Source: Acetonema longum DSM 6540
GTDB taxonomy: Bacteria; Bacillota; Negativicutes; Sporomusales; Acetonemataceae
NCBI RefSeq assembly: GCF_000219125.1
Contig: NZ_AFGF01000015.1
Coordinates: 1 to 64,000, forward strand
Length of the DNA: 64,000 nucleotides
Reading direction: 5' to 3'
The position numbers were made by a program, and so were the translations under genes. Below are positions 1-64,000 of the stretch, one piece after another. Under the pieces are notes generated by a model, which was not told the origin of the DNA, searched no databases, and saw only the letters and a list, made by a program, of their open reading frames with translations. The first letter of the stretch is position 1, and the number at the start of each line of letters is the position of its first letter.

Positions 1-201
1 ACACATAAACTGATACCATCAAACTAGAGGTGATAACAAATGCCCCGACCACTTAGCAGATTGCCAGATTGACGGGTATCAGTCAAAGCTTGATTGCACG
101 GGCGTAACATGAGAACCGTCCCTGCGAGTCCCTCTCACGCAAAAAGTCCCCACTTTGGGCATTGATCCTGATTTACTGGGATTAAATTCTCCGCTGCCAT
201 A
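1..201. other. Window edge, no gene seen
   Basis: No convincing ORF, RNA gene or terminator is visible in the first 200 bases. The short reading frames here have no ribosome-binding site. The sequence contains short GTCCC-rich tracts, but nothing that identifies a mobile element. Confidence 0.4.
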
Positions 202-564
202 TCATTCATCAGCCACTACGATATTCAAGCTTTTAATTTTCCCATTATTGAGAGTAAAGTGGAAATCCAGCGGAATGGGACTGCCATCGAAATTACCGGA
301 AATAGTGGCAGTAACAACCGTTTCACTGTTTTTCTCTACGCAGTTGGTAATTTCAGTAATAACATTAGCGTCGCGATTCGCCTTCAAAATATGCCTGCTG
401 ACAGCCTCGGGCCCGTGATATTCTTTTCCTTCATCAACCAATATGGCATCCGCTGTGAAGCAGGCGGCGAGCAGATCATAGTCATAAACATCTGAGGCAT
501 GATAATATGCTGCAATCGGCTGTGGCAGGGGGATCGCTCTACTGTTATTGTTTATCATAATCAT
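202..564 (-). CDS. SnoaL-like / NTF2-fold small protein
   Basis: A 120-residue protein with the size and pattern of the SnoaL-like NTF2 fold: an N-terminal helix (PIAAYYHASDVYDYDLLAAC), the 'F-x-x-D-A' turn, then alternating beta strands ending in a conserved I-x-S-L-N-I strand. Members are small ligand-binding proteins or isomerases, often beside oxidoreductases; the substrate cannot be told. AAAGGAG lies just upstream of the first ATG. It begins 10 bases after the SDR stop and is probably co-transcribed with it, under the operator at 1435-1450. Confidence 0.75.
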   Translation of the reverse strand: MIMINNNSRAIPLPQPIAAYYHASDVYDYDLLAACFTADAILVDEGKEYHGPEAVSRHILKANRDANVITEITNCVEKNSETVVTATISGNFDGSPIPLDFHFTLNNGKIKSLNIVVADE

Positions 565-573
565 TATTCTCCT

Positions 574-1377
574 TTATATCGTGCGGACAATGCCGCCGTC
601 GATTGTATGCTCGGCACCGACAATGTAAGAAGCGCGGTTGGACACCAGAAAAGCAACGAGTTTCGCGACCTCTTCCGGACGAGCGGTGCGCCCAATCGGG
701 ATGCCGCCGAGAGAGTCCATTAAAGCCTGCCGGGCGTCGCTACAATCGCATCCCCGTTCCCGGGCCATCCGCTCGATGAGTCTTTCTGCGGCCTTTGTTT
801 CCGTGAACCCGGGTGCAACGCTGTTAACACGAATACCCTTGGGCGCAAGTTCTGTTGCGAGCGCTTTACTATAATTTGCAAGCGCGGCTTTGGCCGATGA
901 ATATGCCATGGTATTTTCTCCGGGGAATCGTCGCTGTATAGATGTGACATGAATAATAACGCCATAGCCTTGTTTAAGCATCGGCGGCAGCAACCCACGA
1001 TCCAGCCGGACAGCAGCGAATAGATTAGTATCAAACGTCCGCTGCCAGTCTGCGTCAGTTTGCACAAGAACTCCGCCGGTCGGGGTAGAAGAACCTCCAA
1101 CATTGTTGACGAGGATATCGAGGCCGCCAAAGCGTTCAAGTATATACTCTGCAATCTTTGTGGTGCCATCGGGTGTACTTATATCGGCCTGGATAAATAA
1201 ATCTGATTCTTTTAATTCATCTGGGGTGGTTCGAGCTGTCGTGATGACCGTCGCTCCAGCTTTTGTAAGGCGTTTTACAATTGCTTCCCCCATTCCTCCC
1301 TTGGTACCGCCGGTAACCAGAACACGCTTGCCATTCAGTTCCTTGGGATCAATAATTATGTGGCTGGAATTCTCCAT
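574..1377 (-). CDS. Short-chain dehydrogenase/reductase (SDR)
   Basis: A 267-residue classical SDR, an NAD(P)-dependent oxidoreductase of unknown substrate. Visible motifs are the Rossmann glycine motif TGGTKGGMG (about 22-30), NNVGG (91-95), a catalytic Ser near 146 and the Y-x-x-x-K pair Y159/K163. The C-terminal VGAEHTIDGG is typical of the family. GGAGG lies 9 bases before the ATG. It is the first gene of a two-gene unit with the SnoaL-like protein. A palindrome matching two other sites in the region lies 57 bases upstream, so it is probably controlled by the WYL regulator nearby. Confidence 0.88.
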   Translation of the reverse strand: MENSSHIIIDPKELNGKRVLVTGGTKGGMGEAIVKRLTKAGATVITTARTTPDELKESDLFIQADISTPDGTTKIAEYILERFGGLDILVNNVGGSSTPTGGVLVQTDADWQRTFDTNLFAAVRLDRGLLPPMLKQGYGVIIHVTSIQRRFPGENTMAYSSAKAALANYSKALATELAPKGIRVNSVAPGFTETKAAERLIERMARERGCDCSDARQALMDSLGGIPIGRTARPEEVAKLVAFLVSNRASYIVGAEHTIDGGIVRTI

Positions 1378-1434
1378 TCAATGAAACCTCCTATTTTAGA
1401 GTTTATTAACAACTTCAGTATATCTTTTATAATC

Positions 1435-1450
1435 TGACGGCAGTATGTCA
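1435..1450. promoter_or_regulatory. Putative WYL-regulator operator 1
   Basis: TGACGGCAGTATGTCA, 57 bases upstream of the SDR start. It fits the consensus TGACRRYRGTAYGTCA shared with sites at 1871-1886 and 2828-2843. Each lies upstream of a minus-strand gene in this cluster. Confidence 0.7.
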
Positions 1451-1477
1451 TGTTCTAAATAAATATTATTTCGCAAA

Positions 1478-1507
1478 AAAAGCACTGATTGATCAATCAG
1501 TGCTTTT
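1478..1507 (-). terminator. Intrinsic terminator after the Dabb gene
   Basis: A perfect inverted repeat (AGCACTGATT / AATCAGTGCT) followed on the minus strand by a run of T. It ends the Dabb gene transcript and separates it from the SDR promoter. Confidence 0.85.
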
Positions 1508-1517
1508 ACATGTTTGA

Positions 1518-1805
1518 TTATTTTACCTCATAACATAGAGAGGCCAGCGTATCCAGAACACTGCCTATAAATTTCGCAACTTCCAAATGCGCCGGATGTG
1601 CAAGGTATGCATCCAAATCTTGCATAGATGCAAACTTCGTGATGAAAAGTACATCATAAGCGCTCTCCTCAGGACGTATGTTTTTTTCAACCTGTATGTC
1701 CAGAAGAACATCAATTTTTCCTTTCATACTGAGGAGAGCGGACTGTACCTTACTTACATCGTTATCCGGATTCTTCAGCTTTAACAGTACACTGTTTGCA
1801 ATCAT
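1518..1805 (-). CDS. Dabb-family (stress-responsive alpha/beta barrel) protein
   Basis: A 95-residue protein matching the Dabb ferredoxin-like dimeric barrel: an N-terminal strand IANSVLLKLKN, a central DVLFITKFASMQDLDAYLAH helix segment, and H-P-A-H-L-E-V followed by a terminal helix. These proteins form dimers. Some are enzymes (olivetolic acid cyclase type), many are of unknown role. It has its own SD (AGGGGG), its own terminator at 1478-1507 and a perfect operator palindrome 62 bases upstream, so it is probably a single-gene unit of the WYL regulon. Confidence 0.82.
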   Translation of the reverse strand: MIANSVLLKLKNPDNDVSKVQSALLSMKGKIDVLLDIQVEKNIRPEESAYDVLFITKFASMQDLDAYLAHPAHLEVAKFIGSVLDTLASLCYEVK

Positions 1806-1866
1806 AAGTTATTCCCCCTACTAAAGGTTATGTTGTCCTGTTGCTCAGATTAATTATAATGAGTAA

Positions 1867-1890
1867 AACCTGACGACGGTACGTCAGGTT
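1867..1890. promoter_or_regulatory. Putative WYL-regulator operator 2 (perfect palindrome)
   Basis: Arms AACCTGACG and CGTCAGGTT are perfectly complementary around a 6-base spacer. The core TGACGACGGTACGTCA (1871-1886) matches the other two sites. It lies between the regulator stop and the Dabb start. Confidence 0.75.
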
Positions 1891-1895
1891 AAGCA

Positions 1896-2792
1896 TTAAT
1901 ATTTATTCATCATGGCTTCGATCCGATTCTTCATCTCCAATCGCATGTCCAAAGGTTCTATTACTTCAAGGAGTGGCCCATATGAAAATAGATAATTATA
2001 TATCCATTCACCGCCGGGCATAGAGGCATTGACAGTATAGGAGCCGTCTTTGTTTTTTGTAATATCTTCCTCGTCAAACTCATCATATACCCGATATGCT
2101 CCTTCGGCAGATATATTCAGGCATATATCAATCTGAGTTTTTTGCGTCTGATTATTTTCTTTTAATCCTTCAAAGTTCCTTTTTGAGAAAGGCGCTGGCG
2201 TCATCAGGATATCTGACATTCGCGTGATTTTGAAGGTTCTATATGTGTTTCTGGTTAAGCAGAAGGCTTGCAGGTACCAAGCGTTTACTTTGAAGACAAG
2301 TTTTTGCGGTTCAACTTTCCGGATGCTTTTTTCACCGGATGAGCTAAAATAATTAAATTCAATGATTCGGCGGCTTAGAATGGCTTCTTTTATCATAGTA
2401 AATTGACATGCTCTTTTTTTCTCGCTGCCCCAGGGACTGAAATCTACCTCAATCCAATTTATTCTTTTTTTATTGAACAGAGTACTCAGTTTGGCAAGAA
2501 CCATATCCGTCTCTGGAGCCTGCGTTATTGACAGACTTTGCAATGCATATAATATTTCATTTTGTTCCCTTTCTGAAAGAACGGATTTATCGAGTACATA
2601 ATCTTCAAGCAAAGAGATACCGCCGCCTTTTCCCTGGCTTGCATAAATTGGTATCCCTGCTGAAGACAGGATGTCAATATCCCGGTAAATTGTTCTTACC
2701 GATACCTCAAAACGTTCTGCCAGCGCTCTGGCGGTTATGGTTCTTTTACTAAGCAGAATATATATAATTTCAAAGAGCCTGTTTATCTGCAT
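1896..2792 (-). CDS. YafY-type HTH/WYL transcriptional regulator
   Basis: About 298 residues. The N-terminal winged helix (residues 1-60) contains ARALAERFEVSVRTIYRDID, the HTH-11 signature of DeoR/YafY-like regulators. A WYL domain follows, with the name-giving W-Y-L in KVNAWYLQAFCLTRNTYR. A C-terminal WCX-like extension completes it. Start ATG 2792 is chosen over the upstream in-frame GTG because GAGGTG sits 6 bases before it. WYL regulators of this layout sense small ligands and usually bind short palindromes; three copies of one lie here, one of them upstream of this gene (autoregulation, inferred). Confidence 0.9.
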   Translation of the reverse strand: MQINRLFEIIYILLSKRTITARALAERFEVSVRTIYRDIDILSSAGIPIYASQGKGGGISLLEDYVLDKSVLSEREQNEILYALQSLSITQAPETDMVLAKLSTLFNKKRINWIEVDFSPWGSEKKRACQFTMIKEAILSRRIIEFNYFSSSGEKSIRKVEPQKLVFKVNAWYLQAFCLTRNTYRTFKITRMSDILMTPAPFSKRNFEGLKENNQTQKTQIDICLNISAEGAYRVYDEFDEEDITKNKDGSYTVNASMPGGEWIYNYLFSYGPLLEVIEPLDMRLEMKNRIEAMMNKY

Positions 2793-2818
2793 ATTACCCA
2801 CCTCAATTCATTATAAAA

Positions 2819-2852
2819 TAAATAACCTGACAATAGTATGTCAAGTTATTTA
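2819..2852. promoter_or_regulatory. Putative WYL-regulator operator 3 (autoregulatory)
   Basis: Fourteen-base arms (2819-2832 and 2839-2852) are complementary except at one position. The core TGACAATAGTATGTCA is at 2828-2843, 27 bases before the regulator start, where it would overlap the promoter. Confidence 0.72.
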
Positions 2853-3161
2853 GTAACTTATGGGGTAATAGGTAACTGCTGTTTCGACTTTAGGAAAGAA
2901 ATTGGCAGCAGAAAAAACGAATTGCCTCAGCTGTTGCAGATGGCTCTATCAGAATTAGAGTTATTAAACAACTGCTATCTATGCTTACAATAATTTTGCA
3001 AGATAAAACAAAAGGAGCATCATTAACGGGATCTTAAAGATTAAAGGATCAAAATATACTCCGGAACAAATCATGAACCCGCTGAGTGACTTTGCTATCT
3101 TTGATAAAAAGCTTATAGCTTAAAGCCGCTGCTGATTGCTACAGAACAGAATACTAAAACA
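2853..3161. other. Gene-free stretch with a possible coding remnant
   Basis: No full gene is seen. A 28-codon open stretch at 3037-3123 (plus strand) includes EQIMNPLSDFAIFDKK. It loosely recalls the N-terminal NP-x-x-D-F-x-F motif of Rpn/PD-(D/E)XK transposase-family proteins, but has no start codon with an RBS. It may be debris of a lost gene; the match is weak. Confidence 0.2.
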
Positions 3162-3213
3162 ATAACCACCTGAATATCTGGCTCTTGCCACGCCAGGAAT
3201 CCAGGTGGTTTTT
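3162..3213 (-). terminator. Terminator after the XRE regulator
   Basis: AATAACCACCTG pairs with CAGGTGGTTTTTATT across a loop that can form a second small stem. It lies 70 bases beyond the stop of the minus-strand XRE gene. Confidence 0.7.
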
Positions 3214-3282
3214 ATTGCTTGAAAACCGATTCAACCCAGTAATTCTTTTAGATCACTCCTGGCAGCACCAAATCAAGAAAGT

Positions 3283-3774
3283 CTATCCTTTCACTATCTT
3301 ACCTATATTGCCAGCATCTGTGCTAGGCATGCTGCTTGTTTCATTTACACCCACTGTACAAAAATCAGCGAAAGCTCTTTTCAGTTGAAATTTTGCCCAA
3401 ATGCGCTGTTCCTGGTCATTGGTATCCATCACGCGCCTGATAAGATCGATCATTTCTTTGAGATCAGGGTCGAATACGGCCTCGGTTGTTTGCTGCGATG
3501 GATATTCCGTAGAATTTTCGGCTATAAACTTCGCATGTTCTTCCTGGGAATTTTGCTCACCGGGGCCGGCGCCAATGCCAAACAATATCCAGTCGGCAGA
3601 TATTTTGAAATAGCTGCAAGCCGATAAAACAGTGTCTAAAGATGGATTGAACTTACCCCTTTCCATTTCGCTTACATTACCCTGAGAAAGTTCAAGGACT
3701 TCAGCAAATTGTTTTTGAGTGAGTTTATAACGTATCCGAAGATACTTAAGGCGTTCTGCAATGGTTTCTTCCAT
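3283..3774 (-). CDS. XRE-family (Cro/CI) transcriptional regulator
   Basis: A 163-residue protein with an N-terminal HTH-3 domain, residues about 7-63: LTQKQFAEVLELSQGNVSEM then ERGKFNPSLDTVLSACSYF. The remaining 90 residues are acidic, poorly conserved, and contain no recognised enzyme or sensor domain. It is divergent from the arc operon and shares the intergenic region with its promoter, so it could regulate arginine catabolism, but nothing proves this. SD AAGAGGTG precedes the ATG. Confidence 0.85.
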   Translation of the reverse strand: MEETIAERLKYLRIRYKLTQKQFAEVLELSQGNVSEMERGKFNPSLDTVLSACSYFKISADWILFGIGAGPGEQNSQEEHAKFIAENSTEYPSQQTTEAVFDPDLKEMIDLIRRVMDTNDQEQRIWAKFQLKRAFADFCTVGVNETSSMPSTDAGNIGKIVKG

Positions 3775-3822
3775 TCTTTAGATCACCTCTTAAAAATAAT
3801 ATCTATTTTGTAGATTTTTGTC

Positions 3823-3851
3823 TTGAAAATATCTTAAATACAGATTATAAT
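3823..3851 (+). promoter_or_regulatory. Sigma-A promoter of the arc operon
   Basis: TTGAAA (3823-3828), a 17-base spacer and TATAAT (3846-3851) form a near-consensus promoter directed at arcA. The predicted transcript starts near 3858 and has a leader of about 345 bases. Confidence 0.75.
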
Positions 3852-3928
3852 GGGTTCGTACATCAATCATTGTACATTTGGTATTTCCCCAAAAACTATA
3901 AAAGCCGGGCATGGGGAAGGGAGGTAAA

Positions 3929-4006
3929 ATGAGTCAGCCCGAGCACCGAGGTGAAAGCGGCAAGGCAGAAACAAACCCCTGCCCACTAAAACCAAAAGCG
4001 AGGTGA
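3929..4006 (+). CDS. Putative 25-residue leader ORF upstream of arcA
   Basis: ATG at 3929 follows GGAAGGGAGG by 4 bases and opens a 25-codon frame. The sequence is hydrophilic and ends with basic codons K-P-K-A-R just before TGA. It lies entirely within the predicted arc transcript leader. A regulatory leader peptide is possible, and the Arg codon next to the stop is suggestive for an arginine-catabolic operon. No terminator/antiterminator pair is obvious, so it could be chance. Confidence 0.3.
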   Translation: MSQPEHRGESGKAETNPCPLKPKAR

Positions 4007-4203
4007 CTTCAACTCAAAGCAGCCCAGCAAGCGGCCAAGCAAGGCTGAGACTGCTGATTTCCTGCGCCCAAAAAGCAGTTTAACAAAGGCGCAAAGCAAA
4101 TTAAAAGCAATTCTATTATAGCCTATCTCCATCAAAACGTAAATACAACCCACACCCAAAATCGTCTGATTCATCAGACTGTTCAATGAAAAGGAGGACA
4201 CTC
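4007..4203 (+). promoter_or_regulatory. arcA 5' leader with SD-proximal hairpin
   Basis: Non-coding leader before arcA. A small hairpin GTCTGA-TTCA-TCAGAC (4164-4179) lies 12 bases upstream of the AAGGAGG Shine-Dalgarno. The rest is A/C-rich and shows no riboswitch class that I recognise. Confidence 0.35.
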
Positions 4204-5466
4204 ATGGCGACTGTACTGCAAACTACAAGGGCGGCTTCAAGCCCCCTCCACGTCACCTCTGAAATCGGCCGTCTGCGAACGGTGCTCCTGCACCGGCCAG
4301 GCGCCGAACTGGAAAACCTAACCCCCGACCTCTTGGAACGGCTGCTTTTCGACGACATTCCCTATCTGCAGCTGGCCCAGAGCGAACATGATTCTTTCGC
4401 TCAGGTGCTCACCGCAAACGGCGTCGAGGTACTGTACCTGGAGAATCTGGCGGCTGAATCCTTAACGGATGCCCACATCCGCGACAACCTGATCCGCCAG
4501 TTCATCCTGGAAGCCGGTGTAGAGAGCGACTGCATGAAAGCCGCGTTAATTGAATATTTCCGGCCGTTGTCCAACCGTGATCTCATCGACCAAATGATGG
4601 CCGGCGTGCGCCGGGACCAACTGGGCAACGTACGGGTCGATTCGCTCTATGACCGGGTGAATAACTCCTACCCGTTCCTCTGCGACCCCATGCCCAACCT
4701 CTACTTTACCCGGGACCCCTTCGCCACTATCGGCCAGGGCATTACCCTCAACCATATGCGGACTTTGACCCGCAACCGGGAAACCCTGTTTGCCCAATAT
4801 ATCTTCCAGTATCATCCCCGCTTCCGCCAGGCCGATATCCCCCTCTGGTTCGACCGGGAGGAGGCCACGGCCCTGGAAGGCGGCGACGAGCTGGTGCTGA
4901 GTGATCAGGTGCTGGCCATCGGTATTTCCCAGCGGACCGATTCGGGATCGGTGGAACGGGTCTGCCGGCGGCTGTTTGAGGCCGAAGCGGGATTTGAAAC
5001 CGTCCTGGCTTTCCATATTCCTCAGTCCCGGGCCTTTATGCACCTGGACACGGTGTTTACCATGGTGGACCATGACAAGTTCACCATCCACTCTGCCATT
5101 GAAGGTCCTCTGACCGTCTATGAGATCACCGGCAGCCGCGACCGGGCCGGTCAGGTGCGCCTCAAAATCGAACAGCTGAACGACAAGCTGGAGGCCATCC
5201 TGGAGAAATACCTAAAGCGCCGGGTGACGCTCATCCGCTGCGGCAGCGGCGACGCCATCCATGCCCCCCGGGAACAGTGGAACGACGGGGCCAATACCCT
5301 GGCCATTGCGCCGGGGGAAGTGGTGGTGTATTCCCGCAACCATGTGACCAACCAGCTGCTGGAGAGCCATGGCATCAAACTGCACGTCATTCCCTCGTCG
5401 GAGCTGTCCCGGGGGCGGGGCGGGCCGCGCTGCATGAGCATGCCGTTGTACCGCGACGATCTGTAA
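4204..5466 (+). CDS. arcA: Arginine deiminase
   Basis: 420 residues. Hydrolyses L-arginine to citrulline and ammonia, the first step of the arginine deiminase pathway. Conserved blocks present are [34 protein letters not shown]-like strand (EGGDE carries substrate contacts), [10 protein letters not shown], and the C-terminal [10 protein letters not shown] with the catalytic Cys at about 410. ATG 4204 is preferred over an in-frame ATG at 4186 because AAGGAGG ends 6 bases before it. It is the first gene of arcA-arcB-arcD-arcC. Confidence 0.97.
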
Positions 5467-5495
5467 AGAGAAAAAAGGGTAGAGGAGAAGTGAAT

Positions 5496-6497
5496 ATGGG
5501 ATTTAACCTGCGTAACCGGAGTTTTCTGACCCTGATGGACTTTTCACCTAAGGAGATCCGCTATCTGTTGGATCTGTCCAAGGAATTGAAGCGGGCCAAA
5601 GCAGCGGGCACGGAAGAGCCGCGCCTGCGACGAAAAAATATCGTGATCCTGTTTGAAAAGGATTCCACCCGGACCCGCTGCTCCTTTGAAGTGGCCGCCC
5701 TGGACCAGGGGGCCCATGTGACCTATCTGGGGCCTACGGGCAGCCAGATGGGCAAAAAGGAATCCATTGCCGATACCGCCAGAGTGCTGGGCAGAATGTA
5801 TGACGGCATCGAGTACCGGGGCTTTGACCAGGCGATAGTGGAGGAATTGGCGGCCTATTCGGGGGTGCCGGTCTGGAACGGGCTGACCGACGCCGACCAT
5901 CCCACCCAGGTGCTGGCTGATTTTCTCACGGCTGCCGAGCACCTGGACAAGCCCTACGGACAGATGAAGTTTGTCTATGTGGGCGACGGCCGCAACAATG
6001 TGGCCAACGCCCTGATGATCGGAGCGGCCAAGCTGGGCATGAACTTTCGCATCGTGTCGCCCCGGGAGCTGTTCCCGGCGGAGGGGCTGGTGCAGAAGTG
6101 CCGCGATGTGGCGGCGTTGACCCGAGGGAGGATCACGATCACCGATGCGGTTGCTTCGGGGGTGGCTGATGCCGATGTGCTGTATACCGATGTCTGGGTA
6201 TCCATGGGCGAGCCGGAGGAGGTATGGGAGCAGCGAATCCGTCTGTTACGGCCCTATCAGGTGAACGAGGCCATGCTGGATCTGACCGGCAATGACCAGG
6301 TGATCTTCGAGCACTGCCTGCCTGCTTTCCACGACCTGAAGACCAAGATCGGCCGGGAGATTCATGAAAAGTTTGGCCTGGAGGCCATGGAGGTCACCGA
6401 CGAGGTATTTGAAGGCTCACATTCGGTGGTGTTCGACGAGGCGGAAAACCGCATGCATACCATTAAGGCCGTCATGGTGGCCACATTGGGGGAGTGA
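5496..6497 (+). CDS. arcB: Ornithine carbamoyltransferase (catabolic)
   Basis: 333 residues, normal length. In this operon it would run phosphorolysis of citrulline to ornithine and carbamoyl phosphate. Carbamoyl-phosphate binding STRTRC is at 57-62, HPTQ at 135-138, and the ornithine-loop HCLP at 273-276. ATG 5496 follows GAGGAGAAG; an upstream open frame that overlaps arcA is a shadow. The catabolic role is inferred from its place between arcA and arcD/arcC; the sequence alone does not separate ArgF from ArcB. Confidence 0.95.
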
Positions 6498-6501
6498 GAG
6501 C

Positions 6502-7923
6502 ATGAGCGGGGAAAACGAGAAAAAGCTGGGCCTGGTATCCCTGACCGGCCTGGTCGTCGGATCGATGATCGGCGGCGGTGTATTCGCCCTGCCGGCGGAC
6601 ATGGCCAGCGGAGCGGGGGTGGCCGCGATTCTCATTGGCTGGCTCATCACCGGCACCGGCATGATCGCCCTGGCCCTGGTGTATCAGAACCTGGCCCTGC
6701 GCCAGCCCGAGCTGAACGGCGGGGTGTACAGCTACGCCAGGGCGGGGTTCGGGGACTATATCGGCTTTAATGCGGCCTGGGGCTACTGGCTGAGCGCGCT
6801 GCTCGGCAATGTGTCCTATGCGGTGATGATGTTCGGCGCACTGGGCTATTTTTTCCCGGTGTTCGGCCAGGGGAATAACCTGATATCCACCCTCTGCGCC
6901 TCGGTGCTGATCTGGACGGTGCAGGCCCTGGTGCGGCGGGGCGTGAAGGAGGCGGCCATTGTCAACGTAGTCACCACGATTGCCAAGCTGGTGCCGATCA
7001 TCCTGTTTGTCATCGGCGTTACCATTGCGTTCCGGGTGGATGTGTTCACTCTGGACATTTGGGGCGAGTCCAATCTGTCCCTGGGCAGTATCGCCGACCA
7101 GGTGAAAAGCACCATGCTGGTCACCCTGTGGGTGTTCATCGGCATTGAAGGCGCGGTGGTCATCTCAGGGCGGGCCAAACACCGCCGGGATGTGGGCCGG
7201 GCCACGGTGATCGGGCTGTTGAGCACGCTGACGATTTATGGGCTGGTGTCGGTGCTGTCTCTGGGAGTGATGCGCCAGGCGGAACTGGCCGGCCTCGAGA
7301 CCCCCTCGGCGGCCTATGTGCTGGAGGCGGCGGTGGGCAGCGTGGGGGCGGTGGTGATCAACGCCGGCCTGGTGGTGTCGCTGCTGGGGGCATTGCTGGG
7401 CTGGACGATTCTGGCGGCGGAGATTGCTTATGTAGCGGCCAAGGACGGGATCCTGCCGCGGGTATTCGCCGGAGAAAACAAAAGAGGTGCGCCGGCGAAT
7501 TCGCTGACCCTGACCAGTATCCTGGTGCAGATCGCCCTCATTCTGACGCTGGTGGCCAGCAGCACCTATCAGGTGATCTATTCCATCGCCAGCTCGGCTA
7601 TTCTGATTCCTTATTTGTTCAGCGGGCTGTATGCCGGGAAGCTGGCCGCCGGCGGTGAAACCTATGAGCCGGGTGAGGGACGCATGCGGGATCTGGGAGT
7701 GGCCATTCTGTCCAGTTTATATGCGGCCTGGCTGATTTACGCCGCGGGGCTGGAATATATCCTGCTGGTGACCATCCTGTATGCGGCGGGCATCATTGTG
7801 TTTGTGACGGGCAAGCGGGAGAGGAAGCTGAGAGTATTTGCCGGCTGGGAGAAGGTTGTGGCCCTGCTGTTTGCCGTAGGGGCGGCTGCCGCGGCAGTGA
7901 TGCTGATGAAGGGCAGTCTGTAG
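6502..7923 (+). CDS. arcD: Arginine/ornithine antiporter (APC superfamily)
   Basis: 473 residues with about 12 hydrophobic segments. The N-terminal [18 protein letters not shown] is the APC-family substrate-binding motif G-S-x-I-G-x-G. It belongs to the basic amino acid/polyamine antiporter (ArcD/YdgI type) branch and would exchange external arginine for ornithine. ATG 6502 lies 4 bases past the arcB stop, so the genes are likely translationally linked. The larger open frame that starts inside arcB is not the real start. Confidence 0.93.
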
Positions 7924-7940
7924 GAGAGAGGAGAAACGAA

Positions 7941-8879
7941 ATGAAACTGGTTGTTGCATTAGGAGGAAACGCCCTGCAGGCGGAGAAGGGACCGGCGACG
8001 GCCGAGAGTCAGCTTGAGGTGGTGAAGGAAACGGCGGGGTATCTGGCGGATTTGATCGCCAACGGCCATCAGGTGGTGATCGTCCACGGCAACGGGCCCC
8101 AGGTAGGCAGGCTGGTGCTGCAGAATGAATATGCCAGAGGCGTGACGCCGCCGATGCCGTTGGATGTGTGCGGGGCGATGAGCCAGGGGATGATCGGCTA
8201 TCATATCCAGCAGGCCCTGGGGGAGGAACTGGCCAGGCGGCAGCTGGACAAGCCGGTGGTTACGGTATTGACCCAGGTGGTGGTGGACCTGGCGGATGAG
8301 GGGTTTATCAAGCCGACTAAGCCGATCGGACCGTTTTACACGGAGGAAGAGGCCGAAATACTAGCGCAGGAGCGGAACTATGTTATGATGGAGGATGCCG
8401 GGCGGGGCTACCGGCGGGTGGTGGCCTCGCCGGAGCCCAGGCGCATCGTGGAGCTGGCGACCATCCGGCAGCTGGTGGACAGCGGCCAGGTGGTTATTAC
8501 CGCCGGCGGGGGCGGCATTCCGGTGGTGGAGGCGGCGGACGGGAGACTGTCCGGCGTGGCCGCCGTGATCGACAAGGACCTGGCGGCGGAGCGGCTGGCC
8601 GAGGAGCTGGGGGCGGATGCGCTGGTGATTCTGACGGCAGTGGAGCGGGTAGCTGTGAATTACGGCAAGCCGGAGCAAAGAAATCTGGAGGTGCTGACGG
8701 CGCAAGAGGCACAGCGGTATATCCAAGAGGGGCAGTTTGCGCCGGGCAGCATGCTGCCCAAGGTGAGGGCGGCGATGTTGTTTGCTTTGTCCCGGCCGGG
8801 GCGGAGGGCGGTGATCGCTTCGCTGGCTAAGGCCGGGGAGGCGGTGGAAGGGAAAAGCGGCACTCTTGTTGTGGCATAA
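7941..8879 (+). CDS. arcC: Carbamate kinase
   Basis: 312 residues, typical length. Makes ATP from carbamoyl phosphate and ADP, the energy-yielding end of the pathway. Visible family marks: N-terminal VVALGGNALQ, VVIVHGNGPQVG, VITAGGGGIPVV, and the C-terminal GSMLPKVRAA block. GGAGAAACGA precedes ATG 7941. The C-terminus is intact, which matters because the next frame overlaps it. Confidence 0.96.
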   Translation: MKLVVALGGNALQAEKGPATAESQLEVVKETAGYLADLIANGHQVVIVHGNGPQVGRLVLQNEYARGVTPPMPLDVCGAMSQGMIGYHIQQALGEELARRQLDKPVVTVLTQVVVDLADEGFIKPTKPIGPFYTEEEAEILAQERNYVMMEDAGRGYRRVVASPEPRRIVELATIRQLVDSGQVVITAGGGGIPVVEAADGRLSGVAAVIDKDLAAERLAEELGADALVILTAVERVAVNYGKPEQRNLEVLTAQEAQRYIQEGQFAPGSMLPKVRAAMLFALSRPGRRAVIASLAKAGEAVEGKSGTLVVA

Positions 8880-8958
8880 GCGACAAGCTGCCCACGATTG
8901 CCGTGATCCCGCGTCATCGGATTGTGAATGGCATCCGGAGTGGCTACAAGGGGTGGTG

Positions 8959-9156
8959 ATGTCGGCAGACTGCAGCGGTACGGTCGCTACGCTCCGGGTG
9001 AGGGCGGGAATGGCCGGGGCTGTGGCACGAAGGATTAGGGCTGCCGGCGACCCGGCCATACTGGGCGTGATTGCGGACAGGCATACGGTGTTGGCAGTTG
9101 TCAGGCCGGCAGAGGCAGAAAGAGTGATGGATTGGCTCCGCTGCCTTTGGGGATAA
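8959..9156 (+). CDS. Stand-alone ArgR C-terminal-like domain
   Basis: A 65-residue frame that aligns to the C-terminal arginine-binding/oligomerisation domain of ArgR/AhrC: TVATLRVRAGMAGAVARRI for the usual VLKTxPGxAQAVA, and GVIADRHTVLAVVR for GTIAGDDTILVVCR. The winged-helix DNA-binding half is absent, and the intact arcC stop leaves no room for it. The adjacent Asp-Asp pair that contacts arginine in ArgR appears as Arg-His here. ATG 8959 follows a GGGGTGG tract; similarity extends a few codons upstream, so an earlier start is possible. Either a truncated relic or a co-regulator. Confidence 0.6.
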   Translation: MSADCSGTVATLRVRAGMAGAVARRIRAAGDPAILGVIADRHTVLAVVRPAEAERVMDWLRCLWG

Positions 9157-9184
9157 GCCGCAAGTTAATAGGGTTATGTAAAGA

Positions 9185-9222
9185 CAAAGACGGTCGGCAG
9201 TTTCTTTTGCCGGTCGTCTTTG
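9185..9222 (+). terminator. Terminator of the arc operon
   Basis: CAAAGACGGTCGGCA pairs with TGCCGGTCGTCTTTG, with a T-rich tail. The 178 bases from here to the next gene hold no other feature I can support. Confidence 0.8.
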
Positions 9223-9400
9223 TTTCTGAAATCACACCATGGAATGCCGCCTGTCAAAAACTCCGGACGATTCCGGCGTTTATTTACTGATTCCGGTCCC
9301 GGCGCTCTCTTTAGGCTTCATAAGGCGGAAAAAGTATGGTATGCTGATGGATAGGATCAGTAAAGACACTAAGTCTTGTCAAATGTATTGAGGGGATACT

Positions 9401-10303
9401 ATGGATATTCAATTATTCCGGACTTTCCTGTTAGTAGCTTCACTAAAAAACATCACCCAGGCTGCCGAGCAGTTAAATTTTACACAACCGGCAGTGACTG
9501 CCCAAATACGGATGTTAGAGGAACGGTACGGAACGACTCTATTTGAGCGCATTGGCAAAAAGCTTTATATTACCGAAGCCGGCCGCGAGCTGGTCACTCA
9601 TGCGGAAAAGCTGCTGGCTGCTTTCAAGGACATTCATACTGCCATGCAGAAGTTTTCCGATTTCAACTTATCGATAAAATTGGGCGCCTCGACTACAGCG
9701 GCTAACTATTTCATTTCCCCGGCTCTGTTAGAATTTCGAAACCGGGGCGGGACCGGCTCTGTCGTTGTTGATATTTGCCCTACTCTGCCCGTAACCGTAA
9801 AAGGACTGCTGGATAACACGTTTGATATAGCCATTGCCCATGACAAAATCGACCATCCGCAAATCATGCAGTTCGACTTATCCCATGAGAAGTTGGTATG
9901 GGTCGTTGAACGTGACTTGTTTGCGAAGCATAAAGAGCAGGACATTGGCCATTATCCTTTTATCAATTACAAATCAGGCTGCGTGTACCGAAGCCTGTTG
10001 CAGAACACCTTAAAAGAAAAAGCGGTCCATACCATTATCGAGTATAGCGATGCCGAGGCCATTAAGTGTGCGGTATTAGAGGGAGTTGGCGCAAGTATCC
10101 TGCCCTATGTGCTGGTAGAGTCCTATTTAAAGGATGGCTCGCTGGTTGAATTGCCGAATGTACCCCAACTCACATTTGTCATGTCCATCGCGTTTCATAA
10201 AGACAAAATTTTAACATCCGATATGAAAACACTTCTGATGATTTTTGCCGAATATGGAAATATGGAAAGCAATCTGACCGACTATATTCGTTTAAAATCA
10301 TAA
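9401..10303 (+). CDS. LysR-family transcriptional regulator
   Basis: 300 residues: an N-terminal winged HTH (1-60) with NITQAAEQLNFTQPAVTAQI and the linker helix, then a periplasmic-binding-protein-like effector domain from about 90. GAGGGG lies 6 bases before ATG 9401. The effector is unknown. The next gene is a paralogue of its effector domain, with the shared signature SDAEAIKCAVLEGVGASIL versus IDAEAIKSAVIDGFGAAML. Confidence 0.92.
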   Translation: MDIQLFRTFLLVASLKNITQAAEQLNFTQPAVTAQIRMLEERYGTTLFERIGKKLYITEAGRELVTHAEKLLAAFKDIHTAMQKFSDFNLSIKLGASTTAANYFISPALLEFRNRGGTGSVVVDICPTLPVTVKGLLDNTFDIAIAHDKIDHPQIMQFDLSHEKLVWVVERDLFAKHKEQDIGHYPFINYKSGCVYRSLLQNTLKEKAVHTIIEYSDAEAIKCAVLEGVGASILPYVLVESYLKDGSLVELPNVPQLTFVMSIAFHKDKILTSDMKTLLMIFAEYGNMESNLTDYIRLKS

Positions 10304-10411
10304 AATTCTATTATGAACATAATAACAATCCGCAATTTTCTTCCCCTGTAAAGACGCGTTATGATAGTAGCAGGCATTAGGCAGCATAAGCCGCGTATAA
10401 GGGGGATCAGG

Positions 10412-11146
10412 ATGGGAACGCTCACATTGGCAGGCTCTGGACAAAACTTTATTTTTCCTGCCAGGAAGCTATTGAATCACTTTATGAAAGCCGTCAGCGC
10501 TATGAATCATGGGGAACCCCCAATTAAAATCGCTCTTTCCACAACTGCCGTAATGGATTTATGGTCTTCGGTCATAGGGGAGTTTAACAAGCGCCATCAG
10601 GGCTTTATCCAGATCAATGTATATTCCAATCTGTCCGCTGTATTAAACGGGCTTCGGGAGAACCGTTATGAAATAGCGGTTGTGCATGAGGCCGTGAATG
10701 ACCCTCGCTTCGTTCAATTTGCCATATGCAAAGTAAAGTTAGTTTGGGTCGCTCACAGCGCTTTCTTTCATGATAGCGGTTGCCTGCCGGAAGCCGCCCA
10801 ATATCCGTTGCTCACATCGCAAAAAGGTTGCGTCGATTTAACGGAATACGAGGCGTATATCAAGGAACGGGCCACGAACCCCTTCGTCCGGTTTATTGAT
10901 GCGGAAGCGATAAAAAGCGCGGTAATAGACGGGTTCGGAGCAGCCATGCTTTCGGAAGAACTGGTAGAAAAACAGATTGCTGACGGCTCCCTCGTCAAGC
11001 TTGAAGGACCTGAGCCGGAATTTACGATATCATTGGTGATGGTAAAACATAAAAGAGTCAGGGCAAGGCTCGGTTCCCTTTTAAATATCATCGCGGAGAA
11101 ATCGACAGTTGACGACGGTTTGGGGCAGTTCCTCGCATCCATATAA
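10412..11146 (+). CDS. LysR effector-domain protein lacking the HTH
   Basis: 244 residues from ATG 10412, chosen because AAGGGGG lies 6 bases upstream. Only the LysR co-inducer-binding domain is present. The first residues, LTLAGSGQNFIFPARKLL, match the LysR linker helix that normally follows the HTH, so roughly the first 60 residues of a normal LysR are missing. It is a paralogue of the gene just upstream. It could not bind DNA alone as far as I can see; it may oligomerise with the full-length partner, or be a decaying copy. No internal stop or frameshift is visible. Confidence 0.75.
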   Translation: MGTLTLAGSGQNFIFPARKLLNHFMKAVSAMNHGEPPIKIALSTTAVMDLWSSVIGEFNKRHQGFIQINVYSNLSAVLNGLRENRYEIAVVHEAVNDPRFVQFAICKVKLVWVAHSAFFHDSGCLPEAAQYPLLTSQKGCVDLTEYEAYIKERATNPFVRFIDAEAIKSAVIDGFGAAMLSEELVEKQIADGSLVKLEGPEPEFTISLVMVKHKRVRARLGSLLNIIAEKSTVDDGLGQFLASI

Positions 11147-11180
11147 AACGCGAAGGATTGCCCCATTCGAGCTAAAAAGA

Positions 11181-11224
11181 AAGGGCCTTAACCAAGCATA
11201 TCATTACGCCTGGTTAAGGCCCTT
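11181..11224. terminator. Bidirectional terminator
   Basis: AAGGGCCTTAACCA pairs with TGGTTAAGGCCCTT, with A and T tracts on the two sides. It serves the LysR-like gene (plus) and the MFS gene (minus). Confidence 0.88.
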
Positions 11225-11229
11225 TTGCA

Positions 11230-12444
11230 TTAATTCAAACCGGCACGCTTATTGGTCATTTGATACCAAACACCTACCACTGCCAGCAACACACCTGATA
11301 CCAGTAGAATCGAACCGATCGATACGATGTCCGCGAGGGGTCCGAAGAACAGGATAGCGATTGGCATGGAGCTGCCTGTGACGATTTGAATAAGGGAAAA
11401 CACCCGCCCCATCATAGCATTTTCTACATTCTCCTGAATCAATACCGTTTGCGCGGTCGCCATAATCGGCATGAAGAAACCGGCGATTCCCATAATCAGC
11501 AGGTAGATGCTGAAATTCGCGGCAATGCCTAACAGAGCAAAAGTAACGCCGAACCCCACTAAGCAAATGGCCACTGTGCGGATTTTATCCTTAAAGTCCC
11601 CCTGCAGGGAGATAAAAACGCCGCCAATCATGGAACCAACCGTCCAAACAATTTCATGGGCGGTCAGCCGCCAGACATCATTGCCGAAACTGCGTTCTAC
11701 CAATAAAGGCGTCAATACCGCCGCCGGAGTAATGAGGAAAAAGGAAACGCCAAAGCAAAGCAAAACCCGCTTCAGCAGCTTGTGGTTCAGTACATAATCG
11801 ATCCCCTGACGTAACTCGGTGAAAACAGGCGCGATTTCCGCCGATCGGACAACTTTTTCAATCCGAATAAAACTAAGAACCGCAATCGCCAATGAGGCGG
11901 AGATCACATCCAGCATAAATGCCCAGAAAATCCCCAGGGACCCGAGCATAATTCCGCCCACAGCGGGCGAGAGCAGCATTAACACAGAATTCAGGGTTTG
12001 GTTGATGCCTTGCACCTTGGTTAGCTTATCCATTGGCACAATCTGCGGATACAGGGCACTGGCAGCGGGGGTTTGGATCCCTGCGCCAATGGAACGGATC
12101 AGGGAAACTGCCAGAATCAGCTCCATCCTCTGATATCCGGCCCAAAAAGCGATGGCCAGACCCAGCGTGGCCAGGGCAATGAAGCCATCCGCCAGCATAA
12201 TGAGGTATTTGCGGTTATAACGATCCGCCCAGACGCCGCCCCAGAGAGAAATCAGCACCTGCGGCAATAACGAGCAGATGGTAAACAGCATGACCCATTT
12301 GCCGGATGAAGTTTGCAGCGTGATGTACCAGATGATCGAAAAACTGACAACCGATGAACCGAAAAGAGATATATTCTGGCTGATTAAAAATAACGCGATT
12401 TTCTTCCATAACTGACTATGATCCTGCACTATATTCAAGTTCAT
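11230..12444 (-). CDS. MFS drug efflux transporter, Mef-like (DHA3 type)
   Basis: 404 residues with 12 predicted membrane segments. WADRYNRKYLIMLADG is the loop 2-3 motif of the MFS, and the overall pattern resembles DHA3-family macrolide/enterobactin exporters. The substrate is not readable from sequence. ATG 12444 is preferred over the longer frame because GGAAAGGAC sits just before it. Upstream lies a full attenuator: promoter, 43-codon leader ORF and intrinsic terminator. That arrangement is typical of antibiotic-inducible resistance genes, so ribosome-targeting drugs are plausible inducers (inference). Confidence 0.85.
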   Translation of the reverse strand: MNLNIVQDHSQLWKKIALFLISQNISLFGSSVVSFSIIWYITLQTSSGKWVMLFTICSLLPQVLISLWGGVWADRYNRKYLIMLADGFIALATLGLAIAFWAGYQRMELILAVSLIRSIGAGIQTPAASALYPQIVPMDKLTKVQGINQTLNSVLMLLSPAVGGIMLGSLGIFWAFMLDVISASLAIAVLSFIRIEKVVRSAEIAPVFTELRQGIDYVLNHKLLKRVLLCFGVSFFLITPAAVLTPLLVERSFGNDVWRLTAHEIVWTVGSMIGGVFISLQGDFKDKIRTVAICLVGFGVTFALLGIAANFSIYLLIMGIAGFFMPIMATAQTVLIQENVENAMMGRVFSLIQIVTGSSMPIAILFFGPLADIVSIGSILLVSGVLLAVVGVWYQMTNKRAGLN

Positions 12445-12484
12445 AAAATCGTCCTTTCCACATTTACCGGGAAAAGGACACAAA

Positions 12485-12514
12485 AAAAGACGATAGAGAA
12501 CACTACCGTCTTTT
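12485..12514 (-). terminator. Attenuator terminator in the MFS leader
   Basis: On the minus strand, AAAAGACG(G)TAG pairs with CTA(T)CGTCTTTT and runs into seven T residues. It lies between the leader ORF stop and the MFS gene start, so it would stop transcription before the transporter unless an alternative fold forms. Confidence 0.8.
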
Positions 12515-12543
12515 ACTACTGCTAATCATAATTTATGAAAAGG

Positions 12544-12675
12544 TTAGTAATAAAGATGTGCCTTCCCCGAAGCTAAATCATTCAGTTTATGAAAATGAGC
12601 ATACCTATCCCTATAGGCAGATTTGATGGGAATCATACGGACAGTTGCCATTTTCATTCCGGCGAAAATCCACAT
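12544..12675 (-). CDS. 43-residue leader peptide ORF of the MFS gene
   Basis: A perfect AGGAGG (12685-12690) lies 9 bases before ATG, which opens 43 codons beginning MWIFAGMKMATVRMIPIK and ending in LYY-stop. The stop is 29 bases before the terminator stem. Position and SD strength point to a translated leader whose stalling controls the attenuator. I do not recognise the peptide as a characterised leader. Confidence 0.65.
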   Translation of the reverse strand: MWIFAGMKMATVRMIPIKSAYRDRYAHFHKLNDLASGKAHLYY

Positions 12676-12707
12676 CTTTACACACCTCCTGCAAAGAAAT
12701 ATAGATT

Positions 12708-12736
12708 ATTATACCCTATTTCATTCAATAGATCAA
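12708..12736 (-). promoter_or_regulatory. Sigma-A promoter of the MFS leader transcript
   Basis: On the minus strand, TTGATC (12731-12736), a 17-base spacer and TATAAT (12708-12713). The predicted start is near 12701, about 25 bases before the leader ORF. Confidence 0.75.
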
Positions 12737-12826
12737 GAAGCCAAAAGACTAGATTTGCATTGCGTCCCGATGCCAAGGACATACTATGAGGAGCGAAATG
12801 TTTACCGGAAAGGAAGATAACAGATC

Positions 12827-14530
12827 GTGGGAAACTACCAAAAAGTTACGCCTAAGGCGCCTGTGAATATTGCGATGCGGCATGCGTACCTGATTGGGGG
12901 AGGTATTGCCGGTTTGTCGGCGGCGGCATTCCTGATCCGGGATGCTCATATGCCCGGGAGAAATATTCATGTGTTGGAGATGTTGGAGGTTGCAGGAGGC
13001 TCAATGGATGGCGCCGGTACGGCTGAAACCGGTTATACCGCCCGGGGCGGACGTGAAATAGAGGAGCATTTTGAATGCTTTATGGAGCTTTTTGGTTTTA
13101 TTCCGTCACTCAATGATCCAACCCGGAGCGTGCTGGATGAATTTCGCGAATTAAATCTGGCAGAGCCCATTGAGTCTCACTGCCGGCTGGTGAGCAACCA
13201 GGGGCAAAAGGAGGATTCTTCCAGCCTTGGTCTTTCTCACAGCAATGCCCTGGAGTTGGCAAGGCTGCACATGCTAACCGAAGAGAAGCTTGGCGCCACG
13301 ACCATTGAGCAGTATTTCAGCCCCAGCTTCTTTGAAACGAATTTCTGGTACTTCTGGACCACCATGTTTGCCTTTCAGAGGTGGCACAGCGCAGCCGAAG
13401 TTAAACGGTATATGGAACGGTTCATGCACCTGATCGGCGGCATGAACCGGCTGATCGGAATTCTGCATACCGAATACAATCAATACGATTCGCTGATTTT
13501 GCCTCTGATCACCTGGCTGCAGCAGCAGGGTGTAAACTTCGAGTATGGGGCTGCTGTCACAGACATTGGGTTTAATTTTTTCGGCTACGAAAAGACAGCC
13601 ACATCCATCCGTTACGTTCAAAACGGCAAAGAGGAGGTCATTCAGATAAAGGAAGATGACCTGGTGCTGTTTACCAATGGTTCAATGACCCAAAATACCG
13701 TAAGAGGCAATCTCGACCATCCCGCTGCTCTAAATCGTTCCCAGGACAGGGGATGTTTTTCTCTATGGGAGAAAATCGCCCGCAAGTCTTCCAGCTTCGG
13801 ACGACCGGAAGTATTTTGCACTGATATTGACAAGACGAAATGGGTGTCCTTCACAATCACTCTCAGGGATGACGGCATCGTATTTCCCCGCCTTCTGGCC
13901 CTCACTGGCGATAAGCCGGGGATGGGCGGGCTTGTGACCATTAAAGATTCCAATTGGCTTATGAGCTGGGTGGTTCCGAAGCAGCCTCATTTCATCAATC
14001 AGCCGGATAATGTCAAAGTCCTTTGGGCGTACGCCTTGAATCTGGATGTGGAGGGAAACTATATTCAAAAATCCATTTCCCAGTGCACCGGACGGGAAAT
14101 GTTTGAAGAACTGCTCTATCATATGGGGCTAAAAGATAAAATTGCTGAGATTTTGCTCCACACGGTCAATGTCATTCCCAGTATGATGCCTTATATCACC
14201 TCCCAGTTTATGCCGCGAGTTACCGGCGACCGGCCGGCGGTCATTCCCACAGGCAGTAAAAATTTTGGCTTCATTGGGCAGTTTACGGAAATTCCCCACG
14301 ACTGCGTCTTTACGGTGGAATATTCCGTGCGCAGCGCCATGATAGCGGTATACGGCCTGATGGCGCTGAACAAGGTGGTAGATCCGGTATATCCCAGCCA
14401 ATATGATATCCGCGTTCTGGCCAATGCGGCCAAGGCTTGCCTGAATATGGACAAGATCCCGTTACATGACATTCCTTTGGGGAAATTGCTGCAGGGTACG
14501 GAACTTGAGATGTTGCTTCTTATGTCCTAG
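12827..14530 (+). CDS. ohyA: Oleate hydratase (MCRA family)
   Basis: 567 residues from GTG 12827 (GGAAAGGAAG upstream). FAD-dependent hydratase that adds water to the cis-9 double bond of unsaturated fatty acids, giving 10-hydroxy acids. Family marks: dinucleotide motif YLIGGGIAGLSAAAFL, VLEMLEVAGGSMDGAG, ARGGREIEEHFECFMELFG, and NFWYFWTTMFAFQRWHSA. No signal peptide; it is likely cytosolic and membrane-associated. It may detoxify fatty acids. It stands alone, divergent from the MFS leader. Confidence 0.93.
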   Translation: MGNYQKVTPKAPVNIAMRHAYLIGGGIAGLSAAAFLIRDAHMPGRNIHVLEMLEVAGGSMDGAGTAETGYTARGGREIEEHFECFMELFGFIPSLNDPTRSVLDEFRELNLAEPIESHCRLVSNQGQKEDSSSLGLSHSNALELARLHMLTEEKLGATTIEQYFSPSFFETNFWYFWTTMFAFQRWHSAAEVKRYMERFMHLIGGMNRLIGILHTEYNQYDSLILPLITWLQQQGVNFEYGAAVTDIGFNFFGYEKTATSIRYVQNGKEEVIQIKEDDLVLFTNGSMTQNTVRGNLDHPAALNRSQDRGCFSLWEKIARKSSSFGRPEVFCTDIDKTKWVSFTITLRDDGIVFPRLLALTGDKPGMGGLVTIKDSNWLMSWVVPKQPHFINQPDNVKVLWAYALNLDVEGNYIQKSISQCTGREMFEELLYHMGLKDKIAEILLHTVNVIPSMMPYITSQFMPRVTGDRPAVIPTGSKNFGFIGQFTEIPHDCVFTVEYSVRSAMIAVYGLMALNKVVDPVYPSQYDIRVLANAAKACLNMDKIPLHDIPLGKLLQGTELEMLLLMS

Positions 14531-14591
14531 CCTGCATTAAATTGTTCAGAAAGGTAAGGTTTGGATATAACTTTTGACAATGTAAAAAGGA

Positions 14592-14620
14592 TTGACAAAC
14601 CTGTCCCCAGTGAATAAAAT
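14592..14620 (+). promoter_or_regulatory. Sigma-A promoter of metQ
   Basis: TTGACA (14592-14597), 17 bases, TAAAAT (14615-14620). The predicted transcript begins near 14627, upstream of the terminator hairpin at 14651. Confidence 0.65.
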
Positions 14621-14650
14621 ATAAATACGTCAACTGACTGGAAAGACCAG

Positions 14651-14686
14651 AGGTGGACAGCTTTTTAAAGCTGTTCATCTTTTTTT
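14651..14686 (+). terminator. Terminator hairpin in the metQ leader
   Basis: A 14-bp stem (AGGTGGACAGCTTT / AAAGCTGTTCATCT, with G-U pairs) followed by seven T. It could simply end the ohyA transcript. However, it lies downstream of the predicted metQ promoter, so it could also attenuate metQ. No SAM riboswitch or T-box fits in the short leader. Confidence 0.7.
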
Positions 14687-14720
14687 GTTGCCTTCCATAC
14701 TAAAAAATAGGGGGATTGCA

Positions 14721-15524
14721 TTGAAAAAGTTAGCTGCCTTATTCCTGATTCTGTTTGCTGTAGCGGCCGTTGGCTGCGGTTCCACCGAAAGTCCCAACCA
14801 AGAGGAAAAAATCCTCAAAGTCGGCGTCACTTCCGGACCCCATGCGGAAATCCTGGAGCAGGTGAAAAAAGTGGCGGAACGGGACGGGCTTAAAATCCAG
14901 ATCGTTGAATTCAACGACTACGTGCAGCCCAACGCGGCTCTCGATCAGGGAGATATCGACGCCAACGCCTTTCAGCACCAGCCCTTCCTGAATAATCATG
15001 TGAAAGACCGGGGCTACAAACTGGTGTCTATCGCTAAAACGGTGATCCTGCCTATGGGCATCTATTCCGACAAGGTGCAGAAAGTGGATGAGTTGAAAGA
15101 CGGAGCATCCGTCGCTATCCCCAATGACCCGTCCAACGCTGGCAGGGCGCTGCTGCTCCTGGATCAGGCCGGGCTCATCAAACTGAAACCGGGAGCAGGA
15201 GCCGCGGCAACGGTTCTGGATATCGTGGAGAATCCCAAAAACCTGAAGATTAAAGAGCTGGAGGCAGCGCTGATTCCGCGGGCGATCGCGGATATGGATA
15301 TCGCCGCCATCAATACCAGCTACGCAGTCAAAGCGGGACTGGTGCCTACCCGGGACGGACTGGCCCTGGAAAACGCCAGTTCACCCTATACCAATGTGTT
15401 AGTGGTCCGGGAAAAAGACAAGGATAATCCTGCGTTCCAGAAGCTGATCAAAGCATACCATTCCGAGGATGTTAAACAATATCTGTCCGGTCACTTCGAC
15501 GGTTCGATCCTGGCGACCTGGTAA
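14721..15524 (+). CDS. metQ: Methionine-binding lipoprotein (MetQ/NlpA family)
   Basis: 267 residues from TTG 14721, which follows AGGGGG by 6 bases. The signal peptide ends in a lipobox (VAAVGCGST), so it is a membrane-anchored ABC solute-binding protein. Family motifs: KVGVTSGPHAEILE, VEFNDYVQPNAALDQGDIDAN and FQHQPFLN. Members bind methionine and related compounds for the MetNI permease. No metN or metI is next to it, so the partner permease must be elsewhere. Confidence 0.9.
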   Translation: MKKLAALFLILFAVAAVGCGSTESPNQEEKILKVGVTSGPHAEILEQVKKVAERDGLKIQIVEFNDYVQPNAALDQGDIDANAFQHQPFLNNHVKDRGYKLVSIAKTVILPMGIYSDKVQKVDELKDGASVAIPNDPSNAGRALLLLDQAGLIKLKPGAGAAATVLDIVENPKNLKIKELEAALIPRAIADMDIAAINTSYAVKAGLVPTRDGLALENASSPYTNVLVVREKDKDNPAFQKLIKAYHSEDVKQYLSGHFDGSILATW

Positions 15525-15553
15525 GGCGGTCCGGGAATACAAAATAGCAAAAG

Positions 15554-15604
15554 AAAAGAGCCTTGGTTGAACGATTCTGCCGATTGCGTCAATCAAGGAC
15601 TTTT
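15554..15604 (+). terminator. Terminator of metQ
   Basis: CCTTGGTTGA (15561-15570) pairs with TCAATCAAGG (15589-15598), flanked by AAAAG and CTTTT tracts. Confidence 0.65.
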
Positions 15605-15649
15605 CTATATCATCAAGTATATTTAGTACATTTGGGGAGGGAGTAAGCT

Positions 15650-16201
15650 ATGAAACGGATTTGGGTTGACCGGGAAAAATGTCTGGGCTGCAAATCCTGT
15701 GAACTGCAGTGTGCGATAGAGCGCGATTCTGTCAGCAGGACCCTGCTTGGTTCTGTCCGGGAAACCCCGCTGCCGGCTGCCCGGGTAGGAGTTTTCGGCA
15801 CCACGGGCCGAAGCTTTCCCCTGCAGTGCCGCCACTGCCAGGATGCCGCCTGTATCAGAGCCTGCCCTGCCGGCGCTATGCGCCGGGATGAAGCGACTGA
15901 GGCGGTATTCGTTGAGCGGGAAAAATGCCGGGGGTGCTGGATGTGTGTCATGGCCTGCCCGTTTGGGGCGATTATTCCCCATAGCGCTTACAAGGTGGCG
16001 GTCAAGTGCGACGCCTGTATGCACATGGAAGAACTGGCCTGTGTCAGCGCCTGTCCCACCGGTGCGCTCAGCCAGGGTGATGCCGGAGATTTTCAAAAAG
16101 TGCTGCTGGCCAAACGGGGGCGCTTGGTGCTGTTTGCCTTGGAAAATCCCGGTGCGGGCAAAGTAGCCCTTGAATTCACAGGAAAGGATGACAAGCCATG
16201 A
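15650..16201 (+). CDS. cooF: CooF-like four-cluster ferredoxin
   Basis: 183 residues with four sets of cysteines fitting [4Fe-4S] clusters: CLGCKSCELQC, CRHCQDAACIRAC, CRGCWMCVMAC and CDACMHMEELACVSAC. This is the CooF/HycB-type electron-transfer subunit that takes electrons from CO dehydrogenase. GGGGAGGGAG precedes ATG 15650. Its stop overlaps the next start (ATGA), so it is coupled to the mini-CODH gene and is presumably its redox partner. Confidence 0.9.
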   Translation: MKRIWVDREKCLGCKSCELQCAIERDSVSRTLLGSVRETPLPAARVGVFGTTGRSFPLQCRHCQDAACIRACPAGAMRRDEATEAVFVEREKCRGCWMCVMACPFGAIIPHSAYKVAVKCDACMHMEELACVSACPTGALSQGDAGDFQKVLLAKRGRLVLFALENPGAGKVALEFTGKDDKP

Positions 16202-17646
16202 AAGATGTACACAAAAAATCCCTGGACGCGGCTGTCAACCAGGTGCTGCTGACCGCACACCGCAGCCGGATGCCGCTGGTCTGGGACCGGGCCGAAGCCA
16301 TGCAGCCCCAGTGCGGTTTTGGCCGGCTGTCTATCTGCTGTACCGACTGTCAGGAGGGACCTTGCCGAACGAATCCCTTTGGGGCGGAAACTCAGCAAAC
16401 CGTATGCGGCCGGGATCAATACGACCTGGCAGCCGGGAGCTTCCTGCGCAAGGCCGCGGACGGCGCTCTGGCGCTGACCAAACTGGCGGCCCAGGCGGGG
16501 CAAAGCTTCAGTGAACAGGCCGTCCGGGACCTGGCGATATCGAACGATGAAATGCTGGCCTTCGAGTCTGCCGGGCTGCGGCTGGCTGCCATCGGGCGCC
16601 ATACGAATGCGGCGCTGGGAGCCATCTGTCAAAGCCGCCGGACGGCGGGTGACACCGGACTGCCTGATGTTGTCGGCGTGAATATAGGCGTCCTGCACTC
16701 TGATTCGGTGAACATTGTGCTCCACGGACATGTGGACGGAACCTTCGCCGCAGGGCTCCGGGCCGCTGCCCTGGACGGGGGTGTCCCCGTCAGTTTCAGC
16801 GGTATGTGCGGCAATGAGCTCAACGGCGGTCTGAGATTGCCGCTGTTGACCAACTATGATTCCCAGGAAGCGCCGCTGTTAACCGGCCTGGTTGATTTGC
16901 TGGTCATCGGCGAACAATGCGTCATGCCGGCTGTCATTAAACTGGCCGGCAGCCGGGGAATCCCGGTGGTAAGGGCGGCAGATGCTTCATTGACGGCGGA
17001 TTATGCCGGGGCTGTCCGCACGGCCCGTCAGTCCTTCCAGCGCAGATCCGGCTTGGAAACAGCCGCTCCGGCGGTCAGAAGCGCCGCCTGCATAGGATTT
17101 ACCATTGATAATAGCACCGATCTGTTCCGGAGCGTAACTGAACAGTTCCGTCTTGGAAACCTGCGTGGTGTCGTGTATCTGGGTGGCTGCGGCACAGTGG
17201 CGAATACCCAGGATGCCCGGCCGGTCAGCCTGGCTGCCGCCCTGGTCGATGCGGGCTATTTGGTGATAACCGCCGGCTGTGCCGGAACCGCCCTGGCGAA
17301 GGCGGGAATGTGCCGCCCCGGCTGGGACAACGGCAGCTATGCGCTGCGCCGTGTTCTGCCACCTGATACGCCGCCGGTGCTGCACATCGGCTCCTGCCAT
17401 GATGCCGGTGAACTGCTTCGGATCGCCGCGGTGCTGCGGCAGGAAAATCTGCCAGTCTATGGGGTTTTCCCGGAGATAAACCATAATAAAGTTCTGGCAA
17501 CAGCCGCCGGATTTGCCGCAGCCGGCCTTCCCGCCTGGCTGGGATTTGACGTTATCCCGGACAATCTTGGCCGGGATAACGGTCTTTTGCCGTTACCGGA
17601 CACTGTGACGCTGCTGCAGGCTCTGGACCGGGGAACCGGCCAATGA
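16198..17646 (+). CDS. Shortened anaerobic CO dehydrogenase-like protein (mini-CooS)
   Basis: 482 residues; ordinary Ni-CODH catalytic subunits are about 630. The B/D-cluster cysteines are all present (C39, C47, C48, C51, C56, C70). Candidate C-cluster ligands are also present: the HGH at 176-178, C204 (GMCGNEL), C241 (GEQCVMP), C331 (GGCGTVANTQD), C361 (TAGCAGTALAKAG) and C400 (HIGSCHDAG). The active-site Lys appears as K431 (NHNK). Missing: about 85 residues of helical domain after C70, the His-rich proton-relay segment (AHSDH in CODH, ALALTKL here) and the usual C-terminal tail. Function unknown; CO chemistry, another small-molecule redox step, or sensing are possible. Confidence 0.8.
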   Translation: MKDVHKKSLDAAVNQVLLTAHRSRMPLVWDRAEAMQPQCGFGRLSICCTDCQEGPCRTNPFGAETQQTVCGRDQYDLAAGSFLRKAADGALALTKLAAQAGQSFSEQAVRDLAISNDEMLAFESAGLRLAAIGRHTNAALGAICQSRRTAGDTGLPDVVGVNIGVLHSDSVNIVLHGHVDGTFAAGLRAAALDGGVPVSFSGMCGNELNGGLRLPLLTNYDSQEAPLLTGLVDLLVIGEQCVMPAVIKLAGSRGIPVVRAADASLTADYAGAVRTARQSFQRRSGLETAAPAVRSAACIGFTIDNSTDLFRSVTEQFRLGNLRGVVYLGGCGTVANTQDARPVSLAAALVDAGYLVITAGCAGTALAKAGMCRPGWDNGSYALRRVLPPDTPPVLHIGSCHDAGELLRIAAVLRQENLPVYGVFPEINHNKVLATAAGFAAAGLPAWLGFDVIPDNLGRDNGLLPLPDTVTLLQALDRGTGQ

Positions 17647-18863
17647 GCCAGGGGAAGACGAAACCCGTGTGTGTGATCATCGGCCAAGGCGCGGCCGGCG
17701 CGGCGGCGGCCAATGAATTAAAACGGCTGGATAGTGATTCAGCCGTCATGATTGTCAGTAATGAACGAGAAGGTTTTTACAGCCGGATTGACTTGCCTGA
17801 TATCATCGGCGGGAGGCGCGAGGCTCGGGAGGCGCTGCTGCAGAGGCCCGGTCAGTTTCAGGAAAAGGGCATTGATTGCGTGGCCGGCGAGCCAGCGGTA
17901 CGGATCTGCCCGGGTGACCGCAGTGTTGAATTGTCCTCCGGCCGGCGGCTGCATTACGACAGGCTGCTGCTGGCTACCGGCGCCCGTCCGGTTGTTCCCC
18001 GGCTGCCGGGCATGAACGCGGACGGGGTATTCGCCCTATGGACTTTGGCCCAGGCCGAGGCGATTTCCCAGGCTGCCACCGCAGCCAGGGCCGCCGTTGT
18101 GATCGGAGCGGGGCTGATCGGTCTGAAAACCGCGCTGGCCCTCCGCAAGCGGGGGCTGCGCGTGACTGTCGTCGAACGTATGGACCGGGTGCTGCCGCAG
18201 CAGCTCGATGCCGCGGCAGCGGCGATCCTGGAAGCGGCCGTCAGGGCCGGAGGCGTGGAACTGCTCACCTCTGTTCAGGTAAACGCGGTGGAAACCAGCG
18301 GCGGCAGGGTGACAGGCATCAGAACCGGTTCACGGCAACTGCCTTGCGAACTGGTAATCTGCGCTGCCGGCGTCAAGCCGGAGACCGCTCTTGCTGAGAC
18401 AGCAGACCTGGCGCTGGGAGCCGGCATTGTCACCGATGCCTGTCTCAGGACGTCGCAGGACGATGTTTATGCCGCAGGGGATGCCGCGGAAGTAGCGGAT
18501 ATCCGGGGCCAGCGGACGACATCGGCCGGCTGGCCGGCTGCGGTGGAACAGGGGATCATCGCTGCCCGCAACATGGCAGGCGGTCAGGAGCAGTATGCCG
18601 GCTATGTAGCCGCCAACAGCGTGGAAATCGCCGGAGTGCCGCTGGTGTCAGCGGGCTATATGCAGAATGGCTCTGAGGCTGAAATCCTGGTTCAGCAGGA
18701 CGGAAACGCATACCGCAGGCTGATAGTGAAAAACAATCGGCTCCAGGGGTTTGTGCTGATGGGGGATATCCGTCAGTCGGGAGTGCTGGCCGGCGTCCTT
18801 GCCCGCCAGGATGTCCTCCGGCCGGGCAAGGCTTTGGATTATATTGAACTGCTGGCATTGTGA
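17643..18863 (+). CDS. FAD/NAD(P)-dependent oxidoreductase of the mini-CODH operon
   Basis: 406 residues with two dinucleotide-binding motifs: the FAD site VIIGQGAAGAAAANEL near the N-terminus and the NAD(P)H site VVIGAGLIGLKTALALRKRG in the middle. DDVYAAGDAAEV closes the FAD domain. It resembles the NAD(P)H-rubredoxin/nitrite reductase-like 'FNOR' found beside some CODH genes. It probably transfers electrons between the CooF-type ferredoxin and NAD(P). ATGA overlap with the preceding stop shows tight coupling. Confidence 0.87.
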   Translation: MSQGKTKPVCVIIGQGAAGAAAANELKRLDSDSAVMIVSNEREGFYSRIDLPDIIGGRREAREALLQRPGQFQEKGIDCVAGEPAVRICPGDRSVELSSGRRLHYDRLLLATGARPVVPRLPGMNADGVFALWTLAQAEAISQAATAARAAVVIGAGLIGLKTALALRKRGLRVTVVERMDRVLPQQLDAAAAAILEAAVRAGGVELLTSVQVNAVETSGGRVTGIRTGSRQLPCELVICAAGVKPETALAETADLALGAGIVTDACLRTSQDDVYAAGDAAEVADIRGQRTTSAGWPAAVEQGIIAARNMAGGQEQYAGYVAANSVEIAGVPLVSAGYMQNGSEAEILVQQDGNAYRRLIVKNNRLQGFVLMGDIRQSGVLAGVLARQDVLRPGKALDYIELLAL

Positions 18864-18874
18864 GGAGGGATGTT

Positions 18875-19615
18875 ATGCGCATTGATAAAAACAAATGCGC
18901 CGGCTGCGGCCAGTGCACTGAGTTCTGCACCTTGGGCAATATTGCGGCCAGGCGGCGTGATCCCCACACGGGGAAATTATATTACGAGATTGACGAAGAC
19001 GAATGCGTGGACTGCGGGGTCTGTCTGAGGGCGGCGGTCTGCTCCGCCGGAGCCCTGTTTATGCCGCAGTACGAATGGCCCCGCACCGTACGTTCCGCCT
19101 TCAGCGATCCGACAGTCGAGCACCGGGAGACCAAGGTGCCGGGGCGGGGGACGGAAGAGATCAAAACCAATGAAGTGACCGGACGGATCAGACGCGGCTT
19201 TGCGGGCATTTCCTGCGAAATGGGACGCCCCAGTGTCGGCGCCCGGTTCCGGGATATCGAGAAAGTGGCTGTCGCCCTGGCCGGACTGGGGGTGGAATTT
19301 GAGCCGAATAATCCCTGCACCCGGCTGATGGCTGACCCCCACACCGGTATTTATAAAGAAGAGGTCAGAAACGAGAAGGTTCTTTCCGCGATTATCGAAA
19401 TGATCGTTCCCATAGAAAAGACGGCCGAAATCCTGGCCGCCATCCGCCGGGTGTCCGGCGAGGTCGACTGTGTATTCTGCGTCGACCTGATCACCGTGCT
19501 GGAAGAGGACAATACAGTGCCGACCCTGCCGATTCTGCGGGAGCTGAACTGGCCGTTCCGGCCCAACGGAAAAATGAATACCGGTCTGGGCAGGCCGCTG
19601 GCCAAGGAGGGGTAA
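18875..19615 (+). CDS. Ferredoxin-domain protein with uncharacterised C-terminal domain
   Basis: 246 residues from ATG 18875 (GAGGAGGG 5 bases upstream; the longer frame from GTG 18860 has no SD). Two cluster motifs occupy residues 1-65: CAGCGQCTEFC and CVDCGVCLRAAVC, the second with unusual spacing. The C-terminal 150 residues contain alternating alpha/beta segments (FRDIEKVAVALAGLGVEFE, KVLSAIIEMIVPIEKTAEIL) and two further cysteines in VDCVFCVD. I do not recognise that domain. The operon context suggests an electron or cofactor role with the mini-CODH. Confidence 0.75.
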   Translation: MRIDKNKCAGCGQCTEFCTLGNIAARRRDPHTGKLYYEIDEDECVDCGVCLRAAVCSAGALFMPQYEWPRTVRSAFSDPTVEHRETKVPGRGTEEIKTNEVTGRIRRGFAGISCEMGRPSVGARFRDIEKVAVALAGLGVEFEPNNPCTRLMADPHTGIYKEEVRNEKVLSAIIEMIVPIEKTAEILAAIRRVSGEVDCVFCVDLITVLEEDNTVPTLPILRELNWPFRPNGKMNTGLGRPLAKEG

Positions 19616-19618
19616 GCC

Positions 19619-20257
19619 ATGTCTCATACATTGCACCGACAGGGTACGCCGGAAAACCTGGCCCATGATTTTCCCATGCACGCCATGCCGGCCCGGGGCT
19701 TTAATCATGAGGACGCCAGGCCCAAGCTGCAGAAGTTTTTGCAGATCGCTCACGGACACAATCCGGTGAATCTGGGCGATGTCAAGCTCGGCAACCAATA
19801 TGTGACGGATTACGGGGAATTGTATGACAAGCTGACGATCAGCAGCACCCATGCTGTCCTGGCCAATGAGGAAGACCTGACGGCGCTGCTGGCGGAGGTG
19901 AAGCAGGTCGAGCTGGGCATGTCGCTCACGATTTCCGGCCTGTTTGAAAAACTCTTTGCCTGCTGCGCCCGGGCGGGGGTCCAGCCGCACGCTGTGGAAC
20001 ATTCCCTGGGGGTGCTGGGCCAAACGGACAAGATGCCGGAAGAGGAGATCTCCCAGGTGACCACGATGTGCGGGCACGGCATGGTAGCGCAGGGCCTGGT
20101 GCGCCGGCTGGTCCGCCAGGTGAAAAAAGGGAAGATGACACCTCAGGAAGCGGGTATCGAACTGGCAAAACCATGCCGCTGCGGGATCTTCAACCCGGCC
20201 CGGGCAGCGGCGCTGATTGACGAGTACTGCGCCTTGTTTAGCGTTACGGTGAAATAA
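19619..20257 (+). CDS. Uncharacterised Cys-rich protein of the mini-CODH operon
   Basis: 212 residues, family not recognised. The C-terminal half holds conserved-looking Cys/His motifs: FEKLFACCARAG, TTMCGHGMVAQGLVRRLV and KPCRCGIFNPARAAALIDEY. These could bind a metal or Fe-S cluster. Soluble, no signal peptide. AAGGAGGGG precedes ATG, 4 bases after the previous stop. As the last gene of the operon, it might be a subunit or a maturation factor; this is inference. Confidence 0.7.
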   Translation: MSHTLHRQGTPENLAHDFPMHAMPARGFNHEDARPKLQKFLQIAHGHNPVNLGDVKLGNQYVTDYGELYDKLTISSTHAVLANEEDLTALLAEVKQVELGMSLTISGLFEKLFACCARAGVQPHAVEHSLGVLGQTDKMPEEEISQVTTMCGHGMVAQGLVRRLVRQVKKGKMTPQEAGIELAKPCRCGIFNPARAAALIDEYCALFSVTVK

Positions 20258-20311
20258 AATGGTGCTATAATACGCAAATAGAAGAATGTATCAACATGCT
20301 GCATAAGAAAG

Positions 20312-20341
20312 AATGCCCGGAACTTCAGGGTTCCGGGCATT
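20312..20341 (+). terminator. Terminator of the mini-CODH operon
   Basis: AATGCCCGGAAC pairs perfectly with GTTCCGGGCATT. The tail is only weakly T-rich. Confidence 0.8.
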
Positions 20342-20392
20342 GTTGCTATTCCAGCTTTATCCCTATGTCCTTTAAGATCGTTTGGGTGATCG

Positions 20393-21004
20393 TTATTTTA
20401 CTGACACATAGACATTACCATCGATATAAAATCTCCAGGGATAATCCCTGGCCTCCCCGGCATAATCAATGCCTATCCGTTTAGAAGATACTACCTGAAA
20501 TGTTTCGTTTTCGCCTTCTTCTACATACAGCTTATTACTGCATAAATCTTCCCCGTTTAAACTTTTATCAATGAGTAACGCTCTGCATAATTTCCCCGGG
20601 CCATTTGTTAAGTTCTTTATTTGGCTTTTACTTAACTGATGATATGCCGTCTTAAACCTATTTTGCGCTATGAAATCAAAGCCGCCCATTGGCTCACCAG
20701 CCCTTAGCAGAACGGCTTGAGGCGTTCCTGCTTCCCGCGTAACAATATTAAAGCAATGGTACATGCCGTAAACAAGAAATATGTAAGAAAACCCTGGCCC
20801 GCCATACATCACTTCCACCCTCGGCGTTCTTCTTCCCCCAAAGGAATGGGCGGCTTTATCGCTGACGCCCATGTATGCTTCCGCTTCAACAATTTTTACA
20901 GAGAGCTTCTGTCCGTCTATTTCGCGCACCAGTATCTTACCTAAAAGTTCTTGCGCAACGATCAGGGAATCCCGGTTATAGAATTCTCGATCTAATTTTT
21001 TCAT
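20393..21004 (-). CDS. mpg: 3-methyladenine DNA glycosylase (AAG/Mpg family)
   Basis: 203 residues. Base-excision repair enzyme that removes alkylated purines. Matches include AQELLGKILVREIDG, IVEAEAYMGVSDKAAHSFGG with the catalytic Glu, YGGPGFSYIFLVYGMYHC, and NGPGKLCRALLIDKSLNG. ATG 21004 is used rather than the longer frame because AAAGGAG lies upstream. It converges on the mini-CODH operon. Confidence 0.93.
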   Translation of the reverse strand: MKKLDREFYNRDSLIVAQELLGKILVREIDGQKLSVKIVEAEAYMGVSDKAAHSFGGRRTPRVEVMYGGPGFSYIFLVYGMYHCFNIVTREAGTPQAVLLRAGEPMGGFDFIAQNRFKTAYHQLSKSQIKNLTNGPGKLCRALLIDKSLNGEDLCSNKLYVEEGENETFQVVSSKRIGIDYAGEARDYPWRFYIDGNVYVSVK

Positions 21005-21030
21005 GCTGCAATGCTCCTTTAAATAGAAAA

Positions 21031-21055
21031 CTCCTGCCAATCGATCTGGCAGGAG
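21031..21055. terminator. Hairpin upstream of mpg
   Basis: CTCCTGCCA / TGGCAGGAG perfect stem. On the minus strand it is followed by TTTTC, so it probably ends transcription coming from the gntR side before mpg. Confidence 0.6.
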
Positions 21056-21111
21056 CCTTCTTCATTCTCACCATCACCAATGATGGCATAGTTTTCCCTT
21101 ACTCATCTTAC

Positions 21112-21174
21112 GGCATACTCGAGTCTGTATAAAGCACCTTTTTTCCTACCGCCGGGCCGAATCTGAAAACCTGG
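21112..21174. repeat. Displaced copy of the dnaB 3' end
   Basis: About 84 percent identical, over 63 bases, to 28750-28813, which spans the last codons of dnaB and its downstream sequence. Both copies have the same orientation. On the minus strand this copy encodes FSDSARR-stop, compared with FSDLAQR-stop in dnaB. The two copies bracket the GntR catabolic cluster. Confidence 0.75.
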
Positions 21175-21189
21175 GATACACGTTTCATT

Positions 21190-21840
21190 TTACTGAATTT
21201 GAAAATATACCCGCATTTTATCGAAAGAGCGTTTTTTATGATGATACATTAATCGTTCCATAGCTGCAGGATTTCTTTCCTTAACATATTGGAGCATTTG
21301 CTGATGCTCTTTGTGTGAATCCTGGAGGATCTCGGGAAAAATCTGAAAAACCATCCGCATTCTTTTTTCTGATTCCATTAAATCACTGATAGTTTGAATT
21401 AGAAGCTGATTGCCGCTTGCCTCAATAATAAGACGATGAAACGCTTTATTAAGCTCACCGTATCTTTGTATATCGTTGTCGGCCAGCGCCTGGCTGGCTT
21501 CGGCATACTTCTCCTCCAGCTTCTGAATTAGGCTGTCGTCAGCATTTTGCACCGCAAGTTCCGCGGCAAAAGTCTCCAAGCATTCACGCATTTCCAGCAT
21601 GTCCTTAATATTTTGGGGTGAAAAGCTTGCCACCCGTGAACCGACATGCGGAATGGTCTCCACCAGTCCCTCCGCTCGCAATTCCTTTAAGGCCTCCCGT
21701 ACGGGAATATCACTGAGTCCATATTCTGTTGCAATTTGCTTAATCACTAAATGACTGCCCGGGGGAAACTCTCCCTCCAGAATCTTTCGCTTAATTTCAT
21801 TATAAATTGAAGCAGATTTGGTTATTGGCGCAATCGACAT
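21190..21840 (-). CDS. GntR-family regulator with FCD domain
   Basis: 216 residues. The winged HTH (about 10-75) has GEFPPGSHLVIKQIATEYGL and VPHVGS-type wing; the C-terminal FCD helical bundle (85-210) has the metal-binding pattern of FadR/VanR-type sensors (MRECLETFAAELA, FHRLIIEASGN, HKEHQQML). ATG 21840 fits GAGGTG 9 bases upstream better than GTG 21852. It sits at the downstream end of the catabolic cluster; AT-rich palindromes upstream of it and of the first catabolic gene suggest it represses both. Effector likely an organic acid (inferred). Confidence 0.9.
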   Translation of the reverse strand: MSIAPITKSASIYNEIKRKILEGEFPPGSHLVIKQIATEYGLSDIPVREALKELRAEGLVETIPHVGSRVASFSPQNIKDMLEMRECLETFAAELAVQNADDSLIQKLEEKYAEASQALADNDIQRYGELNKAFHRLIIEASGNQLLIQTISDLMESEKRMRMVFQIFPEILQDSHKEHQQMLQYVKERNPAAMERLMYHHKKRSFDKMRVYFQIQ

Positions 21841-21906
21841 TACATTCCACACCTCAAAACTATTCCTCAGCTGTTGGGTCCCATTATAACGATTGTTTCA
21901 AACTCG

Positions 21907-21932
21907 ATATTCTATATCCTATATAGGATATA
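21907..21932. promoter_or_regulatory. Putative GntR operator upstream of gntR
   Basis: A 20-bp perfect palindrome, TATATCCTATATAGGATATA (21913-21932). The 18 bases from 21907 match 28500-28517 at 17 positions. Confidence 0.65.
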
Positions 21933-22002
21933 ACATGCTACAAATATTGTCAATATTGAAGGACTAGGTTCTGCATCAGTGGAAATTCTGCCGATTACTT
22001 AT

Positions 22003-22956
22003 TTAGCGAACCGAATGCAGGGGAGCAAGCCCCTGCAGCACTCTCGCGACCTCCTCTGCAGCTATCAAACCGGCCCGCTCGGAAGCTTCCAGCGTGCTGG
22101 CGCCGATGTGGGGCGTCAGAATTACATTGGACAACCCGAATAAACAACTCCGTTCAAGCGGCTCGCTAATAAAGGCATCCAGCCCGGCTCCGGCAAGCCT
22201 GCCGCACCGCAGAGCATCGCTCAAATCTTCTTCAACTACCAAATCCCCTCTCGCCGTATTGATCAGGAAAGCCGTCGGCTTCATAAGCGCCAGCGTCTGC
22301 CGGTTGATCATGCTGACCGTTTCCGGCAGCGCCGGCGCGTGCAGCGATAAAAAGTCGGCCTGGGCCAAAACCTGCTCCAGCGGCAGGTAGACAACGCCGC
22401 AAGCTTCCGTCAGTTCCAGGCGGGGATATATATCATAGGCAATAATCTTCATATCAAACGATTGGGCCCGCTTCATTACTTCCCGTCCGACATTGCCCGT
22501 TCCCACAATACCAAGCGTCTTGCCTCCCAGCTCCCCGCCTATGCTTTTCTCCCATACTCCTGTATGCAGCTTGCCGCTCAACCGGGGAATGGAGCGTACC
22601 AGAGCGAGCATTAACCCCAGCGTTAGGTCAGCTACCGACTTGCTGTTGGCGCCCGGCGTATTGGTTACCGCAACTCCATGCCGGTGCGCTGCCGTCAGGT
22701 CAATCGTATTATACCCCACCCCGCTGCGGGCGATAATTCTCAATTCAGGGACACTGGCGGTAATAACGGAATCAGTTATTTCGTCGTTGCCGGCCACAAT
22801 AGCGGCGCAACCCGGCAGCAATGCCAGCAGTTCTTTTTCCTTAAGCGCCCGTTCCACCTGGCTCAAGACAAGCTCGCAGCCGCTTTCTTGCAAAAACTTT
22901 ACCGCCGCCTCTGACCGCCGGAAAGACAGGGCGGAAACTAAAACCTTTTTGTTCAT
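22003..22956 (-). CDS. D-2-hydroxyacid dehydrogenase (SerA-like)
   Basis: 317 residues, NAD-dependent D-isomer-specific 2-hydroxyacid dehydrogenase without the ACT domain of biosynthetic SerA. NAD site LGIVGTGNVGREVMKRAQ (about 146-163), GVGYNTIDL, TPGANSKSVADLTLGLMLAL, the catalytic Arg in INTARGDLV, and ILTPHIGASTLEA with the catalytic His. ATG 22956 follows GGGGAG. It probably oxidises or reduces an intermediate of the pathway encoded upstream; the substrate cannot be assigned. Confidence 0.9.
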   Translation of the reverse strand: MNKKVLVSALSFRRSEAAVKFLQESGCELVLSQVERALKEKELLALLPGCAAIVAGNDEITDSVITASVPELRIIARSGVGYNTIDLTAAHRHGVAVTNTPGANSKSVADLTLGLMLALVRSIPRLSGKLHTGVWEKSIGGELGGKTLGIVGTGNVGREVMKRAQSFDMKIIAYDIYPRLELTEACGVVYLPLEQVLAQADFLSLHAPALPETVSMINRQTLALMKPTAFLINTARGDLVVEEDLSDALRCGRLAGAGLDAFISEPLERSCLFGLSNVILTPHIGASTLEASERAGLIAAEEVARVLQGLAPLHSVR

Positions 22957-22973
22957 GCTATGCACTCCCCTGC

Positions 22974-23011
22974 AAAAAACCCCACAACTCGCGAAAGTTT
23001 GTGGGGTTTTT
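22974..23011 (-). terminator. Terminator between the fumarase beta-like gene and the dehydrogenase gene
   Basis: AAAAACCCCACAA pairs with TTGTGGGGTTTTT. It would reduce read-through into the dehydrogenase gene, setting a lower level for the downstream part of the cluster. Confidence 0.7.
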
Positions 23012-23020
23012 GCCAATTGT

Positions 23021-23599
23021 TTATAAAGCTTCGATGATTTTAAGGGCCTGCTCTTTTATATCCTGATAGATGCTGTTGCCATGCGAGTCCATTGTCACCG
23101 CCAACGGACCAAACCTTTCCGCATGCAGCACCCAAAGCGCCTCCGGCATGCCCTTCTCCAGCCAGAACCCGCCCTCTACCTTGTTCACAGCGGCGGCCAG
23201 CTTGACCGCGCAGCCGGGAGCAGCCTGCAGATAGACTTGTTTATACTTCTTAAAGGCCTTGATGCTGCCTTCGCGCATGCCGCCTTTACCGATGACGGCT
23301 TTGACGCCAAGCTGCCCTACCATTTCCGCATATGGCTCCATGCGCATGCTGGTCGTTGGACCGATGACAATTAATTCCCAGTCCTCATCAATCTTTTTAA
23401 CAACGGGTCCTGCATGAAAAATAGCGCTTCCGGTAAAGTCAACTGGCAGGGCTTTGCCGGCTTCGAGGCTTTTCTTGATTTCCAGATGTCCCATATCGCG
23501 TGAGGTGAAGATGACACCAGTCAAATATACGGTATCACCGTTTTTCAACGTTTCAACATCCTGATCTGACAACGGTAATGTTAATTCGTAAACAGCCAC
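23021..23599 (-). CDS. Class I hydro-lyase beta subunit (FumA-C/TtdB type)
   Basis: 192 residues, the swivelling C-terminal domain of two-subunit class I fumarases and L-tartrate dehydratases. Conserved GPTTSMRMEPY and GKGGM active-site segments are present, as are FTSRDMGH and AIFHAGPVV. It works with the alpha subunit encoded directly upstream (3 bases apart). Substrate could be fumarate/malate, tartrate, or a methylated dicarboxylate. Confidence 0.9.
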   Translation of the reverse strand: MAVYELTLPLSDQDVETLKNGDTVYLTGVIFTSRDMGHLEIKKSLEAGKALPVDFTGSAIFHAGPVVKKIDEDWELIVIGPTTSMRMEPYAEMVGQLGVKAVIGKGGMREGSIKAFKKYKQVYLQAAPGCAVKLAAAVNKVEGGFWLEKGMPEALWVLHAERFGPLAVTMDSHGNSIYQDIKEQALKIIEAL

Positions 23600-23601
23600 G
23601 G

Positions 23602-24495
23602 CTAGGCCTCCTTCCCAAACAGATATTCACGGCGCCCGTCCCGGTACAAGCGAACGCCAAACCGCCGGGCCACCCAGCAGTGAAAATTGATCGCGACCGG
23701 ACAAATGGCCGTATGAGTGGCCGCCATGCCGATTTTTACCGCCAGACAGGTCGTGCTGCCGCCAATACCGGCAGGCCCCACGCCAAGCTTATTGATGGTT
23801 TCCAGCAGTTCCTGCTCCAGCTGCTTCAGCTGTGGATCAGGGTTCTCATCCCGCCAGTCCCGCGTACTGATCGCTTCCCGGCTCAGTTTGGCTGCCACGT
23901 CCATCTGGCCACCGATACCGATGCCGATTGCAGAAGGGGGGCAGGGCATGCCGCCGGCATTAACCACCGTCTCATATACCAGCTTCTTCAATCCTTTTAA
24001 GTCACTGCCCAGTTGAGCCGTTGTCATGGTTTTGTAGATATTGCCCAGTTCAGCGCCGCACCCTTTAAAACTGACAATCAATTCGATGTATTCCTGACCG
24101 GGGATATACTGGTATTCAATGTTGGGAACACCATCACCCGAGTTGTTTCCCGGGTTCGACCGGTTCAGCGAATGCACGATGCTGGGCCGGGCGTAACCGT
24201 TGCCGGTTGCTTCCACCATTGCCTTCGGCAGGTATTTTCGCAAAAGTTCAACACCTTCAGTACTGCCGAACCGGATATACACCGTCGGAAAGCCCGGCGA
24301 CTGACAAACAGGCTTAGTCTGCTCGTCCGCCATAGCCACATTTTCCAGCATAGCAGAAAGCATAGCCCTGGCCCCGGCGCTTTCTTCCTTTGCCAATGCC
24401 TCTTTCATAATTTCAAGACTGTCTTCCGATACATGGGTGCAGCTTCTTTTAATCCATTCGTAGACTTCTTCATAAGTTATAGTAAAAGCTCCCAT
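23602..24495 (-). CDS. Class I hydro-lyase alpha subunit with altered CQD motif
   Basis: 297 residues, Fe-S catalytic subunit of a class I fumarase/tartrate dehydratase-like enzyme. Three cluster cysteines are visible: CQSPG (first), FKGCGAELGN and GGSTTCLAVKIG. The first motif is normally CQDTG; its Asp, reported as a catalytic residue in class I fumarase, is Ser here. AIGIGIGGQMDVA is normal. The change suggests either a different substrate or a relocated acid/base. It pairs with the beta subunit gene downstream. Confidence 0.87.
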   Translation of the reverse strand: MGAFTITYEEVYEWIKRSCTHVSEDSLEIMKEALAKEESAGARAMLSAMLENVAMADEQTKPVCQSPGFPTVYIRFGSTEGVELLRKYLPKAMVEATGNGYARPSIVHSLNRSNPGNNSGDGVPNIEYQYIPGQEYIELIVSFKGCGAELGNIYKTMTTAQLGSDLKGLKKLVYETVVNAGGMPCPPSAIGIGIGGQMDVAAKLSREAISTRDWRDENPDPQLKQLEQELLETINKLGVGPAGIGGSTTCLAVKIGMAATHTAICPVAINFHCWVARRFGVRLYRDGRREYLFGKEA

Positions 24496-24531
24496 TATTC
24501 TTACCTCCCTGCCAATCCCGATTTCGCTATC

Positions 24532-25722
24532 TTATTTCACCGTTTCCTTATCAGATGCGTCAATGGTTTCATCGGTCAATTCCTGGCCGATACCGGGAAG
24601 ATCAGGGATCTCATACATGCCATCTTTGGGCAAATAGTTGTATTTGCAGGTATTCGTATTTGCTTCCAGCAGTGCATACCGGTGCAGTTCATGGATGGCG
24701 AAATTGGGAATGGCGCATTCCAAATGCAGTGAAGCTGCCGTCATGATCGGGCCGCCGCAGACGTGGATTTGTGCGGTCATATCGTAGATATGCGCCATAT
24801 CACAGATTTTTTTGCCTTCCGTAATTCCGCCGCAGGTGCCCAAATCCGGCTGAATAACTGTCAGTGATCCGTCTTCAAAGAAGGGGCGGAAGCCCCAGCG
24901 GGTGTAAACGCGTTCTCCCGCGGCGATCGGAATGTTGACATTATCCGCAACCTGCTTCATTTGCTTGGGATTGAGGGGCATAACCGGTTCCTCGTAAAAG
25001 AAAATATCCAGTTCTTCAATCATTTTGCCGAACTTAATAGCGGCGGCCGTATCGGTAAGAGCATGCGCCTCGACAATGATATCCACATCGGGGCCCATGG
25101 CTTCGCGCATAGCTTTCAGGCGCTCATAACCGAGACGAAGCGTTTTAGTGGAAAGCACCCCGCAAAGATTTTGTTTCTTAATATTGCCGAAACCATCCAT
25201 TTCGTTTACATCCACTTTAATAGCGTCATAACCATCGGCAACAGCCTGAAGCGCAACTTCCGCATACTGCTTCGGCTCTACGAGAATGGATTTCGCCTTG
25301 GCGGTACCCCAGCCGAACTGTAACTGACTCGCATAGGTTCTTACCTTATCCCGGCACTTACCGCCCAGAAGCTGGTACACGGGAACATTAAGAGCTTTTC
25401 CTTTAATATCCCACAAAGCAATATCAATTGCGCTCATGCCTGCCGATACAACCGTGCCGCCGCCCTGCCCCCAGAACGTTTTCTTCTGCATCTTGTCCCA
25501 AATAGCTTCGTTTTGCATGGGATCCATACCAATAATGAGCTTGGCCAAATCCTTTGCCATGCCAAAACCGGCGGAAGCGCCCACACCATAGGCCATGCCC
25601 ACTTCACCGAAGCCATGAATCCCTTCGTCGGTATTAATACGGACAACTATTGGCCGCCACTTGCTGGTCGATGACTGGAGATCATTTGCCACATCAATAA
25701 TATCCACGCTTACAATTTTCAT
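24532..25722 (-). CDS. Enolase-superfamily acid-sugar dehydratase-like protein (MR/MLE)
   Basis: 396 residues, mandelate racemase/muconate lactonizing enzyme group. N-terminal capping domain followed by the barrel with SAIDIALWDIKGKAL, a Lys in AIKVDV, metal ligands in IIVEAHAL, FYEEPVMP and AAGERVYTRWGF, and a C-terminal HVCGGPIMTAAS in place of the usual PHNPLGPI. The His-Asn-Pro to Val-Cys-Gly change is notable. ATG 25722 follows AAGGGGGAAG. Probably dehydrates a hydroxylated dicarboxylate brought in by the adjacent transporter (inference). Confidence 0.85.
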   Translation of the reverse strand: MKIVSVDIIDVANDLQSSTSKWRPIVVRINTDEGIHGFGEVGMAYGVGASAGFGMAKDLAKLIIGMDPMQNEAIWDKMQKKTFWGQGGGTVVSAGMSAIDIALWDIKGKALNVPVYQLLGGKCRDKVRTYASQLQFGWGTAKAKSILVEPKQYAEVALQAVADGYDAIKVDVNEMDGFGNIKKQNLCGVLSTKTLRLGYERLKAMREAMGPDVDIIVEAHALTDTAAAIKFGKMIEELDIFFYEEPVMPLNPKQMKQVADNVNIPIAAGERVYTRWGFRPFFEDGSLTVIQPDLGTCGGITEGKKICDMAHIYDMTAQIHVCGGPIMTAASLHLECAIPNFAIHELHRYALLEANTNTCKYNYLPKDGMYEIPDLPGIGQELTDETIDASDKETVK

Positions 25723-25741
25723 TTTTCTTCCCCCTTGTTTT

Positions 25742-27115
25742 TTATAGGAATAGTACAAACATTGAAATTATATGAGCGATAAGTCCCAGCGTAACCGGAA
25801 TGGCCACGCGTTTGGACACATCAAACGGCGATACACCCGCAATGCTTGAAATGGCGACTATCGCCGCCGTTATCGGCGACATGCAGCGTCCAAAACCGGA
25901 GGTAAGCTCCATAGGCAGCAAAATAAGCACCGGATTGACATTTAAGTGGGCGGCTATTTTGGGCGCCAGACCGGCAAAAGCGAAGAAACTTGCATTTCCG
26001 GAACCCATGATAAAGGAACAGACAACCATGATAAAACTGATAATAACCACTGTCGCCTGCAGCCCGAGACCGGCTGACTGCGCCCCCTGAATCAAAGCAT
26101 CTACCGCTCCGACTTTTACCAAACCCATGGCGAATGTTTCCGCACAGATAATCAGTGATACAACGGCAACAAATTGTTTACCCATGCCGTCAAAAAAAGT
26201 CATGATATTATCCATAACCGGGCGTATATCGCGCAGCCTTACAAATTCAAATACCATCGAAACAATGGTGGAAATCAGCATGGCTGTAATAACATCCATT
26301 TTAATGGATTTAATAAACAGCGGTGAGAAGATGATCACCAGAAACAGCGGCAATGTTGGCAGAAAAGCGTAAATTACCGGCGCTTTTTCCTTTTCAGCTT
26401 CCTTGACCGCATTCTCCTTGGCCAAATCCTGAACTGCGGCGAACCCTTCGCGTTTATCCCAATAAGGCTGAACAAAATAATGAGCAAGGCCAACCACAAA
26501 AATAGGTACGATTACTACAGGCAGTTGGTATTGCAGGAAATAAGTGACCGGATCAAGTCCGGCGGTATGCGCCGCCAGAATCGCATTGGAGGAAATAGGG
26601 CCGATATCGGTAAACTTCGCGGTGGCAATCACGGCCACTGCGGTCAATTTACTGATTCCTGCATTGACCATAATCGGATACACTGTCAACATAAGCAGTA
26701 ATCCCAGTCCGGCATGACTTGGCACAAAAATATCGACAAGATGCCCAATAACATAGGCAACAAGCATGACGATCATCGGCGATTTCACCCATTTAAGCGG
26801 CGCAGCTGACAATTCCACAAGCGCCTGGTTGGCGCCGCATTGCTCCATGTAGCGTACAAAACCGCCGATGGACATAATCGTCAGGCCCAGCCCGGCCAGA
26901 CGGCTGCTCATAAGTTGTTTGACCGCCTCAAAGATATCAAACCAGATGACACCGGTGGATTGTTTGGCCGACAAAATGGTTCCTGTACCAAATACGGCAG
27001 TACAAATCATTAGTATAATGCCGGCTCCCAGCAATACACCCTGCGGTTTGTACTTCTTGTAGAGCATGTAACCTACCCATCCCGTAACAATCGCACCAAT
27101 TAGCAATCCTAACAT
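25742..27115 (-). CDS. dcuC: C4-dicarboxylate transporter, DcuC family
   Basis: 457 residues with about 12 membrane segments and the family segment VCSFIMGSGNASFFAFAG. DcuC proteins are anaerobic C4-dicarboxylate carriers working by uptake, antiport or efflux. The neighbours (two dehydratases, a dehydrogenase and an MmgE/PrpD protein) imply uptake of a dicarboxylic acid substrate. It lies 18 bases from the upstream gene, in the same operon. Confidence 0.88.
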   Translation of the reverse strand: MLGLLIGAIVTGWVGYMLYKKYKPQGVLLGAGIILMICTAVFGTGTILSAKQSTGVIWFDIFEAVKQLMSSRLAGLGLTIMSIGGFVRYMEQCGANQALVELSAAPLKWVKSPMIVMLVAYVIGHLVDIFVPSHAGLGLLLMLTVYPIMVNAGISKLTAVAVIATAKFTDIGPISSNAILAAHTAGLDPVTYFLQYQLPVVIVPIFVVGLAHYFVQPYWDKREGFAAVQDLAKENAVKEAEKEKAPVIYAFLPTLPLFLVIIFSPLFIKSIKMDVITAMLISTIVSMVFEFVRLRDIRPVMDNIMTFFDGMGKQFVAVVSLIICAETFAMGLVKVGAVDALIQGAQSAGLGLQATVVIISFIMVVCSFIMGSGNASFFAFAGLAPKIAAHLNVNPVLILLPMELTSGFGRCMSPITAAIVAISSIAGVSPFDVSKRVAIPVTLGLIAHIISMFVLFL

Positions 27116-27133
27116 TCTTTCTCTCCTCCTTAA

Positions 27134-28471
27134 CTATGTTAAATATTGCATCAGTAAGTTCAGATCATCCAATTTTTCTATATTCAAAATTATTTCTTTA
27201 GTTTTTCCGGCCGCTTCACTTCCGATAGCACTGACTGCCAGCGAGAAGAATTTGTCTTCCAGCGCTTCATACTGAGGTTCATCATTAGCGTCATCAACTG
27301 TCTCTTCCATGACCCGCCCACTGTCAAGCTCGATCCGGATAGTTGCCCGGCGTTTGGGAAACTGGGCTGTAGCTACAGTATCCTCCATCACTGTGATCTT
27401 GCGGGCTAAGGTTAAAATCTCGGCATCGTGCAATCTGTCCGGCGTAAACTCTTTCAGCGTAACCTTTTTATAGATCAAGGCCACAGCCAGACAATAAGGC
27501 AATGAAAATTTGGCGGCTTCCTCATTTTCGTTTTTCAAGCCAGCAGTTAAGTCCACCGCTATCTTATAAGTGGTTACCGCAATATGCCGGATGGCTGCTA
27601 ACGGTATATTCTGTTTGCCCATGAGCTTAAACAGTGCGTCCAGCGGTGAGTTAGTATGACCGCATGAGGCGTATACCTTATAAAAGGCGGTGTTGCTGAG
27701 CAGGGGCGTCAGGCCGATCTCTTCGAGCGGCTTTGCGCTGTATTCCTGTGTTGTCGCTTTAATAAAACCTTTGTTGCCCATAATGACTTCCTCCGGCCCC
27801 GTAAAACCCCGTTCGGCCAGCAAGGCAGCCTGGATACCGCTTTGGCAGGCATGTCCGGCGTTAAGCGCCTTGGCGTGGGTGCCGAAGGTTTCCTGCAAGC
27901 CAGCTCCCATCGTTCCGGCAATGCCCAGCGCCATAAGTGTCTGCTGCCGGTCCAGTCTAAGCAGGTACGCCGCCGTGGCTGCCGCGCCAATAGCACCGCA
28001 GGTTCCAGTCGTGTGCCAGATTTTGTAATGGGATGGGTTTACGCACATGCCCAGACGGATAACAACCTCATAACCGGCTACAACAGCAGTAAGCACTTCC
28101 TTGCCGCTCCGCTTATAATTCTCGGCAAGGGCCAGTGCTACAGGAACGGTGACAGATCCGGGATGGGCAATGGCACGCCTGTGGCCGTCGTCAAATTCCG
28201 CGACATGACCGATAATGCCATTTGCGAAAGCCGCCGCCGCCACGGGAACCTTAGCCTGTCCCTTCAGCACAGTTGCCTGAGGCAGTCCGCCCGCCGACTG
28301 GAAAAATTCAGCAGCGATCAGGGATGGCCGATAGCCAACCCCTGCCAAGGCGCTTCCTAGCCAGTCCAACAGGCGATATTTGGCATCTTTTTGAAGGTCT
28401 GCAGATAATGCATCATAAGTTAAGTCCGTAATAAAAGAGGCTGTTCTCAGTTGCAAATTCATTGTTTTCAT
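27134..28471 (-). CDS. MmgE/PrpD family protein
   Basis: 445 residues. The family includes 2-methylcitrate dehydratase, cis-aconitate decarboxylase and iminodisuccinate epimerase. Matches: LDWLGSALAG, AFANGIIGHVAEFDDGHRRAIAHPGS (the conserved D-D-x-H region), CGAIGAAATAAYLL and KALNAGHACQSGIQAALLA. ATG 28471 follows AAAGGAG. It is the first gene of the operon, with the putative GntR operator just upstream. Reaction unknown. Confidence 0.87.
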   Translation of the reverse strand: MKTMNLQLRTASFITDLTYDALSADLQKDAKYRLLDWLGSALAGVGYRPSLIAAEFFQSAGGLPQATVLKGQAKVPVAAAAFANGIIGHVAEFDDGHRRAIAHPGSVTVPVALALAENYKRSGKEVLTAVVAGYEVVIRLGMCVNPSHYKIWHTTGTCGAIGAAATAAYLLRLDRQQTLMALGIAGTMGAGLQETFGTHAKALNAGHACQSGIQAALLAERGFTGPEEVIMGNKGFIKATTQEYSAKPLEEIGLTPLLSNTAFYKVYASCGHTNSPLDALFKLMGKQNIPLAAIRHIAVTTYKIAVDLTAGLKNENEEAAKFSLPYCLAVALIYKKVTLKEFTPDRLHDAEILTLARKITVMEDTVATAQFPKRRATIRIELDSGRVMEETVDDANDEPQYEALEDKFFSLAVSAIGSEAAGKTKEIILNIEKLDDLNLLMQYLT

Positions 28472-28499
28472 TCGCTTCTCCTTTCTTATTAATTTCAAT

Positions 28500-28534
28500 A
28501 TATTCTATATCATATATTCTATATAATATAGAAT
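28500..28534. promoter_or_regulatory. Putative GntR operator upstream of the catabolic operon
   Basis: Contains ATTCTATATAATATAGAAT (28516-28534), symmetric except at the centre, plus an upstream copy of ATATTCTATATC that matches the site before gntR at 17 of 18 bases. It lies 29 bases before the first catabolic gene. Confidence 0.65.
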
Positions 28535-28657
28535 TGTACGTCAATGTATTTTTCAATTTTTGTTTATTTTGTTTATAATCAGTTAATGGCCCATAAAAAG
28601 CACTCTGTAGAATTATATTTTGCAATGAAACGTTTTTATTTTTTTAAATAAATATAA

Positions 28658-28696
28658 AAAAACGGCCTGAATGCTTATCTGCATTTTAGCCGTTTT
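28658..28696 (-). terminator. Terminator of dnaB
   Basis: AAAACGGC...AATGC pairs with GCATT...GCCGTTTT. On the minus strand it lies 90 bases beyond the dnaB stop and is followed by a T-rich tract. Confidence 0.75.
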
Positions 28697-28749
28697 TCAT
28701 TTTTCGATTGTGGAAGTTTTTTAAAGCATTAAAAATACTTCTATCCCCT

Positions 28750-28813
28750 GGCATGCTCGAGTCTGTATAAAAGCATCCCTGTTCCTACCGCTGGGCCAGA
28801 TCTGAAAACTTGG
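28750..28813. repeat. dnaB 3' end, partner of the repeat at 21112-21174
   Basis: The functional end of dnaB plus about 35 downstream bases, of which an 84 percent identical direct copy exists 7.6 kb away. See the findings for the island interpretation. Confidence 0.75.
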
Positions 28814-30110
28814 TGAACTGCTTGTGGAAGAACAGCTGCACGGTGTCCACCGGACCGTTACGGTGCTTGGCCACAATGACTTCAGTGATGTTTTTCTTTT
28901 CGCTGTCCGGGTCGTAGTAGTCTTCCCGATACAAAAAGGCTACGATGTCGGCGTCCTGCTCCAAGGAACCTGATTCCCGCAGGTCGCTGAGCATGGGGCG
29001 TTTCACCTGGCGGGATTCTACGCTGCGGGAGAGCTGAGAGAGGGCAATGACCGGCACATTGAGCTCTCTGGCCAGTCCTTTCAGGGAGCGAGAGATCTCG
29101 GAGATTTCCTGCTGGCGGTTTTCGCCCCGGTTACTGCCGCTGCCTTGCATGAGCTGCAAATAGTCGATAATAATGAGCTGGAGGTCGTGTTCGATTTTCA
29201 GCCGACGGCATTTGGCCCGCATTTCTACGGCAGTGATGCTGGCGGTATCGTCGATGAATACCGGGGCTGAGGCCAGACGGTCGGCGGCGATGACCAGTTT
29301 GCGCCAGTCGTTTTCCTCCAGTTCACCGATCCGCAGGCGTTGGGCGTCAATGGCAGCTTCGGCGCAGAGCATCCGCTGCACCAGTTGCTCTTTGGACATT
29401 TCCAGACTGAAAAAGGCTACGGCTTTTTTCTCCCGGATAGCTATATGCTGGGCAATGTTAAGAACAAAAGCCGTCTTGCCCATGCTGGGACGGGCGGCGA
29501 TCAGGACCAGGTCCGAAGGCTGCAGGCCGGACATGAGCTTGTCCAGATCTTTAAAGCCGGTAGGGATGCCGGTAATGCCGCCTTTAGAGGCGTACAACTG
29601 CTCAATCTTATTAAAAGCGTCAAAAATGATGGTCTTGATGGGAGTGAATTCCTGGCCGAGTTTGCGGCCGGCTACCTCCAGGATCATCCGTTCGGACTTG
29701 TCCATAATGGTTTCAACTTCTTCGCTGGCCTCATAGCCCATAGTGGCCACATGGGTAGCAGTGTTGATGAGCTGGCGCAGGAGAGCCTTTTCTTCCACAA
29801 TCCGGGCGTGATAGGTAACATTGGCGGCTGTGGGCACGGAATTCGCCAGAGTGGTGATATAAGCGATGCCGCCGGCCGGTTCCAGCTTGTCGTCTTTACG
29901 CAGCGATTCCACGACTGTAACCATATCCACGGCATCATTTTTGTTAAACAGAGCCAGCATGGCCTGGAAAATCAGGCGATGGGCCTCACGATAAAAATCC
30001 TCGGGCCGCAGTATCTCGGAAACCCGGGAAATAGCCTCACGCTCAATTAACATAGCGCCGAGGACGGATTGTTCTGCCTCCAGATTCTGCGGCGGAACCC
30101 TGTCGATCAT
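28785..30110 (-). CDS. dnaB: Replicative DNA helicase
   Basis: 441 residues. Hexameric helicase at the replication fork. N-terminal DnaB domain begins VPPQNLEAEQSVLGAML; the RecA-like domain has Walker A ARPSMGKTAF, the H2 box ALFSLEMS-like AFFSLEMSKEQL, Walker B LIIIDYLQLM and the terminal KHRNGPVDTVQL. ATG 30110 follows GAGGAGGAG; the longer frame to 30161 runs into repeat R1 and is rejected. Located near lonC and rplI, as in other Negativicutes. Confidence 0.97.
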   Translation of the reverse strand: MIDRVPPQNLEAEQSVLGAMLIEREAISRVSEILRPEDFYREAHRLIFQAMLALFNKNDAVDMVTVVESLRKDDKLEPAGGIAYITTLANSVPTAANVTYHARIVEEKALLRQLINTATHVATMGYEASEEVETIMDKSERMILEVAGRKLGQEFTPIKTIIFDAFNKIEQLYASKGGITGIPTGFKDLDKLMSGLQPSDLVLIAARPSMGKTAFVLNIAQHIAIREKKAVAFFSLEMSKEQLVQRMLCAEAAIDAQRLRIGELEENDWRKLVIAADRLASAPVFIDDTASITAVEMRAKCRRLKIEHDLQLIIIDYLQLMQGSGSNRGENRQQEISEISRSLKGLARELNVPVIALSQLSRSVESRQVKRPMLSDLRESGSLEQDADIVAFLYREDYYDPDSEKKNITEVIVAKHRNGPVDTVQLFFHKQFTKFSDLAQR

Positions 30111-30129
30111 ACTACGGCTCTCCTCCTCA

Positions 30130-30213
30130 GGGGACCGTTGAAAAAGACCCATCTGCGGCACTTCAGCCTCCTGCGGACGGACTCGTTCAGAAAGCGCCTC
30201 TTTTCGGCTTCAT
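30130..30213. repeat. Intergenic repeat R1 (partial copy)
   Basis: Begins with GGGGACCGTTGAAAAAG and continues with TTCAGAAAGCGCCTCTTTTC (30186-30205). It matches the reverse complement of the right half of R4 (41661-41903) and lies directly upstream of the dnaB SD. Only one arm of the large inverted repeat is present. Confidence 0.7.
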
Positions 30214-30268
30214 AGGCCACAGATGAGTTTCTCATAATCTCCTAAATAATGATGATCTATTCTTCTGT

Positions 30269-32206
30269 TTATGCAGTTGCTGTCTCAGCCGATACCTCTT
30301 CTAATAATTTCTCCATCGCCTGTTCCACGGTTTCCACCGGGTGAATCGCCAGGCCCAGATGGCCGTGGGGGATGTCTTTTTCATTTTCCCGGGGGATGAC
30401 CAGGGTGGCGATGCCAGCCTGACGAGCGCCGTAGGCTTTTTCAAATACGCCGCCTACGGCTTTAACCATGCCCTGGACGGAAATTTCGCCGGTAACGGCT
30501 ACGTCCTGACGGATGGGGCGCCGGGTAATGGCGGAAATGACAGCGGTCATGATAGCCACGCCGGCTGAAGGACCGTCAATCCGGCCGCCGCCGATGATGT
30601 TGATATGGATATCGAAGTTGGCGATATCCTGGCCGGTGATTTTACGAACCACGGCAGCGGCGTTAAATACTGAGTCCTTAGCCATGCTGCCGGCTGTGTC
30701 ATTGAACCTGATATGCCCCTTGCCTTTTTCCGCCGAAGGAAAAGCAACGGCTTCAATTTCGATGACCGATCCCAGATAGCCGGCTACACCTAGCCCGAAA
30801 ATCTTCCCTATCGCTGTGGTCTGGGAACCTTTCTGATTGACAAATGGGGTCAGGCGGCTGGCCTGGGCTACTTTATAAATATCTTCGCAGGTGATCATTG
30901 CCTGGCGGTCTGCATCCCCTGTGCGATAAAGGGCCTGGCCGAATGCGTCGGCCAAAAGACCGACTGCCTTGCGGCCTTCAATGGTATATTCGCTGATCAG
31001 CCGGGGTACGGCCGGTTCCAGGCTGACTTCCAGCTTGGCGGCGGCCTGTTCGACGATCTGCTCGATTTGTTTTGGTGTCAGGGGCTCAAAGTAAATCTCG
31101 GCGCAGCGGGAGCGGATCGCCGGCGTGATGTCCGAGCGTTCCCTGGTTGTAGCGCCGATCAGAATAAAGTCAGCTGGCGCGCCTTCTTCAAACAGCTTTT
31201 TAATATATTTCGGCACATTAGAATCACTGGAGTCATAATAGGCTGAATCAAAGAAGATCCGTTTGTCTTCCAGCACTTTCAGCAGCTTATTCTGCAGCAT
31301 CAGGTCCATTTCGCCGATCTCATCGATAAACAAAATGCCGCCGTGGGCATCGGTGGCCAAGCCGGGCTTGGGCTCCGGCACGCCGGTTTCAGCCAGGTCC
31401 CGCCGGGCACCCTGATAAATCGGATCATGAACCGAACCCAAAAGAGGATTGGTCATATCCCGCGGGTCCCAGCGCAGGGTGGCGCCGTCGGTTTCCACGA
31501 AGGGCGCGTCTTCCCCAAAGGGGGTGAATTTCAGCTTTTTGGCTTCTTCCAAGGCCAGGCGGGCGGCAGTCGTCTTACCTACCCCCGGCGGTCCGTACAA
31601 AATAATATGCTGGGGATACGGCGAAGCCAGTTTGGTCCGCAGGGCCTCAATAGCCCGTTCCTGTCCCACTACTTCGTCCAGACTGGCCGGACGCAGGAGC
31701 TCGCTCATGGATTGGGTCAGCTTGATTTTTTCCAGTTTCTCCAATTGGGCGTATTTTTTCAAGGTCTGGGGAGTTTCGACGTTATTGCCGTCTTCCTTGA
31801 TAATCTGCATCTTGATTTCTTTGACATATTCCTGATGGCGTTCTTCCATTTTTTCGGCGATTTTCTTCTCGATCCGGTCCTCTACCTCGCGCCGGGCCAG
31901 CATATCAGCCAGCTCTTCCTCGATTTCGTTCAGGATCTGGGGAATTTCGGAGGCTGAAGGCACCTGATCAACAATCGGGTCTTCAAACACGACTTTTTGT
32001 AAGCCCAAAATGCGTTTGCCCACATCCGGGGAACGCATCAGATCCAGTGCATCCAGCTTGCCTGCTTTCAGAATCACTTTCTCCGCCCCAATGATGTTGG
32101 AATAAAGGGCATAGAGAGAACTGACCTGCCGTTTCAGTTTTTCGTCGTGGGATTCCTCTCTTTCCGGCTTTTGCGGCCGAACCCATCGCTGAAAAAAGTT
32201 TTTCAT
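30269..32206 (-). CDS. lonC: ATP-dependent protease LonC
   Basis: 645 residues, the Lon-type AAA+ protease of the LonC branch. N-terminal coiled-coil-rich region (about 90-165), Walker A GPPGVGKT at 205-212, Walker B GGILFIDEIGEMD, then the protease domain with the catalytic Ser in GGRIDGPSAGVA and the Lys in VQGMVKAVGGVFEKAYGA. No substrate-binding LON N domain. The nearest SD (AAAGGAA) is 14 bases away, which is rather far. It sits between rplI and dnaB, flanked by repeat copies. Confidence 0.92.
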   Translation of the reverse strand: MKNFFQRWVRPQKPEREESHDEKLKRQVSSLYALYSNIIGAEKVILKAGKLDALDLMRSPDVGKRILGLQKVVFEDPIVDQVPSASEIPQILNEIEEELADMLARREVEDRIEKKIAEKMEERHQEYVKEIKMQIIKEDGNNVETPQTLKKYAQLEKLEKIKLTQSMSELLRPASLDEVVGQERAIEALRTKLASPYPQHIILYGPPGVGKTTAARLALEEAKKLKFTPFGEDAPFVETDGATLRWDPRDMTNPLLGSVHDPIYQGARRDLAETGVPEPKPGLATDAHGGILFIDEIGEMDLMLQNKLLKVLEDKRIFFDSAYYDSSDSNVPKYIKKLFEEGAPADFILIGATTRERSDITPAIRSRCAEIYFEPLTPKQIEQIVEQAAAKLEVSLEPAVPRLISEYTIEGRKAVGLLADAFGQALYRTGDADRQAMITCEDIYKVAQASRLTPFVNQKGSQTTAIGKIFGLGVAGYLGSVIEIEAVAFPSAEKGKGHIRFNDTAGSMAKDSVFNAAAVVRKITGQDIANFDIHINIIGGGRIDGPSAGVAIMTAVISAITRRPIRQDVAVTGEISVQGMVKAVGGVFEKAYGARQAGIATLVIPRENEKDIPHGHLGLAIHPVETVEQAMEKLLEEVSAETATA

Positions 32207-32227
32207 TTTTAAGTATTTAGTTCCTTT

Positions 32228-32381
32228 CTAGAGAGATGCGAAGCATCTCGGGGTTAGTAGGAAAGTCAGGCATTTTTCGGCTAGTCAGTAAGAAGTCTTG
32301 CACTGGCACGAATCCGAAAAATGCTGCTTTCCGAGTCTGCTAGTTCTGTGGCATCAAATGGATCGATTTTCAACGGTCCCC
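32228..32381. repeat. Intergenic repeat R2
   Basis: Contains the perfect hairpin GAGATGC-GAA-GCATCTC (32233-32249) and a large inverted repeat, GGAAAG...CATTTTTCGG (32260-32280) against CCGAAAAATGC...CTTTCC (32314-32332). It ends in TTTTCAACGGTCCCC (32367-32381), as R4 does. Its end overlaps the rplI stop codon. Confidence 0.75.
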
Positions 32382-32825
32382 TGCGCTGACCACATGCAGC
32401 TCTATCTGCGCCGTTATCTCCGGATGAACCCGGATAACCACGGTGAAAGTGCCCACGGCCTTTACAGTATCTTTCAGTTCGACTTTGCGACGGTCGATTT
32501 CAACGCCATGAGTTTTAGCCAGGGCATCGGCCACGTCTTTGCCGGTGACCGAACCGAACAGCTTGCCACCTTCGCCGGTCTTGACCGGAATGGTGACTGA
32601 CAGCTTTGAGAGCTGGCTGGCCAGCATCTTGGCCTCGTCCAGCTGCTGTTGCTCCCGGCGCGCCTGGGCGGCTTTTTGCTGGGTGATGGTATTTAGATTG
32701 GAATCAGTGGCAGGTACGGCTAATTTCTTCGGCAGCAGAAAGTTACGGGCGTAACCTTCCGATACCTCAACCACGGCGTCCTTTTTCCCCAGTCCCTTGA
32801 CTTCCTGTATTAGAATGACTTTCAT
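32370..32825 (-). CDS. rplI: Ribosomal protein bL9
   Basis: 151 residues. Large-subunit protein with the N-terminal globular domain MKVILIQEVKGLGKKDAVVE, SEGYARNFLLPKKLA signature, central helix and C-terminal domain GKLFGSVTGKDVADAL. Its start overlaps the gdpP stop (ATGA). The final residues G-D-R and the TGA stop are supplied by the terminal GGGGACCGTTGA of repeat R2, so the original C-terminus was probably altered by the repeat. Confidence 0.96.
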   Translation of the reverse strand: MKVILIQEVKGLGKKDAVVEVSEGYARNFLLPKKLAVPATDSNLNTITQQKAAQARREQQQLDEAKMLASQLSKLSVTIPVKTGEGGKLFGSVTGKDVADALAKTHGVEIDRRKVELKDTVKAVGTFTVVIRVHPEITAQIELHVVSAGDR

Positions 32826-34810
32826 TCCAACTCACTCTCCTCCACATATCGGGTCACGATTTCAATTAATTGGCGCTTGGCCTCTTCCAAGTCTGTAGTT
32901 TTCAGCTGAGCCCCGGCCATAGTCTGATGTCCGCCGCCGCCCAGCTGCTCCATAATCACCTGTACGTTGATTTCGCCCTGAGAACGGGCGCTGATCCCTA
33001 TGGTATCCTCATCCAAGGGAAACAGAACAAAACTGACCTTTACCTCTTCCAAGTTCAGCAGCATATCGGCAGCCTGAGCAGATACCATCTGCACGTTTTT
33101 AATCCGAAGCGGACAGGCGGATACAATAATCCCGCCCGGCAGCAAATGTGCGTTAGAAATGACCTCTGCCCGGTGTTGCAAAGACTCCAGGTCTACCCGG
33201 AACAACTGCCGGGCCAGATGGGGATCGGCTCCGGCCCGCCTCAGATAAGAAGCGGCTTCAAAGGTGCGGAATCCTGTCTGATCCGCAAAATTCTTGGTAT
33301 CCACCAGGATGCCGGCATATAGAGCCGATGCTTCCAGGCGGGTCAGATCAATGGTGGTATCAAAATACATCAACAATTCACTGATCAGCTCAGCCGTGGA
33401 AGAAGAAGACGGTTCCAGATAGACCAGCAGCGGATTGGCAATAAAACTTTCCGCCCGGCGATGGTGGTCAAGGACAATGACCTTTTCCAACCGGCGGAGC
33501 AACTCCGGCGCCGCTGTCATTTCCGGACGATGGGTATCCACGACAAACAGCAGTACCTGATTGGGATCTATGCCGTCAATCATCTCCGCCGCCTGCGCCG
33601 GAGTCATCAGGATATCCTGATAGTCTTCATTTTCTTCCAGCAGATCCGCCAGTTTCTCCACAGCCGTTCCAAGCTGGCTGACAATAATATGACAGGGCTT
33701 CTCCAGGTGCCGGGCCATAGCCGCTATCCCCAGAGCCGCCCCCAGGCTGTCATAGTCCTCGTTGGCATGACTCATGATCAGCACCAGGTTCGTTCTCTCC
33801 ATCAATTCCCGCAATGCCTGTGAGATAATACGGGCCTTCACCCGGGTGTTTTTTTCCACAGCCTTGGCTTTGCCGCCATAAAACTGCACCCTGCCATCCA
33901 CGTGCACCGCCGCCTGATCGCCGCCCCGGCCCAGGGCCAGGTCAAGCTGGGCCTGGGCTTTTTGCCCCAAGTCCAGCATGGAATCTTCATCGGCTGCCAC
34001 CCCCATGCTGAGGGTGACCGGAATCTTATTGCCGCCATAGATGGCGCGAATCTTATCCAGAATATCAAATCGGTTGGCCAACAGCTGATCCAGGGAAAAG
34101 CGGTTGAAGACCGCCACATACATATCCTCAGCGTATTTTTTCAAAAAGCCCTGATGTTCGCTGGCCCAATCCACCATTCTGGCGTTGACCTGGGACAGAA
34201 TGTCGCCTCTTTGACTTTCAGTGAGTCCTTTTAAGACATCACTGATATTGTCAATCTGGGTATAGGCGATTACCGGCATGGCCGCATGACTTTTTAAGCG
34301 GATGGTCTCACTGTCGGTAATATCGGTAATAAACACCGCCAGATATTCGGCCGAGTCATCGCTCGAATGGCAATATAACTGATAATATTTGTCTTCCCAG
34401 GCAACGGTCTGAGGTGACGTGATTCTGCCGCCATTTTGGGCCAGGGAGAGCTCGGGTATAACCTGGCAAATGGATTGGCCGGGCAGAACCTCCTGCCCCA
34501 GCCATTGGCTGAAAATAGGATTGCACCAGTGAATCGTCCCTTTGGCATCAATCAAGGCCATGGCCAAAGGCAAATTGTCCAGGGCGTACATGGCCATTTG
34601 ATCCACATGGTAGGTTAATGTCTCCAGATAGGCGGCTAAAGCCTCCTGCTGTTCCTTATACCGTTCCCGTCCATAGATAAAGCCTATGTAAAAGGCGATA
34701 GCCAGTACGGTGGCAATATAGATGTTGTAGTAGCCCACTAAAAGCACCAGGATGACCGCAGCTACGGTTAACCAGCGGGTGCCGAAGGTAAACGCCGGAG
34801 CATTAAACAT
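32822..34810 (-). CDS. gdpP: Cyclic-di-AMP phosphodiesterase GdpP
   Basis: 662 residues. Two N-terminal membrane segments (about 10-50), a PAS domain (60-160), a degenerate GGDEF domain (170-300), then DHH (from about 335: IMSHANEDYDSLGAALG, VVDTHRP, VLDHHRRAE) and DHHA1 with GGGGHQTMAGAQ. It degrades the second messenger c-di-AMP, linking it to osmotic and cell-wall homeostasis. Located between DUF2232 and rplI, as in Firmicutes. Confidence 0.95.
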   Translation of the reverse strand: MFNAPAFTFGTRWLTVAAVILVLLVGYYNIYIATVLAIAFYIGFIYGRERYKEQQEALAAYLETLTYHVDQMAMYALDNLPLAMALIDAKGTIHWCNPIFSQWLGQEVLPGQSICQVIPELSLAQNGGRITSPQTVAWEDKYYQLYCHSSDDSAEYLAVFITDITDSETIRLKSHAAMPVIAYTQIDNISDVLKGLTESQRGDILSQVNARMVDWASEHQGFLKKYAEDMYVAVFNRFSLDQLLANRFDILDKIRAIYGGNKIPVTLSMGVAADEDSMLDLGQKAQAQLDLALGRGGDQAAVHVDGRVQFYGGKAKAVEKNTRVKARIISQALRELMERTNLVLIMSHANEDYDSLGAALGIAAMARHLEKPCHIIVSQLGTAVEKLADLLEENEDYQDILMTPAQAAEMIDGIDPNQVLLFVVDTHRPEMTAAPELLRRLEKVIVLDHHRRAESFIANPLLVYLEPSSSSTAELISELLMYFDTTIDLTRLEASALYAGILVDTKNFADQTGFRTFEAASYLRRAGADPHLARQLFRVDLESLQHRAEVISNAHLLPGGIIVSACPLRIKNVQMVSAQAADMLLNLEEVKVSFVLFPLDEDTIGISARSQGEINVQVIMEQLGGGGHQTMAGAQLKTTDLEEAKRQLIEIVTRYVEESELE

Positions 34811-34825
34811 AAAACTTCCCTCCTG

Positions 34826-35806
34826 TCAAAACTGACGGGGTTCCTTCAGCCGACGATAATCGAGAATCAAATCAAAAACTCCGGCGAAAACAGCAATCTG
34901 TGCAAACAAGGGATTGATAAAGATAAATACTAGCAAGACAGTACGGATGAATTTCGGTACTTCATATTTGTCGGCGAGAAAGCACCCCAGGGCAAGACCC
35001 TGCACTAAGAAAACCAGGATCGTGATCCACTGCAGATTCGCGGCCAGCTGATAAATGATCTGGTACTGGGGCTGATCCTTAAAAAAGTAGAAACCGGCGC
35101 CAGACAACGCCCAGATATATACAGTGGCTCGAGGCATGTTCCAATATTTTAGCGGTGGGAAGGCTGGAATCGGCGGGGTGGCTATCGTTTTTTTCATTCT
35201 TTTTAATATGGCTTTTACTGCCAAAAAGTTGATAGTGGTGTCCATTACCGCGCCCAAGACAATCATGCTTGGCATAACCAACAGAAACTGTCTGAACAAC
35301 TCCCGCACAGTGGCGGCATTCGCGGCCAGATCCTCCTCGCTCACGCCCAGGCTGCGGTATATGTTCATCGTCTGCTTCATGGCTTGGTCTAAGGCGGCCC
35401 CGTCGATGGCAGCAAAGGGATTAACGCCTAGAACGGCGGTGTGGAGGCCTATTAATATCACCTTGGAAATCAGGGAAGCCGCAGCGCCTTGCATCAGGGT
35501 TTTTACCGGCGAATGATTCATTCGGAAACCATGACCAAGAACAATGCCAATCAGTCCGAAACCAACGACTACGGATAATGCATGCAGCGGTCTGGTTAAA
35601 AGAGCGGCAATAATCCCTGCCGCCACCGTGGCCAAAATGCTCCATTTGTATCCATGGCGCACACCCAAAAGAATAATCGGCACGGGCCAAAAAAGGGCGG
35701 CAAACTCGCCCAACACCGGAATATAAGCGCTGATCAGGGCAAAGATAACGGCAATGGCAGATAAGATCCCGCCTTCCACCATCGGTTTTACTTGGGTCTG
35801 ACTCAT
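34826..35806 (-). CDS. YybS-family (DUF2232) membrane protein
   Basis: 326 residues, 7-8 membrane segments, function unknown. The N-terminal VEGGILSAIAVIFALISAYI and C-terminal AGVFDLILDYRRLK are typical of DUF2232, which is usually encoded next to gdpP and rplI. Six positions fall in small conserved polar turns between helices. GAGGTG precedes ATG 35806. Confidence 0.85.
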   Translation of the reverse strand: MSQTQVKPMVEGGILSAIAVIFALISAYIPVLGEFAALFWPVPIILLGVRHGYKWSILATVAAGIIAALLTRPLHALSVVVGFGLIGIVLGHGFRMNHSPVKTLMQGAAASLISKVILIGLHTAVLGVNPFAAIDGAALDQAMKQTMNIYRSLGVSEEDLAANAATVRELFRQFLLVMPSMIVLGAVMDTTINFLAVKAILKRMKKTIATPPIPAFPPLKYWNMPRATVYIWALSGAGFYFFKDQPQYQIIYQLAANLQWITILVFLVQGLALGCFLADKYEVPKFIRTVLLVFIFINPLFAQIAVFAGVFDLILDYRRLKEPRQF

Positions 35807-35810
35807 TCGT

Positions 35811-36119
35811 TCACCTCTTCTGGCGGAAATGGCTTTCTAATTCAGCGTAGTCTCCCAACCATTTTTCCACTTGCTGGTCCTTTTTATTACGTTCCGACAG
35901 CCACGCCTGTGTTGTGGCGTCTAAGACGGAAAAATCAATACCCAACCGCCGTCCCAGAACGTAACAGGACGCAATAATCGCCGCCAGGGCGGTGGCGATG
36001 GCCTTTTCACTATTCTGCGCCATGGCGTGAAACAGTTCCCCCACATGGGAAACCAAGTCGGCTTTGAGCCACTCTACCAGGCGAATCTTGTACAGCAGGT
36101 CGGATTCACGGGAAAACAC
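35811..36119 (-). CDS. MazG-like family protein
   Basis: 102 residues, all-helical, of the MazG-like family seen upstream of DUF2232/gdpP in Negativicutes. KADLVSHVGELFHAMAQNSE resembles the first MazG helix, but the full E-x-x-E...E-x-x-D metal set is not clear, so pyrophosphohydrolase activity is uncertain. Start is GTG 36119, with AAGGAGGGG (at the edge of repeat R3) as SD, 5 bases away. It overlaps nothing and leads the DUF2232-gdpP-rplI unit. Confidence 0.75.
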   Translation of the reverse strand: MFSRESDLLYKIRLVEWLKADLVSHVGELFHAMAQNSEKAIATALAAIIASCYVLGRRLGIDFSVLDATTQAWLSERNKKDQQVEKWLGDYAELESHFRQKR

Positions 36120-36137
36120 TAAGACCCCTCCTTGTAG

Positions 36138-36240
36138 GCTCGGAAAGCAGCACTTTTCGGATTTGTGCTACTCCAAAGGTCCTTGGCGGTTACCCGAAAA
36201 GTCCCTTACTTTCCTTCTACCACGAGATGCTTTGCATCTC
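36138..36240. repeat. Intergenic repeat R3 (opposite orientation)
   Basis: The hairpin GAGATGC-TTT-GCATCTC (36224-36240) and the inverted arms CGGAAAGCAGCACTTTTCGG (36141-36160) and CCGAAAAG...CTTTCC (36194-36214) match R2 in reverse orientation. The GGGACC terminus is missing. Confidence 0.72.
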
Positions 36241-36330
36241 TTTTTACGTAACTTATATTATTCTAACATGGTGAGGAGGTTTCCTGCTGGGTCCTATGGT
36301 CTAGTCCAAAGATAGTTTTACCAGAGACTA

Positions 36331-36385
36331 AAGGACAGGGAATCGAGAAAACCGCCCTATTCGGCTTTCTCGGCTCCCTGCCTTT
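36331..36385. terminator. Strong hairpin downstream of the rpsR terminator
   Basis: ACAGGGAATCGAGAAAACCG folds with CGGCTTTCTCGGCTCCCTG, with TTTT on the plus side. The stretch 36241-36448 otherwise holds no gene; the promoter of the MazG-like gene probably lies here. Confidence 0.55.
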
Positions 36386-36448
36386 TCCAACCGTCCCGCA
36401 TCGCAACGGACTGTCTGCCGCAGCAAATCCGGGGATGCCGGTAAAAAA

Positions 36449-36479
36449 ACAGAAAGCACCGCTAGGCAGTGCTTTCTGT
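36449..36479 (-). terminator. Terminator of rpsF-ssb-rpsR
   Basis: ACAGAAAGCAC pairs with GTGCTTTCTGT, followed on the minus strand by seven T. It lies 20 bases beyond the rpsR stop. Confidence 0.9.
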
Positions 36480-36498
36480 TCATATCCGTCTTTTCTGT

Positions 36499-36738
36499 TT
36501 ACTCAGCAGTAAACGGCAGCAGGGCGATATTGCGGGCCCGTTTGATGGCCAGCGTTACCTGGCGCTGATGCTTCGCGCAATTGCCGGAAATGCGGCGGGG
36601 CAGAATCTTGCCGCGCTCGGTGACATACCGGCGCAGTCTGGGAACGTCTTTATAGTCAATATCAGTGACTTTATCCACGCAGAAACTGCAAATTTTCTTT
36701 TTAGGTTTTCTGCCTTTTTCACGTCTTGGTAAGGACAT
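36499..36738 (-). CDS. rpsR: Ribosomal protein bS18
   Basis: 79 residues. Small-subunit protein that pairs with bS6 on 16S r[22 protein letters not shown] and [20 protein letters not shown] match the family. The C-x-x-C plus a later Cys mark the zinc-binding (C+) form. Last gene of rpsF-ssb-rpsR. Confidence 0.97.
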
Positions 36739-36755
36739 GCTACTCTACCTCCTTC

Positions 36756-37160
36756 TTAAAAAGGAATCTCCTCATCCGGGAATACGTCTTTCCCGAACGA
36801 ACTCATATCCGCAGGCGCAGCCCCGGTTTCCGGGCCGCCTTGTTTCCTACTGTCCAAAAATTCGATATTCTGGGCAATGACTTCAGTCACGTAACGGCGC
36901 TGTTTTTCCGCCGTTTCATAACTACGGACCTGCATCCGGCCTTCCACCAGCACTCGCCGGCCTTTGGTCAGATTGTTGCCACAGGTTTCGGCCAGCCGCT
37001 CCCAGGCAACGATAGGTATAAAATCCGCTTCCCTTTGTTCCGGCGTACCGCCGAAATTGCGATTGACCGCAATGGTAAAAGAAGCTACTGCTTTGCCGCT
37101 TTGTGTATAACGCACTTCCGGATCGCGGGCCAAATGACCGACCAGTATGACTTTATTCAC
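36756..37160 (-). CDS. ssb: Single-stranded DNA-binding protein
   Basis: 134 residues, OB fold, tetrameric. Starts MNKVILVGHLARDPEVRYTQ and ends in the acidic tip DEEIPF that binds partner proteins. GTG 37160 is preferred over the in-frame GTG 37169, because AAAGGAA is 9 bases upstream of the former and because SSBs begin MNKVILVG. Confidence 0.96.
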   Translation of the reverse strand: MNKVILVGHLARDPEVRYTQSGKAVASFTIAVNRNFGGTPEQREADFIPIVAWERLAETCGNNLTKGRRVLVEGRMQVRSYETAEKQRRYVTEVIAQNIEFLDSRKQGGPETGAAPADMSSFGKDVFPDEEIPF

Positions 37161-37210
37161 AGCGGGCACTTCCTTTCGGGTCGGAAATTTTGGAAACTCG
37201 GAATTTATGA

Positions 37211-37495
37211 CTACTCGTCTTTTTTGATAATCATATGCCGCAAGATCTCGTCGGTAATCTTCATTACACGGTCCAGCTCAGCCACAGCAGCGGCGGGAGC
37301 GGCAAAGTGCGTAATGACGTAGTAGCCTTCGGTATGGTCTTTCAACTCATAGGCCAGGCGTCGTTTACCCCAACGATCAATCTTTTCCACGGAGCCGCCG
37401 TTATTTTGAATCAGGCTTTCGAACTTGGCGATTACACCGTTCATAGCCTCTTCCTCGGCCAGCTTCACAATGAATATGACTTCGTACTTATTCAC
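37211..37495 (-). CDS. rpsF: Ribosomal protein bS6
   Basis: 94 residues, ferredoxin-like fold. Begins NKYEVIFIVKLAEEEAMNGV and has KIDRWGKRRLAYELKDHTEGYYV. Start is GTG 37495 with a strong GGAGGAGGTG. First gene of rpsF-ssb-rpsR. Confidence 0.97.
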   Translation of the reverse strand: MNKYEVIFIVKLAEEEAMNGVIAKFESLIQNNGGSVEKIDRWGKRRLAYELKDHTEGYYVITHFAAPAAAVAELDRVMKITDEILRHMIIKKDE

Positions 37496-37522
37496 GAAAT
37501 CACCTCCTCCTTTGGACTAATG

Positions 37523-37613
37523 GCTCCCTGAGGGAGCAGGGAAGGTTTGCAAATATAAATTTGGAAACCAACTTAGACTAGAATAGTATAGCACTATCAA
37601 GGGACAAGTGCAA
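37523..37613 (-). promoter_or_regulatory. rpsF promoter and leader hairpin
   Basis: On the minus strand, TTGCAC (37608-37613), 17 bases, TATACT (37585-37590). The leader carries the hairpin GCTCCCT-C-AGGGAGC (37523-37537) shortly before the SD. Autoregulation by the S6:S18 complex through such a leader is known in many bacteria; I could not confirm the exact motif. Confidence 0.6.
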
Positions 37614-37652
37614 GAGAGACCCGGCTAAAAATCCAACAAATATAAAACCCGG

Positions 37653-38447
37653 TTACTCTACAGTATATTTGGCCACAGCCTGTCCCGTGAGCGGCTCCCA
37701 ATATCCCTCCGCACCGGCATGCAGCGCTCCGACTTCCAGATGCAGCATGGCGATACCGCAGTCCAGGCGCTTGGAAATATCGTGATTATGGGCTTCCTCA
37801 TCTATCTGAATGGTGACAGAGTTCTCATCCAGTACAAACTTCCATGGCTGACGGTTCACGGCGGACGGCGCCTGACGCGCCGCTTCCAGCGCCGGCTTCA
37901 TCCATTCCGGCCATTTTTCCGGTTCAAGACCGGTGCACAGGCTGTCCAGGCTCTTGCGCTTGAAAGCGTTGCCAAAGCCTGAGAGGATTTTTTCCTCCCA
38001 GGTATAGTCGGAAGAGACATAACCCAGAGGCGACACAGCCAGAATTCTTTCCTGGCCGAATAACGGAATCTGTCCCGCCACTGCTTTGGGACGAAAGAAT
38101 CCGCCTATCCAGCAGGTGGCAAGATCATGCGCTGTAGCTTCCAAAATGATGCATTCCCCCAGATAACCGACGGTTTCCTGCACCATAGGCTCGCGCATAT
38201 CACCAATCACAGCCACGTAGGCCGGTGCTCCCTTCACTTTGCCGTAAGGACCGATTGCACCTTTGAAAATACTGCTGGGAGCCTCGTCCACCAAGACGGC
38301 CCGGGCGCCGCTGATTTCCCGGTTAAGATCCTTAATGAAAACTGCCAGTTGCCGCCAGATTGCTTCAGGTATCGGCTCCTGGTTATACTGTCTTCTGGAG
38401 CGTCGCTTCTCAATCGCCGGGTACCACTTTTCTGCCGGTATCTGCAT
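37653..38447 (-). CDS. Nitroreductase-family protein
   Basis: 264 residues. FMN-binding nitroreductase fold: IEKRRSRRQYNQEPIPE at the N-terminus, YLGECIILEATAHDLATCWIGGFF in the middle, QAPSAVNRQPWKFV in the second half with the S-x-x-N-x-Q-P-W flavin motif. The order (flavin motif late) fits the two-domain 'putative TM nitroreductase' family. Substrate unknown. ATG 38447 follows GGCAGGG loosely. Confidence 0.87.
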   Translation of the reverse strand: MQIPAEKWYPAIEKRRSRRQYNQEPIPEAIWRQLAVFIKDLNREISGARAVLVDEAPSSIFKGAIGPYGKVKGAPAYVAVIGDMREPMVQETVGYLGECIILEATAHDLATCWIGGFFRPKAVAGQIPLFGQERILAVSPLGYVSSDYTWEEKILSGFGNAFKRKSLDSLCTGLEPEKWPEWMKPALEAARQAPSAVNRQPWKFVLDENSVTIQIDEEAHNHDISKRLDCGIAMLHLEVGALHAGAEGYWEPLTGQAVAKYTVE

Positions 38448-38504
38448 CAATCTTTTCCCTGCCTTTGTTATGATTTATGATGATCAATGATCGTCAGTGC
38501 CCGA

Positions 38505-39011
38505 TCACGTTGATGTCAAGATTTTTTGATATAACACAATATCGAGGATTCGCCCGAACTTGATACCCACCTGCCGCAAATGGCCGCAGTTTTCATAGCC
38601 ATTCTTGGCGAACAGGTTAACGCTGGCCTGATTTTCAGCGCAAATCACTCCCATCAGGACTGCGATGCCTCTCTCTTTTGCCAATTTTTCCAGGTGGGAC
38701 AGAGCCAATGTTCCAAGACCCTTCCCCAAATGGTCCGGTTTTAGGTACACTGTGGCTTCGGCGGTACGGTCATAGGCCTCACGCTTCTTGTACTGGGTCA
38801 GAATAAAATAGCCGCATACCAAGCCATCCGGTCCGGTAAAGACACAGGCCTGATAGCGCGGATTATCAAACAGAACGAGCTGCCGCATTTCTTCCATCGT
38901 ATGCGGGCGCTCATGAAAAGTCGCCGTTGTATGCTGAATATAATAATTGTAGATATCCAGCACCGCCGGCAGATGCGCTTCGGTCAGTGTCTGAATCGCA
39001 CAGTGGGTCAT
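38505..39011 (-). CDS. GNAT N-acetyltransferase (phosphinothricin acetyltransferase-like)
   Basis: 168 residues. Acetyl-CoA motif YLKPDHLGKGLGTLALSHLE (R/Q-x-x-G-x-G/A type), N-terminal DIYNYYIQHTTATFHERP, and C-terminal VNLFAKNGYENCGHLRQVG, the arrangement of the PAT/YncA group that acetylates small amines such as phosphinothricin or methionine sulfone. Its ATG overlaps the stop of the HD gene. Confidence 0.88.
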   Translation of the reverse strand: MTHCAIQTLTEAHLPAVLDIYNYYIQHTTATFHERPHTMEEMRQLVLFDNPRYQACVFTGPDGLVCGYFILTQYKKREAYDRTAEATVYLKPDHLGKGLGTLALSHLEKLAKERGIAVLMGVICAENQASVNLFAKNGYENCGHLRQVGIKFGRILDIVLYQKILTST

Positions 39012-39664
39012 GTTTGTTCCTCCTGAGTAAGGCGGTGCATTGCCTGCCGAATGTTTGCCCGGGCCTGCTGCTCGTAGGAGCCGCCGAAGCTTTCCGTCCG
39101 GTAAATCCGCGGCCGCGTTAAAAATTGCGCCAGTACCTGGCAGCGGCCTTTGCGATAGACTGCCGCGTCCAGGCAGGCGTACTCCCGGCGGATGGCGGTT
39201 TCGTAGATCTCATACTCCGGGGTTGAACGGGACAGTACCGCCAGGTCGATGTCCAGCAGATAGGCGGCGTCCGGCGGTATTCCCCCCCTTTCTCCGGCCG
39301 TCAGGCCATGCCCGGTCAGCAAAATATAGTTTCCTGCCGTCCGCCCGAACCCTTCCGGCGCTCCAAGCCTGTCAGCCCACTGTTCCGCCGCCATGGCGCT
39401 TAATGCCTCGTTGCATATTGAACCCGGCACGCACACCAGGTCATGCATCCACAGGGCGTAGTCCACCATATCAGGCCGAGCCAAATGCCGCCTGATCCGG
39501 TCAAAATGCCCAAAACATTCCGCCAGATGATCCAGATTGTGATAGGCTCGAAAATACTGGCTGTAGCTGTCATGGATCCATTCATACACCTGACCGGCGG
39601 CATCCCGGTCCCAATCCATCCGCCCGGACAGCAGCCGCCATCGCGCCGTTGCATCAAAATCCAA
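39008..39664 (-). CDS. HD-superfamily metal-dependent phosphohydrolase-like protein
   Basis: 218 residues matching the COG4339 group of predicted HD phosphohydrolases: RAYHNLDHLAECFGHFDRI, the H-D pair in YALWMHDLVCVPG, and ILLTGHG, then LDIDLAVLSRSTPEYEIYE. The C-terminal RIYRTESFGGSYEQQARANI is typical. Substrate unknown. Start TTG 39664 with AAGGTGG 6 bases upstream. Co-transcribed with the GNAT gene. Confidence 0.82.
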   Translation of the reverse strand: MDFDATARWRLLSGRMDWDRDAAGQVYEWIHDSYSQYFRAYHNLDHLAECFGHFDRIRRHLARPDMVDYALWMHDLVCVPGSICNEALSAMAAEQWADRLGAPEGFGRTAGNYILLTGHGLTAGERGGIPPDAAYLLDIDLAVLSRSTPEYEIYETAIRREYACLDAAVYRKGRCQVLAQFLTRPRIYRTESFGGSYEQQARANIRQAMHRLTQEEQT

Positions 39665-39738
39665 TTGCGTCCACCTTATCCCCTAAATCTGTTACTAAAC
39701 CTGCCTTCAGTCTCGAATCCGGACCTTTTCAACTCCTC

Positions 39739-40509
39739 CTACCGAAGCGAACGAATCAAATCCAGCGCTCTGGCAAACCGGGCCGCATCCTGCTGCCGGT
39801 CACCGGAGGAGTTAAAGGTAACCTGGCCTTGGCCCTGTTCCAGCAGGTCGTTATCGGTTAAAACATTCTTCAGATGCCGGACCGTCCCGGCAGCACCATC
39901 GATAATGTCAACGCCGGCAGGCAGAACCTGCCGTAAATGATCTGTAAAAAAAGGAAAATGGGTACAACCCAATACCACTGTGCCATATTGGGCGAGATCC
40001 AGCTGGGACAGCTTTTGCCGCAGGCAGGGCACTACCACCTCAGGGTCAAACTGCTGCGTTTCGGCAAATTCCACCAGTTCGGGCAGAGGCAGAAAATCCA
40101 CAATATGGTGCTGATCCACTCTTGCCACCAAATGCTGAAATTTACTCTCTTTCAGCGTCAAAGTGGTGGCGAACACTAAGACTCGCCTGCCTTGATCATC
40201 GTTTTTCAGAACCGCCGGCTTGACCGCCGGTTCCATCCCCAGCACCGGAAAAGGGTATTTGGCCCGCAGGCTGTCGGCGGCAATGCTGGTCGCGGTGTTA
40301 CAGGCCAGTACCAGAGCCTTGATGCCGCCGGCAATCATCTGTTCCACTGCCTCAAATATATATTGGTGCACTATTTCCTTTGGCTTTTCGCCATAAGGCA
40401 CATGTTTGGTATCAGCGTAGTAAAGATAATCTTCCCGGGGCAGTTCCTTCAGCGCCTCAGCCAGAACGGTAATGCCGCCCACCCCGGAATCAAAAATGCC
40501 GATTTTCAT
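39739..40509 (-). CDS. murI: Glutamate racemase
   Basis: 256 residues. Makes D-glutamate for peptidoglycan. IGIFDSGVGGITVL at the N-terminus, YADTKHVPYGEK, first catalytic Cys in LVLACNTATSIAA, second in VVLGCTHFPFF. Cytosolic. The gene upstream is divergent. Confidence 0.96.
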   Translation of the reverse strand: MKIGIFDSGVGGITVLAEALKELPREDYLYYADTKHVPYGEKPKEIVHQYIFEAVEQMIAGGIKALVLACNTATSIAADSLRAKYPFPVLGMEPAVKPAVLKNDDQGRRVLVFATTLTLKESKFQHLVARVDQHHIVDFLPLPELVEFAETQQFDPEVVVPCLRQKLSQLDLAQYGTVVLGCTHFPFFTDHLRQVLPAGVDIIDGAAGTVRHLKNVLTDNDLLEQGQGQVTFNSSGDRQQDAARFARALDLIRSLR

Positions 40510-40730
40510 GGTGTGACTCGCCCGCCCGGCGCCGTGATGATGACTGCGGTCCGCGCTATCCGGCTGAGCGGGGATTTACCTCCTTTGTCCTCTGTTATTT
40601 AAGGATGTACCATTATAATACTATTGCACCTGACAACAGTTTTATGCTGTCTCCATATATATACATTTTAGCGCTTTATAGGAAAAATCCTGCTGAAATA
40701 GCGCAAAGGAAAATTTGGATTATATTTACA

Positions 40731-40782
40731 GGATAAGCATTGTTGTTTATCCTTGACACATATCTTTTGGGAAATATATACT
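40731..40782 (+). promoter_or_regulatory. Promoter and inverted repeat upstream of the MBL gene
   Basis: TTGACA (40753-40758), 18 bases, TATACT (40777-40782), start near 40789. The inverted repeat GGATAA...TTATCC (40731-40752) abuts the -35 box, so it may be an operator. The rest of 40510-40730 shows nothing else. Confidence 0.6.
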
Positions 40783-40832
40783 GATTGTAACTATTGCCAA
40801 CCTATTTATCTTTCCAAGGAGGTCCCGATTCT

Positions 40833-41582
40833 ATGAAACCGCAAGCCACCGTCACTTACCTTTTCCACAGCGGCTTTGCCGTTGAAACAGCCGACCTATT
40901 TTTCATCTTTGATTATTATAGTCTATTTCCCAAAAAATTAGAAAAGACCTTTGCCAATGGTTTTATTTCCGGGGAATATCTCGCCGCTAAGCCGAATGTC
41001 TATGTATTCGCTTCCCATGCCCATGGGGACCACTACGACCCGGTCATTTGGGACTGGAGCACGGAGACTGACATTACCTATATCCTCAGCAGCGATATCC
41101 CGGCCAGGCCCGGCATCCGGAAAACTTACAGCCTGGCTCCCGGCGAAAAGTGGACGGACGACAACCTGGAGGTGCTAGTCTATGGATCATCAGATGCAGG
41201 CGCTTCCTTCCTGGTAAAAACCAATGGCCTGTCGATCTTTCACGCCGGCGATCTAAACTGGTGGCACTGGTCCGGGGAAACGCCGGAAGAACAAAAGTAC
41301 GCGGAAGACCTGTTTAAAACCGAGCTCGATAAGCTCACCGGCCAGCCGGTAGACATCGCCTTTTTCCCGGTGGACCGCCGCCTGGAGGAGGCCTACTGTA
41401 TAGGCGCTGAATATTTCGCCGAAAAAATAAAGCCCCAGGTGCTATTTCCCATGCACTTCGGCACCGACTGCAAAGCCACGTCCGCCTTTAAAGAGAGAAG
41501 CAGAAACAAACAAGCGCCTTTTGCTACCTATGAAATCACCCACCGGGGACAGCAATTCAGCTATCCGCCGGCATCTCTCTAA
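40833..41582 (+). CDS. MBL-fold metallo-hydrolase
   Basis: 249 residues. Metallo-beta-lactamase fold with FASHAHGDHYDP (H-x-H-x-D-H), HAGDLNWWHW as the second metal site, and VLFPMHFGTD near the C-terminus. It resembles UlaG-type lactonase relatives; the substrate is unknown. ATG 40833 follows AAGGAGG. It has its own promoter and terminator, so it forms a single-gene unit. Confidence 0.88.
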   Translation: MKPQATVTYLFHSGFAVETADLFFIFDYYSLFPKKLEKTFANGFISGEYLAAKPNVYVFASHAHGDHYDPVIWDWSTETDITYILSSDIPARPGIRKTYSLAPGEKWTDDNLEVLVYGSSDAGASFLVKTNGLSIFHAGDLNWWHWSGETPEEQKYAEDLFKTELDKLTGQPVDIAFFPVDRRLEEAYCIGAEYFAEKIKPQVLFPMHFGTDCKATSAFKERSRNKQAPFATYEITHRGQQFSYPPASL

Positions 41583-41583
41583 A

Positions 41584-41613
41584 AAAGCACCCGGCGCTCC
41601 TGCCGGGTGCTTT
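41584..41613 (+). terminator. Terminator of the MBL gene
   Basis: AAAGCACCCGGC pairs perfectly with GCCGGGTGCTTT. Confidence 0.88.
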
Positions 41614-41660
41614 CAGTCTATCTATAAACCTGTCATAAAACCCATCTACGGCCTCGAAAC

Positions 41661-41903
41661 AGGGACCGTTCAAAAAGGTTCAGATGCTAGGAAGACCGAG
41701 AAAGCGCGCGCAGACAGTACGTTCGAGAGGGTACGGCAATGCTGGAAAGATGCGCAGCATCGTGAAAGCTGGAAGAAAGTATGCGCTTTTCGGGGTAGTC
41801 AGTACGAAAAAACTATCGAGATAAAACCCGAAAAGAGATACTTTCTGAACAGCGCGCTCTCGTAGGTCTGACAACGCAGATGGGCCCTTTTCAACGGTCC
41901 CCT
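41661..41903. repeat. Intergenic repeat R4 (most complete copy)
   Basis: A 243-bp element with terminal inverted repeats: AGGGACCGTTCAAAAAGG at the left and CCCTTTTCAACGGTCCCC at the right. Inside lie GATGC-GCA-GCATC (41749-41761) and the inverted arms 41775-41794 and 41827-41845. No ORF. Related copies are R1 to R3. It ends 2 bases before the ychF stop codon. Confidence 0.78.
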
Positions 41904-41904
41904 T

Positions 41905-43011
41905 TTAGACGTTAAAGCGGAAATACACCACATCCCCGTCCTGCATCACATAATCCTTACCTTCCAGGCGAACCAGGCCTTTTTCCTTGGCGGCAGCCTG
42001 GCTGCCGGAGCGCATCAGGTCATCGTAGGAGACAATTTCGGCCCGAATAAAGCCCCGTTCAATATCACTGTGAATTTTTCCGGCTGCCTGAGGCGCTTTG
42101 GTGCCCTTCACAATAGTCCAGGCCCTGACTTCCGGCTCACCGGCGGTCAGGAAAGTCATGAGCCCCAGCAGGTAGAAGCCGGCTTTGATCAATTTATCCA
42201 GACCCGATTCAGTCAAGCCCAAATCCGTCAGAAACGCTTTGGCCTCATCATCCGGCAATTCGGCGATTTCCGATTCCAGTTTGGCGCAAACCGTGATCAC
42301 CCCGGCCTTTTCCCTGGCAGCGTACTGTTTAACCCGCTGCACCAGAGGATTGTCATCCGGGCCGGCGATTTCTTCTTCGCTCACATTAGCCACGAACAGC
42401 ACCGGTTTTTGCGTCAGCAGATTCAATTCCTTTAAAATAAATTGCTCTTCTTCGTTAAATTCCACCCGGCGGACCGGCTGGGCGTCTTCCAGCATCTTGC
42501 GGACCCGGTTTAAGAGCTCTACTTCAGCCTGAGCCTTTTTATCGCCGCTCTTGGTCTGCTTTTGGGCCTTATCCAGCCGCTTTTCCACCGAATCAATGTC
42601 AGCCAGACACAACTCGGTATTAATGATTTCAATATCCCGCAGCGGGTCCAGGCCGCCTTCCACGTGGGTGATATTCTCATCCTGGAAGCAGCGCACCACT
42701 TGGGCAATAGCATCTACCTGGCGAATGTGGGATAAAAATTTATTTCCCAGACCCTCGCCCTGGGAAGCGCCTTTGACCAAGCCGGCAATATCCACAAACC
42801 GCATGGCCGTAGGCGTCACTTTTTTCGGCTTAAACATCCCGGCCAGCTTGTCCAGCCGCTCATCCGGCACTTCCACCACGCCTACGTTAGGCTCAATGGT
42901 GCAAAAGGGATAATTGGCCGCCTCGGCGCCGGCCTTGGTAATGGCGTTAAACAAAGTGCTTTTCCCCACGTTGGGCAATCCGACAATACCTATCTCCAAA
43001 TTCGTGCTCAT
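41905..43011 (-). CDS. ychF: Redox-regulated ATPase YchF (OLA1 type)
   Basis: 368 residues, Obg-related P-loop NTPase with ATP preference. G1 GLPNVGKSTLFNAIT, G3 DIAGLVKGASQGEGLGNKFL, coiled-coil insertion (about 125-175) and the C-terminal TGS domain with AGKIHSDIERGFIRAE. Associates with ribosomes. ATG 43011 gives the usual N-terminus; the GTG 15 bases upstream overlaps the SD. Confidence 0.96.
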   Translation of the reverse strand: MSTNLEIGIVGLPNVGKSTLFNAITKAGAEAANYPFCTIEPNVGVVEVPDERLDKLAGMFKPKKVTPTAMRFVDIAGLVKGASQGEGLGNKFLSHIRQVDAIAQVVRCFQDENITHVEGGLDPLRDIEIINTELCLADIDSVEKRLDKAQKQTKSGDKKAQAEVELLNRVRKMLEDAQPVRRVEFNEEEQFILKELNLLTQKPVLFVANVSEEEIAGPDDNPLVQRVKQYAAREKAGVITVCAKLESEIAELPDDEAKAFLTDLGLTESGLDKLIKAGFYLLGLMTFLTAGEPEVRAWTIVKGTKAPQAAGKIHSDIERGFIRAEIVSYDDLMRSGSQAAAKEKGLVRLEGKDYVMQDGDVVYFRFNV

Positions 43012-43147
43012 TGCAAAGTATTCCACCTTTAACTAATTCTTGGTTCATTGTAGAGCATTATGGCGATGATTGCAAGACTCCCAGGGGAGAACAGCAACAT
43101 TTACTTGCTTTTTAAATGATAGTAGTATATATTAAATTCAACATCCC

Positions 43148-43161
43148 TCCCCCGAGGGGGG
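43148..43161 (+). other. G/C hairpin covering the SD region of the polyferredoxin gene
   Basis: CTCCCCC-GA-GGGGGG lies 11 bases before ATG 43172. The G tract is also the best SD candidate, so the fold could mask it. Confidence 0.4.
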
Positions 43162-43171
43162 TGGGAATAAA

Positions 43172-43825
43172 ATGAGAAAGGATATTAACATGAAAAGTCA
43201 TAGTCAACCTTATCTATTTTGGATTCTATTGATTTTCTTAACTGCAGGCCTTTTCTATCCGGCAATTGGGCTGGCGGCGATCATCTGTATGCTGGCGCCG
43301 GTCCTGCCGGCCCGCTATAAAGGGCGATACTGGTGCGGCAATTGTTGCCCCCGCGGCAGTTTTTACGATCAGGTCATTGCCAAAATATCTCCCAGGAAAC
43401 CTATTCCAGCTATTTTCCGCAGCTTTGGCCTGCGTCTCTTCATGGTTTTTTTCATTATGGGTGTTTTTGCGGTGCAGATGTATGGCGCCTGGGGTGATGC
43501 CGCCGCTATGGGAGCCGTATTTGTGCGGATTATCCTGATTACAACTATCGTCGGCATCCTGCTGGGGGTTATGTATCATCAGCGCACCTGGTGTTCCTTT
43601 TGCCCCATGGGCACTATGGCAAGCTGGCTTAGCGCCAAACCCGGGCCCATGCCGCTAAAGGTAGCTGACTCCTGTATAAAGTGCAAACTATGTACAACGG
43701 CCTGCCCGCTTCAACTGGCCCCCTATTCCGCCAAAGAAAGCCCGGAGGGATTCGTCCACAGCGATTGTCTGAAATGCAGCCGGTGCATAGAGAGATGCCC
43801 GAAAAAGGTACTGGCTTTTCAATAG
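43172..43825 (+). CDS. Membrane polyferredoxin (NapH/4Fe-4S_5-like)
   Basis: 217 residues with four membrane segments. Membrane-embedded C-x-x-C-C-P (WCGNCCPRGSF) and WCSFCPMGTM motifs, then two soluble cluster sites CIKCKLCTTAC and CLKCSRCIERC. This NapH/RnfB-like layout moves electrons through the membrane. The partner is not encoded nearby. ATG 43172 or 43190 could be the start; AAAGGAT lies before the latter. Confidence 0.82.
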   Translation: MRKDINMKSHSQPYLFWILLIFLTAGLFYPAIGLAAIICMLAPVLPARYKGRYWCGNCCPRGSFYDQVIAKISPRKPIPAIFRSFGLRLFMVFFIMGVFAVQMYGAWGDAAAMGAVFVRIILITTIVGILLGVMYHQRTWCSFCPMGTMASWLSAKPGPMPLKVADSCIKCKLCTTACPLQLAPYSAKESPEGFVHSDCLKCSRCIERCPKKVLAFQ

Positions 43826-43839
43826 CCGGTTTTACTAAG

Positions 43840-43877
43840 CCAAAAGATTAGACGCTTATGCCTGCTGATTCTTTTGG
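43840..43877 (+). terminator. Terminator of the polyferredoxin gene
   Basis: CCAAAAG pairs with CTTTTGG, followed by TTTCATTTTATTT. Confidence 0.65.
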
Positions 43878-43986
43878 TTTCATTTTATTTCGGCAATGTA
43901 CTCCCGCGAAATTTCTTAATTTGCAGGAAGCTCATAAGCCCTGTTGAATAGCTAAACGTAAAGATACTGCAAAAGGGGCTTTCCGG

Positions 43987-44757
43987 ATGAAAAATGAAAT
44001 AATGTCTAAGCTCAAACAAATGGAACAAGATCATGGCGTAAAAATCTTGTTTGCGGTTGAATCCGGCAGCAGGGGCTGGGGTTTTGCATCAAAAGACAGC
44101 GATTACGATGTTCGCTTTGTCTATGTCAGGCCGATGGACTGGTACCTGTCCATCGAAGAAAGAGAAGACTTCATCGAAGCTCCCATCAGCGACCTGCTGG
44201 ATATCAACGGCTGGGATCTAAAGAAGGCCTTGCTGCTGTATAAGAAATCAAATCTTCCCTTATTTGAGTGGCTTTGCTCCCCTATCGTGTACCGGGAGGA
44301 CTTCCGCACGGCCCAAAGGCTAAGGGAGTTGATGCCGGCTTATTTTGCCCCTGTGCCTGCTATGTACCATTATTTGCATATCGCCGGGAACAAGCGGGAC
44401 GAAATCGCGGATACCGATCAGGTAAAAATTAAAAAGTACTTCTATATACTCAGGCCGCTCCTGGCCTGTATGTGGATTGAAAAAAACAATACCATGCCGC
44501 CGATGGAATTCAGCCGGCTGATGGCGGATCAGCCGCTGGACAGCAGTCTGACGACTGAAATTCATAAGCTGCTCGAAAAAAAGATCTCCGGCCAGGAATA
44601 CGATATCGAACCCAAAAGCCCGGTGATCCTCGAATTTTTGAACAGCCGGACAGAACATTTCGATCAATATCTTAAGACTGTCAGAAAAGGAGCCGAACCG
44701 GACTATACCCCTCTCAACAGCCTCTTCCGCGAGACGCTGCAGGAAGTCTGGGGTTAA
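43987..44757 (+). CDS. RlaP-type nucleotidyltransferase, copy 1
   Basis: 256 residues, DNA polymerase beta-like nucleotidyltransferase superfamily (RlaP/YcgL group, associated with RNA repair). ESGSRGWGFASKDSDYDVRF carries the G-S and D-x-D of the active site. The C-terminal half is helical. Paired with a second, distinct member directly downstream. In other bacteria such proteins sit beside RNA ligases; no ligase is present here. Function in vivo unknown. Confidence 0.85.
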   Translation: MKNEIMSKLKQMEQDHGVKILFAVESGSRGWGFASKDSDYDVRFVYVRPMDWYLSIEEREDFIEAPISDLLDINGWDLKKALLLYKKSNLPLFEWLCSPIVYREDFRTAQRLRELMPAYFAPVPAMYHYLHIAGNKRDEIADTDQVKIKKYFYILRPLLACMWIEKNNTMPPMEFSRLMADQPLDSSLTTEIHKLLEKKISGQEYDIEPKSPVILEFLNSRTEHFDQYLKTVRKGAEPDYTPLNSLFRETLQEVWG

Positions 44758-44776
44758 GGCGGTCCATGGAGCCATT

Positions 44777-45775
44777 ATGAATATTCAGATGATAAAGGAA
44801 AAACTTCATACGGATGCTTATGATTTTCTTCGGACAGACCCCCATCTGGGCAAAAATATTCTCATCCTGACGGCAGCCGGCTCTGTCGCTTACGGGACCC
44901 AGGTCGAAACCAGCGATATTGATATTCGGGGCGTCGCGGCGGAAACCAGGCAAGACCTGCTGGGCCTGTCTCATTTTGAGCAGTTTGAGGACCGGACCAC
45001 CGATACGGTCATTTATGGCTTAAAGAAATTTATAGCCCTGTGTTTAAACTGCAATCCCAATGTTTTGGAAATCCTGGGGACAAAGCCGGAGCATCTGCTG
45101 CTGATCACGGCCGAGGGGAAACTCCTGCGCGATCATATTGATCTTTTTTTATCCCGGAAAGCCGTCCAAAGTTTTGGCAACTACGCAACGGCCCAGCTCA
45201 GAAGATTGCAGAATGCGCTGGCCAGGGACAACTACCCCCAGGCGGAAAAAGAGGAACATATTTTAAACAGCATTTTAGGTCAAATGGACCATCTGAAAAG
45301 AGTGTATAAAAATTTTACCGATCAGGAAATCAGCTTGTATATCGCCCCATCCGACAAAGAAGATTTCACCGCCGAAATATTTATCGATATCCACTTGCAG
45401 CACTATCCCCTCAGGGACTTTAAAAATATCTATGGAGATATGAACAACATTGTTAAGGACTATGCCAAGCTCAATCACCGCAACAGCAAAAAAGACGAGC
45501 TGCATCTGCGCAAGCACGCCATGCATTTAATCCGGCTGCTGGTTACAGGCGCGGAAATATTGGAAGGCAAAGGCGTGAATACCTACCGGGAAAATGAACG
45601 GGGCCTCTTCCTGGACATCAGAAAGGGGAAATACAGCTATCCTGAAATTTTTGCCATGGTGGATGAGTATGAGCAACGTTTCAAAATAGCCGCAAAACAC
45701 ACGGCTTTGCCGGGAGAGCCGGACTATAGGCGGGTTGAGGAATTGATGATCGGGATCTATGAAAGGCTGATTTAG
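44777..45775 (+). CDS. RlaP-type nucleotidyltransferase, copy 2
   Basis: 332 residues, same superfamily as its neighbour but longer and only distantly similar. Active-site region LTAAGSVAYGTQVETSDIDI with G-S and D-I-D. HLRKHAMHLIRLLVTGAEIL is the conserved helical segment. It begins 19 bases after copy 1, so both are probably made together, perhaps as a heteromer. Ends at a strong terminator. Confidence 0.85.
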   Translation: MNIQMIKEKLHTDAYDFLRTDPHLGKNILILTAAGSVAYGTQVETSDIDIRGVAAETRQDLLGLSHFEQFEDRTTDTVIYGLKKFIALCLNCNPNVLEILGTKPEHLLLITAEGKLLRDHIDLFLSRKAVQSFGNYATAQLRRLQNALARDNYPQAEKEEHILNSILGQMDHLKRVYKNFTDQEISLYIAPSDKEDFTAEIFIDIHLQHYPLRDFKNIYGDMNNIVKDYAKLNHRNSKKDELHLRKHAMHLIRLLVTGAEILEGKGVNTYRENERGLFLDIRKGKYSYPEIFAMVDEYEQRFKIAAKHTALPGEPDYRRVEELMIGIYERLI

Positions 45776-45798
45776 CCTTATGATACATGATGGCATAA

Positions 45799-45841
45799 AT
45801 AAACCTCAACATAGCCGCAGGCGCGGTTAGTTGAGGTTTAT
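45799..45841. terminator. Bidirectional terminator
   Basis: ATAAACCTCAAC pairs with GTTGAGGTTTAT. Serves the RlaP pair (plus) and the DUF3793 gene (minus). Confidence 0.85.
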
Positions 45842-45847
45842 TGCCGC

Positions 45848-46462
45848 TTATCCGGTTTCCTGCCAGTCATCTTCCCATGTGCTGCACAAGATCTGAGCCG
45901 GGGCCATTCCCTGGGCCATCAGGGTGCACATTCGAACACGGTCAGCCTCGTACCTTTCTATCACTGCCAGGGACTCCTTGGGGCAGCCGTAGATGCACCA
46001 TTCCCGGCGGCAGGTGAGAGGCTCATCAGTGAGGCCCATGAAACCCAGCACATCTTTGAGGGGGATGCCGAGGAGAATGCCTACTTCATGGGGACAACAG
46101 CCCTGAAAGCGTTCTTCCATCATGTCCAGGCAGGCGTCCAGGCCTGAGTGCACCGGATAGCCCAGTTTAGCCAGGAAAACCCTGTGGAGGTTGTGCTGGA
46201 TGCATTGGTCCAACACCGCGGAGCGATAGAACAGTACTGTTTCCCGGTTGGCTGAACGGGACAGCACCCGATGCCGGACCATGGAGCCGGCCAGCACCTC
46301 TTTGCCGGTCTTGCGCCAGGCCGCAAGCAGGGGTTCCTGCCGGGTGTTGATAAAGGTCAGCACGGTAGCCGGTTTATTGCCGGTGAGAGTAGGAGCGATA
46401 TTGCTGACCAGCCATGCCGCCAAACAGTTAATGTCTCTTACTTTTGTTCCTGCCGCAGGCAT
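45848..46462 (-). CDS. DUF3793 family protein
   Basis: 204 residues matching the DUF3793 pattern: LAAWLVSNIAPTLTGNKPAT, RVFLAKLGYPV, FQGCCPHEVGILLGIPLKDV, and WCIYGCPKES. Conserved cysteines are many; function unknown. In Firmicutes it is often near flavodoxin or iron-uptake genes. ATG 46462 is used because GGAGGG lies 6 bases upstream; the ATG at 46468 would abut the SD. A Fur-like box lies 75 bases upstream, so iron-responsive expression is likely. Confidence 0.85.
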   Translation of the reverse strand: MPAAGTKVRDINCLAAWLVSNIAPTLTGNKPATVLTFINTRQEPLLAAWRKTGKEVLAGSMVRHRVLSRSANRETVLFYRSAVLDQCIQHNLHRVFLAKLGYPVHSGLDACLDMMEERFQGCCPHEVGILLGIPLKDVLGFMGLTDEPLTCRREWCIYGCPKESLAVIERYEADRVRMCTLMAQGMAPAQILCSTWEDDWQETG

Positions 46463-46536
46463 GCGCATCCCTCCTGACTTGCGGCTTAGCCAATTCTGGC
46501 TGCATGATTTGTATTTTATAATGGCAAAGAATCATT

Positions 46537-46555
46537 GATAATGATATCCATTTTC
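46537..46555. promoter_or_regulatory. Fur-like box upstream of the DUF3793 gene
   Basis: GATAATGATATCCATTTTC matches the Fur consensus GATAATGATAATCATTATC at 16 of 19 bases, and an overlapping ATCATTGATAATGAT half-site precedes it. It lies in the promoter region of the minus-strand DUF3793 gene. Confidence 0.65.
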
Positions 46556-46776
46556 AATTATAATAATAAAGAAGTTTGTTGTTTTTGTCAATATATGCTC
46601 GGTTGTTTCGCTGATTTTGCAGTCCGGAAGGTCTCCTGAACAGATTTTTCATTAAATATAACGCTTTCCCCGCATCACATACATACACTTTATAAAGATG
46701 CTTGTTCAAAATGAATTTTCGAGCTCTAAGGAAATGGCGAGCGGCGTGCAGCAAGTTTTACGGATAAATAAAAAAG
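46556..46776. other. Gene-free stretch
   Basis: Short minus-strand frames exist but have no SD and no recognisable product. Nothing else is supported between the Fur-like box and the ankyrin terminator. Confidence 0.4.
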
Positions 46777-46808
46777 GGTCCCGGATTGCCAGACGGCAGT
46801 CCGGGACC
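46777..46808 (-). terminator. Terminator of the SWIM-MoxR-VWA-ankyrin operon
   Basis: GGTCCCGGA pairs with TCCGGGACC, with an inner TGCC/GGCA stem. On the minus strand it is followed by CTTTTTTATTT. Confidence 0.88.
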
Positions 46809-46856
46809 TGTTTGTTTCGCTTTTTTGCCTCCTTGATTTCTATGGTTAATTATGAT

Positions 46857-49800
46857 TCAGTTTAACAGCCGTTTGATGTTTTTTGCATCACTTACCGGCT
46901 CAAGATCCTTTTGCCTCTCGACGCTGCGGTGCAATAATCCGGCAACATCCTGAAAGCCTTCGCTAACTGCAATGTCAAACGCTGTCTTGCCATGGTGATT
47001 CTCGATCGTACCATCGGCACCCCCCGCCGCCAGCATTGCCACGATATCGGCGTGACCGCACCGGCTTGCGTCATGCAGGGGAGTATCGCCATCATCATCC
47101 CGAGCATTCGTATCAGCACCGTATGCCAGCAGCATTTCCGCTTCTTCTTTGCGGCCTTTTCTGCAGGCAATATGCAACGGCGTAACCGTATTGCGGTCAC
47201 AAATGTTAACCTCGCCACCGGCAGCCAGAAAAAGTTTGACTATTTCTTTGTATCCGCCGGCCACAGCATAATGCAGCGGCGCAGCTCCAGGTTCTTCGTT
47301 TTTTTGATGCATATCTGCGCCCCGGGCCATTAATAACTCAATAATACCGGTGTATCCCTCCATAACGGCAAAGATCAATGCCGTATTGCCCTCCCTGGTT
47401 CTGGCCTGTATGTCGGCGCCCTGCTCCAGCAAAAACCGAACCGCCTCCAGGCCGCCATTGCGGCAGGCATTATGAAGCGCCGTATGTCCGGCGTTATCCC
47501 GCTCCTCTAGCGGTGCGCCAAGCTCGAACAGCGATTTCAGTATTTTTTTATTCCCGGCAAAGGCAGCATAATGAACCGCCGTTGCTCCATTTTTTTCCGC
47601 CGCATCAAATCTGGCGTCGTGCTCAAGCAGCAGCCAGGCTGCCTGTTCATGCCCTTCCTGGCAGGCGCAATGCAAAGCCGTCCTGCCCGCTTCATCTTTT
47701 AGTTCAATATCGGCGCCATGCATGATCAGGCTTCTCGCTGTTTCCACGCTGCCTTTCAGGCAGGCGTGATGCAGCGGAGTACCGCCATTGCCGCTTATAG
47801 TATTAATATAAATTCCGCAGGCCAGCGCTGCCTCCACTAACCCGGGGACGCCGCTGCAGGCGGCGGCGTGTAAAATAGTGCGGCCTTCCTTGTCGGCAAG
47901 ATGGCTATCTGCACCCTCACGGATAAGAAACTCGGCAATGTTGCGGTGTCCGTTCAAGTACGCCGTCATCAGCGCCGTCGTGCCGTCCTTGGCTGCGGCA
48001 TTCACATCCATGCCCTTGTCAACAAGCAGCCGGACTATATGGATATGCCCCTGTTCGCAGGCGCCATGCAGCACCGTCCAGCCGTCGCCGCTTCCGGCGT
48101 TCAAGTCGGCCCCGTTGTCAAGCAGCATTTTGACGGCGTCAGCCTGCCCATGATAGCAGGCATAATAGAGAACCGGAAAGCCATTATGCGTTTTGGCCCG
48201 GATGTCGGCCCCCTGGCTGATCAGCATTTGAACCACGTCATTATGCTGTTCATGACAAGCGCAGTGCAGCGGCGTCAAACCATTTTCCGTCACGGCATTG
48301 ATATCGGCGCCATTGTCAAGCAGCACCAGCGCAGCTTCTTTTCGCCCCTGCGAGCAGGCATCGTGCAGGGCCGTCATTCCCCGGTCATCTGCCGACCTGA
48401 TATCAGCGCCTTGTTCCAGGAGCCATTTGACCATATCGGCCTGCCCGCCAAACGCGGCGTAATTGAGGGCGGTATTGCCGTCATTGCTGCGGCAGTTAAT
48501 ATTTATGCCCTGTTCCACTATCCTGGCGGCAATTTTGACGAGCCCGCTTTTGGCGGCGGCATGCAATATATTGCGACCACCGGCATCCGCTGCATAACAA
48601 TCGGCGCCATGAGCGATCAGGGCTTCCGCCAGGCCGGCGTGCCCGCCCAGGCAAGCCTCCAGGAGGAGTGTATTGCCCTGCTTGTTTGCGCTATGTGTAT
48701 CCGCTCCGCGGCTTATAAGCAAAAACGCTGTATCCATATGCCCTTTGCGGCAGGCAGTATGAAGCGGGGTATCCCCTGCGTCAAACGTTGCCGCATTCAT
48801 GTCGGCGCCGTGGTCCAGCAGCAACCCGGCTATTTCCCGGTGACCGCCGCTGCAAGCCCAATGCAGCGGCGTAACAGCCTCATAGTCGGGCTGGCCGGCC
48901 TTTGCGCCGCAATCAAGCAGCCATTTTACACAGTCGGTGCGCCCATAATAGGCAGCTTCAATCAGCGGCGTTTCACCCTTGTTGTTTACAGCGTGAATAT
49001 CGGCGCCGCGATCAATCAGCAAGCCGGCTATTGCCGTATGGCCCTGTTCGCAGGCGTCATGCAGCGCTGTCTGTCCGTCAGTATCCCGGTTATGAATATT
49101 GGCGCCGTTTTCCAGCAGCAGCGCGACCATAGCCTGGTCACCGCTGTAGCACATATGGTTTAGGACAGTATTCTCCTTTTTATCTTTACGGTTCGGGTCC
49201 GCCCCGTGGCGGAGGAGAATCCGGGCTACCTTCTGCTCCTTTCCCAGACAGGCGGCATACAGCGGTGTATTCCCCTCATAATTGGCCGTATTTACCTCTG
49301 CCCCATTTGCCAGGAGAAATTCCACAGTGGAACGGTACCCTCGCCCGGCAGCAATATGCAAGGCCGTATCGCCGTCGTTATCCGCCTCATCAATTGCCGC
49401 GCCGGCTTCCAGCAGCACCTTGCATAGGGTATGATTTTCCACGGCCAAATGCAGTGCGGTAGAACCCTCATTGTTTTTGATTCCGGTGTCAGCCCCGAGC
49501 CGGACAAAGCGTTCCACGGCTTGTTTTTGATTATTGGCGCAGGCGTGATGCAGGGCGGTGTAGCCGTCGGCGTCCTGCGCGTTGATATCCGTGCTGTCCG
49601 CAGAGGAAGCATCAATCAAGCCTTTATTGCCGCCGGCGGCAGCAGCGCGCAGTATGGCTTGCCGGTCGTCCCTGGCTGCTCCGTTCTTGATCAGGAAATC
49701 GGCCAGTTTGTCATAGTTCCCGCTGTAAGCATGATGAAGCGCAGTATAACCCATATCACATCTGGCGTTAACATCCGCTCCATAATTAATGAGAATTTTC

Positions 49801-50354
49801 GCTGCCTGGATATGATTACCGGTGCACGTGTAGTGAAGCGAAGCCTTGCCTTCATTATCCCTGGCATTTACGTCAGCCCCGTGCCTGATCAGCAGCCGCA
49901 CGGTCTCGTCCAGGTTATTTTGACTGGCCAGATGCAGGGGAGTCGTCCCCTCGTTGTTACGGCCATTGACATCAAAACCATATTTTTTTATCAAAAGCTC
50001 AATCACGTCTTTGCCGTATTCCTCCAGGCTGGCATAATGCAGCGCGGTGGAGTGCACCCGGTCAACCTCATAAATGTCAGCACCGTATTTGTGCAGCAGA
50101 TTAACGGTATCTTTATCCCCGCCCTGGCAGGCGCTATGAAACACCGTCATGCCGTCATCGTCCGCAGCCCGGATATCGGCGCCGCATTTCAGCAGTATTT
50201 TTATCGTGCCGGTATGTCCCATGTAACAGGCTTCATGCAGCAGGGTCTGGCCATTGTCTTCAAGCCGGTTTATATCCGCCCCGCGTTTCACCAAAAAACG
50301 TACGGCCGGGGTTATCCCCAGGAAGCAGCTCCATTTTAGCAGCTTATTCACCAC
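46857..50354 (-). CDS. Giant ankyrin-repeat protein
   Basis: 1165 residues, essentially all ankyrin repeats: I count about 35 units of 33 residues (for example NGQTLLHEACYMGHTGTIK, DGDTALHIAAGRGYRS). No signal peptide, no membrane segment and no catalytic domain. A diverged unit near 210-250 may mark a hinge. GTG 50354 follows GAGGAGAGG by 6 bases, 34 bases after the VWA gene, so it is part of the same operon. It would act as a large protein-binding scaffold, perhaps choosing the target of the MoxR/VWA machinery (inference). Confidence 0.9.
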   Translation of the reverse strand: MVNKLLKWSCFLGITPAVRFLVKRGADINRLEDNGQTLLHEACYMGHTGTIKILLKCGADIRAADDDGMTVFHSACQGGDKDTVNLLHKYGADIYEVDRVHSTALHYASLEEYGKDVIELLIKKYGFDVNGRNNEGTTPLHLASQNNLDETVRLLIRHGADVNARDNEGKASLHYTCTGNHIQAAKILINYGADVNARCDMGYTALHHAYSGNYDKLADFLIKNGAARDDRQAILRAAAAGGNKGLIDASSADSTDINAQDADGYTALHHACANNQKQAVERFVRLGADTGIKNNEGSTALHLAVENHTLCKVLLEAGAAIDEADNDGDTALHIAAGRGYRSTVEFLLANGAEVNTANYEGNTPLYAACLGKEQKVARILLRHGADPNRKDKKENTVLNHMCYSGDQAMVALLLENGANIHNRDTDGQTALHDACEQGHTAIAGLLIDRGADIHAVNNKGETPLIEAAYYGRTDCVKWLLDCGAKAGQPDYEAVTPLHWACSGGHREIAGLLLDHGADMNAATFDAGDTPLHTACRKGHMDTAFLLISRGADTHSANKQGNTLLLEACLGGHAGLAEALIAHGADCYAADAGGRNILHAAAKSGLVKIAARIVEQGININCRSNDGNTALNYAAFGGQADMVKWLLEQGADIRSADDRGMTALHDACSQGRKEAALVLLDNGADINAVTENGLTPLHCACHEQHNDVVQMLISQGADIRAKTHNGFPVLYYACYHGQADAVKMLLDNGADLNAGSGDGWTVLHGACEQGHIHIVRLLVDKGMDVNAAAKDGTTALMTAYLNGHRNIAEFLIREGADSHLADKEGRTILHAAACSGVPGLVEAALACGIYINTISGNGGTPLHHACLKGSVETARSLIMHGADIELKDEAGRTALHCACQEGHEQAAWLLLEHDARFDAAEKNGATAVHYAAFAGNKKILKSLFELGAPLEERDNAGHTALHNACRNGGLEAVRFLLEQGADIQARTREGNTALIFAVMEGYTGIIELLMARGADMHQKNEEPGAAPLHYAVAGGYKEIVKLFLAAGGEVNICDRNTVTPLHIACRKGRKEEAEMLLAYGADTNARDDDGDTPLHDASRCGHADIVAMLAAGGADGTIENHHGKTAFDIAVSEGFQDVAGLLHRSVERQKDLEPVSDAKNIKRLLN

Positions 50355-50388
50355 TTTGATCCTCTCCTCGTGTAAGGGAAAGTATACT

Positions 50389-51583
50389 TCACCCTTCTTT
50401 TTTCCTGGCGCCGATCCTTTGCGCCAGGGCTTGCAGGTCCATACCTTTTAAGACCCCTTCCAGCAGTTCGGGCAACAAGTTGGGAGTGCAGGCAAAGCAG
50501 GGAATGCCCGCTTTGGCCAGGCGGCGGGCCAGCCCTTCATCATAGCTGGGCGCCCCCTTATCCGAAAGCGCCAGCAGGCAAAGGGCTTTCACGCCGGCAG
50601 CCTGCATTTCTTCCATTCGCCGCACCAGGGCGGCGCTGTTGCCGCCTTCATACAGGTCGGTGAGCAGGATGAACAGGGTCTTGGCCGGCTGGGTGATAAA
50701 CTGCTGGCAATAGGCTACCGATTTGTTGATGTCGGTGCCGCCGCCAAGCTGGATGCCAAACAGCATGTCCACAGGATCATTGCCGTATTGTTCGGATAAA
50801 TCCACCACCTCGGTATCAAAGGCCACGATCCGGGTGCTGATGGCCGGCATACTGGCCAGAATGGAGCCGGCGATGGAGCCGTAGATGATGGAATCCGCCA
50901 TGGACCCGCTCTGATCCATGTCCAGAATGACCTGCCAGTTGTTTAACTTTTGGGCGCGGTCAAAGAAAAATACCCGTTCCGGAATAATCCGGTTATATTG
51001 GCAACTGTAGTTTTTCAAATTCTTCTGGATGGTGTGCTTCCAGTCAATGCTTACGGCACTGGGCAGCGGCGAGTGCCTTCTTTTGTTCAGGGCGCCGGTT
51101 ACCGCCCGCCGGATATCGCTTTCCAGGCGTTTTTTGATCTCGTCCACCACCGCCCTGACAATCTCCCGGGCCGTGTTTTTGGTGCGCTCCGGGATCTTGC
51201 CTTTCAGCGCCATCAGGGTGGCGACCATTTCCATATTCGGCTGCACTGTTTTTAAGATCTCCGGCTCGAATAAGAGCTGCTTCAGACCCTTCCTTTCGAT
51301 GGCATCGGCCTGGATCACGGCTACGATGTCCGTCGTAAAATACGTCCTGATGTCGGCCAGCCACCTGGCGACCTGCGGCGCCGAAGGCCCTGCGCCGGAT
51401 GCGCCGCCCGCCCGGGGCGCCCGCCGCATCCGGCGTTGATTTGTCATAAATGGCGGCAAGAGCCTCATCCATCGCCTGTTCTTCCGCACTGAGGGCATAA
51501 CCGCTCCCCAGTTCGTCCAGCCGCTCGCTGCCGGTTTGTCCGAGAATCAGCCGCCACCGTTTGATTTGTTCTTTATCCGCCAT
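50389..51583 (-). pseudogene. VWA-domain protein, apparent frameshift
   Basis: About 397 residues if repaired. The N-terminus (ADKEQIKRWRLILGQTGSER, from ATG 51583 with a TGAGGATAT SD) is in one frame. The rest, from SAPQVARWLADIRTYF, is in another. The VWA domain has the MIDAS motif D-x-S-G-S (LDMDQSGSMADS), a later Thr in GGGTDINKSV and LLTDLYEGG. The switch lies in 51405-51432, a GC-rich palindrome; removing one base from the CCCC/GGG tract restores one frame. Partner of the MoxR ATPase. It may be a true mutation, a phase switch or a sequence error. Confidence 0.75.
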
Positions 51584-51584
51584 T

Positions 51585-53893
51585 TCATATATCCTCAAAA
51601 TCAAAATCATTTAATTTTTTCAGGTTTTGTTGCTCTTCCCGGCTCAGCGCTTCACCGAGCTCTTCGCTGGCCTGGCTGGGGTTCATCCCCCAGATTTCCC
51701 CCAGGCTTTCCCCGACGCTGTTTTTTCGGCGGCGCTGAAATCGCTGAACGCCCGGCGCAGAAAGACCAGCGCCCGCGTAAACTGCCGCTCGTCCAGCGAA
51801 GCCACATAGCCGGCGATCTGCTGCCACAGCGCCAGCCGGGTCAGCAGGGCATACTTGTTGCGCGCGGCCAGCCCTTCAAACCAGCCCGCTCCCATGTCGG
51901 CGTCAATTCCCGGCGACAGCCTTCTGGCGACCTCCCGGGCCAATTGCTCATTGCTCATTTTATTCCGTTCCAGCAATATGGCGCAGGCTAGGCCGGACAG
52001 CCGCGGATTCCGGTCGTCGCGTCCGGACAGTTCGGTCAGCGTTTGCAGCCACAGCGGCTCATCGACCCGGGTATCATGCTCCAGGGCAATGGCATTCAAC
52101 TTATTGACAGCGTCAACAATGCCGCCGGCCGCACTGTTGTCGCAGCGGCAGGCATCCACCAGCAGCAGGGTTCCCCGGAGGAATAACTGCTGCAGCAGCG
52201 GCAGCAGCGGCGCCGCGTCGAACTTTCGGATATCGCCGTAGCTGATGACCGTTGACAGATCATAGGCTGCTCCGGCAATCTCCGCCAGGGCGCCGTTCTC
52301 CACCGCCAGCTGCTGCAGCACGCCCCTGGCATATTCCATGGACTCAGGCATGCCGCATTCGCATGCCTGGCGGATGATTTGAGCGGCAGTCGCTACGTCT
52401 GGACTGTTGTCCAGGCGCTCTTTAAAGGCATAGGCCGCCGCCAATTCCACGGTATCGCCCAGCAGGGCCGCCTCCACCAGTTGGATTTCAGCCTCCGGCG
52501 TCCACTGCAGCACCCAGTTTTCCGCCCAGGTCGCCGAATCCTGGGCAACCCGCTTTTGCTGCTGAAACGATATGTTCAGCGCTTGCAGGCGGTGCAGGAA
52601 AAAGGACCGGCTCAAATCGATAAAAGCGGCTTCCCGTGACTGTACCCGGCGATTTTCCCGCAGGTCCAGCTCTAAATCCATGGCCACTGCCGAGCGGTAT
52701 TTTTCCAGCTTCAGCCGTTTCAGCTCCCGGTAAAAATCATCCTGGATCGAGGTGCGGACAACGCCTTCCGGCAGGCTGCCGATCGCCGTCCCCACATTGC
52801 CGGCCGCTATCGCCTCGGCCACCGCATGCAGATCGCCATGCCCCAGGCAGGTCACGGCGGCATCCTGCAAATCCTTCAGCGACGGCTGGCTGCCACCGTT
52901 GAGCCCCGCCAGGGCATTGGCCAGGCGCACCGCTTCGATGACCTCGGCCGTAGAGCGGTGTATGCCGTGTTCCCGCATGTACCGGGCAATGCCCGACAGG
53001 TATTCCGGCACCAGCTGCTTTATATCGCCGCGCCGCAGGTGCTGCCACATCAGGTCAAAGTAGGCTGGCGCCGCATTGCCGGCGCCATAGCCGCTGCGGG
53101 AGGAAAGGCGGTAGAAGGAATAGGGCATCAGGGTAAGGCGGCTTTTTACCCTGGGCAGGGCGGCGATTTCCGCATCAGTCATGGCCGGATAATCCGGTCC
53201 CAGCACCGAGGCATGATAAGCGCCGGTAACCACCACGATTCTATCGGGGTCATGCCCGGCCTGAATGGTGCGCTGAATCCGGTTGCGCATATAGGCTTCC
53301 CGGACGAGGGTTTCCATCTGCTCGGCCCTGCTGTCGGCCGCCAGCTCCCGCAGGCTCTGGCCGAGCTCATAGGCTGCCAGACGGTAGGAATCGCTGTTTA
53401 AATTGTGCTCAAAGCGACGCTCCCAATAGGTATCATAATCCTGTTCCCCCGCCAGCCCGGCCCAGCGGGCATAGAGCGATTCGGTGCAATCTTTCCGGCC
53501 TTCCCCGCCTGCCGCCTTTTCCGCCGCTGCTTCGATGCGGCGCCTGGCCTCGCTCAGCTTTAAAAATACATCGGAAGGCAAATCGATGAATTCGGCATGG
53601 GCCCGATGGGCTTTAGCCCAGACAAACGCCTGGTATTCCGGGCAATAGGCGGCAAAAGGATAGAATAAGGTCCTCACCGGCAATTCTTCCGTATACGCCA
53701 AAATGGCAACCGGCAGTTCCGTGCCTTTGGCCGTAAAAAACTCAATCTGCGAATTGGCGTCGGATAAGCCTTCCACCAATACGGCCGTAGGGTTGACCGC
53801 ATCAAGGAATTGCAGCAGGTGATGGGCGCCGCCGGGCGATAAATGCCTGATGCCAAAAATGTGCGGTGCTTTGCTCTCGCTCGCCAGGCTCAC
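51585..53893 (-). pseudogene. DUF5682 family protein, apparent frameshift near the C-terminus
   Basis: About 769 residues if repaired; as read it stops at 51683. GTG 53893 overlaps the moxR stop and has AGGGAG upstream. N-terminal FGIRHLSPGGAHHLLQFLDA followed by AVLVEGLSDA resembles the TraB/PrgY-like first motif; VVVTGAYHASVLGP is a second conserved block. At 51721-51726 a run of six A (minus strand) ends the good match. A one-base slip opens a further 46 codons ending F-D-F-E-D-I, whose stop lies one base before the VWA start. Function unknown. Confidence 0.78.
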
Positions 53894-54987
53894 TCGCTCA
53901 TCTCCCTGCAGGCATTGTATAGATCTCGCCACTCCCCTCCGCGCTTTTTCAACACATTGTCCAGGTATTCTTTCCATACCAGCCTGTCTTTTTCTTCGTC
54001 TTTGACCACCGCCCCCTGCAGGCCGGCGGCAATGTCCCCGCTGGTAATGGTCCCCTGGCCGAAGCTGGCCGCCAGGGCCATGCTGTTGGCCAGGAGCGAA
54101 ATGGCTTCCGCTGTGGACATCACGCCGCTGGGCGATTTGATTTTTTCCTTGCCGTCCAGGGTCATGCCGCTTCTCAGTTCACGGAAGATCGTGACGACTT
54201 TGGCCACGGCCTCGTCCGCCGGCAGGGCTGCCGCCAGATCCAGGTTCACGGCCAGCTCCCCGACCCGCTTGCGTACAATTTCCACTTCGGTCTGAACATC
54301 CCCCGGCGACGGCAAAACGACGATATTAAAGCGGCGCTTCAAGGCGGCCGACATCTCGTTTACCCCCCGGTCGCGGGTATTGGCGGTGGCAATGATCGAA
54401 AATCCCCGCACAGCGGAAACCGCATAGTTCAGCTCCGGCACCGAGATATTTTTCTCCGACAGAATGGAAATCAGCGCGTCCTGGACTTCCGGCGAGCAGC
54501 GGGATATTTCTTCAAAGCGGGCCAGGCCGCCACTTTCCATGGTCCGGAAAATCGGGCTTTTGACCAGGGCTTCCCGGGACGGTCCGCTGGCAATCAGCAT
54601 GGCGTAATTCCAGGAATAGCGGATTTGCTCCTCGGTGGTTCCCGCCGTGCCCTGGATCACTTTCGTGGAGTCGCCGGCAATCGCCGCTGCCAGATGTTCC
54701 GACAGCCAGGATTTGGCGGTGCCGGGTTCGCCGATCAAGAGCAGCGCCCGGTCGGTCAGCAGGGTGGCGATGGCTATTTCCACCAGCCGCCTGTTGCCGA
54801 TGTATTTGGACGTAATTTCGGTTTTGCCCGCCTTGCCGCCGGTGATGTAGGTCAGCACTGATTTGGCGGACAGCCGCCAGCCGGCGGGGATTTTTTCCGT
54901 TTCATTGGCGATGAGCGCTTCTATTTCGCCGGCGTACAATTGTTCCGCCGGCAGCCTTAAGATATCGGTTGCTGTTGACGTTGACAT
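53890..54987 (-). CDS. MoxR-family AAA+ ATPase
   Basis: 365 residues. Walker A GEPGTAKSWLSEHLAAA (about 85-100), Walker B-like GLARFEEISRCSPEVQDAL, sensor 1 IIATANTRDRGVNEM, and the arginine finger region ALKRRFN. MoxR ATPases work with VWA partners as chaperones or metal-centre activators. The gene lies between a HEAT-like protein and DUF5682, with 3-bp spacing or overlap at both ends. Confidence 0.93.
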   Translation of the reverse strand: MSTSTATDILRLPAEQLYAGEIEALIANETEKIPAGWRLSAKSVLTYITGGKAGKTEITSKYIGNRRLVEIAIATLLTDRALLLIGEPGTAKSWLSEHLAAAIAGDSTKVIQGTAGTTEEQIRYSWNYAMLIASGPSREALVKSPIFRTMESGGLARFEEISRCSPEVQDALISILSEKNISVPELNYAVSAVRGFSIIATANTRDRGVNEMSAALKRRFNIVVLPSPGDVQTEVEIVRKRVGELAVNLDLAAALPADEAVAKVVTIFRELRSGMTLDGKEKIKSPSGVMSTAEAISLLANSMALAASFGQGTITSGDIAAGLQGAVVKDEEKDRLVWKEYLDNVLKKRGGEWRDLYNACREMSE

Positions 54988-54989
54988 GC

Positions 54990-56918
54990 TCAGACTCCTT
55001 TTCCCTTATTTTTCAGATCGTAGGCTGCGGTAAGTAGCACCTCGGCGGCACGGGCGTCGCACCTGCCGGCGGCTTCTTCCAAAACGCCGGCAAAATCCGG
55101 TTCCATAACCGCTGTTAATGCGGCAAATTCCTTTAATTCATAGTAAAAGCCCACTTTGCCTCCCGCCGCCAGCAGGCTTTCCAGTCTGGCTTGCAGCAGC
55201 CCCGGCAGCTCTTTATAATTCACCCGTTTCAAGGCGTGGACAATCAAACCATACTCATAAGAATTGATTTTCTCACGGCTGTATTTCACTAAGTAGTCTA
55301 CTCCCGCCGCACAGCCTTCCTGAATAAAAGAACACACCAACCTAAGCTCATCGTGGGCGACAAATTTTTTGATCCAGCCTTCATGCAAAACCAGCCGGAA
55401 CAATTTTCCTTGTGCCGGTTCAGTTTTATAATGTTGCAGCACTGCCGATAAATTCTCAAAAACCGCCAGTGTCTCCTGGCATAAAGGGTTTTTTCTGGTA
55501 CCGGCAGCATACCGGGCGTAGTTTTTATACACATATTCCGGCGACTGGCTGAGCAAAGCCGCCGCCAGGGAAAATCCCAGCAGATGGTCGTTGTGCTTGC
55601 CGTCCTGGCTTACCAGAAACTGTAATCCCTCCTCTGTCCCTCTCCCAAAGAAAAATAAGCTATGGGCAGCCGCCCGAGCCAAAGTGCGCTCTGCCCCGTA
55701 ATCTTCGACCCGGCCCTTGCGGCGAGCAGAGGACGACTTATAGACCGATAGACACGGCGTTTCGGCCAGGCATTTGGTTAAAAAGGCGAATACGTCGGGC
55801 TCCTGTTTTTCGGCCAGGCATTCCAGTATGTCAAAGAGCATATGGGGCACTTTGGGGTCTATTTTCTCGGTGGCGGCTGCCATTGCGGCATAGGTTGCAG
55901 CCTCGCTGCCGGCCGGGTCGCCAAACACTTTCTGCAAGCCTGCAGCCAGCAGGCCTGCCGCCGGTTTTACCGCTTCGCTTGCCGGTTTTACAGTTAAAAC
56001 AGCCGCCAAAGCTTGTTCGGCTTCGGCTAAGAGTAAGCCGGTCAGATGCCGGGACTGGCTTTGCTGCACCGCTGCCTGGACAAGATCGCGGTCCTTGCCT
56101 TTAAAAGCGGCGAACAATATCTCCGCCGCCTGCTCGTCCTGATATGCCGCCAGTGCGGTATACGCCGCTTCCCGCAGCTCTTTTTTGCTGTCAACCGCAT
56201 AACGGAACAGGATTTCCTCGCATTCCGGCAGATCTTTCAATGCCTTAAGGGCGCTGACTTTTACCGGCAGCGAGCCCTGTTCCAGGGCATCCAGATAAAG
56301 CTGTTTGCCGGCTGCGCCCTGGAAGCCGGACAACAAGTCCAAAATCCGGGCAGCCGCCTTGTCGCCGCTAAAATCCAGACTTTTCCTCAAAACCGGCGCG
56401 ACATCCGGCCCCAATTCCGCCAGTACCTCATAGGCCAACCCGGCTATTTCCGCGTAGCTGTCACCCAAGGCCGCGATTAACGGGTTGAGCAGCCGCAGAT
56501 CATTAAATAGCTGGTCAGCCCGCGCCTGTTTCAGAATTTCATACCTGCCGGATCCTTTGCCGGTCAGCGCTTCGATCACCGGCATCACCGCCCGGAATGT
56601 TGCGCGGGACGAGTATTGTACGCCAATAGTCTCGACTGGCTTTATCTCACCCGGCAGGCCTGTCTCGCCCTGGGTATAAAGAACGGCATTGACCAGAGTT
56701 GCCAGTTCCAGTAGGTTTTCAGAGGCTTTTCCGGCTTCCGGTTCGATCACTTTTTCCATCGCATCCGCCACCCTGAGAAAGACCGGCGCCGCTTCCCCAG
56801 CCTTTCTGAGCCCGGGCAGTATTTTTTTGAGCCTGAAATCCCCGGCCGCTAAATCTCCGCCGGCAATAAACAACCGCCGCACTTCCGTCTGAGTGTCATA
56901 TAGCAAAGCGATACTCAT
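54990..56918 (-). CDS. HEAT-repeat-like protein
   Basis: 642 residues, almost wholly helical with HEAT-like pairs (LRLLNPLIAALGDSYAEIAG, EVLAELGPDVAPVLRKSLD, AALAAYQDEQAAEILFAAF). No catalytic motif. The same slot in related operons of actinobacteria is, as I recall, filled by another helical DUF (DUF5691). Probably a scaffold or substrate adaptor for the MoxR ATPase. Start ATG 56918; stop lies 2 bases before moxR. Confidence 0.7.
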   Translation of the reverse strand: MSIALLYDTQTEVRRLFIAGGDLAAGDFRLKKILPGLRKAGEAAPVFLRVADAMEKVIEPEAGKASENLLELATLVNAVLYTQGETGLPGEIKPVETIGVQYSSRATFRAVMPVIEALTGKGSGRYEILKQARADQLFNDLRLLNPLIAALGDSYAEIAGLAYEVLAELGPDVAPVLRKSLDFSGDKAAARILDLLSGFQGAAGKQLYLDALEQGSLPVKVSALKALKDLPECEEILFRYAVDSKKELREAAYTALAAYQDEQAAEILFAAFKGKDRDLVQAAVQQSQSRHLTGLLLAEAEQALAAVLTVKPASEAVKPAAGLLAAGLQKVFGDPAGSEAATYAAMAAATEKIDPKVPHMLFDILECLAEKQEPDVFAFLTKCLAETPCLSVYKSSSARRKGRVEDYGAERTLARAAAHSLFFFGRGTEEGLQFLVSQDGKHNDHLLGFSLAAALLSQSPEYVYKNYARYAAGTRKNPLCQETLAVFENLSAVLQHYKTEPAQGKLFRLVLHEGWIKKFVAHDELRLVCSFIQEGCAAGVDYLVKYSREKINSYEYGLIVHALKRVNYKELPGLLQARLESLLAAGGKVGFYYELKEFAALTAVMEPDFAGVLEEAAGRCDARAAEVLLTAAYDLKNKGKGV

Positions 56919-56990
56919 CGATCCACCTTCTGTCTGTATATTTCGTCGTTATATTTAACATAACTTTTTTGCATTGCTTTAAACCTGCCG

Positions 56991-58418
56991 TTAGAGAGTG
57001 AGTCTGATAGCTCCCTCACCGGTAATCAAGGTCAGCGGCTGGGCGCAGAGCCTCCTGGTAGCATGGCTGTAGTGAAAGCGGGCCAGCAGGGTGCCGTTAT
57101 GCAGCGTCTGCTGCGGCACCAGTTCCAGCAGCATCGTGCTGAGCGGCTCAAATGCTTCATTCGCGTCGGCCAGGACGATTCTCTGTCCCTGGCCGTCTTC
57201 CGCCACTATGCTGCCGTTGACGCTGCCAATGCGGGCAAAATGCAGCAGCGCCAGTGGATATTTATCAGCCAGTGGATTTTTCAACTGATTCTTTACGCTT
57301 TTAATCACCTCGCCCAGAGATTTTCCGGCATGTGATTGAATGGTTTTATAGTCTGTTGCCACTGCTTTCCGCATGGTGGAGTTCTCCCACCTGACCCTGA
57401 TGTTCATATCGCCGCCGGGATAAGTAAACAGCTCGGGAACCTGTACCAGGTCAAAGACCGAATCATCCTGCCGTATGTATTTGGTCGCCTTGACCGGGCG
57501 GAAGGTTAGGGTCTTATGCACCTGTCCCGTCTTCAGGTTCACCCAGGCCCCGGCATCAATGTATTCGCCCCTGGCTTCGCTGAGCCAGCTGCTGAACTGC
57601 ACCTGCATTAATTCGATGTCGGTTTGTACCAGGCCCTGGCCTTTCAGTTCGGCCAGCTGCCAGTTATGCCCCAGCATTTCTTCCATATTGGAGCTGGTAT
57701 CAGCCGGTATTTCAGTGTTAAGCCGCTTGGCCAAATACTCTTGGCCTTTTTTGCACAGGCTGTGGAGCATGGCCAATCGGTCGACAGCGGTTGAATATAC
57801 TTCTTCCGGGTCCTGGGCTTCTTTAAATAAAAATAAAAAATCACGCAAAACAGCCTGGGGGTATGTCAAATAATAATTTCCAAGCTGCTTGGCCTGATCT
57901 TCCAGCATACGCAGTGTTTTGGCATTCAGTGTGCCCAACCCGGACTGGACAATCCCATTGACTATTTTCTGCAGCAGTTCCAGTCCTTCCATCTGGGCGG
58001 CAATTTTCTTCTTCAGCGCAGCCTTATTCACTTTTGGCGGCGTCTTGACGCTTTCGTCCGCTTGCTTTTCTTGCTTTTTCCCGGCCTTTTCCCGTTTCAT
58101 GAGCACATCCTGAGGGATATCCACGGTGGCAAACTCTTTGCCGCCGCAGTAGGCATACATCAGCCCAAGGGAGTGCTTGCAGGGAAACTGGCGGCTGGGA
58201 CAGGTGCAACGAAAAACAGGGCTGTCCGGCTGGAAAAAATCCGCCGATGTAATATAGTTGCTGGCTCCGCTCCCTTTGCATTCGCCCATGATAAAACTTT
58301 TGTCGGCTGATATGCCCAGCTCGACAAACGCATTCTTTTTGACCAGGCTCAAACCGTTAGTTATCGCATTTTGATTGGGGGCCACTGATCGGATGAATTC
58401 TTCCGAAATGTTCAACAT
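56991..58418 (-). CDS. SWIM zinc-finger protein
   Basis: 475 residues. SWIM motif C-x-C-x(n)-C-x-H at about 69-82: CTCPSRQFPCKHSLGLMYAY. A basic, helical linker with KKQEKQADESVKTPPKVNKA follows, then a C-terminal beta-rich region that I do not recognise. SWIM fingers bind DNA or proteins. First gene of the operon; GAGAGGAACC precedes ATG 58418. Confidence 0.87.
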   Translation of the reverse strand: MLNISEEFIRSVAPNQNAITNGLSLVKKNAFVELGISADKSFIMGECKGSGASNYITSADFFQPDSPVFRCTCPSRQFPCKHSLGLMYAYCGGKEFATVDIPQDVLMKREKAGKKQEKQADESVKTPPKVNKAALKKKIAAQMEGLELLQKIVNGIVQSGLGTLNAKTLRMLEDQAKQLGNYYLTYPQAVLRDFLFLFKEAQDPEEVYSTAVDRLAMLHSLCKKGQEYLAKRLNTEIPADTSSNMEEMLGHNWQLAELKGQGLVQTDIELMQVQFSSWLSEARGEYIDAGAWVNLKTGQVHKTLTFRPVKATKYIRQDDSVFDLVQVPELFTYPGGDMNIRVRWENSTMRKAVATDYKTIQSHAGKSLGEVIKSVKNQLKNPLADKYPLALLHFARIGSVNGSIVAEDGQGQRIVLADANEAFEPLSTMLLELVPQQTLHNGTLLARFHYSHATRRLCAQPLTLITGEGAIRLTL

Positions 58419-58660
58419 AGGTTCCTCTCACCTCTGCCTTTATCGATACAACAATTCCATGATTAGCCCAATATATTTACTATTTACTGCTTATCCGGCT
58501 ATACCCTTTTTTAAGAGCTTAATTTTTACTTTATAAAATAGTAAAGCTATCGAGCCGATTCATGATTATTACAGGCAGACTGATCAGAGTAAACCCTTGT
58601 TCCAATCATTGCTCCAGGACAAAGTGGGCAAAAATTTTCAGGGAAATTGTTATTTAGGGA
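58419..58660. promoter_or_regulatory. Divergent region with inverted repeat
   Basis: Between the SWIM operon and the rubrerythrin gene. An imperfect palindrome, TTTACT...AGTAAA (58525-58545), lies about 110 bases before the SWIM start and could be an operator. On the minus strand, TTTACT (58585-58590) followed after 16 bases by TAATAA is a weak promoter candidate. Confidence 0.35.
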
Positions 58661-58726
58661 TTGATTTCCATCAATAAATGTTGTATAGTTTATGTATAAA
58701 ATTAATTATTAATTAATAATTAATTT
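58661..58726 (+). promoter_or_regulatory. Rubrerythrin promoter with 28-bp palindrome
   Basis: TTGATT (58661-58666), 17 bases, TATAGT (58684-58689), start near 58696. A perfect 28-bp palindrome occupies 58699-58726 just downstream; its core TTATTAATTAATAA is close to the PerR box TTATAATNATTATAA. PerR-type peroxide control is plausible. Confidence 0.65.
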
Positions 58727-58749
58727 CTATTTTGAAAGGGGACTGAAAC

Positions 58750-59298
58750 ATGAAAAAATACGTCTGTGCTATCTGCGGCTATGTTCACGAAGGAGATACC
58801 CCGCCGGCCGCCTGTCCGCAATGTAAGGCGCCTGCTTCTAAATTTCTGGAAAAATCCAACAGTGCATTAAGCTGGGCGGATGAACACCGCATCGGTGTTG
58901 CTGCCGGCGTAGATGCAAAAGTTGTGGAAGATTTAAAAATGAACTTCATGGGGGAATGTACCGAGGTCGGCATGTATCTGGCTATGAGCCGTCAGGCCGA
59001 TCGGGAAGGATTCCCCGAGGTGGCGGAAGCCTATAAGCGGATTGCGTTTGAAGAAGCGGAGCATGCCGCCAAATTTGCCGAGCTCTTAGGCGAGGTGGTA
59101 TACCCCTCCACCCAAAAGAACCTGCAGCTGCGGGTGGACGCTGAGCACGGCGCCTGTCAGGGCAAGCTGGATCTGGCCAAACGGGCCAAAGAGCTGGGGC
59201 TGGACGCCATCCATGACACAGTCCATGAAATGTGCAAGGATGAAGCCCGACACGGCGCTGCCTTTAAAGGCCTGCTGGACAGGTATTTCGGCAAATAA
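58750..59298 (+). CDS. rbr: Reverse rubrerythrin (rubredoxin-like domain first)
   Basis: 182 residues. The N-terminal rubredoxin-like Fe(Cys)4 site is C-A-I-C...C-P-Q-C (5-25), followed by a ferritin-like diiron domain ([44 protein letters not shown]). This order is the reverse of classical rubrerythrin and fits 'reverse rubrerythrin', a peroxide reductase of anaerobes. AAAGGGG lies before ATG. Regulated probably through the palindrome at the start site. Confidence 0.93.
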
Positions 59299-59301
59299 AA
59301 A

Positions 59302-59342
59302 AACAAGGAGCATTGCCAAACTATTTGGCAATGCTCCTTGTT
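59302..59342. terminator. Bidirectional terminator
   Basis: A 19-bp perfect stem (59302-59320 with 59324-59342). Serves rubrerythrin (plus) and the membrane protein gene (minus). Confidence 0.92.
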
Positions 59343-59362
59343 CATTTGATGCCTGATAAAAA

Positions 59363-60139
59363 TCACACGGCGGAGTTCTCCGGCGCTTCTATGGCCTCCG
59401 CAGTTCTAACCGCTTTGCCTTGACTGTCATAATTAATGAACAATACGAACGTAATCACCGCAATGATCGAGTATTGCAGGACTCCGGTCAGCCACGAAAC
59501 AATCAAGCCTGTAAAAAGGGCCATGTTTTGCCAGGGATTGCCACCCCAGAGAGCCACAAGCTGGCATAATACACTCAATGCCATCATAGGAAGAAACGGC
59601 AACAGGAAAGAAAGAAGTGTCTTCCACCACCGTCCGGCAGTGAGGGTCTGGCTGTAATGAATAGCTTCACGGGCCGACAGGGATTTTAAAATCATGCTGC
59701 TGGGGGCCAGGATATACTTATAGGTCTTATAAATTCCGGGAATGATGAGCAGCAATCCCCACAGCAAAAGGTAGACGACCATTAAAAGAACTCCTCCATA
59801 CACGGGAAACAGCTTGGCATAGCTTTCTTTTAATAACTGGCCCAGGCTGACTTTGACGTCTTGAATCCTGCTGTTCAACTTAAGGGTGACCAATATCATC
59901 TGATAGGTTGGGATCAGCGTGAATAGCACCATCATCATGATAAACACGAGGATCGCCAGCACAGGGGCAGCCTGCACCAGCTGCGTGGTCAGAAACATCA
60001 GGAGGAACATACTTACGAGCACCAGTACAGTGAAAGCCAGAGAGGCAGCAATGAGAAATTTAAATTCCTTTATAAAGATGCGGACGCTATAACGGATAAT
60101 TACGCTGAGACTCAGTTCTTTCTCGGTTAAGCTAACCAA
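59363..60139 (-). CDS. Multi-pass membrane protein (DUF975-like)
   Basis: 258 residues with about six hydrophobic segments. The middle segment GIYKTYKYILAPSSMILKSL resembles the 'P-G-I-Y...Y-x-x-x-x-Y' turn of DUF975-type proteins. No enzymatic motif. Start TTG 60139 with AAAGGAAG 9 bases upstream; other starts are possible. Stands alone. Confidence 0.6.
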   Translation of the reverse strand: MVSLTEKELSLSVIIRYSVRIFIKEFKFLIAASLAFTVLVLVSMFLLMFLTTQLVQAAPVLAILVFIMMMVLFTLIPTYQMILVTLKLNSRIQDVKVSLGQLLKESYAKLFPVYGGVLLMVVYLLLWGLLLIIPGIYKTYKYILAPSSMILKSLSAREAIHYSQTLTAGRWWKTLLSFLLPFLPMMALSVLCQLVALWGGNPWQNMALFTGLIVSWLTGVLQYSIIAVITFVLFINYDSQGKAVRTAEAIEAPENSAV

Positions 60140-60306
60140 ATCAATGCACTTCCTTTAAAAATAATGCGCGGTACTAACAGAATGATTCTCTCATTCATCT
60201 AATAGTGTAATATTTTGTCATATAAAGGGGAATAAAGCAATAGTCTCATATAACGTTTAATCTACCCCGTCAAAATCATATCCTTACCTAGTTCGGAGCA
60301 AGAGAC

Positions 60307-60350
60307 AAAAGGCCAGGGACCCGTTTTTGAAGAAGAGTCCCTGGCCTTTT
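60307..60350 (-). terminator. Terminator of MCP 1
   Basis: AAAAGGCCAGGGAC pairs with GTCCCTGGCCTTTT. It lies 30 bases beyond the MCP 1 stop on the minus strand. Confidence 0.88.
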
Positions 60351-60378
60351 TCATAGGTTGCGTTTTTCCGTCGCTAAG

Positions 60379-62067
60379 TTAAAATTTGAAGGAAACGACA
60401 ACATTCTGCAGATTTTCCGCCATATTGGAAAGTGCGGTAGAAGAAGAAGCGATTTCCTCCATAGTGGCGCTCTGCTCCTCGGCTGCGGCGGAAATAGTCT
60501 GAGTATTACCGGCCGTTTGGGTGGCAATTTTCTTTACATTATCCACAGAATGAGCGACCTCGCTGCTTGCGGCGGACAATTCTTCAGTGGCTGCATTGAT
60601 TTCCTGAATCTGGCTGTTCAGGGCGGCAATTCCAGTAACAATATCGCGGAACCTTTCACCGGTATCCGTGATGACCTCGGTTCCCCGATGGACTTCAGCA
60701 GTTCCTGTCTGCATAGCCTGGACGGCCGTCTGGGTATCAGCTTGGATAACTTTTACGATTTCCGCGATTTCCCCCGCTGCCAGCTGTGATTGTTCCGCCA
60801 GTTTACGGACTTCATCTGCCACCACGGCAAAGCCTCGGCCCTGTTCACCGGCCCTGGCCGCTTCAATGGCGGCGTTTAAGGCCAGCAAATTGGTCTGTCC
60901 GGCTATCTGGGTGATGGCGGTTACGATTTCCCCAATCCGGTAGGAGTTCTCGCCTAATTTTTCAACAACGCCAGCGGCATGAGTCACAGACTCAGTAATA
61001 TTACCCATTTGCCGTGTAGCTTCCGCAACGGCTTCATTCCCCACCTGGGCAGCGGTCGAGGCTTCCATGGATTTTGTTAAAACCTCGCTGGAATTCTGAG
61101 CAATATGGGAAATGGCCTGGGTCATGTCATTGACAATCATCTCAGTTTCCCCGACAACCTGGGTCTGGCCTGCCGCTCCAGTGGCGACAGACTCGATGGT
61201 TTGCGCCACCTGGGTTGCTGCTTTAGCCGTTTGTTCCGCACTGGCCGTCAGCTCTTCACTGGAGGCGGCAACTTGTTCAGCTGCTTTGGCTACTTTTTGC
61301 AGGACGTCCCGCAGATTCATGCTCATTTTGGTAAACGCTTCGATTAAGTCGGCGATCTCGTCATTTCCGTTGTATGCTACATTGACTCTGACCAGGTTTC
61401 CAGCTGCGATTTGACCGGCAGCGCCGGCTAAGCCTTGCAGCGGGCGGGATAACCGCCGGGAAAACCAAAGGGCAACCCCGAGCGAAAGAATGATGATCAC
61501 CAGGCTTGCAACCACCAGCAATGTTTCCACCTGCTGAACCATGGCTTCATTTTCATCGGTCCGCAAAACCATCCGTTCGCTTAAAAAGGTAGTAAAACTA
61601 TTCATTTCGGCTTCAGCCTCATCGGCTATCGCCGCCCCCTCGGCAAGCCCCTGAATTGCAGCTGCCTGTCCCTGGGTGCGGTTGGTCAAAATCACCCTGT
61701 CCGATACGACATGATAATTACCCAAAATCTTCTTCAAACTGGAGACTTGCTGTTTGCCTTCCGGAGTAAGCAATTTGGTCTCCAGGCTGGTCAGCGTTTT
61801 GTCCATTTTGATTCGGGACTGATCATATTGCGATATATACCGCTCATTCCCGGTCAAGAGATACGCCCGCACCAGCGAACTCTGATTGCGCAGTTCTCCG
61901 TACGCCTCTTTGACCTCTACTACCAGCGGCGCGCTTCTTTCGATTACATTCATGTAGCCGGCCTCGATACTACTTAATTGATAGTAGCTGTAGCCCAAAA
62001 GACCGGTGAAGACCAAAATAATGAGGACGATTGCTGTCAGGATTTGTTTGCCAATATTAATGCGCAT
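60379..62067 (-). CDS. Methyl-accepting chemotaxis protein 1
   Basis: 562 residues. N-terminal membrane segment (about 10-30), four-helix-bundle sensor domain (35-185), second membrane segment ([19 protein letters not shown]), HAMP, then the signalling domain with the hairpin tip [20 protein letters not shown] and [22 protein letters not shown] 62067 follows AAAGGGAG. Ligand unknown. It is close to MCP 2 in the signalling half. Confidence 0.95.
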
Positions 62068-62228
62068 AAGCACTCCCTTTCGCTGCTGGTTCTCCCTTTG
62101 ACGCCGAAAATGACAGGTACATAGCCGAAAAAATAGAAACACCTAACCGATTTGCAAAAACAAACCAACTAGATGTCCACCTACTTTCATCCAGCTTTGA
62201 TGAGAAACCAGACCATAAGCAACGTAGT

Positions 62229-62324
62229 CAGACGTTTTCAGATAGTACCTATCATATCTGTCTGCAGCTATTATTTGCCTTTATATCTTTATTTATATTA
62301 CCAGTCATCCGACTATTGTGTCAA
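62229..62324 (-). promoter_or_regulatory. MCP 1 promoter and structured leader
   Basis: On the minus strand, TTGACA (62319-62324), 18 bases, TAATAT (62295-62300). The leader of about 220 bases starts with a nested stem: CAGAC/GTCTG outside, AGATA/TATCT inside, spanning 62229-62264. No terminator or known riboswitch motif could be confirmed. Confidence 0.45.
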
Positions 62325-62438
62325 GGCAGTCCAAGGCGCATATACGTTCAAAAATCCCCTATACAACGGTCAAAACAGCCCGGTAAATCCCATTTATTTT
62401 CCGCGATATTTTTTCTGCCTGCAATTAAGAAATTAAAT

Positions 62439-62786
62439 TTATCGGTTCGGTGTTTTGCGCCCATACTTGACAACCTGTATGTCATCGATGGTGACCATAC
62501 CCTCTTCCACAATCTCATCCAGATACGGCAGCAATTTAGCGATATACTCCTCACTGTCGATAATTTCCACCAATATCGGTAGATCCGCAGAGAGATCCAG
62601 CAGGGACGCTGCATGAATACGGCTGTTGGCGCCATAACCCATAAGGCCCCGAAATACGGTAGCCCCGGCCAGATCAAGTTCCCTGGCCTTTTCCACAATG
62701 ACCTGATACAGTGCCCGCCGTTTCCAGTGGTCGCTTTCTCCGATATAAATCCGCAAACGTTTGGCTTGGCTGGCGATTTTAGGCAT
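62439..62786 (-). CDS. DUF190 family protein
   Basis: 115 residues, a PII-like fold family: KRLRIYIGESDHWKRRALYQ, GLAGATVFRGLMGYG-type strand and LPILVEIIDSEEYI. DUF190 genes are usually beside fluoride channel genes (crcB) or in other regulatory settings; none is next to this one. Role unknown. Confidence 0.88.
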   Translation of the reverse strand: MPKIASQAKRLRIYIGESDHWKRRALYQVIVEKARELDLAGATVFRGLMGYGANSRIHAASLLDLSADLPILVEIIDSEEYIAKLLPYLDEIVEEGMVTIDDIQVVKYGRKTPNR

Positions 62787-62912
62787 AGTGTGTTCCTCCT
62801 TTGACGCTTGACATCATACGTCTCTCAATTCAACTTCCGTATCACTGTATATATAAATTATAGCAGGAAAATCCTTGAAAAGGAACTTTTTTGCCGCTTG
62901 GCAAAAAAGAAA

Positions 62913-62935
62913 ACGCCCCAGTATGCCTGAGGCGT
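62913..62935 (-). terminator. Terminator of MCP 2
   Basis: ACGCCCCAG pairs with CTGAGGCGT (one G-U), with TTTTCTTTTTT on the minus side. A second small hairpin (TTTTTTGCC/GGCAAAAAA) follows at 62888-62909. Confidence 0.8.
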
Positions 62936-62949
62936 CATGTCAAAAGCAG

Positions 62950-64000
62950 TTAAAACCGGAAAGTGGCGACCATGTTCTGCATATTTTCAGCCATACGGGC
63001 AAGCGCGGTGCAGGCAGAAGCGATTTCCTGCATGGTGGCGGTCTGCTCCTCGGCTGCGGCGGAAATTGTCTGGGTGCTCGCGGCCGTTTCTACGGCGATT
63101 TGTTTTACATTGCCAACAGAATGGCCTACCTCACCGCTTGAGGCGGATAATTCCTCGGCGACCGTGCTGATTTCCTGGATTTCTCCGTTCAGGGCATCGA
63201 TTACTGTGACAATGCTGCGGAACCTTTCGCCGGTGTCCGTAATTACCGTAATACCCCGGTTCACCTCGTCAGTGCCCGACTGCATGGCTTGAACTGCTGT
63301 TTGCGTGTCGGTTTGAATCAGTTGGATAATTTCTGAGATTTCTTTCGCCGCCAGTTGCGACTGGCCTGCCAGTTTACGGACCTCTTCGGCTACCACTGCG
63401 AAGCCCCGGCCATGTTCGCCAGCCCGGGCGGCCTCGATGGCGGCGTTTAAGGCCAGAAGATTGGTCTGCCCGGCTATTTGCTGAATAGCCGATACAATTG
63501 TGCCAATACGGTTGGAGTTGGCGCCTAATTGTTCTACGACGACAGCGGCATGGGACACTGAATTTTGGATCTGGCTCATTTGGTTCGTAGCCTCATTCAC
63601 CGCCTCATTGCCCACCCGGGCTGCGGCTGAAGCCTCATGGGATTTAGTCAGCACCTGTTCAGAATTCCGGGCAATATGGGAAATCGCCTGGGTCATATCA
63701 TTTACAATTGTTTCAGTTTGATTGACAACCCGAGTCTGCCCTGTCGCCCCGCTGGCGACGGATTCGATAGTTTGCGCCACCTGAGTGGATGCCTTAGCCG
63801 TCTGATCGGCGCTGGCAGTCAGTTGCTCCGAGGATGCCGCCAGCTGTTCGGCAGCTTTGGTTACCCCCTTCAGGATATTACGCAAATTGAGACTCATCTT
63901 GGTAAACGCCAGAATTAAGACAGTAATTTCATCCTGGCCCTTGTATTTGATGTTGACCGGTACCAGGTTGCCTGCGGCAATCTCACCGGCAACAGCGGCT
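62950..64000 (-). CDS. Methyl-accepting chemotaxis protein 2 (5' part outside window)
   Basis: Over 350 residues are visible; the frame stays open through base 64000, so the N-terminus lies beyond the window. The visible part starts in HAMP ([20 protein letters not shown]) and holds the complete signalling domain with [20 protein letters not shown] and [18 protein letters not shown]. It is highly similar to MCP 1 in this half, so one may be a duplicate of the other. The Met at 63897 is internal, not a start. Confidence 0.93.

What the first reader, a model, noticed from the sequence alone, without database searches (positions are those of the whole stretch)
15650..20257. Mini-CODH operon: all metal ligands, no proton-relay histidines
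The 482-residue protein keeps the B/D-cluster cysteines at the same positions as in well-studied Ni-CODH and keeps candidates for each C-cluster ligand and the active-site Lys. But about 85 residues of helical domain, the His-rich segment and the C-terminal tail are gone. It is coupled by ATGA overlaps to a CooF-type ferredoxin and a flavoprotein, and followed by two proteins I cannot assign (Fe-S/new domain, and a Cys-rich CGHGM/PCRCG protein). Short CooS-like proteins have been noted before in surveys of CODH genes, but as far as I know their reaction is not established. The two extra genes may define a distinct system.
Basis: partly seen in the sequence, partly recalled or inferred. Interest (0 to 1): 0.8.

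Follow-up and report, generated by a model that had tools for sequence, protein, structure and literature searches.

The report
Mini-CODH wired to organic-acid enzyme
A shortened relative of carbon monoxide dehydrogenase is always encoded beside an unstudied two-protein iron-sulfur enzyme, and in most relatives it has lost its metal active site but kept its electron-carrying cluster, so it probably carries electrons for another reaction instead of burning CO.

Summary
In detail: a 482-aa CooS-like protein keeps every D-, B- and C-cluster ligand and Lys563, lacks the His93 relay and about 84 residues of helical domain, and sits between CooF- and FNOR-type genes and two unassigned genes. 'Mini-CooS' itself is already named (Techtmann 2012; clade G in 2022). 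New here: (1) The last two genes (ORF4, ORF5) are a fixed pair. In searches made with mini-CooS, 10 of 10 full-length loci (9 genomes) have the pair in the same cluster, in three gene orders. (2) The pair is a widespread family of its own (550 hits in 85,000 species genomes), usually beside organic-acid transporters and regulators. Where mini-CooS is absent, CooF and FNOR are absent too (0 of 71 loci). (3) Of 32 mini-CooS proteins examined, all keep the four B-cluster cysteines, but 21 have lost the C-cluster site and Lys563, and one keeps only its five cysteines. The C-cluster is therefore dispensable. Best reading: CooF/mini-CooS/FNOR is a CODH-derived electron-transfer unit for an ORF4-ORF5 oxidoreductase acting on an imported organic acid, not primarily a CO dehydrogenase. 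Substrate, electron direction and activity of the window's C-cluster remain open.

The parts
14685..15524 (+). NlpA/MetQ-family substrate-binding lipoprotein, probable first gene of the operon in the window's own sub-clade
   Evidence: PF03180 E 1e-98; same family directly upstream of cooF in L094, L096, L109; gap of 125 bp to cooF
15650..16201 (+). CooF-type polyferredoxin
   Evidence: Fer4_11 and related models; best NCBIfam kin AegA/HydN/DmsB-type; present in 28 of 29 mini-CooS loci and 0 of 71 pair-only loci
16198..17646 (+). mini-CooS, 482 aa, full-ligand type: D (C39,C47), B (C48,C51,C56,C70), C (H178,C204,C241,C331,C361,C400), K431; no His relay
17643..18863 (+). FNOR-type FAD/NAD(P)H oxidoreductase (PadH/NirB-N/NorW kin)
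   Evidence: Pyr_redox_2 E 1e-58; NCBIfam PadH 244 bits, under its cut-off
18875..19615 (+). ORF4: 2x[4Fe-4S] ferredoxin domain plus unassigned C-terminal domain (GRGTEExKTN ... GRP ... GLGRPL); electron-input half of the pair
   Evidence: Fer4_7; 8 Cys in 96-98% of 106 homologues; inserted in a GltD-like flavoprotein in L181, L190; ATG 18875 with GGAGGG
19619..20257 (+). ORF5: 212-aa protein of an unnamed family (HxLHR ... CGH ... CxCG); probable catalytic half with a 3-Cys cluster
   Evidence: No curated family match; invariant H3 H6 C151 H153 C186 C188 in 20 sequences; 550 relatives
20312..20341 (+). Hairpin after ORF5 (13 pairs, weak T tail), possible end of transcript
   Evidence: pattern match only

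Best explanation
The five genes encode one oxidoreductase assembly. ORF4-ORF5 is the enzyme proper: ORF4 brings electrons in or out through two [4Fe-4S] clusters, and its C-terminal domain together with ORF5 (three invariant Cys, several invariant His) forms the site that acts on an imported organic acid. FNOR exchanges electrons with NAD(P)H, CooF wires it, and mini-CooS serves as a CODH-derived relay subunit through its B-cluster (in the window perhaps also D and C). In the window the C-cluster can probably still assemble, but without the proton relay it is at best a poor CO dehydrogenase, and it is not what the module is conserved for. Shown: gene order, conservation, co-occurrence, ligand inventory, CODH fold of the model, fusion of ORF4 to an NAD(P)H flavoprotein in relatives. 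Inferred: physical complex, electron path, type of substrate. Not known: substrate, direction, role of the remaining C-cluster.
For: Mini-CooS found without reference to the pair always has the pair in the same cluster: 7 loci among 120 relatives and 3 more in a 398-genome phylum sample (pair places), while the pair occurs in only 26 of those 398 genomes. Three gene orders: CooF-mCooS-FNOR-ORF4-ORF5, ORF4-ORF5-CooF-mCooS-FNOR, CooF-mCooS-ORF4-ORF5-FNOR, so linkage survives rearrangement. CooF and FNOR travel with mini-CooS (28/29 and 26/29; at least two of the misses lie at contig ends) and are absent from 71 pair-only loci. B-cluster Cys kept in 32 of 32 mini-CooS, C-cluster site absent in 21 and partial in one. 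Invariant positions across both kinds cluster in the B-cluster segment. Mini-CooS is one clade against canonical CODHs, support 100. ORF4 is built into a GltD-like flavoprotein in L181 and L190. Pairs sit beside TctABC, TRAP, CitMHS/MatC transporters, PrpR-type and CitAB-like regulators, Zn-ADH, Ldh_2. The ORF4-ORF5 joined model is compact (pLDDT 89, pTM 0.89).
Against: All six C-cluster ligands and the Lys are kept in 10 of 10 full-ligand homologues, which implies selection for a cluster there in that branch. No interaction or activity data exist. The empty-site proteins are 20-26% identical to the window's protein and may have changed role. Pair-only loci show that the pair works without mini-CooS, so the trio may be an alternative electron source instead of a core part. 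The fold of ORF4-C/ORF5 has no confident solved match, so 'oxidoreductase' rests on the ferredoxin domain and the flavoprotein fusions. No substrate is identified.
Confidence: 0.55

Rival explanations
1. In the full-ligand branch mini-CooS is a working, slow Ni-CODH: CO supplies low-potential electrons through CooF to ORF4-ORF5 or to FNOR/NAD(P)+ (a CODH/FNOR module coupled to a reductase).
For: All six C-cluster ligands, Lys563 and the D/B clusters are kept in 10 of 10; CooF and FNOR are the usual partners of clade C CODHs (PMC6344411, PMC13056359); the type case comes from the CO oxidiser Thermosinus (PMC8776680).
Against: His93 and the other relay His are lost in all ten; 21 of 32 relatives in the same module have no C-site; no cooC was recognised beside the gene; neighbours speak for organic acids.
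Confidence: 0.15
2. The remaining cluster is an Fe/S/O cluster, as in CooS-V, that reduces or senses small nitrogen or oxygen species and protects the oxygen-sensitive ORF4-ORF5 enzyme.
For: CODH scaffolds without CO activity exist: CooS-V does not oxidise CO and slowly reduces hydroxylamine (PMC9311411).
Against: CooS-V and HCPs carry Glu at the Cys295 position and Glu two residues before Lys; the window has Cys204 and His429 as in CODHs. The site is lost in most module members.
Confidence: 0.08
3. The C-cluster in the full-ligand branch catalyses a step of the same organic-acid pathway, for example on a one-carbon product, while empty-site relatives use another substrate that does not need it.
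For: Clean split into full-ligand and empty-site branches, differing transporters (NlpA and Tct versus TRAP).
Against: No direct evidence; gene sets are otherwise the same.
Confidence: 0.12
4. ORF4-ORF5 is a split 6-hydroxynicotinate reductase (Hnr)-type reductase, and the module reduces an N-heterocyclic or other unsaturated acid (compatible with the best explanation; it names the reaction).
For: Some pair-only loci (L128, L134, L184, L186) hold an amidohydrolase and a 3-hydroxyisobutyrate-dehydrogenase-like gene, as expected after that step in Eubacterium barkeri (general knowledge); the N-terminal ferredoxin domain fits my recollection of Hnr.
Against: No Hnr sequence was available here, so homology is untested; no fused ORF4-ORF5 was seen; no mini-CooS locus has that amidohydrolase or dehydrogenase family; the amidohydrolase scores as prolidase-like.
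Confidence: 0.2

Closest known systems
mini-CooS / clade G Ni-CODH (Thermosinus carboxydivorans WP_007288589; PMC8776680, after Techtmann 2012)
   Same: Short CooS-like protein with complete metal-cluster motif; by description the window's protein is of this kind
   Different: Surveys classed it as a putative Ni-CODH and filter out sequences lacking cluster residues; here it is tied to ORF4-ORF5 and its clade includes proteins without a C-cluster. The Thermosinus sequence itself was not compared
CODH/FNOR operons (clade C CooS + CooF + FNOR; PMC6344411, PMC13056359)
   Same: CooF and FNOR as electron partners
   Different: Those encode full-length CODHs; no ORF4-ORF5 is named in the passages read
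Carboxydothermus CooS-V (clade D, PMC9311411)
   Same: CODH scaffold reused for other chemistry
   Different: CooS-V has Cys295 to Glu and an Fe/S/O cluster; the window keeps Cys, and its empty-site relatives lose every ligand
NADH-dependent phenylglyoxylate dehydrogenase electron subunits PadI/PadH
   Same: FNOR's best named kin by NCBIfam score is PadH; PadI is among CooF's kin
   Different: Scores far below the equivalog cut-offs; different catalytic partner
6-hydroxynicotinate reductase (Eubacterium barkeri; named in PMC3511419)
   Same: Possible similarity of ORF4-ORF5 in function and in some neighbours
   Different: Homology untested; single chain as I recall, split here

Membership tests
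Ni-CODH (CooS) | B-cluster (4 Cys) and D-cluster Cys | tested here: met
   C39, C47, C48, C51, C56, C70
Ni-CODH (CooS) | C-cluster ligands His261, Cys295, 333, 446, 476, 526 | tested here: met
   H178, C204, C241, C331, C361, C400; C204 lies next to a 2-residue deletion. Not met in 21 relatives of the same module
Ni-CODH (CooS) | acid-base Lys563 | tested here: met
   K431
Ni-CODH (CooS) | acid-base His93 and His relay | tested here: not met
   DGALALTKLAAQ in place of GGAAAHSDHGRH
Ni-CODH (CooS) | overall CODH fold | tested here: met
   model Z 32, about 455 residues aligned; model confidence moderate (pLDDT 76) and low around the B/D-cluster segment
Ni-CODH (CooS) | CO/CO2 interconversion | not testable with these tools
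   needs purified protein
mini-CooS / clade G | short CooS-like protein, complete metal motif, separate clade from canonical CODHs | tested here: met
   482 aa; clade support 100 against 10 canonical CODHs, which are from Bacillota only
mini-CooS / clade G | direct kinship with Thermosinus WP_007288589 or clade G OGP75751 | not tested
   sequences not held
HCP / CooS-V type | Glu in place of Cys295 and Glu two residues before Lys | tested here: not met
   C204 and H429
6-hydroxynicotinate reductase | sequence homology to E. barkeri Hnr | not testable with these tools
   no Hnr sequence available
6-hydroxynicotinate reductase | neighbouring enamidase-like and hydroxymethylglutarate-dehydrogenase-like genes | tested here: inconclusive
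   amidohydrolase and HIBADH families both present in L128, L134, L184, L186; neither in any mini-CooS locus

The most novel reading that the evidence does not exclude
ORF4-ORF5 founds a new class of Fe-S oxidoreductase for organic acids, and one branch recruited a CODH as its electron-delivery subunit. Within it the Ni-Fe site either took on a non-CO reaction (window branch) or was erased altogether, leaving a CODH scaffold that only carries electrons.
Probability: 0.3. Interest if true: 0.9.

Novelty: new variant of a known kind. Interest (0 to 1): 0.72.

Why it matters
Short CODH-like proteins are counted as putative CO dehydrogenases in genome and metagenome surveys. If this clade is an electron-transfer unit for organic-acid metabolism, those counts mislead, and CODHs gain a case of active-site loss with the electron-transfer cluster retained. 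It also brings forward a broad, unnamed iron-sulfur enzyme pair (550 hits in 85,000 species genomes, in Bacillota, Chloroflexi, Deltaproteobacteria, Nitrospirota and archaea) whose function can be tested in cultured species such as Anaerospora hongkongensis and Desulfosporosinus lacus.

Tried and rejected
Named families for ORF5: Pfam gave one sub-cut-off chance match (Astacin), NCBIfam none, PDB sequence search only chance matches; plasmids: none for ORF5, and for ORF4 only one hit to its ferredoxin part. Foldseek and VIA on the joined ORF4-ORF5 model hit only the ferredoxin domain, plus weak YkoF-like hits; since one domain filled the list, this does not show a new fold. Riboswitch upstream of the NlpA gene: none in Rfam. 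Papers on E. barkeri Hnr: no sequence details. Search for fused ORF4-ORF5 in 398 Bacillota genomes: none. Chance linkage rejected: 10 of 10 loci against 26 of 398 background genomes. Pseudogene explanation for the empty-site proteins rejected: intact frames in many lineages with all four B-cluster Cys kept. ORF4 and ORF5 were joined for folding by reading the in-frame TAA as Gly, a modelling device and not a claim of read-through.

Full report
OBSERVATION. The five ORFs are present as described. The 482-aa protein belongs to the Prismane/CODH family (E 3e-38) but scores 142 bits against a CODH equivalog cut-off of 478. Alignment to solved CODHs maps every ligand: D C39/C47, B C48/C51/C56/C70, C-cluster H178, C204, C241, C331, C361, C400, and Lys K431. 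C204 sits beside a two-residue deletion, so its match to Cys295 is likely but not certain. The segment that carries His93, 96, 99 and 102 in CODH-II has no His in the window or in nine further full-ligand homologues. About 84 residues of the helical domain are missing (query 95-152 against chain about 94-235). A predicted model (pLDDT 76, pTM 0.81; low confidence around the B/D-cluster segment and the C-terminus) matches CODHs at Z about 32 over about 455 residues and HCPs at Z 20-26.

CORRECTIONS. ORF4 has a better start at ATG 18875 behind GGAGGG, where its homologues start, so only two of the junctions are ATGA overlaps. A gene for an NlpA/MetQ lipoprotein lies 125 bp upstream and is conserved there in the three nearest relatives, so in this sub-clade the operon is probably six genes.

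CO-OCCURRENCE. Searches with mini-CooS alone found full-length homologues at seven loci in six genomes among 120 relatives and in three further genomes of a 398-genome phylum sample (loci fetched and read). All ten have ORF4 and ORF5 in the same cluster. The pair alone is in 14 of 120 and 26 of 398 genomes. The order varies: CooF-mCooS-FNOR-ORF4-ORF5 (window, L094, L096, L109), ORF4-ORF5-CooF-mCooS-FNOR (L095, L119, L125, and by coordinates L097, L104), CooF-mCooS-ORF4-ORF5-FNOR (L123, L130, L137 and others). A scan of 85,000 species genomes with ORF5 gave 550 relatives, of which the best 80 were read. Since those were found through ORF5 they are not counted as co-occurrence evidence; they show the breadth: Negativicutes, Desulfosporosinus and Peptococcaceae, Oscillospiraceae, Syntrophobacterales, Nitrospiraceae, Dehalococcoidia, Bathyarchaeota. 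In these sets CooF and FNOR occur with mini-CooS (28 and 26 of 29 loci; at least L178 and L179 end at a contig edge) and in none of 71 pair-only loci. The three genes thus travel as a unit that joins the pair.

TWO KINDS OF MINI-COOS. Of 32 proteins examined, all 32 keep the four B-cluster cysteines. Ten keep all six C-cluster ligands and the Lys. One (L202) keeps the five cysteines but not the His or Lys. Twenty-one have at most one potential ligand left at these positions and no Lys. Of nine empty-site proteins scanned, seven still pass Pfam's Prismane/CODH cut-off, L136 falls just under it and L162 well under it. Residues invariant across both kinds cluster in the B-cluster segment. Trees put all mini-CooS in one clade against ten canonical CODHs with support 100, the full-ligand kind in one clade (100), and the empty-site kind in one or two groups (one group in 70% of bootstrap trees and 17%), so the site was lost once or twice. 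The canonical CODHs used come from Bacillota only; clade G, archaeal CdhA and HCP were not in the tree. The ORF5 tree groups most mini-CooS-linked pairs but not all in one clade; the window's ORF5 group has a long branch of unsure place.

THE PAIR. ORF4 has eight ferredoxin cysteines (96-98% of 106 homologues) and a C-terminal domain rich in conserved charged residues (GRGTEExKTN, GRP, GLG). In L181 and L190 it is built into a GltD-like NAD(P)H flavoprotein, which marks it as an electron port. ORF5 has invariant H3, H6, C151, H153, C186, C188: three cysteines and several histidines, compatible with a [4Fe-4S] cluster with an open iron. This last step is inference. No curated family matches ORF5. 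The joined ORF4-ORF5 model is confident (pLDDT 89, pTM 0.89). Solved-structure matches cover only the ferredoxin domain, with weak YkoF-like hits elsewhere.

NEIGHBOURS. Pair-only loci: TctABC (26 of 71), TRAP (9), AFOR (12), PanB-like (9), PdxA-like (8), PrpR-type regulators (8), Ldh_2 (5), HIBADH-like (5), amidohydrolase (6). Mini-CooS loci: Tct (2), TRAP (5), Zn-ADH (8), PrpR-type (8), CitAB-like (4), NlpA (4) of 29. These are organic-acid catabolic settings, not CO settings. In the window itself the opposite strand just downstream (21190-27115) encodes a GntR/FCD regulator, a 2-hydroxyacid dehydrogenase, a two-part class I fumarase-like dehydratase, an enolase-superfamily enzyme and a DcuC-type carrier.

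MECHANISM. The constant feature of mini-CooS is the B-cluster, the constant partners are CooF, FNOR, ORF4 and ORF5, and the variable feature is the catalytic site of CODH. The simplest reading is that mini-CooS is a relay subunit between NAD(P)H/FNOR/CooF and the ORF4 ferredoxin domain, with the reaction at ORF4-C/ORF5. What the intact C-cluster does in the window's branch is open: slow CO oxidation, a small-molecule reaction, or an extra redox centre. The relay histidines, needed for normal CODH turnover (general knowledge), are gone.

KNOWN OR NEW. Mini-CooS was named by Techtmann 2012 and assigned to clade G in 2022 with complete cluster motifs (PMC8776680); a later survey lists it as mini-CODH (PMC11338639). 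Such surveys drop sequences with changes in cluster residues (PMC8776680, PMC11338639), which would explain why empty-site members were not reported; searches for such a report found none in the papers held. CooS-V (PMC9311411) is a precedent for a CODH scaffold without CO activity but differs at Cys295. The recent genomic-context study excluded clades G and H (PMC13056359). The link to ORF4-ORF5, the pair family itself and the loss of the C-cluster within the clade are, as far as these sources show, new. A link of the pair to 6-hydroxynicotinate reductase is a lead from neighbouring genes and memory, not a test.

Noticed in passing
window 21190-27115 (-): Next to the module: GntR/FCD regulator, D-2-hydroxyacid dehydrogenase, two-part class I fumarase-like dehydratase, enolase-superfamily enzyme and DcuC-type carrier, a likely sugar-acid or hydroxy-acid cluster.
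   Followed up: partly
L093 8140-9525 (G000:C87): The window's own genome holds a second, diverged ORF4-ORF5 pair without mini-CooS, beside a CitMHS transporter and a PAS-sigma54 regulator.
   Followed up: partly
L181 7387-9513; L190 7864-9987: ORF4 built together with a GltD-like flavoprotein, so that its ferredoxin part and its C-terminal domain flank the flavoprotein or are joined to it.
   Followed up: partly
L094 and L095 (G001:C16, G001:C25): One genome carries two mini-CooS modules with different gene order and different neighbours.
   Followed up: no
L112/L118 2538-5223: ORF5 groups with the full-ligand branch but the adjacent (contig-cut) mini-CooS is of the empty-site kind, suggesting exchange between modules.
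   Followed up: no
window 12827-14530 (+): Oleate hydratase gene (NCBIfam equivalog, 765 bits) upstream of the operon.
   Followed up: no
L147, L149, L153, L163, L185: Dehalococcoidia and Chloroflexi carry one or more ORF4-ORF5 pairs, often in tandem, beside genes such as AFOR, FAD-linked oxidase with CCG protein, or LarA-like.
   Followed up: no
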